DNA of 64,000 nucleotides, taken from positions 34,423,330 through 34,487,329 of the forward strand of contig OZ038392.1 of the NCBI GenBank assembly GCA_964036045.1, read 5' to 3'. The stretch comes from Eutreptiella sp. 'Long Island Sound 2002' (taxonomy: Eukaryota; Euglenozoa; Euglenophyceae; Eutreptiales; Eutreptiaceae). Of the stretch, positions 1-64,000 are shown in pieces. How positions within the stretch are numbered: position 1 is the stretch's first letter; each line of letters opens with the position of its first letter. Below the pieces are notes generated by a model that worked only from the letters and a program-made list of their open reading frames with translations, made no database searches and was not told the DNA's origin. The position numbers were made by a program, and so were the translations under genes.

Positions 1-2008
1 GTGGTTCTACCGCAGCATGTATATCCAGCACTATCAATAGGCAAATCGGCGAATTCAGGAGACCTTCAATTATCAGTGAGACTTTATCAAGCAAAGAAGG
101 ATGTTCATCATGTGCCCTATAGCTCAGCAGTGTTCACCTCACCAGCGGTTGGCTTTCCAATGTTTGCCGGGCAACTACCAGCGTGTTCAATTGTGACTTA
201 CAGAGTAAGCGCTCCTCAGTGTCTGGTGCTGACTTGGTCTGACTTCTTATCTGTATTGAGGCCTCAATTTGCACAGTGGTCTAACTCTGAGCCAATTCTG
301 TGGCAGGCGCAGGTTTCTGACCAGATTTCTGATGTTCATGTGCAACGTTTTGTTGCAAATATGGCGCTTGATGACTTTCTAGCTGCGGTGTCTGGACCTC
401 AGCCCCTGAAAGTAAAACCACTGGCTCAAGTTCTTCTCTGGTATGCTCTTCATTCACAGTGGGCCAAGCGTAAGTCTCTGCAACCCGCGTTCCAGATTCA
501 GGTGGATTCTGATTGCACCTATGTGGAGAATTGCCCCCTGAAAGCAGGTGACTGGACGGCCCTCATCAAGTCGCTTCTGAAGGACAGGTTTAAAGTTGAT
601 CCGCCCCTGTTAACTGATTCTTCTTCTGGTGTCGGCTCACACAGGTTATCCGGTGATGCAGGTGGTTCCAGGGAGCCTGCAGTACCGCTGTGGAAGAGTA
701 TGTTGGAGCCCAACCTGGCTACCTCATCTGAGGAAGACCCGTATGCCAAAATTTTGGAGGATGTCCAATTCTACCCAGAGAGTGCAGTGCCCACCGCCAG
801 CAAGGCGTTGAATGAACTACTGATGACACACAATGTGGACAGTAGACTGGCAGGGGTCCTGTCAGCCGCTCGAATGCCAGCTCAATTGCATACCCCCCTT
901 AAAATGATCCTGGCTAAGCAAAGTCCTATCGTGCGACGCAACCTACTGCCTGATATCAAAGAATGGAATGATCTCTGCGTTCAGTCAGTACTGTCCACAA
1001 TCCGTACCATTGACAAACAATCATTTCTTGTCAAGGCAGGGGATATCTTGAAAGGTCTGAAGGAGACGGCTGACTGCCATGCTATCGTTTTCTCATTACT
1101 ATCTGAAGCTCCTGATGGCCTCGATCTTACCCCGTTGGAAGCTGTTATGGACATTAAGTCACTGAGAAGAACCGTTGCATTAATTGCCAGAAAAGCAGTG
1201 AATTCGCTGCATCTTCGCATGTTTCTGCAGGCCATAACTAATGCCTGTGCGCTTGATTGCATGGGCAGTGATGAGCCTGATGATGGTATCTCTCACTCTT
1301 TGGTTGAATGGTTTGTCGCTGCTGGCGGGGGTTCAACCGAATCGGCTCCATCCTGCGAATCCAAAAATTCCACAGTGCAGGCAGGAGGTGAGAAACCTAT
1401 TTCCCTGCTGCCTACAGATTCTTATGAGGCTGTTTCGGTTCCATCAATCAAAGACTCTGCTGTGATCAGGTTGCACAGCTTGACCCCCTCTATCCCTCCT
1501 GCACGCTACAACAAAGCTATCCATGAAATTTTCAGTGTTTATGCAGGGCTAACTGAGGCACACACTGCTCGTGGATTTCATCATCTCACTTTGTCTAAAG
1601 CCCCAGTGGAGAAAGCCTTCAAGGGTGAACATGCAATGGAGTGGCAAGCAGCCTCTGGATCTAGTTTACGGGCGCGGTCTCATGATGACCTTCATGAACG
1701 CTATAGGCACATTGGGGCTCTGTGTAATCGCGACGAGACTAATCAATAAGGCCCAAAAGCGAAGCAACCATATTGGGGAACTTCTAGTCAGGGTAAGGGC
1801 TCGAACAGTTCTTCTGATTACGGTTGGGAGTACGACCAATGGTATGCATCTCCTCTGAACAGAAATTATCAAGCCTCAGGGGAGAAGGATCATTCTGGGC
1901 AGTGGCAATGGGATGCACCGACGACTCATGCATCATCCTATGATCAGGCACCAAATCAGCACAGGCCCACTACATTTGTAGAACCTCGGAACATGCCTCC
2001 TGCTGCTG
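1..2008 (+). pseudogene. Unrecognised gene, 5' cut by the window edge, internal stop, joined to LINE-A
   Basis: The frame is open from base 1 to a TAA at 1747-1749 and then continues in the same frame to the LINE-A junction near 2009. The first 582 residues look globular, with mixed helical segments. I do not recognise a family. After the TAA the frame encodes a stretch rich in Gln, Ser, Trp and Tyr (WEYDQW and GQWQWD type segments), so the stop may be a decay mutation inside a longer gene. The GTG at base 1 is a window artefact and the real start lies upstream. Base composition is ordinary here and becomes extremely C/A-rich at about 1993-2009. A Gag-like protein of an unknown retroelement is one possibility; nothing proves it. 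Confidence 0.45.
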
Positions 2009-4179
2009 ACCGACCACCAGCGCACGCCAGGCCCCCCCCTACACCCAGAATCGCCGACCACCCAAGCGCAGGCCCACACCCAACACCAAGCCAACCACCA
2101 AAGCATCACCTGCGGCACCCTGACGTTGGCATTACCAGCGACGCCAACGCCCACAGCACCATCCGCGCCACCCCCACAAACGAAGTCACCCGGAACAACA
2201 GCAACCAGGATACAACACCTACATCACCGCCACCACTACCTAAACACCAACAGGACTGGCGACCAAACACCAGCACCCACCAGACCCCCCAGCCAGGAGC
2301 AGCAACAGCACACACTACACAGGGCCCAGAGACCACCCACACCCTCCCACAAGCAACAAGGGCATCGCCTACAACCCCCGCCATCTGCACAACCAGCAGC
2401 ACCATCACCACCACCACCCGAAACACCAGGAACGGCAACCTCACCAACAGCCAACACCCCTAATAACGCTGTCACCAGCGCCACAACCACCAATCACAGC
2501 ACCCACCATCGGCACCAGCCACCAACGACGCCACCACCACACCGTAAACCTCACCTACACCCAAACCCCAGCAGCAACCCCACCAGCGATATCACCCTCC
2601 GCCAGGAACAGCCACCCAACACCGACAAGGCCAGACGACGATGAACATCACCAGAACCAGCAGGAGAGCCGGCCAATAGCGCCCAAAACCGCCCACAGGT
2701 TCCCTGCACGCGGACCCACACCCAGAGGCAGCACCACCATCGACATCGCCAACACCATCAACCGTAACACCATTTGCAACACCCCCACCGCCGGCGACGC
2801 CGACCCCCGATACGTGCGACACCCACACCACACCCACCATTGATATGACCGACACCTTGGAAGACACCAACAGCGCCCTCGCCATCACCGCCACCAACCT
2901 CGATGAACTAACATCCACATCACCACCACCGCCACACCCACGCCCGTGACATCATCGGCAACGCCGTCCCCAATGCCACCACCCACACTCACCGTCGACC
3001 TCGCCAGCGGCACCATCACCCCACGCAGCGCCAGGAGCCTGGCGTCACCAACAGCCTCGAGAGTGACACCACCAGCACCACCATCACCGGACGAGGTCTA
3101 CCCCCAGTCCAAGGACAACCTTGCTCCCCACCACCATCACCCAGTACACCACCCACAATACCCCCACCGTCGCTGACACCACCCTGACCGTTACTCGGAG
3201 CGTCCCCTACGCCACCCTCACCACCACAACACCTACCGCACCTCCACCGCCGACGTCATCGGCCCCACCAACCGACGCGTCACCTACAGCACCCTCAGCA
3301 CCACCGCCACATCCGGCTCTGATACGTTACGCCCCCGACAACCAAGGACAGCACCCTCACCATTAATACGACCGGCAACACCGCCGCCCGTAACGTCAAA
3401 GCAACACCCTCGCCATCACAAACATCAGCATCAGCATCAGCATCACCGACACCACCAGAGGCGCCAACACCACCGGCGACAGCAACAGCGACAACACTGA
3501 CCGGCTGACCCACCAACCTCACCATCACATAACACGAAGCCTGCACCGCCCCCGCCGGCACTATCACCTATACCACCCTCGCCAGCGGCGCTGCCAGCGG
3601 CGCAAACACCCGCTCCAGCACCCACACCCACACCACCCTCACCACCACCATCACCCCCACTACGCCACCTGAACCGACCACGCCACCTACCAACAGCCCA
3701 CAGAAAGGGATCCCCCGAGCACCCACTGCACCTCACGGGGCCGACCCACGACCGGGGCCCCAAGGGTCAGAGGTCAAGGTGAACGGAACAGGAGAGCGAG
3801 CACACCACCACTCGTCCTCCCGCCACCATGCGTCACCCACCCTGTCGTACACCGCCCCGCAACACCGGAGCCACACCGTCCCCCCGCTTCCCCCGACAGG
3901 ACGTGCGCTGCAGCCGACTGCCCGTGGGCCGACAACTACGACGTCCTCCGAGCCATCCAGCACCTACTGGCAGCCACAGCCCCGCGCCCACACGCCCTCC
4001 AGCAAACCACCGATCCGCAGGAACCCCACCACCCCATGCAACCCCGCCAAATCTCCCCCGCAGCCACCGCGGACCAGAACGCGGAGCACCAGCGACAAGA
4101 ACCCCCCCCCCCCCCGGCCCTTCGCCGCCCCCCCCCCCCGAAAGGACATCTACACCACACTGGCTGGCACCCTACCCCA

Positions 4180-6288
4180 CCCCATGGACGCCGAGCAGTA
4201 CTACCAATCCGTCCACCGAGAGCTTCCAACGGACCACACGACCCTCCAGGGGTGGAGGCTGGAGAGAGGAGAGGACAACGAATGGGGCACGGAGGACGAC
4301 CTTCTCTGGGAAGACACCTGGAAAGGCACCATGGACACCTTCCTGGAGGCGGCAGCAGTGACCTACCCCCGCCCGCCTGGGGACACCAGGCACGGCCTCC
4401 ACGCCCTCCTTGCATACCACAGCTGTAAACACCGCAACACCATCACCCTCCACCCCTAGGACCACAATCCACACCGTTGGACGCCTGAAGACGACGCCTA
4501 CGCCGCCATCACAATACAGCAAGACCCCGGGAACCCAGCGGGGTACCACATCACCTGGAAAGATCCACCACTGCAACCCCCCGCCTCCCCCACCCTCCAA
4601 GACGTCTTCGCCACCATTAGCGCAGAACTACAAGAAGTGAAAGCCCCACAGCAAGCGGACGACCAGATGCCCCAAGCGCCGCCCCCACTGACTGCACAGG
4701 GAAACCCCCACAAAGAGCCCCTCACCCACCCCATCACCACAATTGAGCTCCCCCCACAATACCGCACCACCCCAGACCGCAACGGGTTTCGGGACCTACC
4801 ACGAGAATGGGCAGTCCACAACGGCACGCTCCGGTGAGACGAAATCACACCGGGAATCCAGGCCATCCACCTCCACTCAATCACCGAACCCATACCACCT
4901 GGACACTACCGACGGACCGCCACCACCTCCTCCTCACCGCCCAAGGGGATGCCACCGTCACACCGACGGACGGAGATCCCATAACAGCAGCCCCCACCCA
5001 CGCCATCCACATGCCCCCACAAGCATCATCGGCACCTATGACGGTACACCCGGGCCCCACCCCATGGCAAGCAATCGTCATCAGCTACCCCGCCCCCAAC
5101 GACCACTCACACACCTGGCAGCAACGGTGGGAGGCAATCCGTGCGGACCTCCTCCAGGAACACCTGTGACTCACACGCACCCAGCACACCCTCCACCCGG
5201 TACGAGGGGTAGGCCAAGCACCACGCGGCATACACACCCCAGGGTTATGGGCATACACCACACCCATAAACCCACAAGTAGCGGAGGACGTCACGACCGC
5301 ACTGTCCATCCAGCAAGCCCAGACGCAGACCCCGCACCGCAACGCCCAACGAGGCTACACCATTTGGTGGGCGTACCAGGACTACGACACCCTCACCCCA
5401 CAGCCAACCCCCCCCCCCCCTTGACACCAACACCACCGCCCTCCTACACGCCGCGGTAGCGGCAGCCACCCAGGTAGGGGCCCCGAAACCTCGAGCCCGC
5501 AATACCTGGTCGAAACCAAAGTGGCACCCCACGCGAAAGCCCAAGAAAAGCCCCCATCGCCGAAGCCACTCCACCCCCCACTCAAGATGGACACAGTGGA
5601 GCACGCCCCCCACGACGAATGGGCGACTCACTAAATCGTTCCCCACACCACCACCGGCAAGAACGACGCCGCCAAGATCACCGTCACCCGCCACCTCCCC
5701 CACACCACGCAGGTGTATGAGCTGACGGCCCCCAACATCCTCGTGACTAAAGGACGACATGACGAGCGATACACCATACAGGCGGAGGGGACTGCCGCGA
5801 CCACCCTGTACACGTGGGCAACGCGAGGGGGCCTCCCACACCCCACCCTCCATCACGCCCCCTCCTAGCCCACCCCCTTCCACACGGCGGACCACCCCAA
5901 CAAGAAACCCAGACACACAGGTGCGCACACCCCCACCCAGGAGGCCTAGCACCGACATGACGCAAGGCGCAAGGCCCGCACCCTCCAAAAAGATCACACC
6001 ATCCCCCGCATCAGCGCCCCCCCCGCCAGAGTGTCCGATACCACCCACAACCGCACGATCACAGGCCTCATCACGGACTGCCTGAACTCAGCGGCAGCAC
6101 GGGCAGACGCCGTGTGGATCAGCGAAGGGCGCTCCCACACACGGGCGGTGGCACGCCTCAACAGCATCCAACCCCACAAATTCCAGCGCGCCGTCGGACC
6201 CTTCGCCGTACACATCACCCCATACGGCATCAACTACCCCCGGTGTGAGCACCACGACCCGCCCTGCTCCACCCCATGCACCTCGCCA
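4180..6288 (+). pseudogene. LINE-A 5' ORF remnant (Pro/Thr/His-rich)
   Basis: Several frames carry protein-like text split by stops and shifts. Examples are a stretch with MDAEQYYQSVHREL near 4183 and one with IRADLLQEHL ending at 5169. A TGA in the context CGG-TGA-GAC near 4834 occurs at the matching place in LINE-B, so both copies descend from an already damaged parent. The TGA at 5167-5169 is absent from LINE-B, where the codon is GGA, so it is newer. C-rich composition removes stops from all frames, so long shadow frames are abundant and not informative. No domain was recognised. By position this would be ORF1 or an N-terminal extension. Confidence 0.5.
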
Positions 6289-6950
6289 CTGTCGGCCTCG
6301 TGGGGGGTCTTCCGGGTCCATTTCTGGGGTGTAGCCCTGGGCTGCCATGAGGACTCCGTGTGCCCAGAGAAGCCACACCATTGGGCGTCTGCTTTGAGGA
6401 TGTGAACGGCGGGTTGTTGGGGGGGCGCGTCCAGGGTGTCCCACGACGCAATGCCCAGCTCCATCCTGGAGGGGTGGAGGTGTGGGGCGGCCCTGCGGCC
6501 TGATAGTTGATCGATGTGGAAGGGGGTGACGGGATCGCTGGGGCCTTGCGGCGGTGGGGGCATCCCTGAGATGGCTTTGGGGTCCCAGTGGTGTTCGTGG
6601 GCGGCGAGGGTGTATAGGGCGGCAGTGATGATGTCGTGGGCTTGTCCCTCCAGGACGATGTGGCGCTCCGTGCCGAAGTCCTTTGGTAGGTGGGCTGTGG
6701 GGTGGACGGTGATGTGGGCCAGAGCGCGTTGGTGGTTCTTTTTTCCCCCGTCTGGTGCCTGCGCCCGTCTGTCCCCCTGGATATGTTGGTGCTGGTGTTT
6801 TGGTGGGGACGGTCCAAGAGCGAGGGACTCTACCCGTGCATGGGGATGGCGTGTTCCCTGGACCTGTTGGGCAGGATGTATATGCCTGGGTCCCCTGGTA
6901 TGGTGCCAAGGTACATGTTGCCCGTGATGGTGGGGGCCGGGAACGGTTGG
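6289..6950 (-). repeat. 662-bp segment inverted within LINE-A relative to LINE-B
   Basis: The rest of the arm matches LINE-B in inverted orientation. This segment matches 15120-15782 in direct orientation instead. Both copies read CTGTCGGCCTCGTGG at the start and GGGCCGGGAACGG at the end on plus. The flanks, ATGCACCTCGCC on the left and CTCCTCCAAGCC on the right, return to inverted alignment. The segment was therefore flipped in one copy, which puts a minus-strand piece of the coding region inside the plus-strand element. Confidence 0.85.
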
Positions 6951-7974
6951 CTCCTCCAAGCCACCACCCTCACAGGCCGCAAAGGCGCCACGTGGGAAGC
7001 CCTCCACACAGCACTCTACTGGACTCAAGGATCCCCCAGCTGTCCAGACGCACCAGAACCCACAGAGGCCTGGGTCGTGCAGGCCAAGGCCATGAGGAAC
7101 TATCACCTCCACCACCCTTTCGACAACAGCCCGGCCGCACTGCCATGGCCAACCGACCCCCCGGAGGCTGTACGCAAGCTCGCCGATCTCAGGCGCAGCC
7201 ATGCGAAGGCGACAATGCAATCGCCGGCAGAGCCCCCGCTAAGGGATCCGGGCCAGCAAGCCACCCACTCATTCCTCCAACCCAACGCGCCCCCAGCCCC
7301 ACCGCCTCGAGTCCCACCCAAGAGAGCCATACAGAAAAAAGGCACATCCGCCCCCAACCCCCAGCGAACCGGAAGAAATGGCAGGGCAACAACCTCCCAA
7401 CCCCCCGCACCCCCAAGAACGTCCCGGCAAACCCGGACCAAACATCCTCATCATCCTCCCTCCCACCACCACCACCACCCCACCCGGACCAAGCATCCTC
7501 ATCATCCTCCTTCCCGCCACCAGCACTTCCTTAACCAGAACCGTACCAAGAATTCCAAAAAGGCGCGAAGGTCCAGCCACCATTCCGCAACGACCACACA
7601 GGCAACTGGATCTGGTGTGATGGCAGAATCAAGTACCAGCTCCGCGAACTGGGTCCCAACGATGGGGTACAGATCCGGGTGATCTGGCACCGCCAAAGGG
7701 ATCTAGACCAAGGCAACAGCGCCCCGGACAAGCCAGAAAACCACACGCTGGAGCTCAATAGCGCCCACCCCATCCGGCTCCTCACCTACGAGAGCAAAAC
7801 CCACAGAGGCACCAAGTACACCGGGGAGCTCCCCCCTGAGTGGAGCCAGGGCCTCCCCCCACCGCGCCTACCCAATTGCCCACCACCAGGTAAACAGTCC
7901 CCTTCCCCGATCGCCCTCCCTGACGGGCCCGGGGCGAGGGCGCAAGCCTCCACAGTTCCGGCCCGGCCCCCACC

Positions 7975-8435
7975 GAGGCCACCATCAACCTCCTCGACCT
8001 CAACCACCCGGCCATCACATACTCCAAGGACGCCACAGCTGCCCTCCAGGAGCTCCCGATGGCACAGGGAGCAGAGTGGGTTCCCCACCTCCTCACCTTC
8101 CAGGAACAAGGCCTACAACGCGACGACTCCAGATCCTGGACCCCGGACCAGAAAGTGTACAAATGCTGCTGGCACAAGGGGACCCCCCTATATGCCCAAG
8201 GCTGCATCCACGTCCACCTCGTCCGCCACCTCAGCATCCCAGGGAGACTAAGCGTCTACGAGGTCGTCGGGGACGAATGGCAACTCAACGTCATCAACGC
8301 CCGCGTCCCCTTTGGCGACGCCACGGAACCCTACCTCCAGGCCCTGGCCGAAGCATACCGCCAGATGGCCATGCTCGCCCCCACGATCGTCATCGGCGAC
8401 ATGAACGCCGCCCCCACTGCACGACAAACAGGCCT
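7975..8435 (+). pseudogene. LINE-A endonuclease remnant (APE/EEP type), C-terminus missing
   Basis: A frame through 8059-8430 reads like the middle of an endonuclease/exonuclease/phosphatase domain. There is a segment with FQEQGLQ, then a long stretch ending in IVIGDMNAAPT, which matches the family's GDxN motif. A complete domain needs roughly 80-100 more residues, ending in a Ser-Asp-His motif. Here the text stops at the ACGACAAAC break (8429), and about 10 nt later another frame begins with the linker to the reverse transcriptase. The catalytic C-terminal part has therefore been deleted. LINE-B breaks at the same base. Confidence 0.7.
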
Positions 8436-8437
8436 CG

Positions 8438-10717
8438 TCCCAATATCATCGGGCCATAGACCGTACCCGGCGCATCCAACCGGACCCCACCGACCTACTC
8501 ACAGCCATGCGCACAGCCGCCGTCCCCTGCGGTTTCCAGCAGCACCCCCACACCGAGGACGACCGACCGCCCACGGCCCTTGGGGACATGCTCCATGACC
8601 TCTGGCATGCGAAGCAACAACTGGCAACCCTCCTCCACACCGACACCCCCCAAAACCGCCGCCACGTCCACCACCGCAGGACGCAGATAGCCTGCATCAG
8701 GGCAGACCTGCAGCAGTGGCTCATCCACAGGCAACAGCGCATCGCCCAGGAGCACGAACGGTATGCGCAACATGAACTCCCCTACAAGGCCATCCGCCAC
8801 CTCAACAACGCCATGACCGACACCGGCCACCGCACCATCACCACGGTCAGACAGGAGGACGGCTCCCTCACCATTTACCCAGCCACCGTGCTCCAAGCCA
8901 CCCAAGACAGCTTCCTCCATCAACACACGCCCACTGAAGAGACATTGGACACGAACACCCAGGCCAAAGTTGACCGCCTGCCTCAGGTCTTCAGCCACGC
9001 CCAGAGGAGACAGCTGGAAAGGCGCCCCTTCACCATCCACGAAGTTCGGAAGCCCATCCACAGTCTCCGGCAACACAAAATCCCGGGCTACGACGGCCTC
9101 CCTGCGGAGGCATACTACCACCTCCCCGCCCACCTCCTCCGCATGCTGGCCCACCGCCTCTGGGACATCTTCACGGGCCAAACCCCCCTGCCACCAGACT
9201 GGGCACACCTTGTTCGCCCCCTCTACAAAGAGGGGGACTGGGCAAACCCTGACAACTGGCGCCCCATAGTCTGTGCAGTCACGGAGGTCAAAATTGTCTG
9301 GACCACCCTCCTACGCCGCATTCGCCCCCACCTGGACCCCCACATACCCGCCAGCCTCTGGGGTGCCATCCCCGGCCGGTCCCCACACGAGGCCATCTTC
9401 CTCCAGGACACCATCGCCGACATGGACCCGGTAGACATCATCATCGCCTCCCTCGACGTCAAAGGAGCCTTCCCGAACACCCCCTGGCTCCTTCTGGAGG
9501 CGGTGTGGAAACGCATGGGCCTCCCCTTCTACAACTTCGCCTCCGGCTACATCCGCACCCGCAAATACACAGTCCGCACCGGAGCAGGCCTCACCCCCTT
9601 CCTGGAGCCAGGCAGCGGGGTCCCCCAAGGAGGAGCGGAAGGCCCCTTCCTGTACCTCCTCGTGACACTCCCCCTGGCCCTCGCAATCGAACAGGATTAC
9701 CCGGCCTATGCACCCTACCCCCTCCTCTCCCCCCTGGTGGGCTTCGCGGACGACACCAACCTCACGGTCGCACACACCCCACACGATGCCCACACCCCAG
9801 ACCCCGGACCAACGGTCACCCAGTAAGCCAACGACTTACTGGACGTGACCATCTCCTACCTCTCCCGCAACAACCTCATCGTCCACCCCACCAAATCGGT
9901 GGCCATGATCAAGGGGTCTGCCAGGCCCGCCACCTTAGGACCACAGGGACCCCCCATGCAAGTCGTGGAAGCCACCACCCACCTGGGGGTGATCCAGTCT
10001 GCCAACCCGGAGGACACCACCCTGCCTCCCAAGTTGCAGTCACACCTGGCCCATCTCCCCAGATATGTGTCCCCGACCACCAGGGCCCTCTCCCTATCCT
10101 ACCAGAGCCTGGCGTACTACCTCACCGGGGTCTTGAACGCCTCCATAGGCTTCCAGGCACTCCACCTGACACACCCCACAACCGCCCTCCAGCCAGCCAC
10201 ACGCGCCGTCACCAAGGCATGGGCGGCACACGGGGGCTGGCCCACCTCCATAGGCGATCGTGCCATCCGGGCGGCATGGCCCCACTATGGGGACGCCATA
10301 GGGGACGAGCTGAAGGCGGCCTACACTAGACGCACCGCCCTCCTCCTTCACCGCATGACCCACAACCACTCGCCGGAAGTCCGGGAGGTCGCCACGATCC
10401 GCCTCAACGCCGCACAACAGGCCCGCAACACATGCCCAAGCTGGATACTCCACCAGACGGGCATGCCCACCAACATAAACCCGCGCCTGTGGAACCACCT
10501 CCAGCTTCTCCTCCCTTCCCCACACAACGCCATACTCACCAACCACACATGCCCGGAGGAAGGACCCCTTGCGGTCCTCTGCGGAGACCTCCACCATAAC
10601 CCCAAAGGCACCATCAGCACCATGGACCTCGTCGGGGCCTCCATCACCGTAGTATATGTCACCCTCCCCCAAATGCGGGTCCTTCACCGCAGCGGGGCAC
10701 ACCACACCCCCTTCCTA
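8438..10717 (+). pseudogene. LINE-A reverse transcriptase, interrupted
   Basis: The RT core is clear: a SLDVKGAFPNTPW segment (motif A, first Asp), GVPQGGAEGPFLYLL (motif B) and GFADDTNL (motif C, the FADD equivalent of YADD). The region before it, with PDNWRPI, matches the RT fingers. A TAA at 9824-9826 interrupts the frame, which resumes at once in the same frame with a thumb-like text (NDLLDVTISYLSRNN) and runs to 10717. There a hAT-like element is inserted. Removing that insertion and one copy of its 8-bp duplication restores continuity with the text at 11907. Intact LINE RTs prime cDNA synthesis at the nicked target; this copy cannot encode one. Confidence 0.85.
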
Positions 10718-11898
10718 TAGGGATGCAGATTCGCAGCGAATTCAATTTGAATTCGCCGAATTCGCTGCGAATTCGTTCGCAGCGCGAATTCGCTGCGAAT
10801 TCGGCCTGAAATTCTTAGTACTGCGAATTCGGGGCGAATTCGCACTGCGAATTCGCAGGCGACGGCAAAATGATCACGCGTGCGCCGTCTTTACTCCAGA
10901 TGAAAAACTAACTTTGAACTGTGCGATGCAATATTTTTTTGGACTTGATACAATGAAAACTATGATGATTCTGCTTCGATTGAGCCGTTGATTTTCTTGT
11001 CCGGTGCCTGCGTACTCGTTTTGAAAAACAAAATTTAATTTTGCGTTTTGAACACACCGCTGTGTCCGCCTAGCTCCAGCAAACACGGCGGTACCCTCCA
11101 TTCTCCCCAGAAGTCCACCAGTTTGGAGGAAAACCCGTCCCGAACTTTTGATTTCCCACTTTTTTTTTCTAGTTTTTGACAGTCAAAACGTGTTGCCCCT
11201 TGGCAACCACGCACTGTCGGGCGTGTGTGGAAGGAGAAGCAGCCGAGAGCAGCCCGACGCAGCCGCAGTGAGGCCCTGGGCACCCACAACTGCTCCAACC
11301 TCCCTATAAGCTATGTACATAGCCCCTTGCAGCCCTTGCATATCCTTGACAGCGGTACCCTCCTTACCCTTCCCGGTGCCATGTATGCTCTCTCTTAGAT
11401 GACTTCAAGTCCAACGATCCAATTCAAGAATGCAATGAATGAAGGCCCAATAAGGGCAACAAGTGGTTCACATGTGATGGTTTGTGTGTGGATTGGTGAT
11501 CTTGCATGCTTCGTTGCTGCTTCTTTTCCAAAAAGCATTTGAAAGAATCAAGGAACTTTGGAAATCTTGGTTTTGATTTTCTTTTTTTTTGTCAAATCGT
11601 CAAATCGTTTGAGCATGGTAAATGCAAGCAACAACAAACAACAAAAATTGCAAGGTTACGGAAGCTTTTGGGAAATATTTTATGCGATATGGTACTGGGT
11701 AGTGGCATACCCATATGTAAACAGGTGAATTGCAACCTAGAAGGTAAATTGTACGTGCCTATGGATTCAATCAAGCGAATCAGGGAGGATTCGAATTTGA
11801 AGTTGCAAATTCGAGTTCGGAGCGGTCCATGAATTCGTGCAAATTCGGGGCGAATTCGAATTCCAGCGAATTCGTGCGAATTCGAACCTGCATCCCTA
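10718..11898. mobile_element. Non-autonomous hAT-like DNA transposon with 8-bp target duplication
   Basis: The element starts TAGGGATGCAGATTCG at 10718 and ends CGAACCTGCATCCCTA at 11898, which are imperfect terminal inverted repeats. CCTTCCTA flanks it at 10710-10717 and again at 11899-11906. An 8-bp duplication and a TAGGG-type terminus are typical of the hAT superfamily. Subterminal regions are packed with GAATTCG-type 7-8 mers (10735-10860 and 11790-11885), resembling the clustered transposase-binding motifs of hAT elements. The 1.18 kb interior is AT-richer than the host LINE and has no transposase-like frame, so it would need a transposase supplied elsewhere. Confidence 0.85.
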
Positions 11899-11906
11899 CC
11901 TTCCTA

Positions 11907-13645
11907 CAACTTCCCGAATGGCCTCAATACCCCCTCTTCCACCAGTACCTCACGCAGACGGCACGAGCAGCGGGACACACTTTGCCAGGAAGCAAAGACA
12001 TGCAGGCAGCCTACGGAGACTTCGAAAAGCAGCACGCCCCATCCCATCCCAGCGACACCGCCGTACACACCCACCGGCTCAAAACACGAACCTGTCCCCC
12101 CGGTGGCGGGCCCAGTCCGACCGCTAACCCTACTACTAGCCCCGAGCGAAGCCAAACGCACGCAAACAATCGTCATCCACCACGAGGCAAAATGGCGCAT
12201 ACCGAAGCACCACATGACCGCCTGAGACCTACCGAAGGTCCCCCACGACTCCCAGGGCATGCCACGCACATGTTGGGCCTGTGACTCCGAAGCACCCACC
12301 ACGCCGTGGCCCGTATTGCACGTCATAGCACTCCACCACACCCACCCCACAGCCGACTTACCACCACAAGCCTACACACGGGTAGCCCCATGGTACCACC
12401 GCACCGAAGCAAACCCCACGGTGGCGTGGAACCCCGACCACAAACCCCAATGGCTGTTCACCACAACGCCCACCTGGCCCCGCCCCGACCCGGCAGGAGT
12501 CGCCATCCGTTACAGCATGTGCGAACCAGGCAGAACGGGCAAGCACGAGCACCCCTACTACCCACTCCACCACTCCTGTCACACACCGGAGTACCGAACG
12601 CAGACCCTCACATGCCGCGACCTAAACCCGGACACGGCCTACGTCCTCCACTACATCTACTCCTACCTCACACAAGGGCAACCAGAACAGCGGCTCAGAG
12701 CCATGTCCCCCCAAGCAAAACACATCATCTCCAAAGGAATAGGGGTGTACGCCACCCCCGTCCTGCAGCCCACCACCCCGGTGGCCCACTTCACCACGGC
12801 CTTGCCATATACGCCTACCTGCCCATGAACCCATGCCGCCTCCCACAACCATCACTGGCGGACCTACTCTTCTTCACCGACGACTCACGCGAATTCGCCC
12901 TCACGCCCAACCCTGGAGGGGCCACCCCACAGCTAACCCACACCGGGGGACATTACCGCATGGACCACCACAAGGGCCGCACCACCTACAGGGCCTCGTT
13001 ACACGGGGAACTGGGGGCCATGGGCGATGCCATCGCAGAAGTTGCGGCCCACCTACCCGCCTACCTCCCGCACAACGTCCGGGTCTGGTTCGTGGTGGAC
13101 GCCACTGTAGACACACACCTACTCGTCCGCATAGCAAGGGAACAACTCCACAAAGCCACGGCGACAAGCCTCGGCACACAAGCACTGCTACTCTGGAAAG
13201 CCCTTCGCAGCCTTCCCCCCTACGTCCAACTTCACATCCTGAAACAAGAATCCCACAGGCACCAATACGGAAATGGTAAGGTCGACCACCAGGCAGTACA
13301 CGAGCGCACTACGCACCTGCCGACCCTCCAGGTCCCCGACCTCGGCCGAAACCACACGCACCTCCAACACATACCCCCCAGACCGAAGCCCCATTGGACC
13401 CCGGATTGGGTGCCAGAAGACGCCCCCTACACCTCACACGACAGGGCATACCATTACCCAAACCCCATCCAACATCTCGCCCGCGTGCTCGGCGACACAG
13501 ACGGCCGAGCACTTATCCAAGAGCTCCGGGAGAATCTGATGGTCCCCCTCTAGAACTCGGCACTCCGCCCAGCGAACGTCCCAGCCCACTTCCAGAAACG
13601 ACGCATCCTGCTCCTCAGGGAGCAAATACCGCTCCTCACCAGGAG
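11907..13645 (+). pseudogene. LINE-A connection and RNase H domain, frameshifted
   Basis: Protein-like text continues from the RT across three frame segments: 11907-12284, about 12259-12828, then about 12800-13645. The last carries an RNase H-like domain: LLFFTDDSREF (first Asp), ASLHGELGAM (Glu), VWFVVDATVD (Asp), then a SH..GN..D pattern near QYGNGKVDHQA. A TAG at 13551-13553 is followed in frame by clear protein text (HFQKRRILLLREQ), so it is a nonsense mutation and not the natural end. The text is cut at 13645 by the start of LINE-B. Confidence 0.7.
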
Positions 13646-16600
13646 GTTTGTCGTGCAGTGGGGGCGGCGTTCATGTCGCCGATGACGATCGTGGGGGCGA
13701 GCATGGCCATCTGGCGGTATGCTTCGGCCAGGGCCTGGAGATAGGGTTCCGTGGCGTCGCCAAAGGGGACGTGGGCGTTGATGACGTTGAGTTGCCCTTC
13801 GTCTCGTAGACGCTTAGTCTCCCTGGGATGCTGAGGTGGCGGACGAGGTGGACGTGGATGCCGCCTCGGGCACATAACGGGGTCCCCTTGTGCCAGTAGC
13901 ATTTGTACGCTTTCTGGTCCGGGGTCCGAGGTCTGGAGGGTCGTCGCGTTGTAGGCCTTGTTCCTGGAAGGTGAGGAGGTGGGGAACCCACTCTGCTCCC
14001 TGTGTCATCGGGAGCTCCTGCAGGGCGGCTGTGGCGTCGTTGAAGTATGTGATGGCCGGGTGGTTGAGGTCGAGGAGGTTGATGGTGGCCGCAGTGGGGG
14101 CGGGCCGGGGCTGTGGAGGCTTGCGCCCCCGCCTCGGGCCCGTCAGAGAGGGGGATTGGGGAAGGGGACTGTTTGCCTGGTGGTGGGCGTTTGGGTAGGC
14201 GCGGTGGGGGGAGGCCCTGGCTCCAGTCAGGGGGGAGCTCCCCGGTGTACTTGGTACCTCCGTGGGCCTTGTTCTCGTCGGTGAGGAGCCGGATGGGGTT
14301 GGCGCTATTGAGCTCCAGCGTGTGGCTTTCTGGCTTGTCTGGGGCGCTGTTGCCTTGGTCTAGCTCCCTTTGGCGGTGCCAGATCACCCAGATCTGTACC
14401 CCATCGTTGGGACCCAGTTCGCGGAGGTGGTACTTGATGGTGCCCTCACACCAGATCCAGTTGCCTGTGTGGTCGTTGCGGAATGGTTGCTGGACCTTCG
14501 CGCCTTTTTGGAATTCTTGGTACAGTTCGGGTTGGGGAAGTGCTGGTGGCGGGAGGGAGGATGATGAGGGTGCTTGGTCCGGGTGGGGTGGTGGTGGTGG
14601 TGGGAGTCGAGATGATGAGGATGTTTGGTCCGGGTTTGCCGGGACGTTCTGGGGGGGTGCGGGGGGTTGGGAGGTTGTTGCCCTGCCATTTCTTCCGGTT
14701 CGCTGGGGGTTGGGGGCGGATGCGCCCTTTTTCCCTCTGGCTCTCTTGGGTGGGACTGGAGGCGGTGGGGCTGGGGGCGCGTTGGGTTGGGAGAATGGGT
14801 GGGTGCCTTGCTGGCCCGGATCCCTTAGCGGGGGCTCTGCCGGCGTTTGCATTGTCGCCTTCCCGTGGCTGCGCCCGAGATCGGCGAGCTTGCGTACGGC
14901 CTCCGGGGGGTCTGTTGGCCGTGCCAGTGCGGCCGGGCTGTTGTCGAAAGGGTGGTGGAGGTAGTAGTTCCTCATTGCCTTGGCCTGCATGACCCAGGCC
15001 TCTGTTGGTTCTGGTGTGTGTGGACCGTTGGGGGATCCTTGAGCCCAGTAGAGTGCTGTGTGGAGGGCTTCCCACGTGGTGCCTTCGCAGCCTGTGAGGG
15101 TGGTGGCTTGGAGGAGTCGCTGTCGGCCTCGTGGGGGGTCTTCCGGGTCCATTTCTGGGTTGTAGGCCTGGGCCGCCATGAGGACTCCGTGTGCCCAGTG
15201 GAGCCACACCATTTGGCGTCTGCTTTGAGGATGTGAACGGCGGGGTATTGGGGGGGCGCGTCCAGGGTGTCCCACGACGCGATGGCCAGCTCTATCCTGG
15301 AGGGGTGGAGGTGTGGGGCGGCCCTGCGGGCTGATAGTTGATCGATGTGGAAGGGGGTGACGGGATCCCTGGGGCCTTGCGGCGGTGGGGGCATCGCTGA
15401 GATGGCTTTGGGGTCCCAGTGGTGTTCGTGGGCGGCGAGGGTGTATAGGGCGGCAGTGATGATGTGGTGAACTTGTCCCTCCAGGACGATGTGGCGCTTC
15501 GTGCTGAAGTCCTCTGGTAGGTGGGCTGTGGGGTGGACGGTGATGTGGGCCAGAGCGCGTTGGTGGTTCTTTTTTCCCCCGTGTGGCGCCTGCGCCCGTT
15601 TGTCCCCCGGAATGTGTTGGTGCTGGTGTTTTGGTGGGGACGGTCCAAGAGCGAGGGACTCTACCCTGTGCATGGGGATGGCGTGTTCCCTGGACCTGTT
15701 GGGCAGGATGTATATGCCTGGGTCCCCTGGTATGGTGCCGAGGTACATGTTGCCCGTGATGGTGGGGGCCGGGAACGGCTGGCGCAGGGGCGAGGTGCAT
15801 GGGGTGGAGCAGGGCGGGTCGTGGTGCTCACACCGGGGGTGGTTGATGCCGTATGGGGTGATGTGTACGGCGAAGGGTCCGACGGCGCGCTGTGGTTTGT
15901 GGGGTTGGATGCTGTTTAGGCGTGCCACCGCCCGTGTGTGGGAGCGCCCTTCGCTGATCCACACGGCGTCTGCCCGTGCTGCCGCTGAGTTCAGGCAGTC
16001 CGTGATGAGGCCTGTGATCGTGCGGTTGTGGGTGGTATCGGACACTCTGGCGGGGGGGGCGCTGATGCGGGGGATGGTGTGATCTTTTTGGAGGGTGCGG
16101 GCCTTGCGCCTTGCGTCATGTCGGTGCTGGGCCTCCTCGGTGGGGGTGTGCGTGCCTGTGTGTCTGGGTTTCTTGTTGGGGCGGTCCGCCGTGTGGAAGG
16201 GGGTGGGCCAGGAGGGGGCGTGATGGAGAGTGGGGCGTGGGAGGCCCCCTCGCGTTGCCCACGTGTACAGGGTGGTCGCGGCAGTCCCCTCCGCCTGTAT
16301 GGTGTATCGCTCGTCATGTCGGCGTTGGGTGACGAGAACGTTGGGGGCCGTCAGCTCATACACCTGCGTGGTGTGGGGGAGCTGGCGGGTGACGGTGATC
16401 TTGGCGGCGTCGTTCTTGCCGGTGGTGGTGTGGGGAACGATGTAGTGAGTCGTGCATTCGTCGTGGGGGGCGTGCTCCACTGTGTCCATCTTGAGTGGGG
16501 GGTGGAGTGGCTTCGGCGATGGGGGCTTTTCTTGGGCTTTCGCGTGGGGTGCCACTTTGGTTTCAACCAGGTATTGCGGGCTCCAGGTTTCCGGGGCCCC

Positions 16601-19600
16601 TACCTGGGTGGCTGCCGCTACCGCGGCTTGGAGGAGGGCGGTGGTGTTGGTGTCGAGGGGGGGGGGAGGGTTGGCTGTGGGGTGAGGGTGTCGTAGTCCT
16701 GGTACGCCCAACAAATGGTGTAGCCTCGTTGGGCGTTGCGGTGCGGGGTCTGCGTCTGGGCTTGCTGGATGGACAGTGCGGTCCTGACGTCCTCCGCTGC
16801 TTGTGGGTTTATGGGGATGGCGTATGCCCATAACCCTGGGGTGTGTATGCCGCGTGGTGCTTGGCCTACCCCTCGTACCAGGTGGAGGGTGTGGTGGGTG
16901 CGTGTGAGTCCCAGGTCTTCCTGGAGGAGGTCCGCACGGATGTCCTCTCACCGTTGCTGCCAGGTGTCTGTGTGGTCGTTGGGGGCGGGGTAGGTGATGA
17001 CGATTGCTTGCCATGGGGTGGGGCCCGGGTGTACCGTAATAGGTGCCGATGATGCTTGTGGGGGCATGTGGATGGGGTGGGTGGGGGCTGCTGTTATGGG
17101 TTCTCCGTCCGTTGGTGTGACGGTGGCATCCCCTTGGACGGTGAGGAGGAGGTGGTGGCGGTCCGTCGGTAGTGTCCAGGTGGTGGTGGGTTTGGTGATT
17201 GAGTGGAGGCGGATGGCCTGGATTTCCGGTGTGATTTCGTCTCACCGGATCGTGCCGTTGTGGACTGCCCGATCTCGCGGTAGGTCCCGAAACCCGTTGC
17301 GGTCCGGGGTGGTGCGGTGTTGTGGGGGGACCTCCATTGTGGTGATGGGGTGGGTGAGGGGCTCTTTGTGGGGGTTTCCCTGTGCGGTCGGTGGGGGCGG
17401 CGCTTGGGGCATCTCGTCGTCCACTTGCTGTGGGGCTTTCACTTCTTGTAGTTCCGCGCTGACGGTGGCGAAGACGTCTTGGAGGGTGGGGGAGGCCGGG
17501 GGTGCAGTGTTGGATCGTTCCAGGTGATGTGGTACCCCGCTGCATTCCCGGGGTCTTGCTGTATGGTGATGGCGGAGTAGGCGTCGTCTTCAGGCCTCCA
17601 ACGGTGTGGATTGTGGTCCTGGGGGTGGAGGGTGATGGTGTTGCGGTGTTTCCAGCTGTGGTATGCAAGCAGGGCGTGGAGGCCGTGCCTGGTGTCCCCA
17701 GGCGGGCGGGGGTAGGTCACTGCTGCCGCCTCCAGGAAGGTGTTCATGGTGCCTTTCCAGGTGTCTTCCCAGAGAAGGTCGTCCTCCGTGCCCCATTCGT
17801 TGTCCTCTACTTTCTCCAGCCTCCACCCCTGGAGGGTCGTGTGGTCCGTTGAAAGCTCGCGGTGGACGGATTGGTAGTACTGCTCGGCGTCCATGGGGTG
17901 GGGTAGGGTGCCAGCCAGTGTGGTGTAGATGTCCTTTGGGGGGGGGGCGGCGAAGGGCCGGGGGGGGGGCCGGGTTCTTGTCGCTGGTGCTCCGCGTTCT
18001 GGTCCGCGGTGGCTGCGAGGGACATGGGGCGGGGTTGCATGGGGTGGTTGGGTTCCTGCGGGTCCGTGGTTTGCTGGAGGGCGTGTGGGCGCGGGGCCTT
18101 GGCTGCCAGTAGGTGCTGGATGGTTGGGAGGACATCGTAGTTGTCGTCCCACGGGCAGTGGGCTTCAGCGCACGTCCTGTCGGGGGAAGCGGGGGGACGG
18201 TGTGGCTGCGATGTTGCGGGGCGGTATACGACAGGGTGGGTGACGCGTGCGGGTGGCGGGAGGACGAGTGGTGGCGTGCTCGCTCTCCTGTTCCGTTCAC
18301 CTTGACCTCTGACCCTTGGGGCCCCGGTCGTGGGGCGGCCCGGTGAGGTGCAGTGGGTGCTGGGGGGTTCTCATGGTGTGGGCTGTTGGTAGGTGGCGTG
18401 GTCGGTGCAGGTGGCGTAGTGGGGGTGATGGTGGTGGTGAGGGTGGTGTGGGTGTGGGTGCTGGAGCGGGTGTTTGCGCCGCTGGCGGCGCCGCTGGCGA
18501 GGGTGGTATAGGTGATAGTGCTGGCGGGGGCGGTGCAGGCTTCGTGTTATGTGATCGTGAGGTTGGTGGGTCAGCCGGTCAGTGTTGTCGCTGTTGCTGT
18601 CGCCGGTGGTGTTGGCGCCTCTGGTGGTGTCGGTAATGCTGATGCTGATGCTGATGATTGTGATGGCAGGGTGTTGCTTTCGACGTTACGGGCGGCGGTG
18701 TTGCCGGTGGTATCAATGGTGAGGGTGCTGTCCTTAGGTGCCGGGGGCGTAACGTATCGGGGCTGGATGCTGGCGGTGGTGGTGAGGGTGCTGTAGATGA
18801 CGCGTCGGTTGGTGGGGCCGATGACGTCGGCGACGGAGGTGCGGTACGTGTTGTGGTGGTGAGGGTGGCGTAGGGGGCGCTCGGAGTAACGGTGAGGGTG
18901 GTGTCAGCGACGGTGGGGGTATTGTGGGTGGTGTACTGGGTGATGGTGGTGGGGAGCAAGGTTGTCCTTGGACTTGGGGTAACTCTCGTCCGGTGATGGT
19001 GGTGCTGGTGGTGTCACTCTCGAGGCTGTTGGTGACGCCAGGCTCCTGGCGCTGCGTGGGTTGATGGTGCCGCTGGCGAGGTCGACGGTGAGTGTGGGTG
19101 GTGGCGTTGGGGACGGCGTTGCCGATGATGTCACGGGCGTGGGTGTGGCGGTGGTGGTGATGTGGATGTTAGTTCATCGAGGTTGGTGGCGGTGATGGCG
19201 AGGGCGCTGTTGGTGTCTTCCAAGGTGTCGGTGATATCAATGGTGGGTGCCGTGTGGGTGTCGCACGTATCGGGGGTCGGCATCGCCGGCGGTGGGGGTG
19301 TTGCAGATGGTGTTACGGTTGATGGTGTTGGCGATGTCAATGGTGGTGCTGCCTCTGGGTGTGGGTCCGCGTGCAGGGAACCTGTGGGCGGTTTTGGGCG
19401 CTATTGGCCGGCTCTCCTGCTGGTTCTGGTGATGTTCATCGTCGTCTGGCCTTGCTGGTGTTGGGTGGCTGTTCCTAGCGGAGGATGATATCTCTGGTGG
19501 GGATGCTGCTGGGGTTTGGGTGTAGGTGGGGTTTAGGGTGTGGGGCTGACGTCGTTGGTGGCTGGTGCCGATGGTTGGTGGTGTGACTGGTGGTGGTGGC

Positions 19601-20071
19601 GCTGGTGACAGCGTTAGTGGGGGTGTTGGCTGTTGGTGAGGTTGCCGTTGCTGGTGTTTCGGGTGGTGGTGGTGATGGTGCTGCTGGTTGTGCAGATGGC
19701 GGGGGTTGTAGGCGATGCCGTTGTTGCTTGTGGGAGGGTGTGGGTGGTCTCTGGGCCCTGTTTGGTGTCTGCTGTTGCTGCTCCTGGCTGGGGGGTCCGG
19801 TGGGTGCTGGTGTTTGGTCGCCAGTCCTGTTGGTGTTTAGGTAGTGGTGGCGGTGATGTAGGTGTTGTATCCTGGTTGCTGTCGTTCCGGGTGACTTCGT
19901 TTGCGGGGGTAGCGCGGATGGTGCTGTGGGCTTTGGCGTCGCTGGTGATGCCAAGGTCAGGGTGCCGCAGGTGAGGCTTTGGTGGTTGGCTTGGTGTTGG
20001 GTGTGGGCCTGCACTTGGGTGGTCGGCGATTCTTGGTGTAGGGGGGGGCCTGGCGTGCGCTGGTGGTCGGT
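13646..20071 (-). mobile_element. LINE-B: second, oppositely oriented copy, 5' half only (right arm)
   Basis: On the minus strand this repeats the 5' region and partial endonuclease of LINE-A, from 20071 down to 13646. The endonuclease text (LTFQEQGLQ, then IGDMNAAPTARQT) stops at the same base as in LINE-A. LINE-B is less damaged in places; for example the codon that is TGA at 5167 in LINE-A is GGA here. It shares at least one nonsense codon with LINE-A (TGA in a CGG-TGA-GAC context near 17250). LINE insertions usually lose their 5' end, so a copy with a 5' half and no 3' half is unusual. The long 898-residue minus frame at 14972-17668 is partly a composition shadow. Confidence 0.8.
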
Positions 20072-22789
20072 TGGTGGTCTGTTGGCTCGTGGTCCTGGTG
20101 GTGCCGGTCTCTGGTGTTGGGGTAGTTCCTTCACCTATCTTGTGGTCTGCAGTTGTAGGTGTTGAACCAGGTGCTGTCAAGGGTGTCGATGCCGTGGGTG
20201 GGTGGGTGCTGCTGTGATGCTGATGTTCGTGGCTTAGGTAACGTCGTTGGTGAGGGTGCCGTCCGCGGAGCTCCGGGTTTTGGTGCCGCTAGTGATGTGG
20301 ATGGCGAGGGCGTTGTAGGTGATGCCGTCGGGGCGGGGCCTCGCCACTCCTGGCGGAGGGCCCCGTGGCTGTTGCTGGCCGGTGCGTTGGCCCTGGCGGT
20401 GTTGGCCGCGTCTGGTGTCGGGGCAGCTCTTGGTGTTTTTGATGCCGATGGCGTTGCACCGGGTGCTGTCACTGCGGTTGCTGTCGCTGATGCTCGGGGT
20501 TGTTGTCGCTGAGGTTGCGTTGTTGGCGGTGCCGTTGTTGATGCCGGTTACTGTGTCTCTGGTGTTGATGATGTTGAGGGCGTTGCTGGTGGCTCTGGTG
20601 TGGGTCCGTGTGTGGGCGGTCAGTGGCTTGTGCCCGGACGTGGCGTGGGCTGTTTCTGTTCCGGGATGGGGGCTTGGTGGGCGGTGGCGCTGGCCGGTCC
20701 CCGCTGGCTCTTACAGGGTTGCTGTAGGTGGCGTGGGTGGCTGGTGATGCCGATGGTGAGGGTGTTGCAGGTGATGCTCCGGGTGACGTCGTTGGTGTGG
20801 TTGGTGTAGGTGGCACCGGTGGTGGCGACGGTGTGGGTGCCGTTGGTGATGGTTTGGTGGATGGTGCCTCGTGCGATGCTTTGGTGGCGAGGGTGCTGTT
20901 GATGATGGTTGCGGGCGTGTGCCCTTACCTCCCCTGGTGGAGGTTTGGTGGGTGGAAGCGGTTTTGGTGGCGTTGGCTGCCTCTGGTGTCGGAGGTTGCC
21001 GCTGGTGACACTGATGATGGTGGTGGTGTTAGTGATGGCGTTGTTGGTGCCGTTGGCGTGGGTGGTGTTGGTGCTGTATCTGGTGTTGTTTCGCGTGGGT
21101 GTCGTAGGTGTTGCTGTGGACGGCGGTGCCGCTGGTGATGGCGTTGGTGAGGGTGCTGGTGTTGTTTGCCAGTGGTGTTGGTGAATCCGGTGGTGGGCGT
21201 GGTGGCGGAGGCGGTCCTGGGTGCGGGCCTGTGTCCGGCGCGGCTGTGGCCGTTTGCCGGTGTTCGGTGGCTTCTTGTGCTGTTTTGATGTTGACGAGGG
21301 TGTAGTGCGTGTTTTGGTGCGTGTTGGGGTTGCTGGTGTTGCCGACGGTGGGGGCGTTGCGGTGGTTGTTGGCGCCGGTGGGGGTGGCCGTGGTGATGTA
21401 CTGGGTGCCGTTGCCGCTGGTGTTGAGGGTGTTGTGGGTGACGTTCGGTTTGGGAGGTGTTGGTGGTGTTGCTGGTGTGGGTGTTGCAGTCATTGGTGTT
21501 GGGTGTGGGCTTGGGCGTGGTTGGTCGTTGGGTGTTACTGGGCGTGGGCCCTCGCCACTCCTGGCTGAGGGCTTTGTGTGCGGCGCTGCGCGTTGGTCTA
21601 CCCGTCTGTCCTAGTGGTGTTTCTGGCGGCGCTTCACCTCTCCTGGCGGAGGGTTCTTTGGGGTTTCCTGTGTGGTGTGTGTTTGTGGTGCGGGCGGTGC
21701 TCGCGCTTTTGTGTGTTGTGTGTGTTTGCGGGGCTCGTGTTGGTGGTGGCTCCGGTGATGTGTGTTGTGTGTGCCCGGTTGTGTGTGTGTGGTGTGTCGG
21801 TGGTGCGTTTGGGTGCCTGTCCGCGCCTCTCTGGGCTTGGGTTGGCGACTCTGTTGGGGTGTGGGAGCTGTGCGTTGTGGTCCCTCGGCTGCCCTGGCTG
21901 TGGGGCCTGGGTGTGGTTCACCGCCACTCCTGGCTGGGGTCTGTTGGTGGTGGTGCGTTCCCCTGCCGCCCCCTTTTGCGTGCCCCCCCCCCCCTCTTTC
22001 TCCTGGCCGGGCTTGGCGTGCTGTTGCCCTGGTGTCTTGTCCGGGACTACCCGGGCCGTGGTGGGTGTTTAGTGGGGTTCGGGTGGGGGGGGGGCTCCTT
22101 GACGCTGGCCCGGATCCCTTCCCCTGGTGTTTCCCCTTGGGGGGGCCGATGCTTGCACTCCCCGTCAGGGTGTAACTCTGTTGTACGGGACGTCCATTTG
22201 TACCTGCTCTGTACAAATGGACCTGCTCCGTAGCCAGGTACTCCAGCCCTTCGCGGCACCGGGGTCGGGTACACTGTGGGTGGCAGGGGAGCCCTTGCGG
22301 GACAGACGCGTCTCTTGCCTGTCTTGATGGACGGTGTGCCCTACCCGCAGCCCCTCCCTGGGCCCGAACCGCAGTACTTGCCGTGGGGAGTGCTCTTGGT
22401 CAGGCCCATTGGTCACCTTCCCAGGCCGGTGCCACCTCAAGCCGCTGACCAACGGTCCCGGCCGTATTCCACCTTATTGCGTGTGCTCAGGTGGGGCCGA
22501 TACGGTCACCGGGGGGGCCCCCAAACCCCTGAGGTTGGACCCCTTGCCTGCGTCTCCTGTGGGCCTCTCTTTTCCCGTCCCCCCTTTCCCGCTGTGTCGG
22601 GTGTGGTGGTGGGTTTCCGCCCCTCCTGGCTGGGGTTGGGGGGTGGCTCCTGGCCACCCCTGGCCAAGGTGCTTGTGTGCGTGTCCCCGCTACCCCTGGC
22701 TGGGGCTCGCCGCCGGTGGTGGCGAGTGTCCCCCCGCCTCTCCTGGTTGGGGGTCTTGGGTGTGGGTCTCCGCCTCTCCTGGTTGGGGT

Positions 22790-24030
22790 CTGCTGGTGGT
22801 GCCGGGGGGGCGGCCCTTCGCCACTCCTGGCTGAGGTCTGCCGGTCCGTGGGTTGTGGTGGTGGTGGGTGGCCCCTCGCTACTCCTGGCTGAGGATTCTG
22901 GGTGGGCGTTCCCTCGCCACTCCTGGCTGAGGGCCCCGGGTGCGTTCCCCGCCACTCCTGGCTGGGAGTCCACCGGTGTTGGTGATGCGTGGCCCCTCGC
23001 CACTCCTGGCTGAGGGTCCTGGGTGTGGTTCCCCGCCACTCCTGGCTGGGGGTCCACCGGTGTTGGTGGTCGGTGGCCCCTCGCCACTCCTGGCTGAGGG
23101 TCCTGGGTGTGGTTCCCCGCCACCCCTGGCTGGGGGTCCACCGGTGTCGGTGGTGGGTGGCCCCCCGCCACTCGTGGCTGAGGGTCCTGGGTGTGGTTCC
23201 CCGCCACTCCTGGCTGGGGGTCCGCCGGTGTTGGTGGTGGGTGGCCCCTCGCCACCCCTGGCTGAGGGTCCTAGGTGTGGTTCCCCGCCACTCCTGGCTG
23301 GGGTCGGCCGGCTGCGGCGATCGCCGTTTGTTTGGGATTGGGTGGGGGGTTTCCCGTGTTTTGTGTGTTTGTGGCGCGGCGTGTGCGCGTGGTGTCTGTG
23401 TTGGTGTGTGTGTTGTGTGTTCGTGGTGTCCGTGTTGGTGCTGGTGCGGGTGCGGGTGTGTCTTTCCCGCATGCTTGTGTGTGTGTGTGTGCTTGTGTGG
23501 TGTGTTGGTGGCCCGTGCTTGCCGGTCCGTGGTTCCCCCGACTGGGGTTTGTTGCGGGTGGGTGTGGTTGGTGTGTGGTGTGGTTGGTCTCTCGCCACTC
23601 CTGGCGGAGGCTCCTGAACGCTCCTCTGGGCTGGGTTTCGCTGCCGGTGGTGGTGGGTGTTCCCTGCCACTCCTGGCTGAGGGGCCCCGGGCGCGGCTTC
23701 CCGCCACTCCTGGCTGGGGTCCGCTGGCGGTGGTGTTGTGTGGTCCCTTGCCATTCCTGGCTGCGGGTCCTGGTCGCGGTTCTCCGCCACTCCTGGCTGG
23801 GGTCCGCTGGCGGTGGTGGTGTGGTGTGTGGTCCCTTGCCACTCCTGGCTGCGGGTCCCTGTACCGGTTCCCTCGCCACTCCTGGCTGAGGGTCCCGGGT
23901 GCGGTCCTCTGCCACTCCTGGCTGGGGGGTCCGCTGGTGTCGGTGGTGGGTGGCCCCTCGCCACTCCTGGCTGAGGGTCCTGGTGTGGTTCCCCGCCACT
24001 CCTGGCTGGGTCCGCCGGCTGCGTTGGTGG
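22790..24030 (-). repeat. 84-bp minisatellite (28-codon repeat)
   Basis: Units of about 84 bp (for example starting near 22996, 23079, 23164 and 23247) alternate CCTCGCCACTCCTGGCTGAG and CCCGCCACTCCTGGCTGGGG half-units. The unit is a multiple of three, so all minus-strand frames stay open. One reads as 28-residue repeats containing two SQEWRG boxes. Diverged units continue to about 24.5 kb and resume at 25.08-25.25 kb beyond the CT tract. Confidence 0.8.
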
Positions 24031-24751
24031 CCGCTTCCTTGGGGTTTGGTGGGGTGTTCCCCGTGTTGTGTGTACTGGTGCCGCGGCGCGTGCGTGTGGT
24101 GTCTGTGCTGGCGCGTGTGTGGTGTGTTCGTGGTGTCTGTGTTGGTGGTGCGGGTGTGCATGTGTCCACCGCGTGTGTTTGTGCAGGTGGGTGTGCGTGT
24201 GCGGTGTGTTGGTGGTTTGTGGGTGCCGGTTCTTGTTTCCCCTGGCTGGGGCTTGGTGGTGGTGTCGGTGGGGGTGCGGCTTGTGTTTGTTGTGGTTGGT
24301 CCCTCGCGACTCCTGGCGGAGGCTCCTGAGTGCGTCTCCCCGCTACTCGTGGCTTTGTTACGCTGCCGGTGTTGGTGGGTGCTCCTCTCCACTACTGGCT
24401 GAGGGCCCTGGGTGCGGTCCACCGCCACGTGGCTGAGGTCCGCCGGTGGTGGTGGTTTGTGGTCCTTTGCCACTCCTGGCTGCGTTTTCTGGTTCCGGAT
24501 CCCCGCCACTCCTTGCTGGGGTTCGCCGGTTGCGGTGGGGTGTTGCGTGTGGGTACGGGTGTCCCGTGTGGTGTGTGTTTGTGGTTTGAGTGGTTGCGCG
24601 TGGTGGTCGTGTTGTTGTGTGTTTTGTGTGTTTGTGGTGTACGCGTTGCTGGCGGTGGGGTGTGGTGGTGTGGTGTGGGTGTGTCTTCCGCGTACGCTGG
24701 TGTGCGTGGTTGTGTGTGTGTGGTGCGCAGCTTGGGGCTTGCGGTTGGTGT

Positions 24752-24764
24752 TGGTCTCTCTCCT

Positions 24765-24800
<36 letters not shown>

Positions 24801-24964
24801 TCCCTCTCCCTCTCTCTCCCCCTCTCCCTCCCCCTCTCTCTCTCCCTCTACCTCTCCCTCCCTCTCTCCCTCTTCCTCCCCCTCTCCCTCTCCCTCTCCC
24901 TCTCTCTCTCTGTCTCTCTCTCCCTCTCTCTCTCTCTCCCTCTCTCTTTCTCTCTCTCTCTCTG

Positions 24965-24998
<34 letters not shown>

Positions 24999-25014
24999 TC
25001 TCTGTCTCTCTCTC

Positions 25015-25062
<48 letters not shown>
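24752..25062. repeat. CT-rich microsatellite, about 310 bp
   Basis: An almost pure pyrimidine tract of CT, CCCTCT and TCTG variants. On the minus strand it stays open and reads as Arg-Glu repeats within a 644-residue frame that continues into the SQEWRG units on both sides. It is probably slippage-prone, so its length in the assembly should be treated with caution. Confidence 0.9.
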
Positions 25063-25065
<3 letters not shown>

Positions 25066-25260
25066 GTGCGGTTGGCCCCTCTCGACTCCTGGTTGAGGGT
25101 TTTGGTTGCGATGCCCCGCCACTCCTGGCTGGGGTTCCCTGCCCGGTGTGGTGGGTGGTCCCTCGCCACTCCTGGCTGAGGGCCGTGGGCGTGATTCCCC
25201 GCCACTCCTGGCTGGGGTTTGCCGGCTGTGGTGTTGGGGGCTTGCGTGCCACTCCTGGCG

Positions 25261-25560
25261 GTTGGCCCAGGGGTGCTTTTCTCCTTGTCCCTGGTGTGTG
25301 TGTGTGTGTGTGGTGCGGTGTGGGTGGTGTGTGGGGTTTGTGTACGGTGTGGTTGCTGTGTGTGTGTGTGTCTGTGTGCGTGCGGTGTGTGGTTTGTGGG
25401 GTGTGTCCTACCTGGTTCGCTTCTCGTCGTCAGAACACGACTTGTTGGGCAAGGACAGAAATCAGAAAAAGAAAAAGGGTCCTGTAGATGTGTAGCAGTG
25501 ATGCGCGTCGTGCATGCATATCGTTTACATACCTCTCTTTTCCCCCTCCGTGCATCCCCT
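25261..25560. other. TG-rich interval without a recognised gene
   Basis: TGTG-rich low-complexity DNA (25290-25400), then a short unique stretch leading into the 25.56 kb tandem repeat. No supported gene. Confidence 0.5.
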
Positions 25561-26547
25561 CATCTTGTGCATCCCCTATAGAGAGAGCGTGTCGCTCCTT
25601 GACCTCGGCTCCGTCTTCTTGTACCTTGCGGACGCTTAGCCTTTAATGGTTTCCTGGTTGTGGTTGGTGTTTGTACGTTTGTGTATGGATGCGTGGTCTC
25701 TTTGGCGCCTCCCCCTCCTTTTGGAACCTTAACATACCTTGGTTTCCACACCTGTGCATGCATATGTAGCGGGGGTGGTGTGGGATGTATGGGTTTTTAA
25801 CATACTTGTTCGCCATACCATTGTTTTTTGGGCGGTAACTTGCAATACCTTGTGCATCCCCTCATCTTGTGCATCCCCTATAGAGAGAGCGTGGGCAAGG
25901 CCTCTCCTCTCCCCTTTTTTGATTTTTTGACCTTGTCTCAGTCTTCTTGTATCTTGCGCGCGCTTTGCGTTTTATGGTTTCTTGGGCGTGGTGTGCGCCC
26001 TTCTTCGCAACCCCACCCCATTCCCAACTCAACATACCTTGGTTTCCACACCTATGCATACGTAGCGGGGGTGGTGTGGTGTGGGTTGTATGGGTTCTTA
26101 ACATGCTTGTTCGCCATACCATTGCTCTTTGGGCATCCCCTATAGAGAGAGCGTGTGCGTGTTTTTTCTCCATACCATGCCCCTTCTTGACCTTGTCTCC
26201 GTCTTCTTGTACCTTGCCGGCGCTTGGCCTCTTATGGCTTCTTGGGCGTGGTGCGTGTTTATACGTTTGCGTATGTATGCGTGGTCCCTTTGGCACCCTC
26301 CTTCGCAAACTTAACATACCTTGTTTTTCACACCTATGCGTACGTAGCGGGGGTGGTGTGGGGTGTATGGGTTCTTAACATACTTGTTGGGTCGTTTTAC
26401 CGTGGTCTGTGGCCATCCCATACCCTTTGCTTTTTTTTATCTTGACCTTGTCTCCGTCTTCTTGCACCTTGTGGGCGCTTGGTGTCTATGGACAAATGGG
26501 GATACAGGCGTGGTTCGTGTATGTATGCATGTTTTTCGACGTGCGCG
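25560..26547. repeat. Tandem repeat of about 250-325 bp, four units
   Basis: Each unit carries GCATCCCCTATAGAGAGAGC, then a CTTGTCTCCGTCTTCTTGTA box (near 25610, 25931, 26190 and 26443), a GGCTTCTTGGGCGTGG-type stretch, AACATACCTTG, and a TAGCGGGGGTGGTGTGG box. Spacing shrinks from about 325 to about 250 bp. No coding frame persists across units. LINE-C is inserted in the last unit, and matching sequence resumes at 35035. Confidence 0.75.
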
Positions 26548-26565
26548 GTTGTTTCGTTGTTCGTT
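26548..26565. repeat. Target-site duplication of LINE-C, left copy
   Basis: GTTGTTTCGTTGTTCGTT (18 bp) is repeated exactly at 35017-35034. The sequence between them is LINE-C, and joining the outer flanks rebuilds a unit of the local tandem repeat. Confidence 0.9.
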
Positions 26566-26952
26566 TTTGCACTGAACGGCGCCTTTTGTGGCTGGCCAGG
26601 CCGGGGAGAAAGGCTCTTGCGCGCCAAGCTTTTTTGGGGAGGGGCGGGAGCCCGAAATCAAGTTCAATCGCGGGCTGAGTACCGCTGCACGTTGCTGTCC
26701 TCGTCTGCTTCATCTCAAAGAGACTTGGCAGCCCCGTTATAGACAACCGCAGGCCGGGGTCTCCGCTTGATACCCGAAGGCGGTGTGGTTGCGGATTGGG
26801 GGTTAGAGCATGACGGCTTGAGCACGGGGGGTGGCTTGGGGGAGGGATTCATTTGCAGAAGTGACTGGTGAGTGCCAGTGTGGTAGTACTGATTGATCGC
26901 GCCGCTAGGGCTGTCGAGGGTCGGCGTGAGAAAATGTGTAAGTGTGGCTTTT
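26566..26952 (-). other. LINE-C 3' UTR
   Basis: Non-coding sequence after the ORF2 stop. The minus strand ends ...GTGCAAA against the target duplication, whose first bases add two more A, so the tail is a run of about five A. No strong structure was noted by eye. It would be the region recognised by the element's RT during target-primed synthesis. Confidence 0.7.
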
Positions 26953-29900
26953 TCAAAGAGATGACACGTTGGACGAGTGTGAGGACGATTGTGAGTTTGT
27001 ACTCGCGGGGGAGGGGGGGGCTGGTGCGAAGTACCTTGTTATGCGAGGAGAAGGGGCGGAAATGGGGGCGGAGGCGGCGAGGGGGGGTGCTGGTCTAGGG
27101 GGGGGGGGGAGGTTGAACATGTCCCTGATTGTGAGCGGCCGTTTGGGGGGCGGAGGCTCTGGCTGGGGTTGACTTGCGGTACCGCGTTTCAGTGATAGAG
27201 GCCGGACGGGCCTTGGGGGCTGGCGGCCGTGTTTTCGAGTTTTGGTGTGTGCCGCAGGAGATGGGGGGCGGGGGCGTTTTGGGGGCTTGTGTGCAACTTT
27301 GTCCGGGAGGGGGGGGGGAGGGTGGTAGGCGGGGGGGGGGCGTTGTTGGGCGGTGTGCGACGTGCTGTAGGGCGACCAGGGGCGTCCCCATGAGTTGGGG
27401 CCCGTAGGGGGGGTGAGCGGGGCTGGGGGGGGGTGGTCTTTTAGCCATTCCAGCGTGCGGTATAGGGCGCTGAGGAGCAGGGGAACACGATCCTTCAGGG
27501 CGAGTGTTAAGTCGTGACAGTGTGCTGGTTTTCTTCGGCCGGAGGGGGGGGTTGTGAGTTTGGTGTACAGCGTCATGGGAACAAGCCCTCGGACGAAATT
27601 GCGTCTCTCCCCCACGTGTGTGGTCGCGGACCACCATTGGGACACCACCGTGGTGAAGGGGGGGCGCCAGCATTGAATGTAGGATTGGACCAGGTGTTCG
27701 CACGTTGGGCAGTGTGAGACGAAAGAGATAACATCCATCGGGTGCGGGTCGGGGCAAGCGTGGCAATGGCGAGGGCGCAAGTCGTCGTGGAAAGCAAATG
27801 GCGCCATGTTGAAATTTCCGGAGGACCATTTGAAAGGGAGGCCTTTGAACCACGAAGTGTGATTGTAAAAATGGAAGCTGGACGGTGCGTGGATGTTTTC
27901 GTGTTTGTGGCGAGGGAGGAGATGCTTGATTGAGGTTGTAGTCAATTTGTGTATGACTGGGAGGGGGCCCCTGGATATGCACCCTATCGGGGGGGGGGGA
28001 AGGAGGGAGGGGTCCCAGACCATCACGTGGGCGGCCCACTTTGAGTAAGCATCTGAGATTTCATTCCCCACGAACCCGGCGTGCCCCTTGATCCACCCCC
28101 AACCCTGGATCATCCCTGGGCGTAGGGAGGCCTGGATGGACTGGAGAGAGGATTCCCACGTGCCGGCTGGCGAGCGTGATGGGAGGCCTGGGGGGGTGTT
28201 CGGAGAGAGAACAGTGATAACGTGGAGGTTGTCCCCTAGCACGGCGAAGGTGAGGTGCGGGTGAGATGCAAGGGCCCACCGTAGGAACATAATAGCGGCC
28301 CAGAACTCCGATCCCTCTGATGACTGGTACGGGGACGTTTGGCACAGTACCCATCTGGAGCCATTTGGAAAAAACAGGGTGGCCGCCGATCCGTAGCCCA
28401 AGGCGCCCGCTGAGCCATCCAAGTACACCCATGTCGTGCCGGGGGACGATGCGAGGAGGAGGGCAAGGGCTGCTTCACAACCCCATTCTTCGAGGTCGTC
28501 GGGGTCAAGGGAGTGAGGTTCATCTGGGAGCCGGTACAGCTCGCCATGCAGTGACGAGTCGAGTAGGACCCCGCTGTATGGCCCGGGGGGGGGGTTGAGG
28601 ATGTACTTTTGAGGGTGAAGAAGGGGGGGGGTGAGCAGTTCGTGGCGCCCCGCCAGTTGAGGGAGGACAGAAATGGCTGGGTTTTGAAAGGTGTATTCTT
28701 TCTCGTTGCGGTGGAGACCGGGGTTTTTGATGGTGTGGGTGGTGCCGTCCGAAAACTGGAGTGTGGCCGATTCTGAGTGCACTTCCGTGACTGTACCTAG
28801 GTGGAACCCCAGGTCCTGGGGCGTCCGTTTTAATCTGTTGCCGAACTTGCTGTATTGTGGTGCCGGCTTGGTGGCTAGGAACCGGACCTGGACTTTTTCT
28901 TTTGGGAGGAAAAGGGAGGGGGGGCAGGAGGCCCAGAGGCCGGTGCTGTGGTATCGGAAGCCTATGGCGTGGCATGCGTCCATGATGGTGTCTTGGATTG
29001 GGTTGCGTGTGGTGGAGAGCATTGCTTCGGAAAAAGATTCGTTTGTCGAGGCCGGGCCGTCTCCGTTGAGGTACCTTATTGCGGTGTTTACCAGGGCCAT
29101 GCAAATTGAAAAAGTGAAGTGGCGGAGTCCTAAGCCTCCCTGGTGGCGAGGGGTGTAGCGGGCCTTAGGGGAGACGAGGCGGGAGATCCTGTTGGCTCTG
29201 TCCGGGGAGGGGTCATGCGCAACATTTTGCCAGATCATGGCCTGAAGGGCCCCCAACTCGTTCAGGGCCAGAGGGTGTGCCATGAGGCGGTAGGAAAGAA
29301 TAGGGATGAGTTGGACGTTCACCAAGAGAATGTATTCCGAAAGGGTGAGCTGGAGGGGTTGGAGGGTTGTGAAAAATGAGCGTATTTCCGACTTGGCCAA
29401 TGCCAGTGTTTGTGCCTCATGGTTGGCGGTGAAGATGTATACCCCTAGGTATTTGTAGCAATTGTGTGGTTGCCCCGTCTTTTGGTTTGTTGTCGACAGG
29501 GGGGTGCCCGAGGGGGAGGTGAAGGTTCTGGGGGGAGCTGCTCCCATAGCGTGGATCTCGGTTTTGCTGAGGTTAAGGTCTAGACCCCACTCCCTGGCGA
29601 CCGTGTCGAAGAAGTTTAAAACTTGCTGTATGCGGTCCCCATTCTCTGATCGATAGAGGAGGTCGTCAACAAAGGCGTGGCCCGATTCGTGTGGGGAGGG
29701 GGGTGCAGTGACGTGGGACGGCAAGGCGAAGAGGAGCACATTCAGGTAGAGGCAGAAAAGGATTGGTGACATGGGGCATCCTTGCCGAACGCCTCTGGTT
29801 TGCAGGTGTGAGGAGTGGGTTTGACCTGACACCACTGGGAAGTCGCGAGGGGCACGGTACAAGGATTGAATGAGGTTTACAAGGGGCGTAGGAAAGTTCA

Positions 29901-31866
29901 GGCGGGATAGAACTGTGAAGAGGGTGGTGTGGGGGACGGAGTTAAAAGCCTTATTGAAATCAATGTAGAGGCTGTAGCTACCGACCGATTCCCGAAACGT
30001 GGATAAGAGGTTGAAAATGTGGTCCTGGCATCTGCGGTTCGGAAGCCCGCCGAACTGGGTGGGGTGTATGATGGAATGTTCAATGGCCGCTGCCAGTAGC
30101 TCTCGGTTGGCGTGTGTTGCAATTATTTTGTAAACGCTGTTCAGCAAGGCTATAGGCCTGTAATTTACCGGGTTCATCACGTCCCCTTTCTTAAAAAGCA
30201 AGATAATGTTGGCTTCGAGCCATTTCTCGGGCAACGGCCGGTGGAGGTAGTAGTTGCATACCGTCCAAATGAATTGTTGGATAGGGGGGGGGGAGACGTG
30301 CAAAGTGTAGTTGTTTGTGAAGTCCCGCCCCCCCGCCTTGTTGGGCTTGGACCTCTTAAGCGTGTTGCGTAACGATTCCCAGGTAATGTCAGGGAGGAGG
30401 CCGTGTTTTGTGGGTTCGGGGCAGGCGGGGGAGTGTGCGAGTAGGCGATCCACTAGAGTGTTCGGCGGTGCGTATTCGAGGCTGCCCCCCAGGGTGAGGA
30501 GTGTAGAAGAGAAAATAGAGCCCACTTCTTTGGGGGTGGAGACGAGCTGTGTGGTGCCCGGGCGCTTCAGTGTTATTTCACCTCGTTCCACGGGGTTGAG
30601 CGCCTCGTTGATGGTGCGTTTGATCCTAGTTTTCCTCACTAGGCACCGATGGATGTTGGTGGTTGCGGCCTTGTTCACTTTGGTTTCCCACTCCTTGACG
30701 AGTTTGTTGAGTGTGTCCATGGAAGCGGGGTAGTTGGGATGGCTGGGGGGGGGCAGGGTTTGCAGGGACTCTTTGATTTTCTTTACCAGAGCCGAGGAGG
30801 TAGGGCGTGACGGCGTGGTGATACTGTGGTAGCTGGTCGCCACTTCCTCCAGCACGACGTCTGTGAAAAGCTCGATGTCCGCCGAGGACAAGGACCCAAA
30901 GCGGGGGAGGGTAGACTCGCACCACCGCGCCAGGGGGGCAAGGGAGTCGTGGTGCTTGGAGCGTTCCCGCTCCGTCAGTTTTCGGAAAACTTTCCTCTTA
31001 GTTGTGGGAGCTTCGGTAAAAGGGTGAGGGGGGACTTGAGAGGTGTACGTGACTGGGTGGTGGTCTGACGTTTTGTCGTCGGTTTGGATGGTTGCAGAGG
31101 TGGGGGCAAAAAATTCCGAGGCCGCCGGGGAGAGCAAAATATGGTCAAGGCGGCTACTGCTTGCCCTGTACGGGGTGGGGTATCGGGAGAAGGACCGCTC
31201 GGTCGGGTGAAAGTGCCGAAAGGTATCGATGAGGCGCGGCGGGTCGCTCGTGATCTGTCTGCGAAGCCACGGCCATTCGTTGTCCGTTTGGAGGTTCGAT
31301 CCGTCTAGTTCAGGGCACATTATGCAATTGGTGTCCCCACCGAGGACGTGGTTAGGATACTGATGCATGAGTGGCCGTAGGATGTTTTCAATTTTTGAGC
31401 GGTGGACGTCCGTGCTTGGGGCGTATACCGAGACCAGCAAGGTGGGCGGGGCCCCCGGGAGAGTGAGAACGGCTGCCGCCAGCATCCCTTCTGTATCTAG
31501 TCGGGGAAGGGGGGTAACGAAGCGGGAGAGCCGGGGGGAACAGACCAAGACGGAACCATGCTCGCCTCTGGAGTGTTTGTCTTGGCTGATATTCGAAACG
31601 ATGGTGGCTTTAGTGCCCGAACCGTAGGCGTATACGTGGGGGAGGATGGGGGCGTGATTGATTTCTTGGAGGAAGAGGATGTCGAAGTCGTTCTTGAGGT
31701 GTCGGAGAATTTGGCTGCTCACTATGGGTTTCTTCTGCAAGTTGTGGGATAGAAACCGCAGTTCTGAAGGGAGGGGTATGGGGGGGCGGTGAGGCCGTTG
31801 GTAACCCTTCCGTAGGCGCGTTTTGGATCTCGGGGGGGGCGGGATAGGGGGGGGCTGGGGGGGCAC
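26953..31866 (-). CDS. LINE-C ORF2: APE endonuclease, reverse transcriptase, RNase H, Cys/His segment
   Basis: The frame of 1637 residues is uninterrupted. Endonuclease spans about 36-275: SHNLQ, LFLQEIN (E68), LGGDTN (D178), RLDHIL (D241), TSDHHPV (S267-H269). RT spans about 550-800: YIDFNKAF (D636), GVRQGCPMSP, AFVDDL (D734-D735). RNase H spans about 1145-1280: YLDGS (D1150), SEFWA (E1187), GDNLH (D1212) and WIKGHAGFVGNEISDA (D1272). A Cys/His cluster follows (CHACPDPH...HCPTC, about 1368-1389), then a Pro-rich tail. It should nick the target and reverse-transcribe the element RNA; RNase H would remove the template. The first codon shown is GTG. The frame stays open upstream to about 32003 with no nearby ATG, so the start is uncertain and may rely on reinitiation after ORF1. 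Confidence 0.92.
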   Translation of the reverse strand: MPPQPPPIPPPPRSKTRLRKGYQRPHRPPIPLPSELRFLSHNLQKKPIVSSQILRHLKNDFDILFLQEINHAPILPHVYAYGSGTKATIVSNISQDKHSRGEHGSVLVCSPRLSRFVTPLPRLDTEGMLAAAVLTLPGAPPTLLVSVYAPSTDVHRSKIENILRPLMHQYPNHVLGGDTNCIMCPELDGSNLQTDNEWPWLRRQITSDPPRLIDTFRHFHPTERSFSRYPTPYRASSSRLDHILLSPAASEFFAPTSATIQTDDKTSDHHPVTYTSQVPPHPFTEAPTTKRKVFRKLTERERSKHHDSLAPLARWCESTLPRFGSLSSADIELFTDVVLEEVATSYHSITTPSRPTSSALVKKIKESLQTLPPPSHPNYPASMDTLNKLVKEWETKVNKAATTNIHRCLVRKTRIKRTINEALNPVERGEITLKRPGTTQLVSTPKEVGSIFSSTLLTLGGSLEYAPPNTLVDRLLAHSPACPEPTKHGLLPDITWESLRNTLKRSKPNKAGGRDFTNNYTLHVSPPPIQQFIWTVCNYYLHRPLPEKWLEANIILLFKKGDVMNPVNYRPIALLNSVYKIIATHANRELLAAAIEHSIIHPTQFGGLPNRRCQDHIFNLLSTFRESVGSYSLYIDFNKAFNSVPHTTLFTVLSRLNFPTPLVNLIQSLYRAPRDFPVVSGQTHSSHLQTRGVRQGCPMSPILFCLYLNVLLFALPSHVTAPPSPHESGHAFVDDLLYRSENGDRIQQVLNFFDTVAREWGLDLNLSKTEIHAMGAAPPRTFTSPSGTPLSTTNQKTGQPHNCYKYLGVYIFTANHEAQTLALAKSEIRSFFTTLQPLQLTLSEYILLVNVQLIPILSYRLMAHPLALNELGALQAMIWQNVAHDPSPDRANRISRLVSPKARYTPRHQGGLGLRHFTFSICMALVNTAIRYLNGDGPASTNESFSEAMLSTTRNPIQDTIMDACHAIGFRYHSTGLWASCPPSLFLPKEKVQVRFLATKPAPQYSKFGNRLKRTPQDLGFHLGTVTEVHSESATLQFSDGTTHTIKNPGLHRNEKEYTFQNPAISVLPQLAGRHELLTPPLLHPQKYILNPPPGPYSGVLLDSSLHGELYRLPDEPHSLDPDDLEEWGCEAALALLLASSPGTTWVYLDGSAGALGYGSAATLFFPNGSRWVLCQTSPYQSSEGSEFWAAIMFLRWALASHPHLTFAVLGDNLHVITVLSPNTPPGLPSRSPAGTWESSLQSIQASLRPGMIQGWGWIKGHAGFVGNEISDAYSKWAAHVMVWDPSLLPPPPIGCISRGPLPVIHKLTTTSIKHLLPRHKHENIHAPSSFHFYNHTSWFKGLPFKWSSGNFNMAPFAFHDDLRPRHCHACPDPHPMDVISFVSHCPTCEHLVQSYIQCWRPPFTTVVSQWWSATTHVGERRNFVRGLVPMTLYTKLTTPPSGRRKPAHCHDLTLALKDRVPLLLSALYRTLEWLKDHPPPAPLTPPTGPNSWGRPWSPYSTSHTAQQRPPPAYHPPPPLPDKVAHKPPKRPRPPSPAAHTKTRKHGRQPPRPVRPLSLKRGTASQPQPEPPPPKRPLTIRDMFNLPPPPRPAPPLAASAPISAPSPRITRYFAPAPPSPASTNSQSSSHSSNVSSL

Positions 31867-32083
31867 TGGGGAGCCGGGTTGGCTGGGCTGGCTAAGGCAA
31901 AGAAAGTGCTGAATTTGGTCGGCCGGTATCCCGGCCGAGGTGAGCTCGTCGTCTAGCCCCTTGCCTGTGATGGTGGAAGCCGTGACTGGGCCGGTGGTTC
32001 ACTGAATCTTGGCCCTTTTGTGTTCAGGTAGAGGGGGCTGGACAGTGCAGGAGGCGGGTACCCGGCCCTCTGGCTTTCGTGGG

Positions 32084-34795
32084 TTAGCTTGCCTGTGGTA
32101 TGTGTCGGAGGATTAGAGCGAGGCGAGGGACGGTACGAGGGACGGTTAGCCCAAACACTTCGTCTTCTCTCCGTCGAGGTATACCGTGGTGCCACTCATG
32201 GCGTGCGGCCCCCGTGAGGACCAGGAGAGAGCGGGCAAACAGGCGGATGCGAAAGGAGTCCCCGTTGGAGGGGTTCTTAAAGAACATTGTGGTGTCCGAT
32301 TGGGAACCAAAAATGGACACTGGGTCGCCTAGCAAGGGGTCGTCCCCGTGGTAGCCGATGCCCTCTCCCGGGAGATACATTGTGCCCGTGATTTGGTTGG
32401 GAGGAGGGTGTGAGAGGCCTAGCCGCTCCAGCGCGGCATTGTAGGTTTGGAGGATGGAGGAAAACTCTTCCGGGATGGGGGACGTGGCGGCGACTTTGCT
32501 CGGGCCGAGGTATGCGTGGCCGAAGTGTTGGACTGAGCGCCCGTGGTACTTCTCCCACGTGTTGTCGTGGAGAATCTTTTTTACCGTTTCCTCTTGGCTT
32601 TCGGAGAATACGTCGCGGACGTAATAAAAACCAGCGGGGAGGCGGGGGTCGATTTGAATATCCGAGGCGGGGGTGGGGGCACCGTGGTCGGGGGGTAGGA
32701 GGGTGGTCGCCTCGCCTCCTAGTGGAGCAAGCAGCGGGACGCTGGTCTCGGACATCTCTTCGATGCGGCTTGGTCCCGGCGTTGGCGTAGCGGCGCCGGC
32801 GTCCTCCGGTGCCGCGTTCCACTCGCTGATGCGCTCAGTCAGCCCCGTAGCGGGCCTTTCACGAAGGGCGGTGACAAGTTGGGACACGAAGGCCGTGGAC
32901 CCCAAGGCGGCTCCCGCTTGGAGGCGCTGCACTATGGGTTGCTCGTGCTCGGCCACATCCGGGTCTTGAGCGGGGAGGACCTTCTCGAGGGCGATGAGGT
33001 TGCGGTGTAGTGGGGCAAAGGCAGCGTCTCCATATTTGAAATCATGCGCTAGCAGCGCGGATTCTCCTTTTTCGTAGACCACGAGGTAGGCTTGTTGGTG
33101 TTCGTAGGGAGGCCGCGTGGGCTCGAACGACACGTACGGGCCAAGAAACCCCGCTTGGACGCGCAAGTCGAGAGCGTGCGCCGATCTTGGGGCCACTAGG
33201 AGCACGGCGGTCTTCGGGGCCTTAGATGAGTCGTATGAGGGCGGGGCCGGCGTCGCGTGGGCTCGCTCGGGGGCGCCCGAAGGCGCGGACCTCGCGTTGC
33301 CGTCGGATCGTGACGAGAACCGCACTAATTGCCCATCTATGCCATGAAAGAGGACAATGCCGCATGAGTGGAAGAAGCGGATAGCTAACGTTTGGACACC
33401 GGTCTTCATGACGTCGCACGGCGCGTGAGTGGTGTCAATCGCCACTACCAAGGAATCTTTAGACCGGAACATCGCTCCTAGGGGCGGTGAGGCGCCCCGT
33501 CCACCGGGCAGGTTGGCGATCATCATGGTGAGCATTTCCGGAGCTTGTAGGTCTTTGTTTCTTTCCTTTCGGTCCCTAGCGATCACGGCTCGATACACTT
33601 CGGTAGTCGGCAAAGCGTGCATGTCCATTGCAAGGAGTTCTCCGGTGAGGAATTGGGCGCACTCTCGGACCTTAAACATGAGCTCGTCGGCAAAGCGAGA
33701 TGGGAGTTCCCAATCAAACCGGTAGTAGGCCCAATGCGGGCTCTCGGAAGGGACTATGTGGCCAAACGGGTAGTAGGCATTTTTGGTGTTCACCGATACG
33801 TTTGCTAGCGCGGGGACAAACATTTCGTTCATTAACTTCATGAAAGCACGGGCGTCTCCAATTTTGCGTTGCCTTGGTTTAGTTTTATCTCTCTCTTCCG
33901 GCGGTGAAGGCTCAATGTGATCAAGGAATTCTATGCTCACCTCAAAACGTAGTGTTTTGTGCAACCGGAGGTCTCGCACCGTTGGATGGGCGTGCTTGGC
34001 GGCGAAGCGGAAAGGTTCAAACTTAAAATTGATGTCTTCATATCGGCACCCGTCAAAGGAAGAGGTGTTTAGGAGCAAGGCAACATACGGCATCGTTTGA
34101 TGGCCGCTCGTGCGGAACTCGTAGGAGTCTTTGCCGTCCCTTTTGACCTTGTAGGCGTCCCGGAGTTGCGCCCCGTGCATACATATCACGCTAGAAATGT
34201 ACGGAAGAAGAGGAAAAAGGGCGGAAGTTGAGCCTAGCATGCGAAAGGTGGCGGCAACCACTTGAGCGTCCCACGCCGGAATAACGAACCATCCTTTGAG
34301 GTCTTTGTTCTCTTCTTTGGCTTTATCTAGCACGGTTCTTAATTGTTTAGCCCACGGGGTGGCGGTGGGTGGAGACTCCTTGGCTTCGGCTTGGGAATAG
34401 TCCAACTCATACGGCTTTAGGTAGAAACGCTTGTGCTTGAACAAAAGCTTTTCGAGCTCGTTGTAGTTATTGTGCGCAACGGAAGAGACCCTACCTCGAT
34501 CTAGAATTTCCGTGGAGTTGCTCCCAACGAAGGCGGATTGAATATCGGTGCCTTCCACATCCAGGTAAAACTCGGAGTAGTCTTGTAGTCGGCGGTAGAC
34601 TTCGGGAACGAAAATGCGTTGGCGTGTGTCAAATATTTTGCCCTCAATGGCTTCAAGTTGGCGTGACGGAAAGCGTGTTTGCAACGGCGAATTTGAGGCT
34701 TGGTGTTTTTGAAAGAGGTGTGACGGAGAATAGTTGAATAGCGTTGAAAGGCCATCATCGGCGGCTTTGGAGCTTCCAAATAGGGTGAAATTCAT
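32084..34795 (-). CDS. LINE-C ORF1: unrecognised N-terminal region plus C-terminal AlkB-like dioxygenase
   Basis: From the ATG at 34795 (MNFTLFGSS) the frame gives 903 residues. It is also open upstream through the spliced leader, but only with a GTG, so the ATG is the better start. Residues 1 to about 715 contain no family I recognise; a Pro/Ala/Thr-rich linker precedes the final domain. Residues about 722-903 fit AlkB: a TMYLPGEGIGYHGDD segment gives the HxD iron ligands (H816, D818), HEWHHGIP gives the distal His (H870), and RLALILR gives two Arg six apart (R891, R897). This is the spacing of the Arg pair in E. coli AlkB. AlkB enzymes remove alkyl groups from nucleic-acid bases using 2-oxoglutarate and Fe(II). 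In a LINE it could demethylate or repair the element RNA. That role is inference. Confidence 0.88.
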   Translation of the reverse strand: MNFTLFGSSKAADDGLSTLFNYSPSHLFQKHQASNSPLQTRFPSRQLEAIEGKIFDTRQRIFVPEVYRRLQDYSEFYLDVEGTDIQSAFVGSNSTEILDRGRVSSVAHNNYNELEKLLFKHKRFYLKPYELDYSQAEAKESPPTATPWAKQLRTVLDKAKEENKDLKGWFVIPAWDAQVVAATFRMLGSTSALFPLLPYISSVICMHGAQLRDAYKVKRDGKDSYEFRTSGHQTMPYVALLLNTSSFDGCRYEDINFKFEPFRFAAKHAHPTVRDLRLHKTLRFEVSIEFLDHIEPSPPEERDKTKPRQRKIGDARAFMKLMNEMFVPALANVSVNTKNAYYPFGHIVPSESPHWAYYRFDWELPSRFADELMFKVRECAQFLTGELLAMDMHALPTTEVYRAVIARDRKERNKDLQAPEMLTMMIANLPGGRGASPPLGAMFRSKDSLVVAIDTTHAPCDVMKTGVQTLAIRFFHSCGIVLFHGIDGQLVRFSSRSDGNARSAPSGAPERAHATPAPPSYDSSKAPKTAVLLVAPRSAHALDLRVQAGFLGPYVSFEPTRPPYEHQQAYLVVYEKGESALLAHDFKYGDAAFAPLHRNLIALEKVLPAQDPDVAEHEQPIVQRLQAGAALGSTAFVSQLVTALRERPATGLTERISEWNAAPEDAGAATPTPGPSRIEEMSETSVPLLAPLGGEATTLLPPDHGAPTPASDIQIDPRLPAGFYYVRDVFSESQEETVKKILHDNTWEKYHGRSVQHFGHAYLGPSKVAATSPIPEEFSSILQTYNAALERLGLSHPPPNQITGTMYLPGEGIGYHGDDPLLGDPVSIFGSQSDTTMFFKNPSNGDSFRIRLFARSLLVLTGAARHEWHHGIPRRREDEVFGLTVPRTVPRLALILRHIPQAS

Positions 34796-34989
34796 GGTGT
34801 TTTCGGGATGAACGAAAAGGTGGCTTGGCGTCAATTGAAAGATTGCGAGCGTGGATTTGAACTCGGGAATTGAGATGATGATTTGAAAACTGCGGGAAAG
34901 GCTCCAGAACTTGAACAGCCCAGGATTTTCTCCAATCACCGAATAGCCTGGACTACTGGTGGATCCATCAACAAAATGCTGAGGGTCAA

Positions 34990-35016
34990 TCGAAAAAAAA
35001 ATAGACACTCAGAAAG
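34990..35016 (-). other. Spliced-leader sequence at the extreme 5' end of LINE-C
   Basis: The minus strand reads ACTTTCTGAGTGTCTA, nine T, CG, and its first base abuts the 18-bp target duplication. From memory this is the Euglena gracilis SL exon (26 nt, eight T) with one extra T. An identical 26-nt form with eight T lies at 48382-48407. In SL RNA genes the leader is followed by a GT donor. Here it is followed by ATTGACC, so this is a copied, already trans-spliced junction and not an SL RNA gene. Confidence 0.85.
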
Positions 35017-35034
35017 TGTTGTTTCGTTGTTCGT
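35017..35034. repeat. Target-site duplication of LINE-C, right copy
   Basis: Exact 18-bp copy of 26548-26565, immediately outside the leader-bearing 5' end of LINE-C. Confidence 0.9.
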
Positions 35035-35300
35035 TGTTGTGTGTGGCGTTGTCCCTTTGGCGCCCTCCTTCACAACATACTTGGCTTCTTCACCTACGCA
35101 CATGTTGCGGGGGTTGCATGGGCTCGTAACATACTTGTTTGCCATACCTTTGTTTCCCCGTGGTCCGCGGCCGTTGGCGTGTGGTCCTTCGTGGTTTGTG
35201 TGTGGTGGTGTTTCGTGGTTTCTTTGTTGTTGGTTTTGTGCCTCTCCCTTTATTTTGTTTCCCCCCCCCCCTTTTTTTTTTCACGCCTACAAGCCGCCTA
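35035..35300. repeat. Continuation of the 25.6-26.5 kb tandem repeat after LINE-C
   Basis: Contains the same boxes in the same order as the units before LINE-C: CCCTTTGGCGCCCTCCTTC, AACATACTTG, TTGCGGGGGTTGC and TTGTTTGCCATACC. It is followed by a pyrimidine-rich stretch (C9 then T9 near 35263) and a short spacer to 35395. Confidence 0.75.
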
Positions 35301-35399
35301 GCTCCTATGTCATGCACTCCCCTATGTGTTTTTGGGCAAGCAAAGCTCAATTTCTTCGTCGTTGCGTCTCGTTTGTTCTTCCTTTTTTGTGAGTGTCCT

Positions 35400-35634
35400 A
35401 ATCCCAGACCCAGCTAAGCCTGAACCCGAGCCTAAGTCTAAACAGGCCCCTCAGCCCAAGCCCAAAGCTGCCCCCGAGGCCGCACCCATGGAGATGGATG
35501 CCCCAGCGCACCCCTCGTCCAAACTGGTAGCCCATCCACCTGCCCCATCCAATGACCAGGCCCCGGATGGGCGCGCAACGCAGGCCACAGCCCCCCTTTG
35601 GGCGGACCCGACAGGCCTCAGCCTTGAGGTTTAG
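35400..35634 (+). pseudogene. 3' coding end of an unrecognised Pro/Lys-rich protein, left copy
   Basis: The frame encodes PEPEPKSKQAPQPKPKAAPE, then an acidic segment with PMEMDAPAHP, and ends LSLEV at TAG 35632-35634. A homologous text lies on the minus strand at about 44250-44540, with a frameshift and an internal stop. The two copies point towards each other. The 5' part of the left copy is missing at the 35395 junction. Low-complexity composition prevents family assignment. Confidence 0.45.
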
Positions 35635-36214
35635 GGCGGCAAGAACCAGCAAGGACAAGGGACAAAGAAAAACAGTGCAATGTACAAGAAAGATTGAAAA
35701 TTGAGTGATTTTTGTGTGCTTGTACATCTGTTCATAAAACGCGTTCATGAAACGCGTTCATAAAATGATCGCGTGTTCATAAAACGAGTTCTGAATTATG
35801 AACCGAATTATGGACCGAATTATGAGCAGGGGAGGATGTTTTCATAATTTGAAAAAAGTGGCAAAAATGGCAAGTTTTTCAAAACAACCCCCGGTTGAAC
35901 AAAAATCTCTCACTTCAACAGTGTTGACCCAAGCCCCCCAGTGTTGAACAAAAATGGCACATGGGTACCCTAGCAAGAGGAAAATCCGTTGATATTTCAT
36001 AAAACCACTTACGATGAAGAAAACTACTTTTCATACAGGTACCAAGGGTTAAGCCACTTTTGATTCTATCCCGCTCTGGGGACCCCCATGACGGCAGGGG
36101 TTATGTAGCCAACTTGCCCACATTCGGGTCCCCAAGGCACAGGGGTTCTTAAACCACCCTTTGATTTTGTCCCCGCTTTGGGGACACCCAAGATGGCAAG
36201 GGTTCTATAGCCAT

Positions 36215-36456
36215 TTTGCCCGCACTACTTCCGTACTATCAGCTGTGCCCTTCTGTATAATTCGCTGTGGCATTACCATACCCTGGGGGCCGGACACCTA
36301 GAAGAGTGCTGCGAGGCCCTACTTGCAAAACTGCGTGCGCGCTGCAAACAACACCCCGACAAGCACACGCCGGACGAGGCTGGTGACTTGTTTCGCACCA
36401 TGCCCCCCGGCCACGTGCATGCGCAACAGAGAAGGTGTTTGAGAGCCTATGCCTAG
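36215..36456 (+). pseudogene. Conserved short exon (left copy), unrecognised
   Basis: Reads HYFRTISCALLYNSLWHYHT, then a segment with HLEECCEALLAKLRARC and DEAGDLFRTMPP, ending AYA at TAG 36454-36456. The reverse-oriented copy at 43673-43915 keeps nearly all of these residues although surrounding non-coding DNA has changed more, which points to past selection on a protein. The frame upstream is closed by TAG in CTATAG. That could be a 3' splice site, making this a terminal exon. I do not recognise the domain. Confidence 0.5.
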
Positions 36457-36484
36457 AGGTACGGCATAGGGCATGGGCGTTACT

Positions 36485-36610
36485 GCGTGGTGCCGGAAGG
36501 GAGCGGCATCCGAGTTTTTGATGGTCGTCTGGCTCGGTTAGCATTGTTGATGCCCGGGTAGATACATCATATGGATTCCCAGAAAAGGGAGCTGCTGGAC
36601 TCTGCAGCGG
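36485..36610. repeat. Segment shared in direct orientation with about 43480-43575
   Basis: GATGGTCGTCTGGCTCGG and TGATGCCCGGGTAGATACA are matched on the same strand near 43505 and 43540, although the neighbouring blocks match in inverted orientation. One of the two has been flipped. Confidence 0.6.
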
Positions 36611-37382
36611 CCAGAGTAACAAATAACGCAAATCACACCACTTGAATTGTGCTTTTCTAAGAAGCTGGCCTTTGCAGAGCCCAGAGATGGGGAGTTGGAT
36701 AAACAGGGCGTGTAGACGGTAGAAGGCACACTTCAGTGCATAAGGTAACAAAAAAACACCAAAAAACAAAAAGCAGGTGCTGGATGATAGGTGTGATGCA
36801 AACAGCCCCTGCAGAACGCGTAGAACGCATAGGAAGACTTCCAGAGGCAGACTCAGAGGCAACGGACCGAAACGCGCAGGATGCGCAACACACGCAGCAT
36901 GCGTAGCACCAAGACAGAGGCAGAGGCAGGAGGTAATTGTGCTTCTCTCCTCAAAAATAGTTGAATTGAGCTAAACGGATAGTTCCATCGCGCCGGCCCC
37001 CTCGAAAACCCCCCGGAAGCACAAAACAATGATAACAGCAAAAACACGAGAAAATTTTGCGATATGCGTTCTACGCGTGGTGGCCAAAGGAGTATATTCC
37101 TTTGTCTACTTGCAGAACGGAATCAACGTTTTTGGTTCGTCAGAAATGAGTCCATAAGGCTTTGTCGTTCCGGGGGGTTTTCGAACGTGCCAGACGTCAT
37201 GGATGCATCTGTTTTGTTCATTTTTGTCCTTTTCCATGTGAGAAGGGTATCGTGCCGTTGCACCTAACTTGGCTTTCGTGCTTCGTGTGCCGCGCGTGTT
37301 ACGCGTGTTACGTGTTCTAAGCGTTCGCTTCTAGGTATGCCTCTGGTACTCGAATAACTCGTGTCGCATATCCGAGCAAGGC
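36611..37382. other. Interval with an inverted introner-like sequence, no firm gene
   Basis: Between 36785 and 36915 the minus strand carries the intron-family signature seen at 38.0-40.6 kb: GCATGCTGCGTGTGTTGCGC, CTGCCTCTGG and a CGCGTTCTGCAG end. No convincing exon was found on either side. The stretch 37262-37405 has the same motif family on plus and may be an intron just before the first exon proposed below. Confidence 0.4.
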
Positions 37383-40300
37383 GTGTTCCGCGTTCTGCGC
37401 GTAACGAACACCATGCTTCTGGAGGCCGAAACCCACGCTTTGCGCGAGCTACGCGTCCCCCTGTACCTCAGCGCTTTCTTTATGCCCGCCCCGCTATTCC
37501 TGGACAGCCACAAGCAGTGGCTGGCCAAGGGTGGCCACCTGGGCAGTTGGGGGAGCGCGGCCACGCTAAAGCACAACGCGTTCATCGTGTTCCAGATCAA
37601 ACAACACACATGTATGTGATTGTTCAATGGGGTGGAGTACGGGTGTTGTGCCTTTTTATGTCTACCACGTCGATGTCGTCCGTTTCACATTTTTTTGTTT
37701 CTGCTTCTGGGCCGTACCACACATTTCTGCACAGCTGGGTGGCACGCAGCCTGGGTCAACCGCAAGAAAGTCGGCAGCAAGGATCGCCGAGAAGATGAGA
37801 TGTACCTCAGCAACGTGACCGCATATCAAGTATGCATGCATGACAAGTGCCATTCTGTTCCGTTTGGTCGCACCGTGGCGGTCCCTAGTCTCCATTTTCG
37901 ATAACCACCCACTGCCTGCAGATCAAGAGGAAGCCAAGCAAGCCCCGGGATCCCGCAAAAGTCCAAGATTGCCGTGCTACGCCGGATGGATGGTTCGAGT
38001 ACACAAAAGTGGGCGTGCTGCGTGTTGCATCTGTACTTGATTCTGCCCCCTGTTATACACGTGTTGCGCGTGTTGCGCGTTCTTCACGTTCAGCCGATGT
38101 GCCTCTTGCTCCTCCTCTGGGGGCACCACCACCGTGTTACGCATGCTGCGCGTTCTGCAGATCCAAGCGAACCGGTTGTGGACGTGGTTGGAGGGCGAGG
38201 CAGAAGAGAGTGAGGAGGAGGAGGAGGAGGAGGAGGCAGTGGATGATGGAGACGAGGGGGAGGAAGAGGAGACGGAGGAGGAAGACGACGACCTGCCATT
38301 GACATCCCATGGGAAGAATCAGGCCCGAGGCACAGTGAAGAGGGAGCATTCCAAGGACGAGCCAGATGACACCGTTTTGCCGGAGAAACACTCCTCTCCT
38401 TCTGCGAAGGCAGCACGGTCCACCATGCTGGACGTCAAGCAGGAGCCGCAGACAATCGAAGAGAACAAGAAGCGGAAGGCAGAGGAGCGGTGCCCGCCCA
38501 AGGTGCCATTGAAGAAGTCCGAGGCCGAGATGCCCAAGAAAAAGAAGGACAAGGACAAGCCGACCTGTGGGAACGTGTCCTTTGCGATCGGCAGGAAGGG
38601 CCCGCAGAAGAGCATCAGCGCCGCGGCGACAAGAGCAGAGAATTTCCAGCATGAAGGTGGGTACGACCGTGATCTGGGGACGATGCAGAGATATTTGGAG
38701 ACGGACTTCAATGCAACCGTGGGTCGCCTGGTGATGCACTACAAGGAGTGCCTGTCGGAGGAACCCAAGTCCAAGCAAGAGCTCGGGTTGGCTCTGCTGC
38801 TGCACACCAGTGTCTGGGCCCTGAGCGTGCAAAGCGTGCTGAGATGCTGGATCAAGAACGCCCAGTACGCTGCAGCAGTCCGTGAGTACTTCGAGAAACG
38901 CTACCAATTGAGCAGCCCGAGACAAGTGGCGGAGGGGATTTTGACGGGCCTGTTGGTTTGTACGGGTTGCGCCGCAGCGCCGCAATGGGCGGTCGACCTC
39001 GGCCCGGGCCTCAGTTTGCCAAGCTGAAGATGGAGGGCCTGCAAGGTGGCCGTGGAGGTGGGGTCAGCGATCGGGTGACATGGAAACGGATGTTTTGCAG
39101 GTGTTGCACGCGTCCTCTGTTGTGTTTGTACGTAGTTGCTCCGCGCGTCATGCGCGTTCTCCGCGTTCTGCGTGTATGCTTCTACTGTGCCTCTGGAGGA
39201 CCATTCCCGTTTTCCGCGTTCTGCAGGACAAGTTCGTCTGGTGTGTCCGGATGGCCGGCCTGATGGCGTACGAATTTGAAGAGGAACGGCAACTCGAACT
39301 TCCGGCGTCTCGAGCATGGTCGTTGGTGCGCACCCGAGAGCTGGCGGCGAAGAAACCGCAGGTATCTGTGTGCTTTGTGGTCTCGGTGGTCTGCGCGCTG
39401 GTGCCTCTGCCCCGCCTCTGGAGGCCCATGGTAGCGTGATGCGCGTTTGACGCGTGTTACACGTATGATTCCTTGCAGGCTTCTGGAGGAGAACTTGCCG
39501 TGTTACACGTTGTGCAGACTGCTGCTGAGGATTGGGTGCCCCCTCACATGAGCGGGTACCCGCACCTTCCAGCCCCACCACCGCAGTACCAGCAGTCGTA
39601 CCACAAAGACCCGCAGTGACCCAGCTATCCGGCACAGCCGCGGGGCCCCCATCTGCCGCCCCCGCATGGCGAGCCCCCGCGGGGCCACCCGCCTCTCTTG
39701 CCCTATGGCGCGCCGCCGCGGGGCCACTCCCCTTTCCTGCCCTATGGCGCGCCGCCGCGGGGTCCCCCGCCTTCCCTGCCCTATGGCGCGCCCCCCGGCG
39801 CTTCAGGCGAGCCGCCAGAGCTTCGTCTGAAGGCGCTGCTCGGCCCATTCACCGATGTGGCAGAGAGCAAGAAGGTGCGTGGGCGGCTGCGGAACCAACC
39901 CGATCGTACGTCCTCCGTTGCGGCTTTCAATGCGTGGTTTGTACGGAGCCGTGAGTCACTTGTATGTGGAGCCCCGGTCTCGTCTGCCCAATGGTCTGCC
40001 ACTTGGTTGCCCCCGTTGTGTTTCCCCAGGATCCGCAGGAGACGGGCAAGACGCGGGACGATCCCCAGAGCATCAAAGCAGAATGCCTGGCGCTGTTGAG
40101 ATGGAGGAGGAGCAGGTCGCTGTGCTGCGTGCTCTCCATGTGTGCTTCTCCGTCGCCTCCAGAGGCCGGTGCCCTCCGTGTTGCGCGTGTTGCGCGTTCT
40201 GCGCATTCTACATGTCTTGCCTCCGCCGTGCCTCTGGTGGACTGACGTCACGTTGTTCGCATTCCGCAGAAGCCTCCCCCCGAGATGGAAGGTCAGGGGG

Positions 40301-40696
40301 CCGAAGAAGGGCCCGAGGAGCCCGCAGCTGGCGCTGCAGAAGGCGCTGCCGCACGTGTGGCGGTCTCAGCAGGGGGCGACGGTGGTCCGGCAGGTGAGCA
40401 GGTGCGCGTTTCGGGGTCAGTGCCATTTGCGCGTCATGCCCGTATGGTTCTGTTGTGCCTCTGGAATTCGCCCCGGCGTGTGTTGTGTGTTCTGCGCGTG
40501 TTACGCGTCACATGTGTCTCAATTCTGGCCCTCCTCTGGAGGACAGCACCCCGTTTTCCGCGTTCTGCATGCGCCTGTGCGAATGAAGGAGGAGCCCCCC
40601 GACTCCCCGGAACGCCATGCCGAACCGGAAGGGGATCCAGACACGGAGACGTCAGCCGAGGGCAAGAAGATGGACGGCGAAATCCAAGAAGTGTAG
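37383..40696 (+). CDS. Multi-exon gene of unknown function, acidic and Pro-rich, partly damaged
   Basis: Proposed exons: up to 37611, 37735-37829, 37922-38008, 38161-39074, 39227-39361, 39518-39950, 40030-40115, 40270-40393, last exon ending at TAG 40694-40696. Junctions are GT-AG and phases agree for most steps. The 5' end is unsure. Exon 38161 encodes a Glu-rich tract, a Lys-rich nuclear-type basic tract (PKKKKDKDK), then a helical segment. Exon 39518 carries PYGAPPRG repeats. The C-terminus is acidic (SAEGKKMDGEIQEV). No domain was recognised; composition suggests a nuclear protein. Oddities are an apparent frameshift near 38945, an in-frame TGA at 39617-39619 and an unresolved last acceptor (CTGCAT at 40565-40570 where CTGCAG is expected). 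It may be a decayed gene or one carried by the surrounding element. Confidence 0.55.
38009..38160 (+). other. Introner-like intron, 152 nt
   Basis: GT-AG intron with GTGTTGCGCGTGTTGCGCGT near its middle, a CCTCTGGGGG box and a CGCGTTCTGCAG end. It belongs to the family described in the findings. Confidence 0.7.
39075..39226 (+). other. Introner-like intron, 152 nt
   Basis: GT-AG intron with TGCGCGTTCTCCGCGTTCTG, TGCCTCTGGAGGACC and a CGCGTTCTGCAG end. Same length as the intron at 38009-38160. Confidence 0.7.
39362..39517 (+). other. Introner-like intron, 156 nt
   Basis: GT-AG intron with CGCCTCTGGAGGCCC, GATGCGCGTTTGACGCGTGT, TACACGT and a CACGTTGTGCAG end. An alternative acceptor lies at 39478. 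Confidence 0.6.
40116..40269 (+). other. Introner-like intron, 154 nt
   Basis: GT-AG intron with TGTTGCGCGTGTTGCGCGTT, GCCTCTGGTGG and a CGCATTCCGCAG end. Confidence 0.65.
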
Positions 40697-41296
40697 AGGG
40701 TGCGGAGGGCTGGGAGGGGGGGGAAGGGTGGGAGGGGGAGGAGTCCCAGGGGTTTTTCTCCCCGCTTTGGGAACCGAGTCCGGGTTGGCCGGACACCGAC
40801 GAGTGTCGGGGGCGGCAGAGCTCGCAGCCCGCTTTGCGGGTCCCCCCTCGGGAAGTTTCAGCGCAGACAGGCGCTTTTTCTCAACAGGCGCCGGACTGCC
40901 GGCGTCGTAATATGTGGTAGCCCACCGGTTCCTTGGCTGTACAATAATGGAGTATTATGGCTATCGGAAATGTAGTGCCCGGCGCCCAGCACAAGCGAAC
41001 TGGTGGTGTCGCGCAAAAAAAGATACCACACCTGTTGCCAATTGCTCTGTGGACAGGGAATCGAGGTTGAACCCCCCCCCCTCCGCTGCAGATTGCTGTT
41101 TGGTAGGGGAATTGAGGCTGAAACCAGCCCCCCCCATGAAAAAAACAGCCACAGTGCCCTGTGCTACGTGTGCTGTGTGTTGCCTCTGACTGTGCCTCAC
41201 CACTGCCTGTGGCGCGTTCTGCGCGTGTTGCGCGTTCTCGGCGTTGCCTCCGCCTCTGCTTCTGGAGCCTAAAAGTCCGTGTTCCATGTTCCGCAG
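40697..41296 (+). other. 3' flank of the multi-exon gene and presumed intron before the transposase exon
   Basis: G-rich non-coding DNA to about 40900, then an interval with C9 and C8 runs. From about 41155 the introner signature returns (TGTGTTGCCTCTGAC, GCGCGTTCTGCGCGTGTTGC, CATGTTCCGCAG at 41285-41296), directly before the transposase frame. No gene seen between 40697 and 41150. Confidence 0.5.
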
Positions 41297-42930
41297 ACAC
41301 ACCGCTCTTCAAAAATGCCATTTCTCACGAATCTTTGGGCAGGTTCACTCCCGGTGGAGGACTGTGCAGCAAATATCATGCATGGAGTCCGGCCAGGCCA
41401 AACTGAACTAGTCGGGTGCACCGAGGATGAGGTGTGGGACCACATGTTGGCTCCCATCCAGAATTTACAGCGGGCATCCCTCCGGAAGGCCAACCTCTCC
41501 CACTTGATCCCCCTAGTACCAAGGTGTGTCCCACGGTTCGGCCAATCACTTGTAGTGTTTGCCCCAATCGATGCTAGCAGTGGCTTCCATTTCCGTAGGT
41601 ACAACGCCTTCATCCTTCTACCAGGCATGGTACTGCCCATGCAGGAAGACGGCATCTGGGAACGGGACGGGTTACTGTACAACCCCTTTGTGGCACAATT
41701 GCTAAGCCGCAAGCAGTACTACGTCTTGCGCCGTAACATCCGGCCCAATGGTGTTGAACTACTGCAAGAGTGCAATGGGCAGTGGGCTGGTGCCTGGCGG
41801 TTGGGTGGCGCGGCTTGTGGGGATGAGTCCGTGGTGCCGCACAAAGGCATACGTGCCGGCCCACTGCAGATGTTCATCGCCCGCAAGCCCCGGTCCACCG
41901 GCATCAAGCTCTATTGCCTTGCCGATGGCACTAGTGGGTACTTGGTGGGCATGTACCTGTACACGGGTAGAAGCGGGCACCTGCGGCGGTTCGGCAACAG
42001 TGCGGGCCACTACAATGCCCAGCAGATCATGACCATGTGGGCAGGTCTCCTCCCTTCCGGGACCATCCTCTGTGCGGATTCCTTTTTTGGATCGCACGAG
42101 CTAGCGCGTGACCTCGCTGCGGAGAGGCATGCATTCTTGATGATGACGAAGCGCTCCACGTACGGGCTGGACAGGGCAGGAGAGTCTCTAGAAGAAGGAC
42201 AAACCACCACGTGCACTGTGGACGACGCGAGGTACGCCATGGTGGTCTTCAAGAACCCAAAGGTGGGTCACAGGCCTCCCCGCGTAGTGCCAATGCTCAC
42301 GAACGTCCATTCCCACAAGCCGGACCCGTGCATTGCCGCAGCGGGAATGAGGTGAACCCGGTGGTCCCCAGCTACCGCCAGCTATGACGTGGGGTGGATG
42401 GCGTCAACCAGATGGCGCTCCAGATGCGCCAGATGGGACGTCAGATGATGTGGTCGCATGCGGTGCGTGCGTTCGTCCTCCGGTATGCCGTGGTCAACGC
42501 ATACGCGGCCTGCTGGTCCCTCGGTTGGGCCCAAACCGGTACCATGTTTGACTGGCAGCGGGACCTTATCCTGCGCCGCTTTTGTACAGTGGCAGTGGCC
42601 AAGCCCAGCCACGTGCCGGTGCGGATGCTGGGCCGCTGGGTGTGCGCCCATTGCAACCGCGGCAAGACCGACTATGTTTGTTGTGGGTGTGGCAACTGGT
42701 ACCATGTGGGGTGCTTTGCCGTGGCACATGGGGTGACCGGGCTGGTAGAGGTGAATGTGGAGGAGAAGGGCGACGAGGCCGAGGAGGATGGAAGCGAGAG
42801 GGAGGAGAGTGAGGATCACACGGAGGAGGAGAGTGAGGAGGAGGGGGAGAAGGTTGAGGAGGAAGACAGTGAGGAGGAGGGGGAGAGTGACGGGGCAGAG
42901 GACGAGGACATGGGGGATGACGAAGATTAG
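41297..42930 (+). pseudogene. piggyBac-like transposase, frameshifted
   Basis: The first frame (ATG 41315, open to 42355) carries GDESVVPHKG near 41820 (first catalytic Asp context), a KPRSTGIKLYCLADGTSGY segment and CADSFFGSHELARDL near 42075 (second Asp). The family text continues in another frame. NEVNPVVPSYRQL is followed by a TGA at 42385-42387, then VDGVNQM (third Asp) and a Trp/Asn-containing helix (SHAVRAFVLRYAVVNAYA). The end is a Cys/His-rich domain (CAHCNRGK..CCGCGNWYHVGC) and a Glu-rich tail to 42930. This is the DDE_Tnp_1_7 layout. The shift near 42345 and the TGA make it non-functional unless an unseen intron removes them. The N-terminal part is short, so an upstream exon is likely. 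Confidence 0.8.
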
Positions 42931-43609
42931 GAAGGAGAAGGTGGTGGAGGGCGGGCGTGGTGGAATCGTGAACTTCATGGCCGCCAAGCCTCTGCCATCC
43001 CTACCCATGGGACCAGTGCGGACCCTGGGGAACAACCGCGTAGGCTGGATACCTGAACTGTGAGGACGGGCCCCCCAAAAGTGCGCTTGTGTGCAATGGT
43101 GACGTGCTCCGCGTGCTACTCGTTTTGCGCCTGCCGGAAGTCTGCTTCTAAGTCTGCCTCTAGAACGCCGTGCTGCGCGTTGTGCACGTTCTGGGTGTGA
43201 TGCGCGTGTTGTTTGCGCTCTGCACGTGCTGCGCGTGCTGCTTGTTATGAAGCAACACGCGCAGCACATATTGTGATGCGCGGAGCGCTTCCGGACAGAA
43301 ACGTCCCCTCTGTTGACAATGGAATATGAAATATGAAATATGAACAATATTGTGTTTCGTCATATTTTGGAAGTTTGCACTTTTGAGCTTGGAACCCTGA
43401 AATTAGCTTTTGCAATAGTCCCTCCAAACCCCCCTCCCCTCAGCATCCAATGGTGAAAGCGGAATGAGATTTCTCCTAAGAGGGCCGGAACGGCATCCGA
43501 CTGTTCGATGGTCGTCTGGCCCGGTGAGCATTATTAATGCCCAGGTAGATACAACATATGCACTCCTTGAAAAGGGATCAGCAACTACTCCAACACTTCC
43601 CTTCATGAA
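42931..43609. other. Transposase 3' flank with introner-like motifs
   Basis: 43095-43260 contains TGCTGCGCGTTGTGCACGTT, GATGCGCGTGTTGT and CTGCCTCTAG, the family of motifs found in the introns above. 43320-43340 has repeated GAAATAT. 43480-43575 matches 36485-36600 in direct orientation. No gene supported. Confidence 0.5.
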
Positions 43610-44480
43610 ATACATGTTGCCTCGCTTTCTGTGCATGCTTGTTGAGTAACGCCCATACCCTATGCCGTACCTCTAGGCATACGCTCCCAAACTTTTTGTC
43701 TTGTGCGCATGCACGTTGCCGGGAGGCATGGTGCGAAACAAGTCACCGGCCTCGTCTGGCGGGTGCTTGTCGGGGAGTGGTTTGCAGCGCGCACGAAGTG
43801 TTGCAAGTAGGGCCTCGCAGCACTCCTCTACATGTGCGCTCCCAAGGGTATGGTAATGCCACAGCGAATTATACAAAAGGGCACAGCTGATTGTACGGAG
43901 GTAGTGCGGGCAAAATGGCTATATAGCCCTTGCCGGGCCATTTTCGTTCAAAGCTGTGGGGGCTGGGTCAACACTCTTGAGCCGAGGTTTTTTTGTTGAA
44001 CAGAGGGTTTTTTGGAAAAATTGCTATTTTTGCTAGTTTTTGAAAGTTGTGAAAACATGCTCCCCTGTTCATAATTCGGTTCAGAATTCAAACCTCGTTT
44101 TTTGAACACGCCGATTGTTTTATGAACGCATTTTATGAACTGATGTAGGGGCACACAAAAAATCGCTCAATTTTCAATCTTTCTTGTACACTGCACTGCT
44201 TTTCTTTGTCCCTTGTCCTTGCTTGTTCCTGCCGCCCTAAACCTCATGCCTGGGGCCTGTCGGGACCTCCCGAAGGGGCCGTGGCCTGGGTTAACCCCCC
44301 ATCCAGGGTATGGTCATGGGTTCGGGCAAGTGGTTGGGCTGCCGTTCGGCCCAGGGGTGGACTGGGGCATCCACCTCCATGGGTGCGGTCTCAGGGGCAG
44401 CTTTGGGGTTGGGCTGAGGGGCCTGCATAGCCTCTCGCCTGGTTTAGGCTTAGGTAGCTTGGGGGCCGGCTCCGCCGGCG
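43610..44480 (-). repeat. Right inverted segment, partner of 35395-36480
   Basis: Reverse complement of the left segment with moderate divergence. It lacks about 230 bases present on the left. If these are element ends, the enclosed 7 kb, including the piggyBac-like transposase, would be their cargo. No TTAA duplication could be assigned because both outer edges look eroded. Confidence 0.75.
43673..43915 (-). pseudogene. Conserved short exon (right copy), unrecognised
   Basis: The minus strand reads HYLRTISCALLYNSLWHYHT, then HVEECCEALLATLRARC and DEAGDLFRTMPP, ending SLGAYA. It is the partner of 36215-36456. The same TAG in a TATATAG context precedes it, again a possible acceptor. It points inward, towards the transposase. 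Confidence 0.5.
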
Positions 44481-44595
44481 GGTCAGCGTCCGGTTCGGGG
44501 TTAGGCTTCTTTTTGGCCGTCGCGGCCTTCTTACCTGCTGCTGTCGCCTTCTGCTGCTCCCAATGGGTCACTGCTGCGGCATGAGAGACATACAA
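44250..44595 (-). pseudogene. 3' coding end of the Pro/Lys-rich protein, right copy
   Basis: The minus strand enters after a CTCATGCCGCAG acceptor-like site with THWEQQKATAAGKKAATAKK, then Pro/Lys-rich text matching the left copy. It shifts frame near 44430. A further stop precedes the shared AGGTTTAGGGCGGC stretch. The presence of an upstream segment absent on the left shows that the left copy is 5'-truncated. Confidence 0.4.
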
Positions 44596-44840
44596 CAGAT
44601 GCCTCTCAACCTAAAACATCTCCTTTTCCCCTGGGTGCACCACCCACACTCCCCCCCCCCGCCTCCCCCACAACTGAGGTTACAACCCCCGGGTAGACAC
44701 CATTGGTGTAGAGCACATACACCTGTTCACCAAGCACGGGGTCAGGTGACTCATCCCCCTCCACAGAGAGGGTTCCTCGCGCCGCTTTTCTGCTGGGGCT
44801 GCTTTCCCTTCACCCCCTTCCCGTGTACACGGGGGTGTGC

Positions 44841-45215
44841 CTAGTCCGACGATGAGCTGCTGCCGCATTTGAAGGACTTGCGCTTCGGACGGGGGGGCTT
44901 TTTGGGTTGTGTGGGTTTGGGAGGTGGGCAGGGCAGGGGATTCGAGTTTCTCGGCTGGGGGGGTGGCTTTGCTGGGGAGGTGCTGCGGGAGCTGCTACGG
45001 GTGGGGGGGCTCAACCGACAACTGGACAGAAGGATCTCCTCGTCAGCACACCCCTCCCACCAAAACTCCCTGAGGCTCGCCAAGCAGGGCGTGTTCACCG
45101 CCCACGTGTCCCTTAAGCGGGAGCGCTCCCACTCCCGCAGCCCGAACAAGATGGCGCACCCCCGTTGGGGGTTGAGGAGCAGCAGCTGGTACAGGGCGGA
45201 TAGGGGAATGCTGCA
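44841..45215 (-). CDS. Terminal exon of an unrecognised minus-strand gene
   Basis: The minus strand reads PLSALYQLLLLNPQRGC, then a segment with FGLREWERSRLRDTW and FWWEGCADEEIL, followed by a Ser/Pro/Lys-rich tail (PKPTQPKKPPRPKRKSFKC) ending SSSSSD at a stop at 44841-44843. The first half looks folded and the tail disordered. An acceptor-like GCCGCAG lies just upstream (about 45225, minus), so other exons may lie further 5'. No family recognised. Confidence 0.4.
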   Translation of the reverse strand, partial: CSIPLSALYQLLLLNPQRGCAILFGLREWERSRLRDTWAVNTPCLASLREFWWEGCADEEILLSSCRLSPPTRSSSRSTSPAKPPPQPRNSNPLPCPPPKPTQPKKPPRPKRKSFKCGSSSSSD

Positions 45216-45409
45216 TGTACCTGCGGCTCACTGGTGGCTAAGTGAAAATGTGAAGTTGGGTCTCATTTGGGGCTCATTTGTGCATTGTGATGTCTTTGTG
45301 CTTGTTTGTTGTGCATTTTGCATGCTAGGTAATGTGCATTTAATGTTTTTAGAAGTTTTAGATACTCACCCCGTCAAGGTTCAAGGGAGGGGGTATTTTT
45401 TTTGGCGAC

Positions 45410-45545
45410 GGCTCAGTTGACTGAGCGCCCGACTGAGCCGTCACTGAGCCGTCACTGAGCCGACTCACTGAGCGCTCAGTGAGCGCTCAGTGAGCGCGCC
45501 AAATGGCTCAGTGACGCTCAGTAAGAGCCAATTGGGGGCTCACTC
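45410..45545. repeat. CACTGAGC/GCTCAGTG foldback repeat
   Basis: Tandem and inverted copies of GAGCCGTCACTGAGCC and GCGCTCAGTGAGCGC, with GCGCCAAATGGCTCAG at the end. The same words form a perfect hairpin at 57701-57797. Confidence 0.75.
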
Positions 45546-45636
45546 AGAGGCTTCCCCCCCCTTCTGCCTCTCCACCGCCCCCCTATCCGCCTACCCATCC
45601 ATTCCTTCTCGCTCCCATAGTTCCTCTCTTTCACAC

Positions 45637-46077
45637 CATGTCTAATGTCTCGCAGGCCTGGAACCGGCAGCTTCAAACGCTCTCGCGTCTTTCCTTAGTC
45701 GCCGCCGGGTACCTACCACTTTCACAGAGGCAGCGAACCCGGGGGTGCCTTCGACGGACCTAGAGCCCTTGAAGCTGTGGGCCCAGCAGCTCCCTGCCCC
45801 TTCCGTAGAAGTGGTCCACATCAACGTGTCCGATGTGACCCTTCTTGGAAAGAGCTGGATGCACCGGCGCAACCAAATGTTGCGCCAGGTGCATCCAGCT
45901 CTTTGTGCCATACGCTTCCGCTTTCTTGTGGCTGCTGTCCAAAATTTGGTGCAGCAGTCCTCAGGAAAGCTGATCTGTGCCCCCCACGATTTCGGGACAC
46001 GGGTTCATGACACCAAAGATCTCCAACACGGTTTGACTTCAGATCTTGGTGTCCGCCACGTGGCACCCAGGAAGTGA
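45637..46077 (+). pseudogene. Unrecognised ORF fragment next to the LTR element
   Basis: An ATG at 45637 in a CACCATGTC context starts MSNVSQAWNRQLQTLSRL. That frame closes at about 45765, and protein-like text continues in a second frame (45745-46077: PLKLWAQQLPAPSVEVVHIN, then VSDVTLLGKSW) to TGA 46075-46077. Either a very short intron or a frameshift separates them. A 25-bp-stem hairpin lies inside the second frame. The LTR element is inserted 58 bp after the stop. Function unknown. Confidence 0.35.
45849..45904. repeat. Hairpin with 25-bp stem
   Basis: Left stem AAAGAGCTGGATGCACC plus GGCGCAAC, loop CAAAT, right stem GTTGCGCC, a bulged A, then GGTGCATCCAGCTCTTT. All 25 pairs are Watson-Crick. 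Confidence 0.9.
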
Positions 46078-46139
46078 CTCCTTGAGCCCCTGCCTTTTGG
46101 GGTCGGGGTGGTGTCAGGGGAATGGTGGGAAAGCCTTTT

Positions 46140-46624
46140 TGTAAGTGGACTCATTCTTGTCTCTTTATCCTATCACGTGATTTTTGCTCTTCAAAATCTC
46201 GCTGCAAAAGTTTTCCAGTCTCCTCGTCCACGTTTCCCTGAGTGTCCCTGCGAGAACAAAAGGGCAGGTCCATGACCTTTATTCATGATAGTTCATTCTG
46301 CATCTTTGTAAGTCATAGAACACGACAGTGTTCCATTTGCATGCCTGCAGGAGAAACATGCTGGCATGCAACACAAAATCTTAAAATATAATAAATCTAC
46401 ATTTATGCATGCCGAAAAATTATTTGTACACTCAACAGACATCTATTGTTTACTTCTCTCTTTATCTTTCTTCTGTCGTCAGCGATTATCTGGCGCGGGA
46501 TCTGGCGCGCGCTTCTATCCTGGCGCCGCCTGTCACAGAACATCCCGTCAAAAATCCAAAAGATAATCCAAGAAAATCTGTCAATAAGTAAACTCTGTGT
46601 ACCTGTCAGGAAAAACCCATTGCA
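46140..46624 (-). repeat. LTR, left copy (485 bp)
   Basis: Differs from the right copy by only a handful of substitutions noticed by eye (for example near 46153, 46168 and 46206). Contains TGGCGCGGGATCTGGCGCGC and a CTTAAAATATAATAAA stretch. Confidence 0.9.
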
Positions 46625-48240
46625 CTCCCCTCCCAAGACGAAACTCACGGGTGCAACCCTGAATTTTGGCTTAAAAAAAGCCTGATGGGTTTTGCTTGCA
46701 GTGTCCGCACCCGGGCTGTTTTGATTGTCATAGGGGGGGGTCTGGAGCCTGTCCTCTGCCCCTGTGCCACCAGACACAAGTCCAATCAAGCAGCATAATA
46801 TTTTTTGTCAATCTGCACTCTACAGTGTCAGGCTAACCCACTTAGTATGTACACGTGGCGGGCTCTTCAATTATATTACTTCTGCTCTTGGTCTCTTGCG
46901 TTGGTGCTGAGCTGGACTGCACTCCTCATCTTCGGCTCTGGGGGGTTTGGTGTGCCTTGCTGGCTTGTTGCCCCCTTGGGCCCCTTAGGGCTTGCTGGGG
47001 ATCTGCAACAGAACACACAAGGGCACATTACAAACTATCGCAACAACAACAGGCACCTCACATCCGCAGGGGGGGGTTTGGCCTTCTCCTATGGTTTCTC
47101 CACTGGCATTGTGTAGCATACCGTTGGCGTATGGTACACAGGCGCGTTCGCACCCCGGTGTTGTCTGCTGCCGCATGCCGTGCATTCCCTTCAGTCATTC
47201 CTTGTGATCCCTGCGTGGTAGGTGTAGTAAAGAAACGTAGGGGGGGTTCAATTTCCGCAGGACAGTGCAAAATCCTGAAGAAAGGCGAGGGGAAACAAAC
47301 GATATGCAAGAAATACGAAACAGTGCATTTACCTCGACGCTGTGGGGGGGGGGGGGGGTTGTGGGCGTGGTGGGTTGGTGGCCTTTCTCCTCCTGTTCGC
47401 TGCCCAGTGGCGCCGGAGCAAGCTGATGACCACACAGAAGGTTGTACATACGGATCTTGCTCAGTGTAAAAAAAAATGGTGTGTGCCCTAGACGGCCGGC
47501 CTGCAGCGGGATCCTCCTCCAGTCCTGCAGCCAGCTCCCGCACTGACGGTTGTTGTGGGTGTGGTTTTTTTGTGCTTCCCTGGGTCCATGTGCCTGCACC
47601 ATGCTCTGTGTGAGGATGGCCTTCCCATCTGACTGTGGCAGCCGTGGCGGGAATTCTACCGCCTCTCACCCGATGTGGCCCCACCGCATACATGCCATCC
47701 CGGACAGCCATCAGGGCTGTCGTTCCAGGACTTTAAGTGCACCGGTCGTCCCTGTGGGGTTGGCGCTCGTTCCCACCCTGAACACTCTCGGCTCGCCCCT
47801 TGCCCCAAACCCTGTGCGCCCCAGGCTGGCGGGGGCCTGTCCAGTGTAGGGGAGGAGTGTGCAGGACCAACCCACAAAAAGTATTGCCGGCGGCGCCGGA
47901 GCAAGCTCCTAACCACTCGCCAGCCAGGATCAGGTTCCCCAGTGGCGCCGGAATATTTTCCTGACCACTCACCGGAGCACGTCGGGTGCCAATACGCTCA
48001 AATGGTAAAAAGAATCACTCAAAAATCAACAGTAAAAAGAATGGTGGGCGATGGGGTGGAGAGGTGCACTAAGCTGAATTACAGTACCATTTCAGAACTC
48101 CTGACCTGTGTCACGCCGTGACACGCGCTCCTTCTTTGGCTTTCTTATTCTCCTCTCCCCACGGTGCGTTGTTCGCAGCTCTTCCCCGCCTTCTGGTTCT
48201 CCTCCCGGTGTTTCCGGATCAAATCCATAATATCTATCTA
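46625..48240. other. Interior of the LTR element, left part
   Basis: No supported gene. A G-run of about 16 lies near 47342-47357. GTGGCGCCGGAGCAAGCTGA and GGCGCCGGAGCAAGCTCCT near 47410 and 47890 form a short direct repeat followed by ACCAC. Minus-strand frames at 47058-47711 and 47195-47602 show no family resemblance. Confidence 0.4.
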
Positions 48241-48245
48241 TCTAT

Positions 48246-48584
48246 GTCTATTTGTGGTGGTGATATTGGTGAAGTGACACACACGCCCCACTTTTGCAAA
48301 ATAAAATCCACCAAGGTTCCCGAATGCACCCAATGCACAATGGAGGTCACGAGGTATACCGCAAAGGCGAAATTCAAATCCACTTTCTGAGTGTCTATTT
48401 TTTTTCGATAAGCACAAGATGACATTATGTTATCAATATTTCAGAAGTGGATTTGAATTTGGCCTTTGCGGTATACCTCGTGACCTCCATTGTGCATTGG
48501 GTGCATTCGGGAACCTTGGTGGATTTTATTTTGCAAAAGTGGGGCGTGTGTGTCACTTCACCAATATCACCACCACAAATAGAC
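48246..48584. repeat. Snap-back inverted repeat flanking a spliced leader (136-bp arms)
   Basis: 48246-48381 is the reverse complement of 48449-48584, equal in length (136 nt) and nearly identical (one substitution noted, at about 48370). Between them lie the SL (48382-48407) and 41 nt that include CAGAAGT (48442-48448) directly before the right arm. The SL begins ACTTTCTG, whose complement CAGAAAGT nearly matches CAGAAGT. This is the geometry expected if a cDNA end folded back and primed on itself. Confidence 0.9.
48382..48407 (+). other. Spliced-leader sequence of a retrocopy
   Basis: Exactly ACTTTCTGAGTGTCTA plus eight T and CG, 26 nt, matching my recollection of the Euglena gracilis SL exon. 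It is followed by ATAAGCACAAG with no GT donor, so it is a mature trans-splice junction copied into DNA. Confidence 0.85.
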
Positions 48585-49091
48585 ACCAAGATAACAATCT
48601 TGTGCTTATCGGTGTGACGAGACACGTCCCCTTTGGGTTTATCAAGGCTTTGGACATTTCAAGAAGGGTGCTTGCTTTCTATTTCTTTTGCAATGAGCGA
48701 ATCGGTGCAATATCACGACGAGCAAGCCTCACAATCCATTGATTGTCAAGATGCATCGGTTACAACGAAGGTAATCACGGAGAAAGGTCGGCAATTTGAT
48801 TCGTCTATTGAGGCACTACTCGATGCCCTACAGGACCAATACGTGACGCCGACTCAACACGCTTCGGTTGACAAATCCGGAGATGTGTTACAACGCATGA
48901 CACCGAATCAAGAGTATAAGAAGCTTGTGCAACGTGTTGAAAAATTGGAACAAGAGCCAATGGAGAGCGAACATGATAAGGCCATTTCTTGCACTTCCCC
49001 CAACCCATTGTGGGCTACCTATTTGATTCAAAAAAATTATTTTCTTGAACCCACTCCCTATTTCGAGGTCGCTCGACTCGAATTTGCATGA
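48408..49091 (+). pseudogene. Retrocopy of a trans-spliced transcript with a 132-codon ORF
   Basis: Following the leader is a 285-nt 5' UTR-like stretch and an ATG at 48693 (MSESVQYHDEQASQ) open to TGA 49089-49091. The ORF is hydrophilic, with a short predicted coiled-coil segment (EYKKLVQRVEKLEQEP), and merges with the satellite at its end, so its natural C-terminus is doubtful. Function unknown. ATAAGCACAAGAT after the leader is complemented by ATCTTGTGCTTAT at 48597-48609, so the transcript could fold on itself. No introns were noticed, as expected of a retrocopy. Confidence 0.5.
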
Positions 49092-50200
49092 GTTCGAATT
49101 TTTTTCGACCTTTATTGCACACATTTTTATGCTTTTTGTTGGCCTATTTTTGCCTTTTTGGCCATTTTGCATGTGTGCATATTATGCATGTTCCCCCAAG
49201 TGCTACAGGTGAGGTTGTTGAGTTCGAAAAAATTATTTTCCAACACCCACACCCTATTTTGAGGTCGCTCGACTCGAATTTGCATGAGTTCAAATTTATT
49301 TCGACCTCTATTGCACACATTTTTATGCTTTTTGTTGGCCTATTTTTGCCTTTTTGGCCATTTTGCATGTGTGCACATTGTGTGTGTACCCCCAAGTCAC
49401 ACAACAAGTTGTGTAGACTTTGAATAATTATGAGGTGTGTACACCCACCCTATTTGAGAGTCACTCGACTCAAATATGTTCGAGTTTGAATTTTTTTCGA
49501 ATTTTATTGCATACTTTTTTGGGCTTTGTTTTGGCCATTTTTGACATAGTTGGCCATTTTTGACACTTCTTCACGTGTCACTTCCCCCAAATTATTTTGG
49601 GCTGGGAAACCAAGCCCAAATAAATTCGACGAAGGGGCACACACCCTATTTTGAATATGCCCCACTCGAATATGCATGATTTCGAATTTATTTCGAACTC
49701 AATTGTACATATCTTTGGGCTTTGTTTTGGCCATTTTTGACATTTTTGGCCATTTTCAGCATTTCCTCACGTGTCACTCCCCCCAAATTATTTTGGGTTG
49801 GGAAACCAAGCCCCAATAAATTCGACGAAGGGGCATACACCCTATTTCGAATATGCCCCACTCGAATATGCATGATTTCGAATTTATTTCGAACTCCATT
49901 GTACATATTTTGAGGCTTTGTTTTGGCCATTTTTGACATTTTTGGCCAATATCAACATGTATTGATATGCTACACCCCCCAATCTTTTTTGGAGTGGTAC
50001 ATCAAGCCCAAAATAATTCGAAAAGGGATCATGCACCCTATTTCGAATGTGCTTGACACAATTATGCACATGGTTCGAATTCATATGAGTGCATTGACCC
50101 ATTTTTTTAATGATTGTTTTGGTCACGCTTTGGCACTTTTTGATCAATATTTGGGCCATAGTGACCAAATTAACATATCAAGGTATCCATTGCCCCTATT
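49020..50200. repeat. Satellite array, period about 195 bp, six diverging units
   Basis: The box CCCTATTTNGAG..TCGACTCGAATTTGCATGA recurs near 49058, 49252, 49447, 49642, 49841 and 50034. Each unit then has a TTCGAATTT stretch, a TTGGCCATTTTTG block and a run of C before AAATTATTTTGG-type sequence. Units 4 and 5 are closest to each other and units 1 and 2 form another pair, as expected of local duplication. Confidence 0.85.
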
Positions 50201-51426
50201 TTGAGGATGCCGGTTGCGATAAGAATAGTCGTGAGGCTTGAAAGAATGCGAATGAACCTTGAATTTCGATTTTTGTGTTAATTTCACATGCTTTCTCCTT
50301 GCCCAACCGACTCACCGCATACACTCTTTGTGATTTTTTCCTCAACCTACTACATGCTCAAGGAGAGCTTTTTTTGTATCAACAAGGACTGTATATTAGA
50401 TGATGACACCTTGGTTGAAGCCTTGTGTGTACATGTGGGAGTGTGGTATGTGTTTGGACCTAATCTTTCCCTATTGCCTCCAAGTCTCGCGAGACCTCCT
50501 GTCTGTCTCTATTTTTTCCCCCTATCTTTGGCAAGTAGAGCCGATCCTCTTGGGATGTGGGATGCCACATTTAAGTTGGTCTTCTTCAATTTACTGGCGC
50601 GACTTGACTTTTCATGGACTCTACTCTCCCCACATCACACACACAGAAGCATACTCACATACACGTATGTTTGCCCCGCCTAATCTTCTTGTGAGATGTC
50701 ATTTAAGCTTGATGGCCCTCTTCCTCTTTACCTTCTCTGCATATGTCCAGCACCGAGCACGGGGCTTGGTGACTGCACGGGGCGTTCGGGGAACGCCCAC
50801 AACCTCCATTCCTACGGGGACCGGTGCTAGATGGACCATTCCTGGTGTCCCCCCGTTGAAGCAAATCTACGGGCACCTGACGTGCGGTATATGCCGGTTA
50901 CAGGTGGTCATTCACCCCTGCTACACGTGAGCTGTCTGTTGAACAGGGTCAGGGGATCCGCTGCACTTCGGCCGTGATGTGATGTGGAGCCGCCGACACA
51001 CAAACAAATCAAGTCTTGGGTGTGCATTGAGCTTGTCTGGTTTGGTGTTTTCCTTTCCCCCCTAACCCCCCATGTGTCCTACGCTCTTCTGCTTGGTCAC
51101 ATCCACACCAACATGTATGGCTGTAGTTCCATACCAGCCCGGAGAGAGCCATGGCCCATCCTCACGGCCATAAAAGATATGAGGTTATGTGAGTTGTTGT
51201 CTTTTGGGTCCTAAGGGCCCAGGAGGGCAGGTGCGGGCCACGTGAGCTGTCTGTAGGAGGTAGGGAGCCCACTGCACTTCGGCCGTAAGCTGTACCCCCC
51301 CCCCCCATGACGAGCGGTCAATATTTTTTTTCCCTCACTGGGTACCGCCGCAGCAGGCCCCCGCCAAGACGGCCCACGCCACCGTCTTAGGGGCAAGGGG
51401 CTCGCCGGAATGTGCGGTGGTGAGCC
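50201..51426. other. Interior of the LTR element, middle part
   Basis: No supported gene. A segment GAGCTGTCTGTTGAACAGGG..CTGCACTTCGGCCGT near 50929 is repeated diverged near 51246, about 310 bp apart. C11 occurs near 51296. Confidence 0.4.
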
Positions 51427-52065
51427 CTATGGCGAGATGCAGCGTGTAGGTGAACAAGACCCCCCCACCCCAACCTTGCTTGGTGTGCAGTTGAGCCGAG
51501 AGTGAGTCTTGTGGCCGGTACCCCTTTCCCCCCCATGGTATGCAACTGAAGGTAGTACTGCTGTGTGAGCTCTGTTTTCTGCCACGTCCATTTTGGTTGC
51601 CGACGGGTAGTCAAGTGCGGCTAAGAGGGCGATGGAGGTAGGGTTGAGTTGGGCCCCCATGTGTGACCTGCGGCAGATATCCCGCCAGGAGAAGGCCACG
51701 TGGTGTTCAGCTTCCGCGGGCCCATAACACCCCATATATTCAGGTGCAGTGGTCGCTAAGGCCGTGAAGGCGTACTTGGGGTAGCACTGGGAGGGTGTGT
51801 AAGGAGGGTACACCTGCGGGTTGTGTTGCTGATTCCTGATTTTTGGCTTTTCTGGTGTTCCTGACGCCTGGAGTGCTGAATTTCTGTCACTCTGGACTCC
51901 TGGGGTCCTGAATTCTGTGACTGCTTGCTTTTGTGCTTGCCTGATGGCTGAATTTTTGTCCTTTTGTCTGAATTTCTGCCCTGTAGGGACCCAAGTGGTG
52001 CCGAGGCACTTGTGGTCTTGAACCTGCCCCACCACACCCACAACCACGCCCACAATGGGACACAT
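51427..52065 (-). CDS. Hypothetical 212-codon ORF in the LTR element, minus strand
   Basis: The only long frame in the interior on the strand suggested by the polypurine tract. The middle reads like a folded protein (YPKYAFTALATTAPEYMGCY, then a segment with HHVAFSWRDICRRSH and NPTSIALLAALDYPS). The N-terminal third is a Gln/Lys/Ser-rich stretch built of a repeated CTGAATTTCTG-like word. I see no protease, zinc knuckle, RT or integrase motif. A Gag-like role is possible by position only. Confidence 0.35.
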   Translation of the reverse strand: MCPIVGVVVGVVGQVQDHKCLGTTWVPTGQKFRQKDKNSAIRQAQKQAVTEFRTPGVQSDRNSALQASGTPEKPKIRNQQHNPQVYPPYTPSQCYPKYAFTALATTAPEYMGCYGPAEAEHHVAFSWRDICRRSHMGAQLNPTSIALLAALDYPSATKMDVAENRAHTAVLPSVAYHGGERGTGHKTHSRLNCTPSKVGVGGSCSPTRCISP

Positions 52066-52628
52066 AACCCCCCCAATATCACTGTTTGTGGTCAGCCAAA
52101 CCTATATGGTTCTGGTTTCAGCCCAAACTTAGGGTTGCACCCTAAGTTCGGTCTTGGGAGGGGAGTGCAATAGGGTTGGCTTTCCCCCTTTTGGTTACCC
52201 CCCATGGCATCGGTCCCAAGACCGATCCAAGCCCCCCACACACACAACATACCCTTGGGGTGGGATGCAGTAGATCCTAGGGGTGCTGAATCACTCCTTT
52301 TCTGGCCTGGTGCGCGCACGACATCAATCGCGATCCGGCGTGAGCCTACTGAGTTTTTATTTTTCAATTCTGATTTCTGTGGGTCTGAATTTACGGGATC
52401 GTGGATTTCTGTGGGTTTAGACCCATACAATTTGATTGGTGCTCTTGGTTTGGTGTGAGGGGCTGATTTTGCTGTTCACACATGTTAGAGGTCTGACACA
52501 CACGAATCTTTGTCGCCGTAGCGTTGCTCGTGGTGTACAGTACTCAATTGTGTCGCTTTGGTATTAGTAAAAAACTGAGTGTCTATTTGTTGTGCTCTTG
52601 TTTGTATGTTTACTTATCTATTTCATAC

Positions 52629-52931
52629 ATAAGTATAAGATGACATTATGTAAGGTTCATTGTTCGAATGTTATGTGATACTCTATGTGAGAGAACTTCA
52701 ACAAGGATCAAGACCAAGTGTGGAAAGTGTCTGTGCTCGCCTTTGTAATTGTGCATTTACTTTGATTGAGGTTTGTGGTGTCCATCCACGTACCATGCTA
52801 GAGAATAGACATCCTTGGTCATTGGCAAGTTGGAACTTTTGGATTTTGAGTTCAAGATTTTCAAAATATCATTGGGAGAAAGTTATTTGACTTGAACAAC
52901 ATGGGAGATCCTTACAATCTTATACTTATCG
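52629..52931. repeat. 303-bp segment with inverted ends, related to 48408-48611
   Basis: Begins ATAAGTATAAGATGACATT and ends AATCTTATACTTATCG. The retrocopy at 48408-48611 has the same arrangement (ATAAGCACAAGATGACATT ... AATCTTGTGCTTATCG). A 14-nt spliced-leader fragment, CTGAGTGTCTATTT, lies upstream at 52575-52588. Both probably derive from related transcripts or one small repeat family. Confidence 0.6.
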
Positions 52932-52959
52932 AAAAAATGTCTTCGGCATGCAAATGGAA

Positions 52960-53444
52960 TGTAAGTGGACTCGTTCTTGTCTCTTTCTCCTATCACGTGA
53001 TTTTTGCTCTTCAAAATCTCGCTGCATAATTTTTCCAGTCTCCTCGTCCACGTTTCCCTGAGTGTCCCTGCGAGGACAAAAGGGCAGGTCTATGACCTTT
53101 ATTCATGATAGTTCATTCTGCATCTTCGTAAGACAGAGAACACGACAGTGTTCCATTTGCATGCCTGCAGGAGAAACATGCTGGCATGCAACACAAAATC
53201 TTAAAATATAATAAATCTACATTTATGCATGCCGAAAAATTATTTGTACACTCAACAGACATCTATTGTTTACTTCTGTCTTTATCTTTCTTCTGTCGTC
53301 AGCGACTATCTGGCGCGGGATCTGGCGCGCGCTTCTATCCTGGCGCCGCCTGTCACAGAACATCCCGTCGAAAATCCAAAAGATAATCCAAGAAAATCTG
53401 TCAAAAAGTAAACTCTGTGTACCTGTCAGGAAAAACCCATTGCA
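52960..53444 (-). repeat. LTR, right copy (485 bp)
   Basis: Same length and ends as 46140-46624. It is followed by the second CTTTT duplication at 53445-53449. Confidence 0.9.
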
Positions 53445-53630
53445 CTTTTGGCTTGTCCCAACATTCCTGAGTAATGCCATCTGGTGCCCGACTACACCAC
53501 CCCAGCTCTGTATAGGACCAAGGAGTCCGTGTTCCTCCGCGGTGCCGCCTCCCCTCCCCTGTACATCTTCCTGGCTGCCCCGGTGTTCTCACATGAACTC
53601 CCGGCTCATGACCTTGAGTAGGATGAGTCA

Positions 53631-54944
53631 TTGTGCAACTTGGGGCTCTGGGTGGTTAGGGGCGCGGTAGAGGCCAAGGACTGCAAGAACTGGTACCACA
53701 TTCTGGTCGACTCTTGCGGCACCCAGCCGGATGCAATTTGGGATCTGCTGTCCAATGCACACTCTCGCGAGGAGTGCTTGGCTGATCGCAAACTGCCACA
53801 GCGCTGGGCTACTCGCCCCGGCAAGCTTATCTCTGTGTTTGGAAGGGACCCCTTGCAACGGGCCAGTCAACAGTGCAGTGCTCGCTGGCCCGAGATGAGG
53901 GGTCTCTTCCCAATGCAGTGGTCGGCAATTGCCGCCGGGGAAGATGCCAAGGAGCAGACCTGGCATACTGGCGTTGACAAGTTGCCAGGTACGCTCCCTA
54001 GCATGGGTGAGCTGCCCGAGCATCTCTCAATGATGCTTGTCGTCTCGGACAAGTATCAGTTGGAGGTGCACTTGGGCAGCCACCTGGGTGACCATGACGC
54101 TCTGCCGGTTGAGGCCTTCGAGTTTCAGCGTGGGGACATGGTTCTCTTTGCCTCCACGCTGAGACATCGGGGTCTCGCCGCGCTGCCGGGGGTGGGGAAG
54201 TAGGTTGTTCTCTTTCACTTCCCCACCCCCCACGAGCGCCACAAGTGGGTGGAGTTGGAGCCGTTCATCCTTGACCCTCTGCCAGGGGGCAAGGATGAGC
54301 TGGCTACACGGCCACGGGGAGACTGGCCGCTGCCCAACCCCAGGGCTATCAGCCACTGGGGGCATTACTTCGGCTTTGGCGAGGGACTGCAGGGCGCGGT
54401 CGGTCTGCCGCGGTTTGAGCAGCTGGACGACTCGCTGGCCCCAGTGGGCCCGTCAGGCCCCGGCTGCCCATACCACTCGCTGCTGCTGGCCAGGCCTGCC
54501 CTGGACGCCGCCGACCGCATGTGCCACGTGTACGTGGAGGAAGGCGACGTCCTGATGACAAGGGGGCCATCATGGCTCGACCTGGGTAACGGTGGACCCG
54601 GGGAGGCCGCCATGCTGCAGCAGTATTGGGCCCCCTCCTCCCGCCCCATCTCCGCACAGCAGGCTTTGCTGCTCGGCTTCTCGTGGCATCGCGGGCCGGA
54701 GAAGCGATGTACGAGGAGCGATGCGGGCGCCGAGGTCCCGCATTTGATGCGCTGCATCTGCAGCGGCAAGGTGTTACTCCCTTCTCCCCCTGCCCTGCAG
54801 GATTCACACCGGGGTGTTGGGGGGAGTATTTGTAGGAGGCGCGACTGGGTGGTGGTGGGGTGCACCAGGATGTTCCGAAATGTGGGTCTGGAGATGTGGG
54901 CCTGTGGGGCTGTGGGCCAACAGGGGGTTCTCTGTGTGTTTTAG
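53631..54944 (+). pseudogene. Unrecognised gene with possible double-stranded beta-helix fold, internal TAG
   Basis: Two frames in the same register, 53631-54203 and on to about 54800, are separated only by a TAG at 54201-54203. The text before it (HLSMMLVVSDKYQLEVHLG, then FEFQRGDMVLFASTLRHRGL) and after it (VVLFHFPTPHERHKWVELEP) reads as one protein. The GDMVLF..S.LRHRG pattern resembles the second half of cupin or 2-oxoglutarate/Fe(II) oxygenase domains, but I cannot point to a full metal triad. A later part (CHVYVEEGDVLMTRG) has a similar strand-turn pattern. The end is unclear. The 54937 LTR element begins just before the frame closes. Confidence 0.4.
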
Positions 54945-55536
54945 ACTACGAGTTTTCATAGCCTTTTGGGCTCATAATTTTCCTTGTCTCCAAGACTGCC
55001 AATGCCGCTGATTATTTTGTGCCTTCGCAAAATCTGTACTATCTCACGTACAACTGAACTCGATTCCTCCACGACGTTTTTTGCTCTCCGACTCTGCCAA
55101 AACTTTTATCAAAATCAAAGTACACCCAGTTGCCTCCTTGGTCCTCCTCCCTCAACAGTGCATGCATGAACACAACTCCTTCACTCTGGTGTCTTTCTCC
55201 TTGTTGTCCGTGGTTCCTTGGTTGGCTGAGCGATTGTGGGCGGCGTTGATCGCGGCCCATGGGGGACTTTGCCACCCCCGCACGGAAACATACACCTAGC
55301 GTACAAAAGAGTATTTACACCGTGAGTGCGCTGACCAAATCCTATAAATTAAATAATAAATAACTCCCACAGAACAATCTTAGAAAACTTGATTTTCCTA
55401 CAAAATCTCTTCTCTCACTGTTCTGTCTTCTCTCACTCTGATCGTTACTGTTAGCTGCGCTGATGGTCGCTCGCGCCAGCCCTCTCTTGTCAAGGCCAAG
55501 GGCCACACAAGAGGCACATGGCCCTGACCTATTACA
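54937..55536 (-). repeat. 3' LTR (600 bp)
   Basis: Same length as 56800-57399 and no difference found by eye. Translated frames inside the two copies are identical. Confidence 0.92.
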
Positions 55537-56264
55537 CTCCCTTCACTATCCTAGCACCACGACTCCGCAAGACGGAGTGGGGCGCCTGGATAAGACCTAA
55601 CATCGCGTCTCGCGCTCTCCCTTCACTGGGCAACGCTCTCCCTTCACAGGGCAACGCTCTCCCTTCACAGAGCAGCGCTTTCCCTTCACAGAGTAGCACT
55701 ACTCCGCTGACAAATACAGATCCCCCGGCAAAAAGGAGGGAAAACAGAGCAAAGCTGCATATATATGCAACAACCCAACACCGCTCAGGTAGTTTTCAGG
55801 ACCTCTCAATACAATGGCACAAAAGTCATTTTGGATGCATGAATCATTTTGCACATTCTTACACAACCGCAACCAACCAACAGCCACTTTCATCTAGCCA
55901 AACCTACCGTGCCTCACACTGCCAACAGCAAACAAAAACAAACTACTGTTCACTCGCCTAACACTGCTGCCTCATCACACACCACCAAAGAATGGCCGTC
56001 AGGGTGCACGCCACCAAAAAATGGCCCTGAAGGTGCCACCAAGGGCACTCATGACGTGTCAGGGCACTTGCACAAGCTTAAGCATATATACCTCACAAGC
56101 CCGTCCCAGGGCTCTTCTCTGAAGGATCAAAAACTTACTGAAGCTGCTCCCTGCAGCTCATCCGTACAGTGCCACACTTTAGGGCACTAGCGTCGTCGCG
56201 GTGCCGCTGGCAATCGTTCAAGTCTGCGAAGACCTGCCCAGCGCGGCCGTGGCGTCGGCGTTCG
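55537..56264 (-). other. Interior of the small LTR element, non-coding
   Basis: Three to four copies of a 22-bp word, GCTCTCCCTTCACAGGGCAAC and variants, at about 55612-55700. A pair of AATGGCC..GGGTGCACGCCACCA-type repeats near 55992 and 56020. No ORF supported. Confidence 0.6.
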
Positions 56265-56753
56265 TTAACGGCAATTCGTTGTCACTGATTGTTGCTCCTG
56301 TGCACTAAATCCACCCTCCGAACTTGACTTGCGTCTCCCATATCTTGCGCGGTACCCTCTTTTGCCACCTCTCCTTGTTTGAACTCGTGGCATCATGCTC
56401 GCCAACACTGGCCCACCAGTAAGTGTTGACACAACTCGTAAACTTCGTGACATCTCGGTTGTCTTCTGCAACTCACAAGTCTCGCGTAGCGCGTTCACTT
56501 CGTGCTCTAGGTCCTCAACTCGTCTCTCTCTTCTTGCCGCGCGTCGCCGCCAATACCTGTTCGCCTTGGAAACCTTCGCCAGCTTCCTTCTCAGCTCTTG
56601 CACTTCGTCGCGAAGCTCATCTCGCTCGCGGCGGTAACGACGGCGTCGCTCATCATCTGTCTCTTCATCCTCCTGTTGCTCAGCCGGCGCTCGATGTAAA
56701 ACCTTCTTGGCAGCGTCGCGCTGCACTCTCTCCTTGCGGCGCTTGGCTCCCAT
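56265..56753 (-). CDS. Basic coiled-coil Gag-like protein of the small LTR element
   Basis: From the ATG at 56753 (MGAKRRKERVQRDAAKK) the frame gives 162 residues; a second ATG at 56822 lies inside the 5' LTR. The N-terminal half is a strongly charged helix with heptad spacing (ERDELRDEVQELRRKLAK, then EDLEHEVNALRE), and the C-terminal part is Arg/Gly/Ser-rich (TRRGGKRGYRARYGRRKSSS). Coiled-coil assembly plus a basic RNA-binding tail would suit a minimal Gag. No zinc knuckle, protease, RT or integrase is present, so the element would need enzymes from another element. Confidence 0.65.
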   Translation of the reverse strand: MGAKRRKERVQRDAAKKVLHRAPAEQQEDEETDDERRRRYRRERDELRDEVQELRRKLAKVSKANRYWRRRAARRERRVEDLEHEVNALRETCELQKTTEMSRSLRVVSTLTGGPVLASMMPRVQTRRGGKRGYRARYGRRKSSSEGGFSAQEQQSVTTNCR

Positions 56754-56799
56754 AGCTGTCGAAAAAACACACAGGATCAGAACTCTTGCAAAGCTACCA

Positions 56800-57399
56800 T
56801 GTTTTAGACTACGAGTTTTCATAGCCTTTTGGGCTCATAATTTTCCTTGTCTCCAAGACTGCCAATGCCGCTGATTATTTTGTGCCTTCGCAAAATCTGT
56901 ACTATCTCACGTACAACTGAACTCGATTCCTCCACGACGTTTTTTGCTCTCCGACTCTGCCAAAACTTTTATCAAAATCAAAGTACACCCAGTTGCCTCC
57001 TTGGTCCTCCTCCCTCAACAGTGCATGCATGAACACAACTCCTTCACTCTGGTGTCTTTCTCCTTGTTGTCCGTGGTTCCTTGGTTGGCTGAGCGATTGT
57101 GGGCGGCGTTGATCGCGGCCCATGGGGGACTTTGCCACCCCCGCACGGAAACATACACCTAGCGTACAAAAGAGTATTTACACCGTGAGTGCGCTGACCA
57201 AATCCTATAAATTAAATAATAAATAACTCCCACAGAACAATCTTAGAAAACTTGATTTTCCTACAAAATCTCTTCTCTCACTGTTCTGTCTTCTCTCACT
57301 CTGATCGTTACTGTTAGCTGCGCTGATGGTCGCTCGCGCCAGCCCTCTCTTGTCAAGGCCAAGGGCCACACAAGAGGCACATGGCCCTGACCTATTACA
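56800..57399 (-). repeat. 5' LTR (600 bp)
   Basis: Copy of 54937-55536. On the minus strand it precedes the candidate primer-binding site. Confidence 0.92.
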
Positions 57400-57409
57400 T
57401 TATGCGTGC

Positions 57410-57480
57410 AATGCCCCACGAGCGGGCTTAGCATGTGCACAGGGTGCCCCACGAGTGGGCTTAACATGTGCACAGGCTGG
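57410..57480. repeat. Two direct copies of a ~35-bp word
   Basis: TGCCCCACGAGCGGGCTTAG and TGCCCCACGAGTGGGCTTAA, each followed by CATGTGCACAGG. Confidence 0.8.
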
Positions 57481-57700
57481 TCAGCGCGTAGGCCTCCTGC
57501 ACAGGCCGTGCCAGTCTGCTGCTGGCCTTTCCGGGGCCTGCATGGGGGCCGTTACGGGCCCTGTTTTTTCCCTGAATGGGGCTGGGCTCAGGCGGCTCCA
57601 GCATCCTGCCGCCAGCTGCAGGTACCAGTCTGGAGGTGCAACTGAGACCTGAATGGGCCTCCTGGTGCGCTCAGTGAGCGCTCATTGAGCCATTTGGCGC

Positions 57701-57797
57701 GCTCACTGAGCGCACACTGCGCCATTTGGCGCGCTCACTGAGCGCTCACTGAGCGCTCACTGAGCGCGCCAAATGGCGCAGTGTGCGCTCAGTGAGC
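57701..57797. repeat. Perfect 35-bp-stem hairpin of GCTCACTGAGCGC words
   Basis: 57701-57735 is the exact reverse complement of 57763-57797, and the 27-nt middle consists of the same words. It is surrounded by further copies (57668-57700 and 57798-57835). Confidence 0.9.
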
Positions 57798-57844
57798 CCA
57801 ATTAGCTCTCACTGACGGCTCTGTGACCTCTCAGTGGGGGCGTT

Positions 57845-58026
57845 GCGAACGTTACCGGGCGCAAACGTTGACTCTGTGCTTTGCTGCTGTTTGCATTCTT
57901 ATCAAAACTGTTTCTTTTTGCGTCCCCCCCCCTACATTTGTAGGCTCAATTCCCCCTGCACGAGCCTTTGGCTGATGCAAATGGCAGCAAAACATAGAAT
58001 CAACGTTCGCGCCCGGTAACGTTCGC
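57845..58026. repeat. Foldback element with about 52-bp arms
   Basis: GCGAACGTTACCGGGCGC at the left end is mirrored by GCGCCCGGTAACGTTCGC at the right. The arms extend inwards to TTTGCAT/ATGCAAA with a few mismatches, around a loop of about 78 nt containing C9. Resembles a small foldback or MITE-like repeat. Confidence 0.8.
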
Positions 58027-58029
58027 GCC

Positions 58030-58608
58030 GCCCACCGAAGGTGCCAGCAGCTCCTCACGACCACCGCTACAGGCAACGCAACAGCAACTGCAACTGCTGT
58101 CAGCGACGAAGGAGCCGGTGCCCAGGGCATCCGGAGCGGAGCCCGCGATGGTGACAGCCGCGGGCGAGAGGGCAGCGGGGATCGACAAGGCTCGGGGGCC
58201 CTGCGCCCATCACTCGTCGACCTGGCCATCGGGTCCCCGGTCCCTTTCCCCCTGGTGCAGCCACCCCGGGCCAGGAAAGAGAAGGAATCGGACAAGCCCG
58301 CGGAATCAGACGACGACGATACTGACGAGGAGTCAGAAGAAGACGATCTGGAGCAAGTACTGGAGACCCAGCAGAAGCGCAAGCGGGCATCCGCCTCTCA
58401 CTTCGATGCAAGCAGCCCCGACTCTGGTAAGGAACAGTCCAAGAAGAAAGCGAAGACTGCTGCCAGTGCTACTGCAGAGTTCAAGCCGCCCTCGCGTTCT
58501 GGTACCCTGCCGTCTCGAGGTACCGTTGCCTCTCCAAGTGGGACAAGTACAACAACAAGAAGCCTGGGTTCCAGGTTGGCTAAGGTTGCTGGACCGAAGA
58601 AGAAGTAA
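58030..58608 (+). CDS. 3' coding end of an unrecognised acidic/basic (nuclear-type) protein
   Basis: The final frame ends LAKVAGPKKK at TAA 58606-58608. It contains an acidic run (ESDDDDTDEESEEDDLEQ), basic clusters (QQKRKRASAS, SKKKAKTAAS) and a Ser/Thr/Gly-rich tail, typical of a disordered nuclear protein. Upstream of about 58200 the better-looking text lies in another frame (QATQQQLQLLSATKEPVP), so there is a frameshift or an intron. The 5' side runs directly into the foldback element at 57845-58026, which probably separated it from its earlier exons. Confidence 0.45.
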   Translation, partial: AHRRCQQLLTTTATGNATATATAVSDEGAGAQGIRSGARDGDSRGREGSGDRQGSGALRPSLVDLAIGSPVPFPLVQPPRARKEKESDKPAESDDDDTDEESEEDDLEQVLETQQKRKRASASHFDASSPDSGKEQSKKKAKTAASATAEFKPPSRSGTLPSRGTVASPSGTSTTTRSLGSRLAKVAGPKKK

Positions 58609-59189
58609 GTCACCATTAACCCAAGTGTTACGCCTCTTTTTGCAGTCATGAGTGCGCGAGGGCTCGCGCACTCGCCTTCGACGCGAATGCAATTATATGC
58701 CCTTAAAGGGTTGTACATTTTTGCCAAGCTTTTATCTCAGTGTTTGTACGTTGTGCACTTCGTGTCCTGTTTTTGTTGCCCTCTGTACACAATTGTTTCC
58801 ATGACCTTGAGTGCGCGAGGCCTCGCGCACTCAGGTACACAAAAAAGCAATTTATTTCGCAGGACAAACATAGGTGCAACTGGAGACCCGCAGAATGTCA
58901 TATTTTGAAAATGAGCTCCCGAACAGGCACGCACCAGTTGGCTTTTGAAATACAAAAACGACAAGATTGGTAAAACACACCCCTCAAATCAGACAAAATA
59001 ATAGTTTATTTTGATAAGCAAAAAGTGGAAAAAAGCAGCAAATTGGGTAAAATTGTATTTTTTCGGTGGCATCTGGGCCATGTGTGTTGCAAATGTCCAA
59101 AAAAAATAGTTATTTGGGCGGTCATTTTTTAGGTCCTTCTCTTCCAAAAGGGGGTGCAGTTTGCGTGGGCTAAGGTTATGTTCGCGCAG
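58609..59189. other. AT-rich interval with two 24-bp palindromes
   Basis: Two GAGTGCGCGAG..CTCGCGCACTC palindromes: 58650-58673 (GG/GC centre) and 58809-58832 (GAGTGCGCGAGG and its complement, perfect). The rest is AT-rich with no gene. It ends in a pyrimidine-poor acceptor-like GTTCGCGCAG at 59180-59189. Confidence 0.6.
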
Positions 59190-59584
59190 GCTACTTGGGA
59201 CTCTACATTGCCCCGGTCAACAAGCAGCCCGCACCCGCGTACCTCCTCAACAGGACGGTTAGTGTGAAGGGGGTACCGCGGCACTCCACCGAGAGGTGGT
59301 ATGGGAGCGTCGGCCTCAACGCGGTCACCGCCGCGCAGCAAACGACGTCCAGCCAGATGCACCTGCCGTGCAGGGTGACCGTCTCCGAGGATTGTGGGCT
59401 TGTGGCAGGGGAGGGGGGGGGGTTTGTAGCCCGCTTTGCCTACTGGTTGGGGTCCAAACACTGGTGTTTGCACCTAGCCGTGGGGTCGAAGGAGGGGGGG
59501 TTACTGGCCCGCGCTGGCTCAATTGCTTTTAAGCAGGTGCTGTCATGGGACGTGCAGAGGGAGGGGTTTTTCTCGGAGGCTTGA
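59190..59584 (+). CDS. Terminal exon of an unrecognised gene
   Basis: After TTCGCGCAG the frame reads YLGLYIAPVNKQPAPAYLLN, then a segment with HSTERWYGSVGLNAV, SEDCGLVAGEGGGFVARFAY and WLGSKHWCLHLAVGSK, ending VQREGFFSEA at TGA 59582-59584. The text looks folded and beta-rich. No family recognised. The absence of a nearby ATG and the acceptor-like start argue for an internal or last exon. Confidence 0.45.
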
Positions 59585-59590
59585 CACGCC

Positions 59591-60627
59591 ATGCGTGGCC
59601 ACGTCTCCACCTTCCATGCCAACGCTCTAGGGGGGGACGTCATCGACCAAGAGGTGGTCAGTGATGGGGGGAAGAGTGATGGCGCCTGCAGTGATCGGAG
59701 TGCCAGCAGTGGGACCGCGAAAGGAAAAAACGGGCAACCAAAGACAGCAACCCCCCCGCGGCCCCAAAAAAGCTGGCGGGCAAGGGAAATGCAGCCGCAG
59801 CACAAAAGGCGGCTCTGGGGAGCCCCCTTCGTGAGCCTGGGTCAGCGGGCACTGTGCCCATGATGGTGTACCGGGAGGCATGCCGTGACCGTGACCAGTT
59901 TGGCCAGGAGCAGGATGCTGCCCGTCTGGCACCGGAAGCAGCCACCCGTCTCGAGGAGGGGCTAGACACGGTCAAGCGGCAGCGGGACGACCTGCAGGCC
60001 AAGCTCGTGGACGCTGAGCGCCAAGGGGTTACCGCTGAGGCACGCCAGGAGGTGCTGCAGCGGTCCAAGGCCTTGAAGCACATTGAATCTGGGCCGGGGG
60101 CTGCATCCCCCTCCCAGTTAGGGGTTCCGGTTGCACCCCCCGCCACCTACAGCGCGCAGTCCGTGCAATTCCTGACATCGGGACTGTTGCAGTGCACCCA
60201 CTTGGCCACGCGGCTGATGGCCGACGCCAAGTCGTCGTGCCAGCAGCTGCAAACCATTGCGGTGCTGGCTGGAAGAACCACGATGCCGGACCTGAGCTTG
60301 GACGGCCTGCCAAAGGTTGAGGCGGAAGTGTCAACCCGCCCGCAGAACGCCGACCGCCGGTATCGGTCGGATGTTTTGGCGGCTGCTCAGCAGCCTGGCT
60401 GGGAGCGAAACCCCGTGGTTGGCAGTCCGGGTTCTCTCCCTGGAGATGCTGGACCCCCAGTATGTGGTTCGTATATATGTATGGTATATATTGTTGATGA
60501 GCACTTCATAGTGCTGAAATTTCTTCTGGGGGGGCTCGGGCCACAGATTGCAGCGTGCTGTGCATTTCCTGGGCGGCCACTTTCTGCCCTGCTGTGTGCT
60601 TTTGTTTCACAGGTAAACGTGCCGTGA
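59591..60627 (+). pseudogene. Unrecognised coiled-coil protein gene, frame uncertain
   Basis: The main frame from about 59715 reads DRERKKRATKDSNPPAAPKK, then an Ala-rich stretch, then a coiled coil (EAATRLEEGLDTVKRQRDDL, then QAKLVDAERQG). After a Pro/Ser-rich hinge comes a second helical part (FLTSGLLQCTHLATRLMADA). Good coding text ends near 60470; beyond that the frame runs into TATATA-rich DNA and is probably intron. In the 5' direction the same frame meets TGA near 59690. An ATG frame at 59591 fits better there, so a frameshift or a splice junction is needed. Such proteins often have structural or cargo-linking roles, but none can be assigned. Confidence 0.4.
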
Positions 60628-61714
60628 TTCTGGCCGTGTACCAATTGCAGTTGTATGTTGCGCTTTTTTTTTGTTTTTTTCAAGCAGGCCAGAGGCCACC
60701 TCTTGCAGCCCTGTTATGGGCACGTACAACAGCAGGGCAGTCCCGTCTGGCCCCTGCGATATGTTCAGACTGAGAAATATGTCCTTGATTAGTGCCCTAT
60801 AGATTTTGATGAAATCCTGCAGGCTTTTGATGGTGAAATCCCCAAACCAAAGGAGCAAGTAGAGCAAGAACAGGATGTGGATCAAATCAATGAATAGTTT
60901 GAAGTCCAGTGTAACACAGAAGGGCTGCAGATCGACAAAGCAGGTTTAAATACAAAGATTCAATCACAAATGGATAGTATGAAAGATTTTATGTGAAAAC
61001 TGGCCTGACTCTAGCCTCCAAGTTAGCATCAAGCACTTCATGTGGACTCTTTTGGATGGATTGGAGCTGGTTAGTAATGTGGGGCATACGTGTTAGGCCA
61101 GACACAGATTATGACTTGGCCAAGCATCTGAATTCAGAAACAGTTAAAAAGTAGAACCACAATAAGTGGTAGAAACAATTGAGTATAGGGGTCTTGGGGC
61201 GGGAGAGCACTAGGCTTAACCTCCAAAGCCTAAAGCATGCAATGCCTATCTTATTTCGGTATATCCTCCATAAGGAAGATACCTCTGCTCAGTTGAGTGG
61301 TAGGGGTGAACTTCATGGGGGGCTAGGGGTACAACCCTAGTTACTTTGAGAAAGTGTACTAAAAGCTTCAAAAGAGTGATAAAAATACTGAAGTTAGTCT
61401 TAGCATCAACAAAAGGGTTTTAAGGGGGGCTTGGCCTGGATCAAGCCCTCCAAGAAAGACATGGCAGTGACTTTTTCTTACTCCCCCCTGGAGTACTAGT
61501 TAGCTAAGCTAGTAGGACCAAGGAAAAAGGCTCAAATATTCCCAAAATTACCTCAGAAAATGCATTAAACTTACCAAAAACATCGTCATCAGTTCATAGA
61601 AGCCTATCACACTGTAGATACCCTTGAAAAACAGTGTAATGTACCGTGAATGATGTTCCTTCGATGGGGCATTCCTCAAAAGTCGCCAGCGTGCGACGAA
61701 ACCTTTGGTAACAA
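60628..61714. other. Interval without a supported gene
   Basis: A T-rich, G-poor stretch (60660-60680: T9 G T7) followed by CAAGCAG looks like an intron end. From 60800 the DNA is ordinary with many short closed frames. Confidence 0.4.
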
Positions 61715-61790
61715 TTTGGGGGTAGTGGGGTTTGAACCCAGGACTCCCTACCTAGAGCACATATGCTTGCCCACTAGGGTACAGTCGAAC
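61715..61790 (-). ncRNA. tRNA-like fragment, probably a SINE head or decayed tRNA
   Basis: The minus strand reads TAGTGGGCAAGCA, then CTAGGTAGGGAGTCC, then TGGGTTCAAACCCCA. The last part forms a 4-bp T-arm and fits an RNA polymerase III B box. The first resembles an A box at suitable distance. The acceptor halves do not pair, so it is not a functional tRNA gene as it stands. Confidence 0.35.
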
Positions 61791-62240
61791 GCTCTAATGC
61801 GGACGGCTATCGCTGCATAAACAGTATTTTAGTAAACGTCCTGGCCAAGGGCCAGGGGAGAGCAATACTCCCAGTGGAGGACACATATCTCCAGTAGCTG
61901 AAGAAAATAGAAAATGTAACCAACAGGGGGTGAATCCTGTGGTTTAGCGGAAGATGTAGCGATTTAAGAAGTCAAATCGCTAAAAATTGACGAAATCACG
62001 CAAGAAATCGTCATTTTTACACCAAAACTCAAAGTCGCAGACAAGTGCAACAGAAGCGGACTTCAAAAACAGGGTTGCGCAAGCGTAAACGGTTCTTGAA
62101 AAAGAAGGTATGAGCCGTAGTTTTTAAAGTTCTAAAGGAAATTTTTGCACAGTTGCATCAAAACATTTATAAACCTTTAGGGAAACGTATCCACAATCAA
62201 CCCACACCACAGAGCAGGTGGACAACCCACCTCTCAGGTA
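61791..62240. other. AT-rich interval, no gene seen
   Basis: Contains AAATCGCTAAAAATTGACGA and neighbouring AAGTCAAATCG-type partial repeats. No coding frame supported. Confidence 0.4.
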
Positions 62241-63392
62241 TGCCAGTGTCATTTCACACGCATGCATTGCGTTCGTGTTGGTTGCTTCGTTAAAACGTTA
62301 GGGTTGTCAACGCTGTGTTGGTTGGGGGTTCGGGTGCTCCTCTCTCTTGCTCTGCACAGGTCAAAAACAGGAATGAAAGGTATGCGATGCGAATGGAGCG
62401 CGCAGCGCGCATGTAGGGTTAGAATATGCGCTGTGCTCGCGATGCATGTGCCTAATTGAGGCATTCACATGCTGCGGCGCTTTCCCTGTACCCCAATTTA
62501 CCCTTGTTCTTTCTTCACAGGTAAGAAAAGGAAGTGCCTGCTCGTGTTTGTGTTGCCGTAGCGCTAAGATAGGGTTGCTTAAAACGCTTAGGCTTGTTTT
62601 GCGCTGTGCAGTGCGCCACCCTTTCTCCTCTTTCTGCAGGAAACAAGACAAGGGAAGCATGCATGACACACAGTGCATTCATCGTTTAGGGTGGTTTACA
62701 ATTCGCCGTAGGTTTGTTCAAGCGCGTAGGGTTGTTTTGCGCTCGTGTTTCCCTCCGCAGTCACATGATGCGTGGTGAGTAATGTAGGTAAGCCCAGGAG
62801 AAGCTTACCTTCTGGTTGAGTCACGGTTGTGATTGGTTATGTTGGGTTAAATTAGGTAAGAACAGCAGGAAATGGAGAAATTGTGCATACCTGTGCATGC
62901 ATACAACGCATCAAAGGGTAGGCCACACGAAGTGCGCACGGTAAACCTTGTTTACGTTACCTAGGGGCTCCACCCTACGTTCTATAAGAGAACGGGTGGA
63001 GCTTCTTAAGCTTGCTTGCTTGATAGGGGCGTTTGTGGACAGCGTATTTTAGGGGAGAGCGAGAAGCGTATAACACGTGGAGTCTGTCTTGGTTACTCCG
63101 CTGCAAACGCTCCTGCATCCGCCTTTGCTCTTCAGGTGGGAAGGTAAGGGTGATTGGTGCAATTCACTTTGGCAGCGCTAAACTGTGCTGCGCTGATCAA
63201 AAAAAACAAATAACTGCAGCTCAACCAGGAGTGGTGAGTGCAGTCGGACTTCATCGCCATCCACGCTGTGCAGGCACGCTGAGCACTCCCTCCCTCCAAG
63301 CCCTGACAGGGAAACGCGTAGTGGCGTCCCTGTTAGGCCACAGCCGCTTTGTAGCGCTGTGTTTTCTTGCTTTCTCACAGGAGGGTCAGTAG
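62240..63392 (+). other. Intron-rich tract with repeated acceptor-like sites and possible micro-exons
   Basis: Strong pyrimidine-AG sites: CTTGCTCTGCACAG (62347-62360), TTCTTTCTTCACAG (62507-62520), CTCTTTCTGCAG (62628-62639), CCCTCCGCAG (62751-62760) and TTTCTCACAG (63372-63381). Between them lie short stretches such as GTCAAAAACAGGAATGAAAG before GTATGCG. The intervening DNA shares TAGGGTTG-type words (62299, 62414, 62569 and 62729). No protein family could be read from the short segments, so exon limits are guesses. Confidence 0.35.
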
Positions 63393-64000
63393 AACCCGTG
63401 ACTCCTTCAACAGCAACATCAAGTAGCGTGTGTAGGTGTTAGGGTCAGCAGGCCTTGCAGGAGTTGAGTGCAAGTGATGAGTGCTCACCCTGCCTTCGAA
63501 GGCCGGTGCTGGCGTTAGTGAGTGTAGTGTAGTGGTGTCCCCTGTCCCGCGTGCTTTTCCACGTGGGCAGGGGAGTGCGTTAGCTTTTAAACTATAGCAC
63601 AAATGGACGTTTTGTATGCCCTTAGCCCACTTGGCCACCCCTCCCCTCTAGTAGGTAGGGCTTTTCCCGTCTTCCCCCAAGGATAGGCGCCAGCACAGAA
63701 ATTGGGCGCCATAGGAGTGGTAATAGTAACTGACTAGGACCTTCGGTCCGACATCAGCGAAACCCGGTCTCCGGGAGCCACGCCTGGGAGAGAAGTGAGA
63801 CACGCACAGACATCCGTAGCACACTTAGGGGTAAGGTCAACCCTGTAAGGAAGGGTAGAACCCCATGGTTCTGGACCAGTCAGAGGTCCTAACTGTGGGC
63901 TCGCTTGTCCCCAAGGAGGGAAGGCACACCTTGCCTCATAACACCTTGCTTGTCATTCCCCCCTGGTGTAGTAAGCCACCGTTCTTCGTTGGCTCCCCGA
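63393..64000. other. Right end of the window, no gene seen
   Basis: Short inverted words (GGACC-TTC-GGTCC near 63738; GGCGCC near 63686 and 63707) and no open frame of note. It may be part of a repeat that continues beyond the window. Confidence 0.4.

Follow-up and report, generated by a model that had tools for sequence, protein, structure and literature searches.

The 64,000-nucleotide stretch of DNA analysed here (the window) contains a LINE, LINE-C, whose first bases are those of the host spliced leader (SL), and it arose from an RNA that bore the SL at the 5' end and was reverse-copied all the way to it. The best explanation of the data as a whole, which we hold with moderate confidence, is a target-primed LINE with a host-SL 5' end that is mostly inherited and with messages that would be spliced at a downstream CAG.

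Read on the minus strand, LINE-C begins at base 1 with ACTTTCTGAGTGTCTA, followed by T9 and CG. A 16-mer of this SL occurs twice in the window against 0.03 expected, and the 18-bp duplication GTTGTTTCGTTGTTCGTT is exact on both sides of the element (0.00 expected), touching the SL at one end and the 3' end ...GTTCAGTGCAAA at the other (Table 1). The SL is followed by ATTGACC and not by a GT donor, the continuing sequence being ATTGACCCTCAGCATTTTG. The sequence therefore confirms the arrangement given in a preliminary description of this DNA, in which the SL opens the minus strand flush with the duplication. ORF2 matches PF03372 and PF00078 above cut-off, and its RNase H match (PF00075) reaches 22.9 bits, under the cut-off of 25.8. 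An AP-type endonuclease and a reverse transcriptase in a single ORF are features of APE-type non-LTR retrotransposons, and the variable duplications (11-18 bp) and short A tails of the copies are those of LINEs; the absence of LTRs was judged only from reading the two ends of LINE-C. By the features tested, the window element is a LINE. An AlkB-like 2OG-Fe(II) oxygenase domain was also detected near the C-terminus of ORF1 (PF13532, 31.9 bits against a cut-off of 31.2).

Table 1. Coordinates of LINE-C and its parts in the window
Feature	Position	Strand	Remarks
LINE (LINE-C), 8,452 bp	26566..35017	-	5' end 35017, 3' end ...GTTCAGTGCAAA at 26566; limits based on exact 18-bp duplications on both sides; L022 aligns full-length at 91%
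Fossil spliced leader (SL), 27 nt, T9	34991..35017	-	Same exon as SL RNA genes except T8/T9
AC beyond fossil SL	35018..35019		RNA origin possible too
Target-site duplication, element 5' side	35018..35035	.	
Target-site duplication, element 3' side	26548..26565	.	
ATTGACCCTCAG	34979..34990	-	First 12 nt past SL; last 3 = CAG
87-nt leader common to other LINE families	34904..34990	-	91% identical with L009 over SL plus 87 nt
ORF1	32084..35008	-	Open back into SL; first in-frame ATG 34795 (by eye)
ORF2, 1,637 aa	26953..31866	-	AP-endonuclease-type domain, reverse transcriptase, probable RNase H

The leader had been taken for the species' own SL, and comparison with the exon of the SL RNA genes agrees: the same exon stands before a GTATA donor in these genes, with T8 where the window copy has T9. 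A genome search for SL-T8-CG-GTATA at no more than 1 mismatch found 844+966 = 1,810 sites, many of them clustered among the matches listed, and the GTATA donor matches the SL RNA published for E. gracilis (PMC11170887). A 5S rRNA gene was found in both of the SL RNA gene loci scanned with Rfam. LINE-C thus has the species' SL exon at its 5' end and no donor GT, as does an SL-tagged retrocopy. A second SL of the window (T8; 48382-48407, plus strand), followed by GATAAGCACAAGATG, starts within an arm of an inverted repeat (141 nt, 99%; arms 48245-48385 and 48445-48585).

A search of the 2.28-Gb genome for the SL gave 5,279 matches at no more than 3 mismatches, SL genes included. One hundred places were listed, all with an exact T9 SL, and 89 were read (the window, L001-L003, L005-L029 and L038-L097; L004 is the same place as L009); four of the 89 are SL genes. 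The window copy is the sole one not drawn by the T9 SL, by which all of its relatives were chosen, and copies with T8 or without an SL lie outside this sample and may exist. Clustering of the DNA after the SL placed the LINE-C leader in 18 of the 89 loci, belonging to three LINE families: LINE-C itself (13 copies), a sister family (L009, L014, L051 and L061) and a third family represented by L076. In 17 of the 18 the SL meets the leader at the identical base, the exception being L051; L022 and L076 show a few differences in the bases next after the joint. Over their first 470 nt the bodies of the three families agree at about half of the positions, and LINE-C and L009 share 37% amino-acid identity in ORF2 and about 23% in ORF1, their nucleotide similarity ending directly after the SL and the 87-nt leader. 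That elements so divergent elsewhere have this leader in common points to a function located just downstream of the SL, and bears on the earlier idea of a 5' end defined without an internal promoter. The window copy, L094 and L041 are young, nearly identical copies (99.8-100% over the first 497 nt) which stand at separate sites and keep the joint. No leader copy without an SL was seen in all the DNA fetched, as expected for loci chosen via the SL. Within the leader, an upstream ORF of 10 codons (34936-34968, minus strand) is kept, by eye, in LINE-C and the L009 family, its ATG being lost in L013.

Among the other SL-headed loci, L010 and L023 have reverse-transcriptase or endonuclease frames downstream, and L007 and L008 an ORF1-like protein; L017 and L018 resemble, by eye, retrocopies of host genes. 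A common upstream flank is found in L019, L026, L028, L062, L067 and L085, and likewise in L024, L025, L039, L083 and L096. These two repeat families may be duplicated segments, the shared flank implying that their SL was multiplied as an internal part of a larger unit, not as its terminus.

Target duplications were read in seven LINE-C copies, the window's included, and in one copy of the sister family. Two of the copies were read whole: L022 has a 13-bp duplication and L013, which carries an internal deletion, one of 17 bp followed by GCAC versus CCAC. Probing of 351-bp pieces, which covered the expected 3' ends of the copies, found a tail and a duplication in four of eight further LINE-C copies (L041, L056, L077 and L094) and neither in the pieces from L040, L052, L065 and L081, nor in those from three copies of the sister family. 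In the latter family, a 15-bp duplication flanks L014. The candidate duplication of L015 is weaker (12 bp), and the stretch of L015 that was examined contained no 3' end of LINE-C. The seven LINE-C copies start with the SL at their duplications, as had been predicted, in a set of relatives selected throughout by the T9 SL. The constant joint in 17 of 18 copies and the target duplications in several of them mean that an SL-bearing RNA was copied to its end, and the earlier claim of a retrotransposed RNA that carried the SL and was copied to its 5' end holds, with the SL at base 1, the duplications and their repetition in the other copies in its favour.

That RNA end was probably AC-ACTTTC, two bases longer than the 27-nt SL. 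Four copies have extra bases between duplication and SL (AAC in L014, CAC in L077, AC in L094 and CTGCACAC in L041) which are missing from the 3' duplication and all end in AC, whereas in the flush copies (window, L022 and L056) the duplication itself ends in AC. AC also directly precedes ACTTTC in all eight SL RNA gene loci read (L030-L037), and the Eutreptiella SL has been described as 28 nt long and starting with ACAC (PMC3621762). It is from these three observations that we read the AC as RNA-derived, which would make the last two bases of the 18-bp duplication in the window ambiguous; the E. gracilis-type SL, of which a 26-nt exon is published, may likewise be 28 nt long. Against an AC end stands L015, where TCTC lies between the candidate duplication and the SL. 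Across 75 loci (the 89 minus 4 SL genes and 10 sharing flanks), the base before the SL is C in 66 (background 27%), and the two preceding bases are AC in 29 and TC in 24 (background 6.4% and 5.2%). In one cluster, all nine loci have TC. An AC belonging to the RNA leaves the TC enrichment without explanation. A pure target preference for C fails for the four copies whose extra bases end in AC, although it may contribute, TC also being enriched. The idea that LINEs have C before the SL and host-gene copies do not was dropped, many singletons having C.

The preliminary description further proposed that splicing renews the fossil SL carried by each new copy. This is only partly supported: re-splicing does occur, as L051 and L082 illustrate, but it leaves scars, and the clean copies lack an AG at the joint. 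Outrons of E. gracilis are reported to end in CAG (PMC11170887) and the genomic joint of a fossil-bearing copy reads CG|ATT, so that re-splicing cannot cleanly restore it. L051 reads SL, TGTCTATTTTTTTTCG, AAATTTATTGATGG, in which a first SL was joined after the leader CAG and a second after the AG inside the first; slippage is an unlikely substitute here, as the 12 nt ending in CAG are missing. In L082, of another family, the second SL was likewise added at the internal AG of the first. L064 carries two full SLs, the second starting five bases downstream, and L023 has a partial second SL which slippage could also explain. These tandem and partial tandem SLs record the addition of a second SL to a fossil one. 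The leader CAG and the AG inside the SL can thus both be used as splice sites. In 26 of 89 loci (17 in the leader group, 9 outside) the SL has a CAG no more than 12 nt away. Seventeen of the 18 LINE-C-type copies derive from RNAs spliced at neither site, of which the simplest reading is that the SL is in the DNA and is transcribed from its first base.

We propose that the RNA template carries the host SL, probably as AC-ACTTTC...CG, at its very 5' end, and would be copied to that end. The SL would have been captured once by trans-splicing and would now be mostly inherited as element DNA, with transcription beginning at the SL encoded there. A 3' splice site would be formed by the fossil T-tract together with the CAG, which lies 12 nt downstream here and 6-12 nt downstream in related leaders; the CAG in ATTGACCCTCAG of the window copy can serve as such, a role suggested by the same CAG being the joint of the older SL in L051. 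Two RNAs would result, a genomic one that stays unspliced and a capped message produced when the CAG is used for trans-splicing. Splicing at the CAG would yield SL-CATTTTG and splicing at the AG inside the fossil SL-TGTCTATT, occasional re-splicing being recorded as partial tandem SLs. Inheritance is favoured by the exact SL with its duplications, the constant joint, the joint lacking AG and the young copies which keep it. We suggest only tentatively that a euglenid LINE group has made the host SL its DNA-encoded, inherited 5' terminus, at once the start of the genomic RNA and, with T-tract and CAG, part of a splice site.

The main rival, a serious contender that nonetheless falls short of being probable, is that each cycle adds a fresh SL by trans-splicing, source loci keeping a native AG before ATTGACC and SL-headed copies being mostly dead ends. 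Trans-splicing is described as general in E. gracilis (PMC10679874, PMC11170887), as this rival needs, and the re-splicing scars of L051 and L082 speak for it. So does upstream DNA: L053 (C6:65625751, minus) and L076 (C10:66330700, minus), which belong to different LINE families, have about 250 bp in common immediately upstream of the SL, within which lies a TATAAAA-containing repeat that L014 and L029 possess too. This stretch may represent a promoter module or a target used by both; it could comprise the promoter and outron of source loci, which counts against inheritance. AG|ATTGACC is absent, but a sample picked by the T9 SL leaves such copies out. Further points against renewal are that the window copy has T9 where SL genes mostly have T8, and that the CAG in use sits 12 nt downstream of the joint.

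Template switching is within the abilities of LINE reverse transcriptases, and the enzyme might have jumped from the LINE RNA to SL RNA, or to an mRNA bearing the SL, as first-strand synthesis came to its end. Such jumps should give varied joints; this is made improbable by a joint that, in 17 of 18 loci, unites the exact 3' end of the SL exon with one and the same base of the leader. A LINE merely adjoining an SL RNA gene or pseudogene, or an assembly error at the joint, can practically be dismissed along with chance: SL genes are abundant in the genome, but no GTATA donor follows the SL, the exact duplications lie outside it, the same arrangement recurs at many separate sites, and the occurrence statistics speak against it.

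No special RNA fold was apparent, the first 150 nt being ordinary (z -0.76). Pairing of SL and leader over 45 nt amounts to -9.0 kcal/mol in LINE-C, -13.0 in the L009 type and -16.4 in L076, matched respectively by 1, 0 and 0 of 1000 shuffles and by 161, 3 and 0 of 3,560 genomic 18-mers; with 161 such matches, the LINE-C pairing alone is not striking. The pairing of L022 was matched by 31 of 1000 shuffles, and nothing was found in L008, L020 and L050.

A LINE must rebuild its own 5' end at every jump, and how it manages this with no promoter upstream is a long-standing question. Because the end of LINE-C comes from the host and its boundaries are known, the making of the RNA can be read from every jump, and the new copy lands with a host-like front end. 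The genomic SLs form a set on which SL length, the choice of splice sites and euglenid retroposition can be examined.

In the literature searched, no LINE was reported to have an SL as its genomic 5' terminus, though such a report may exist. The L1Tc/ingi elements of trypanosomatids are also Euglenozoan LINEs with a short 5' sequence, Pr77, common to several elements; they are described as having unspliced transcripts and an HDV-like ribozyme in the 5' module (PMC8190864, PMC4035085), whereas the 5' end of LINE-C is the SL. An HDV-like ribozyme was not found: Rfam gave no hit at gathering scores anywhere in the window, and none of this type up to E 5 in 34500-35050. Pr77 elements also have an internal promoter in their first 77 nt; what was seen in this region of LINE-C is conservation of the 87-nt leader. 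In Hydra, 30.9% and 29.7% of TE long reads are reported to carry a trans-spliced SL, described there at the RNA level and not as a genomic 5' end (PMC12220107). The closest parallel is the DinoSL-tagged retrogenes of dinoflagellates, in which SL-bearing mRNA was likewise reverse-transcribed, a fossil SL marks the copy, and tandem SLs record repeated rounds as in the LINE copies (PMC6050394, PMC7245778, PMC12014239). The DinoSL is given as ending in AG (CTCAAG) and the E. gracilis SL as ending in CG, so that the fossil here cannot be cleanly re-spliced at its own end. The tagged sequences described in dinoflagellates are host genes, whereas here it is the retrotransposon itself that is tagged, with the SL as its constant end.
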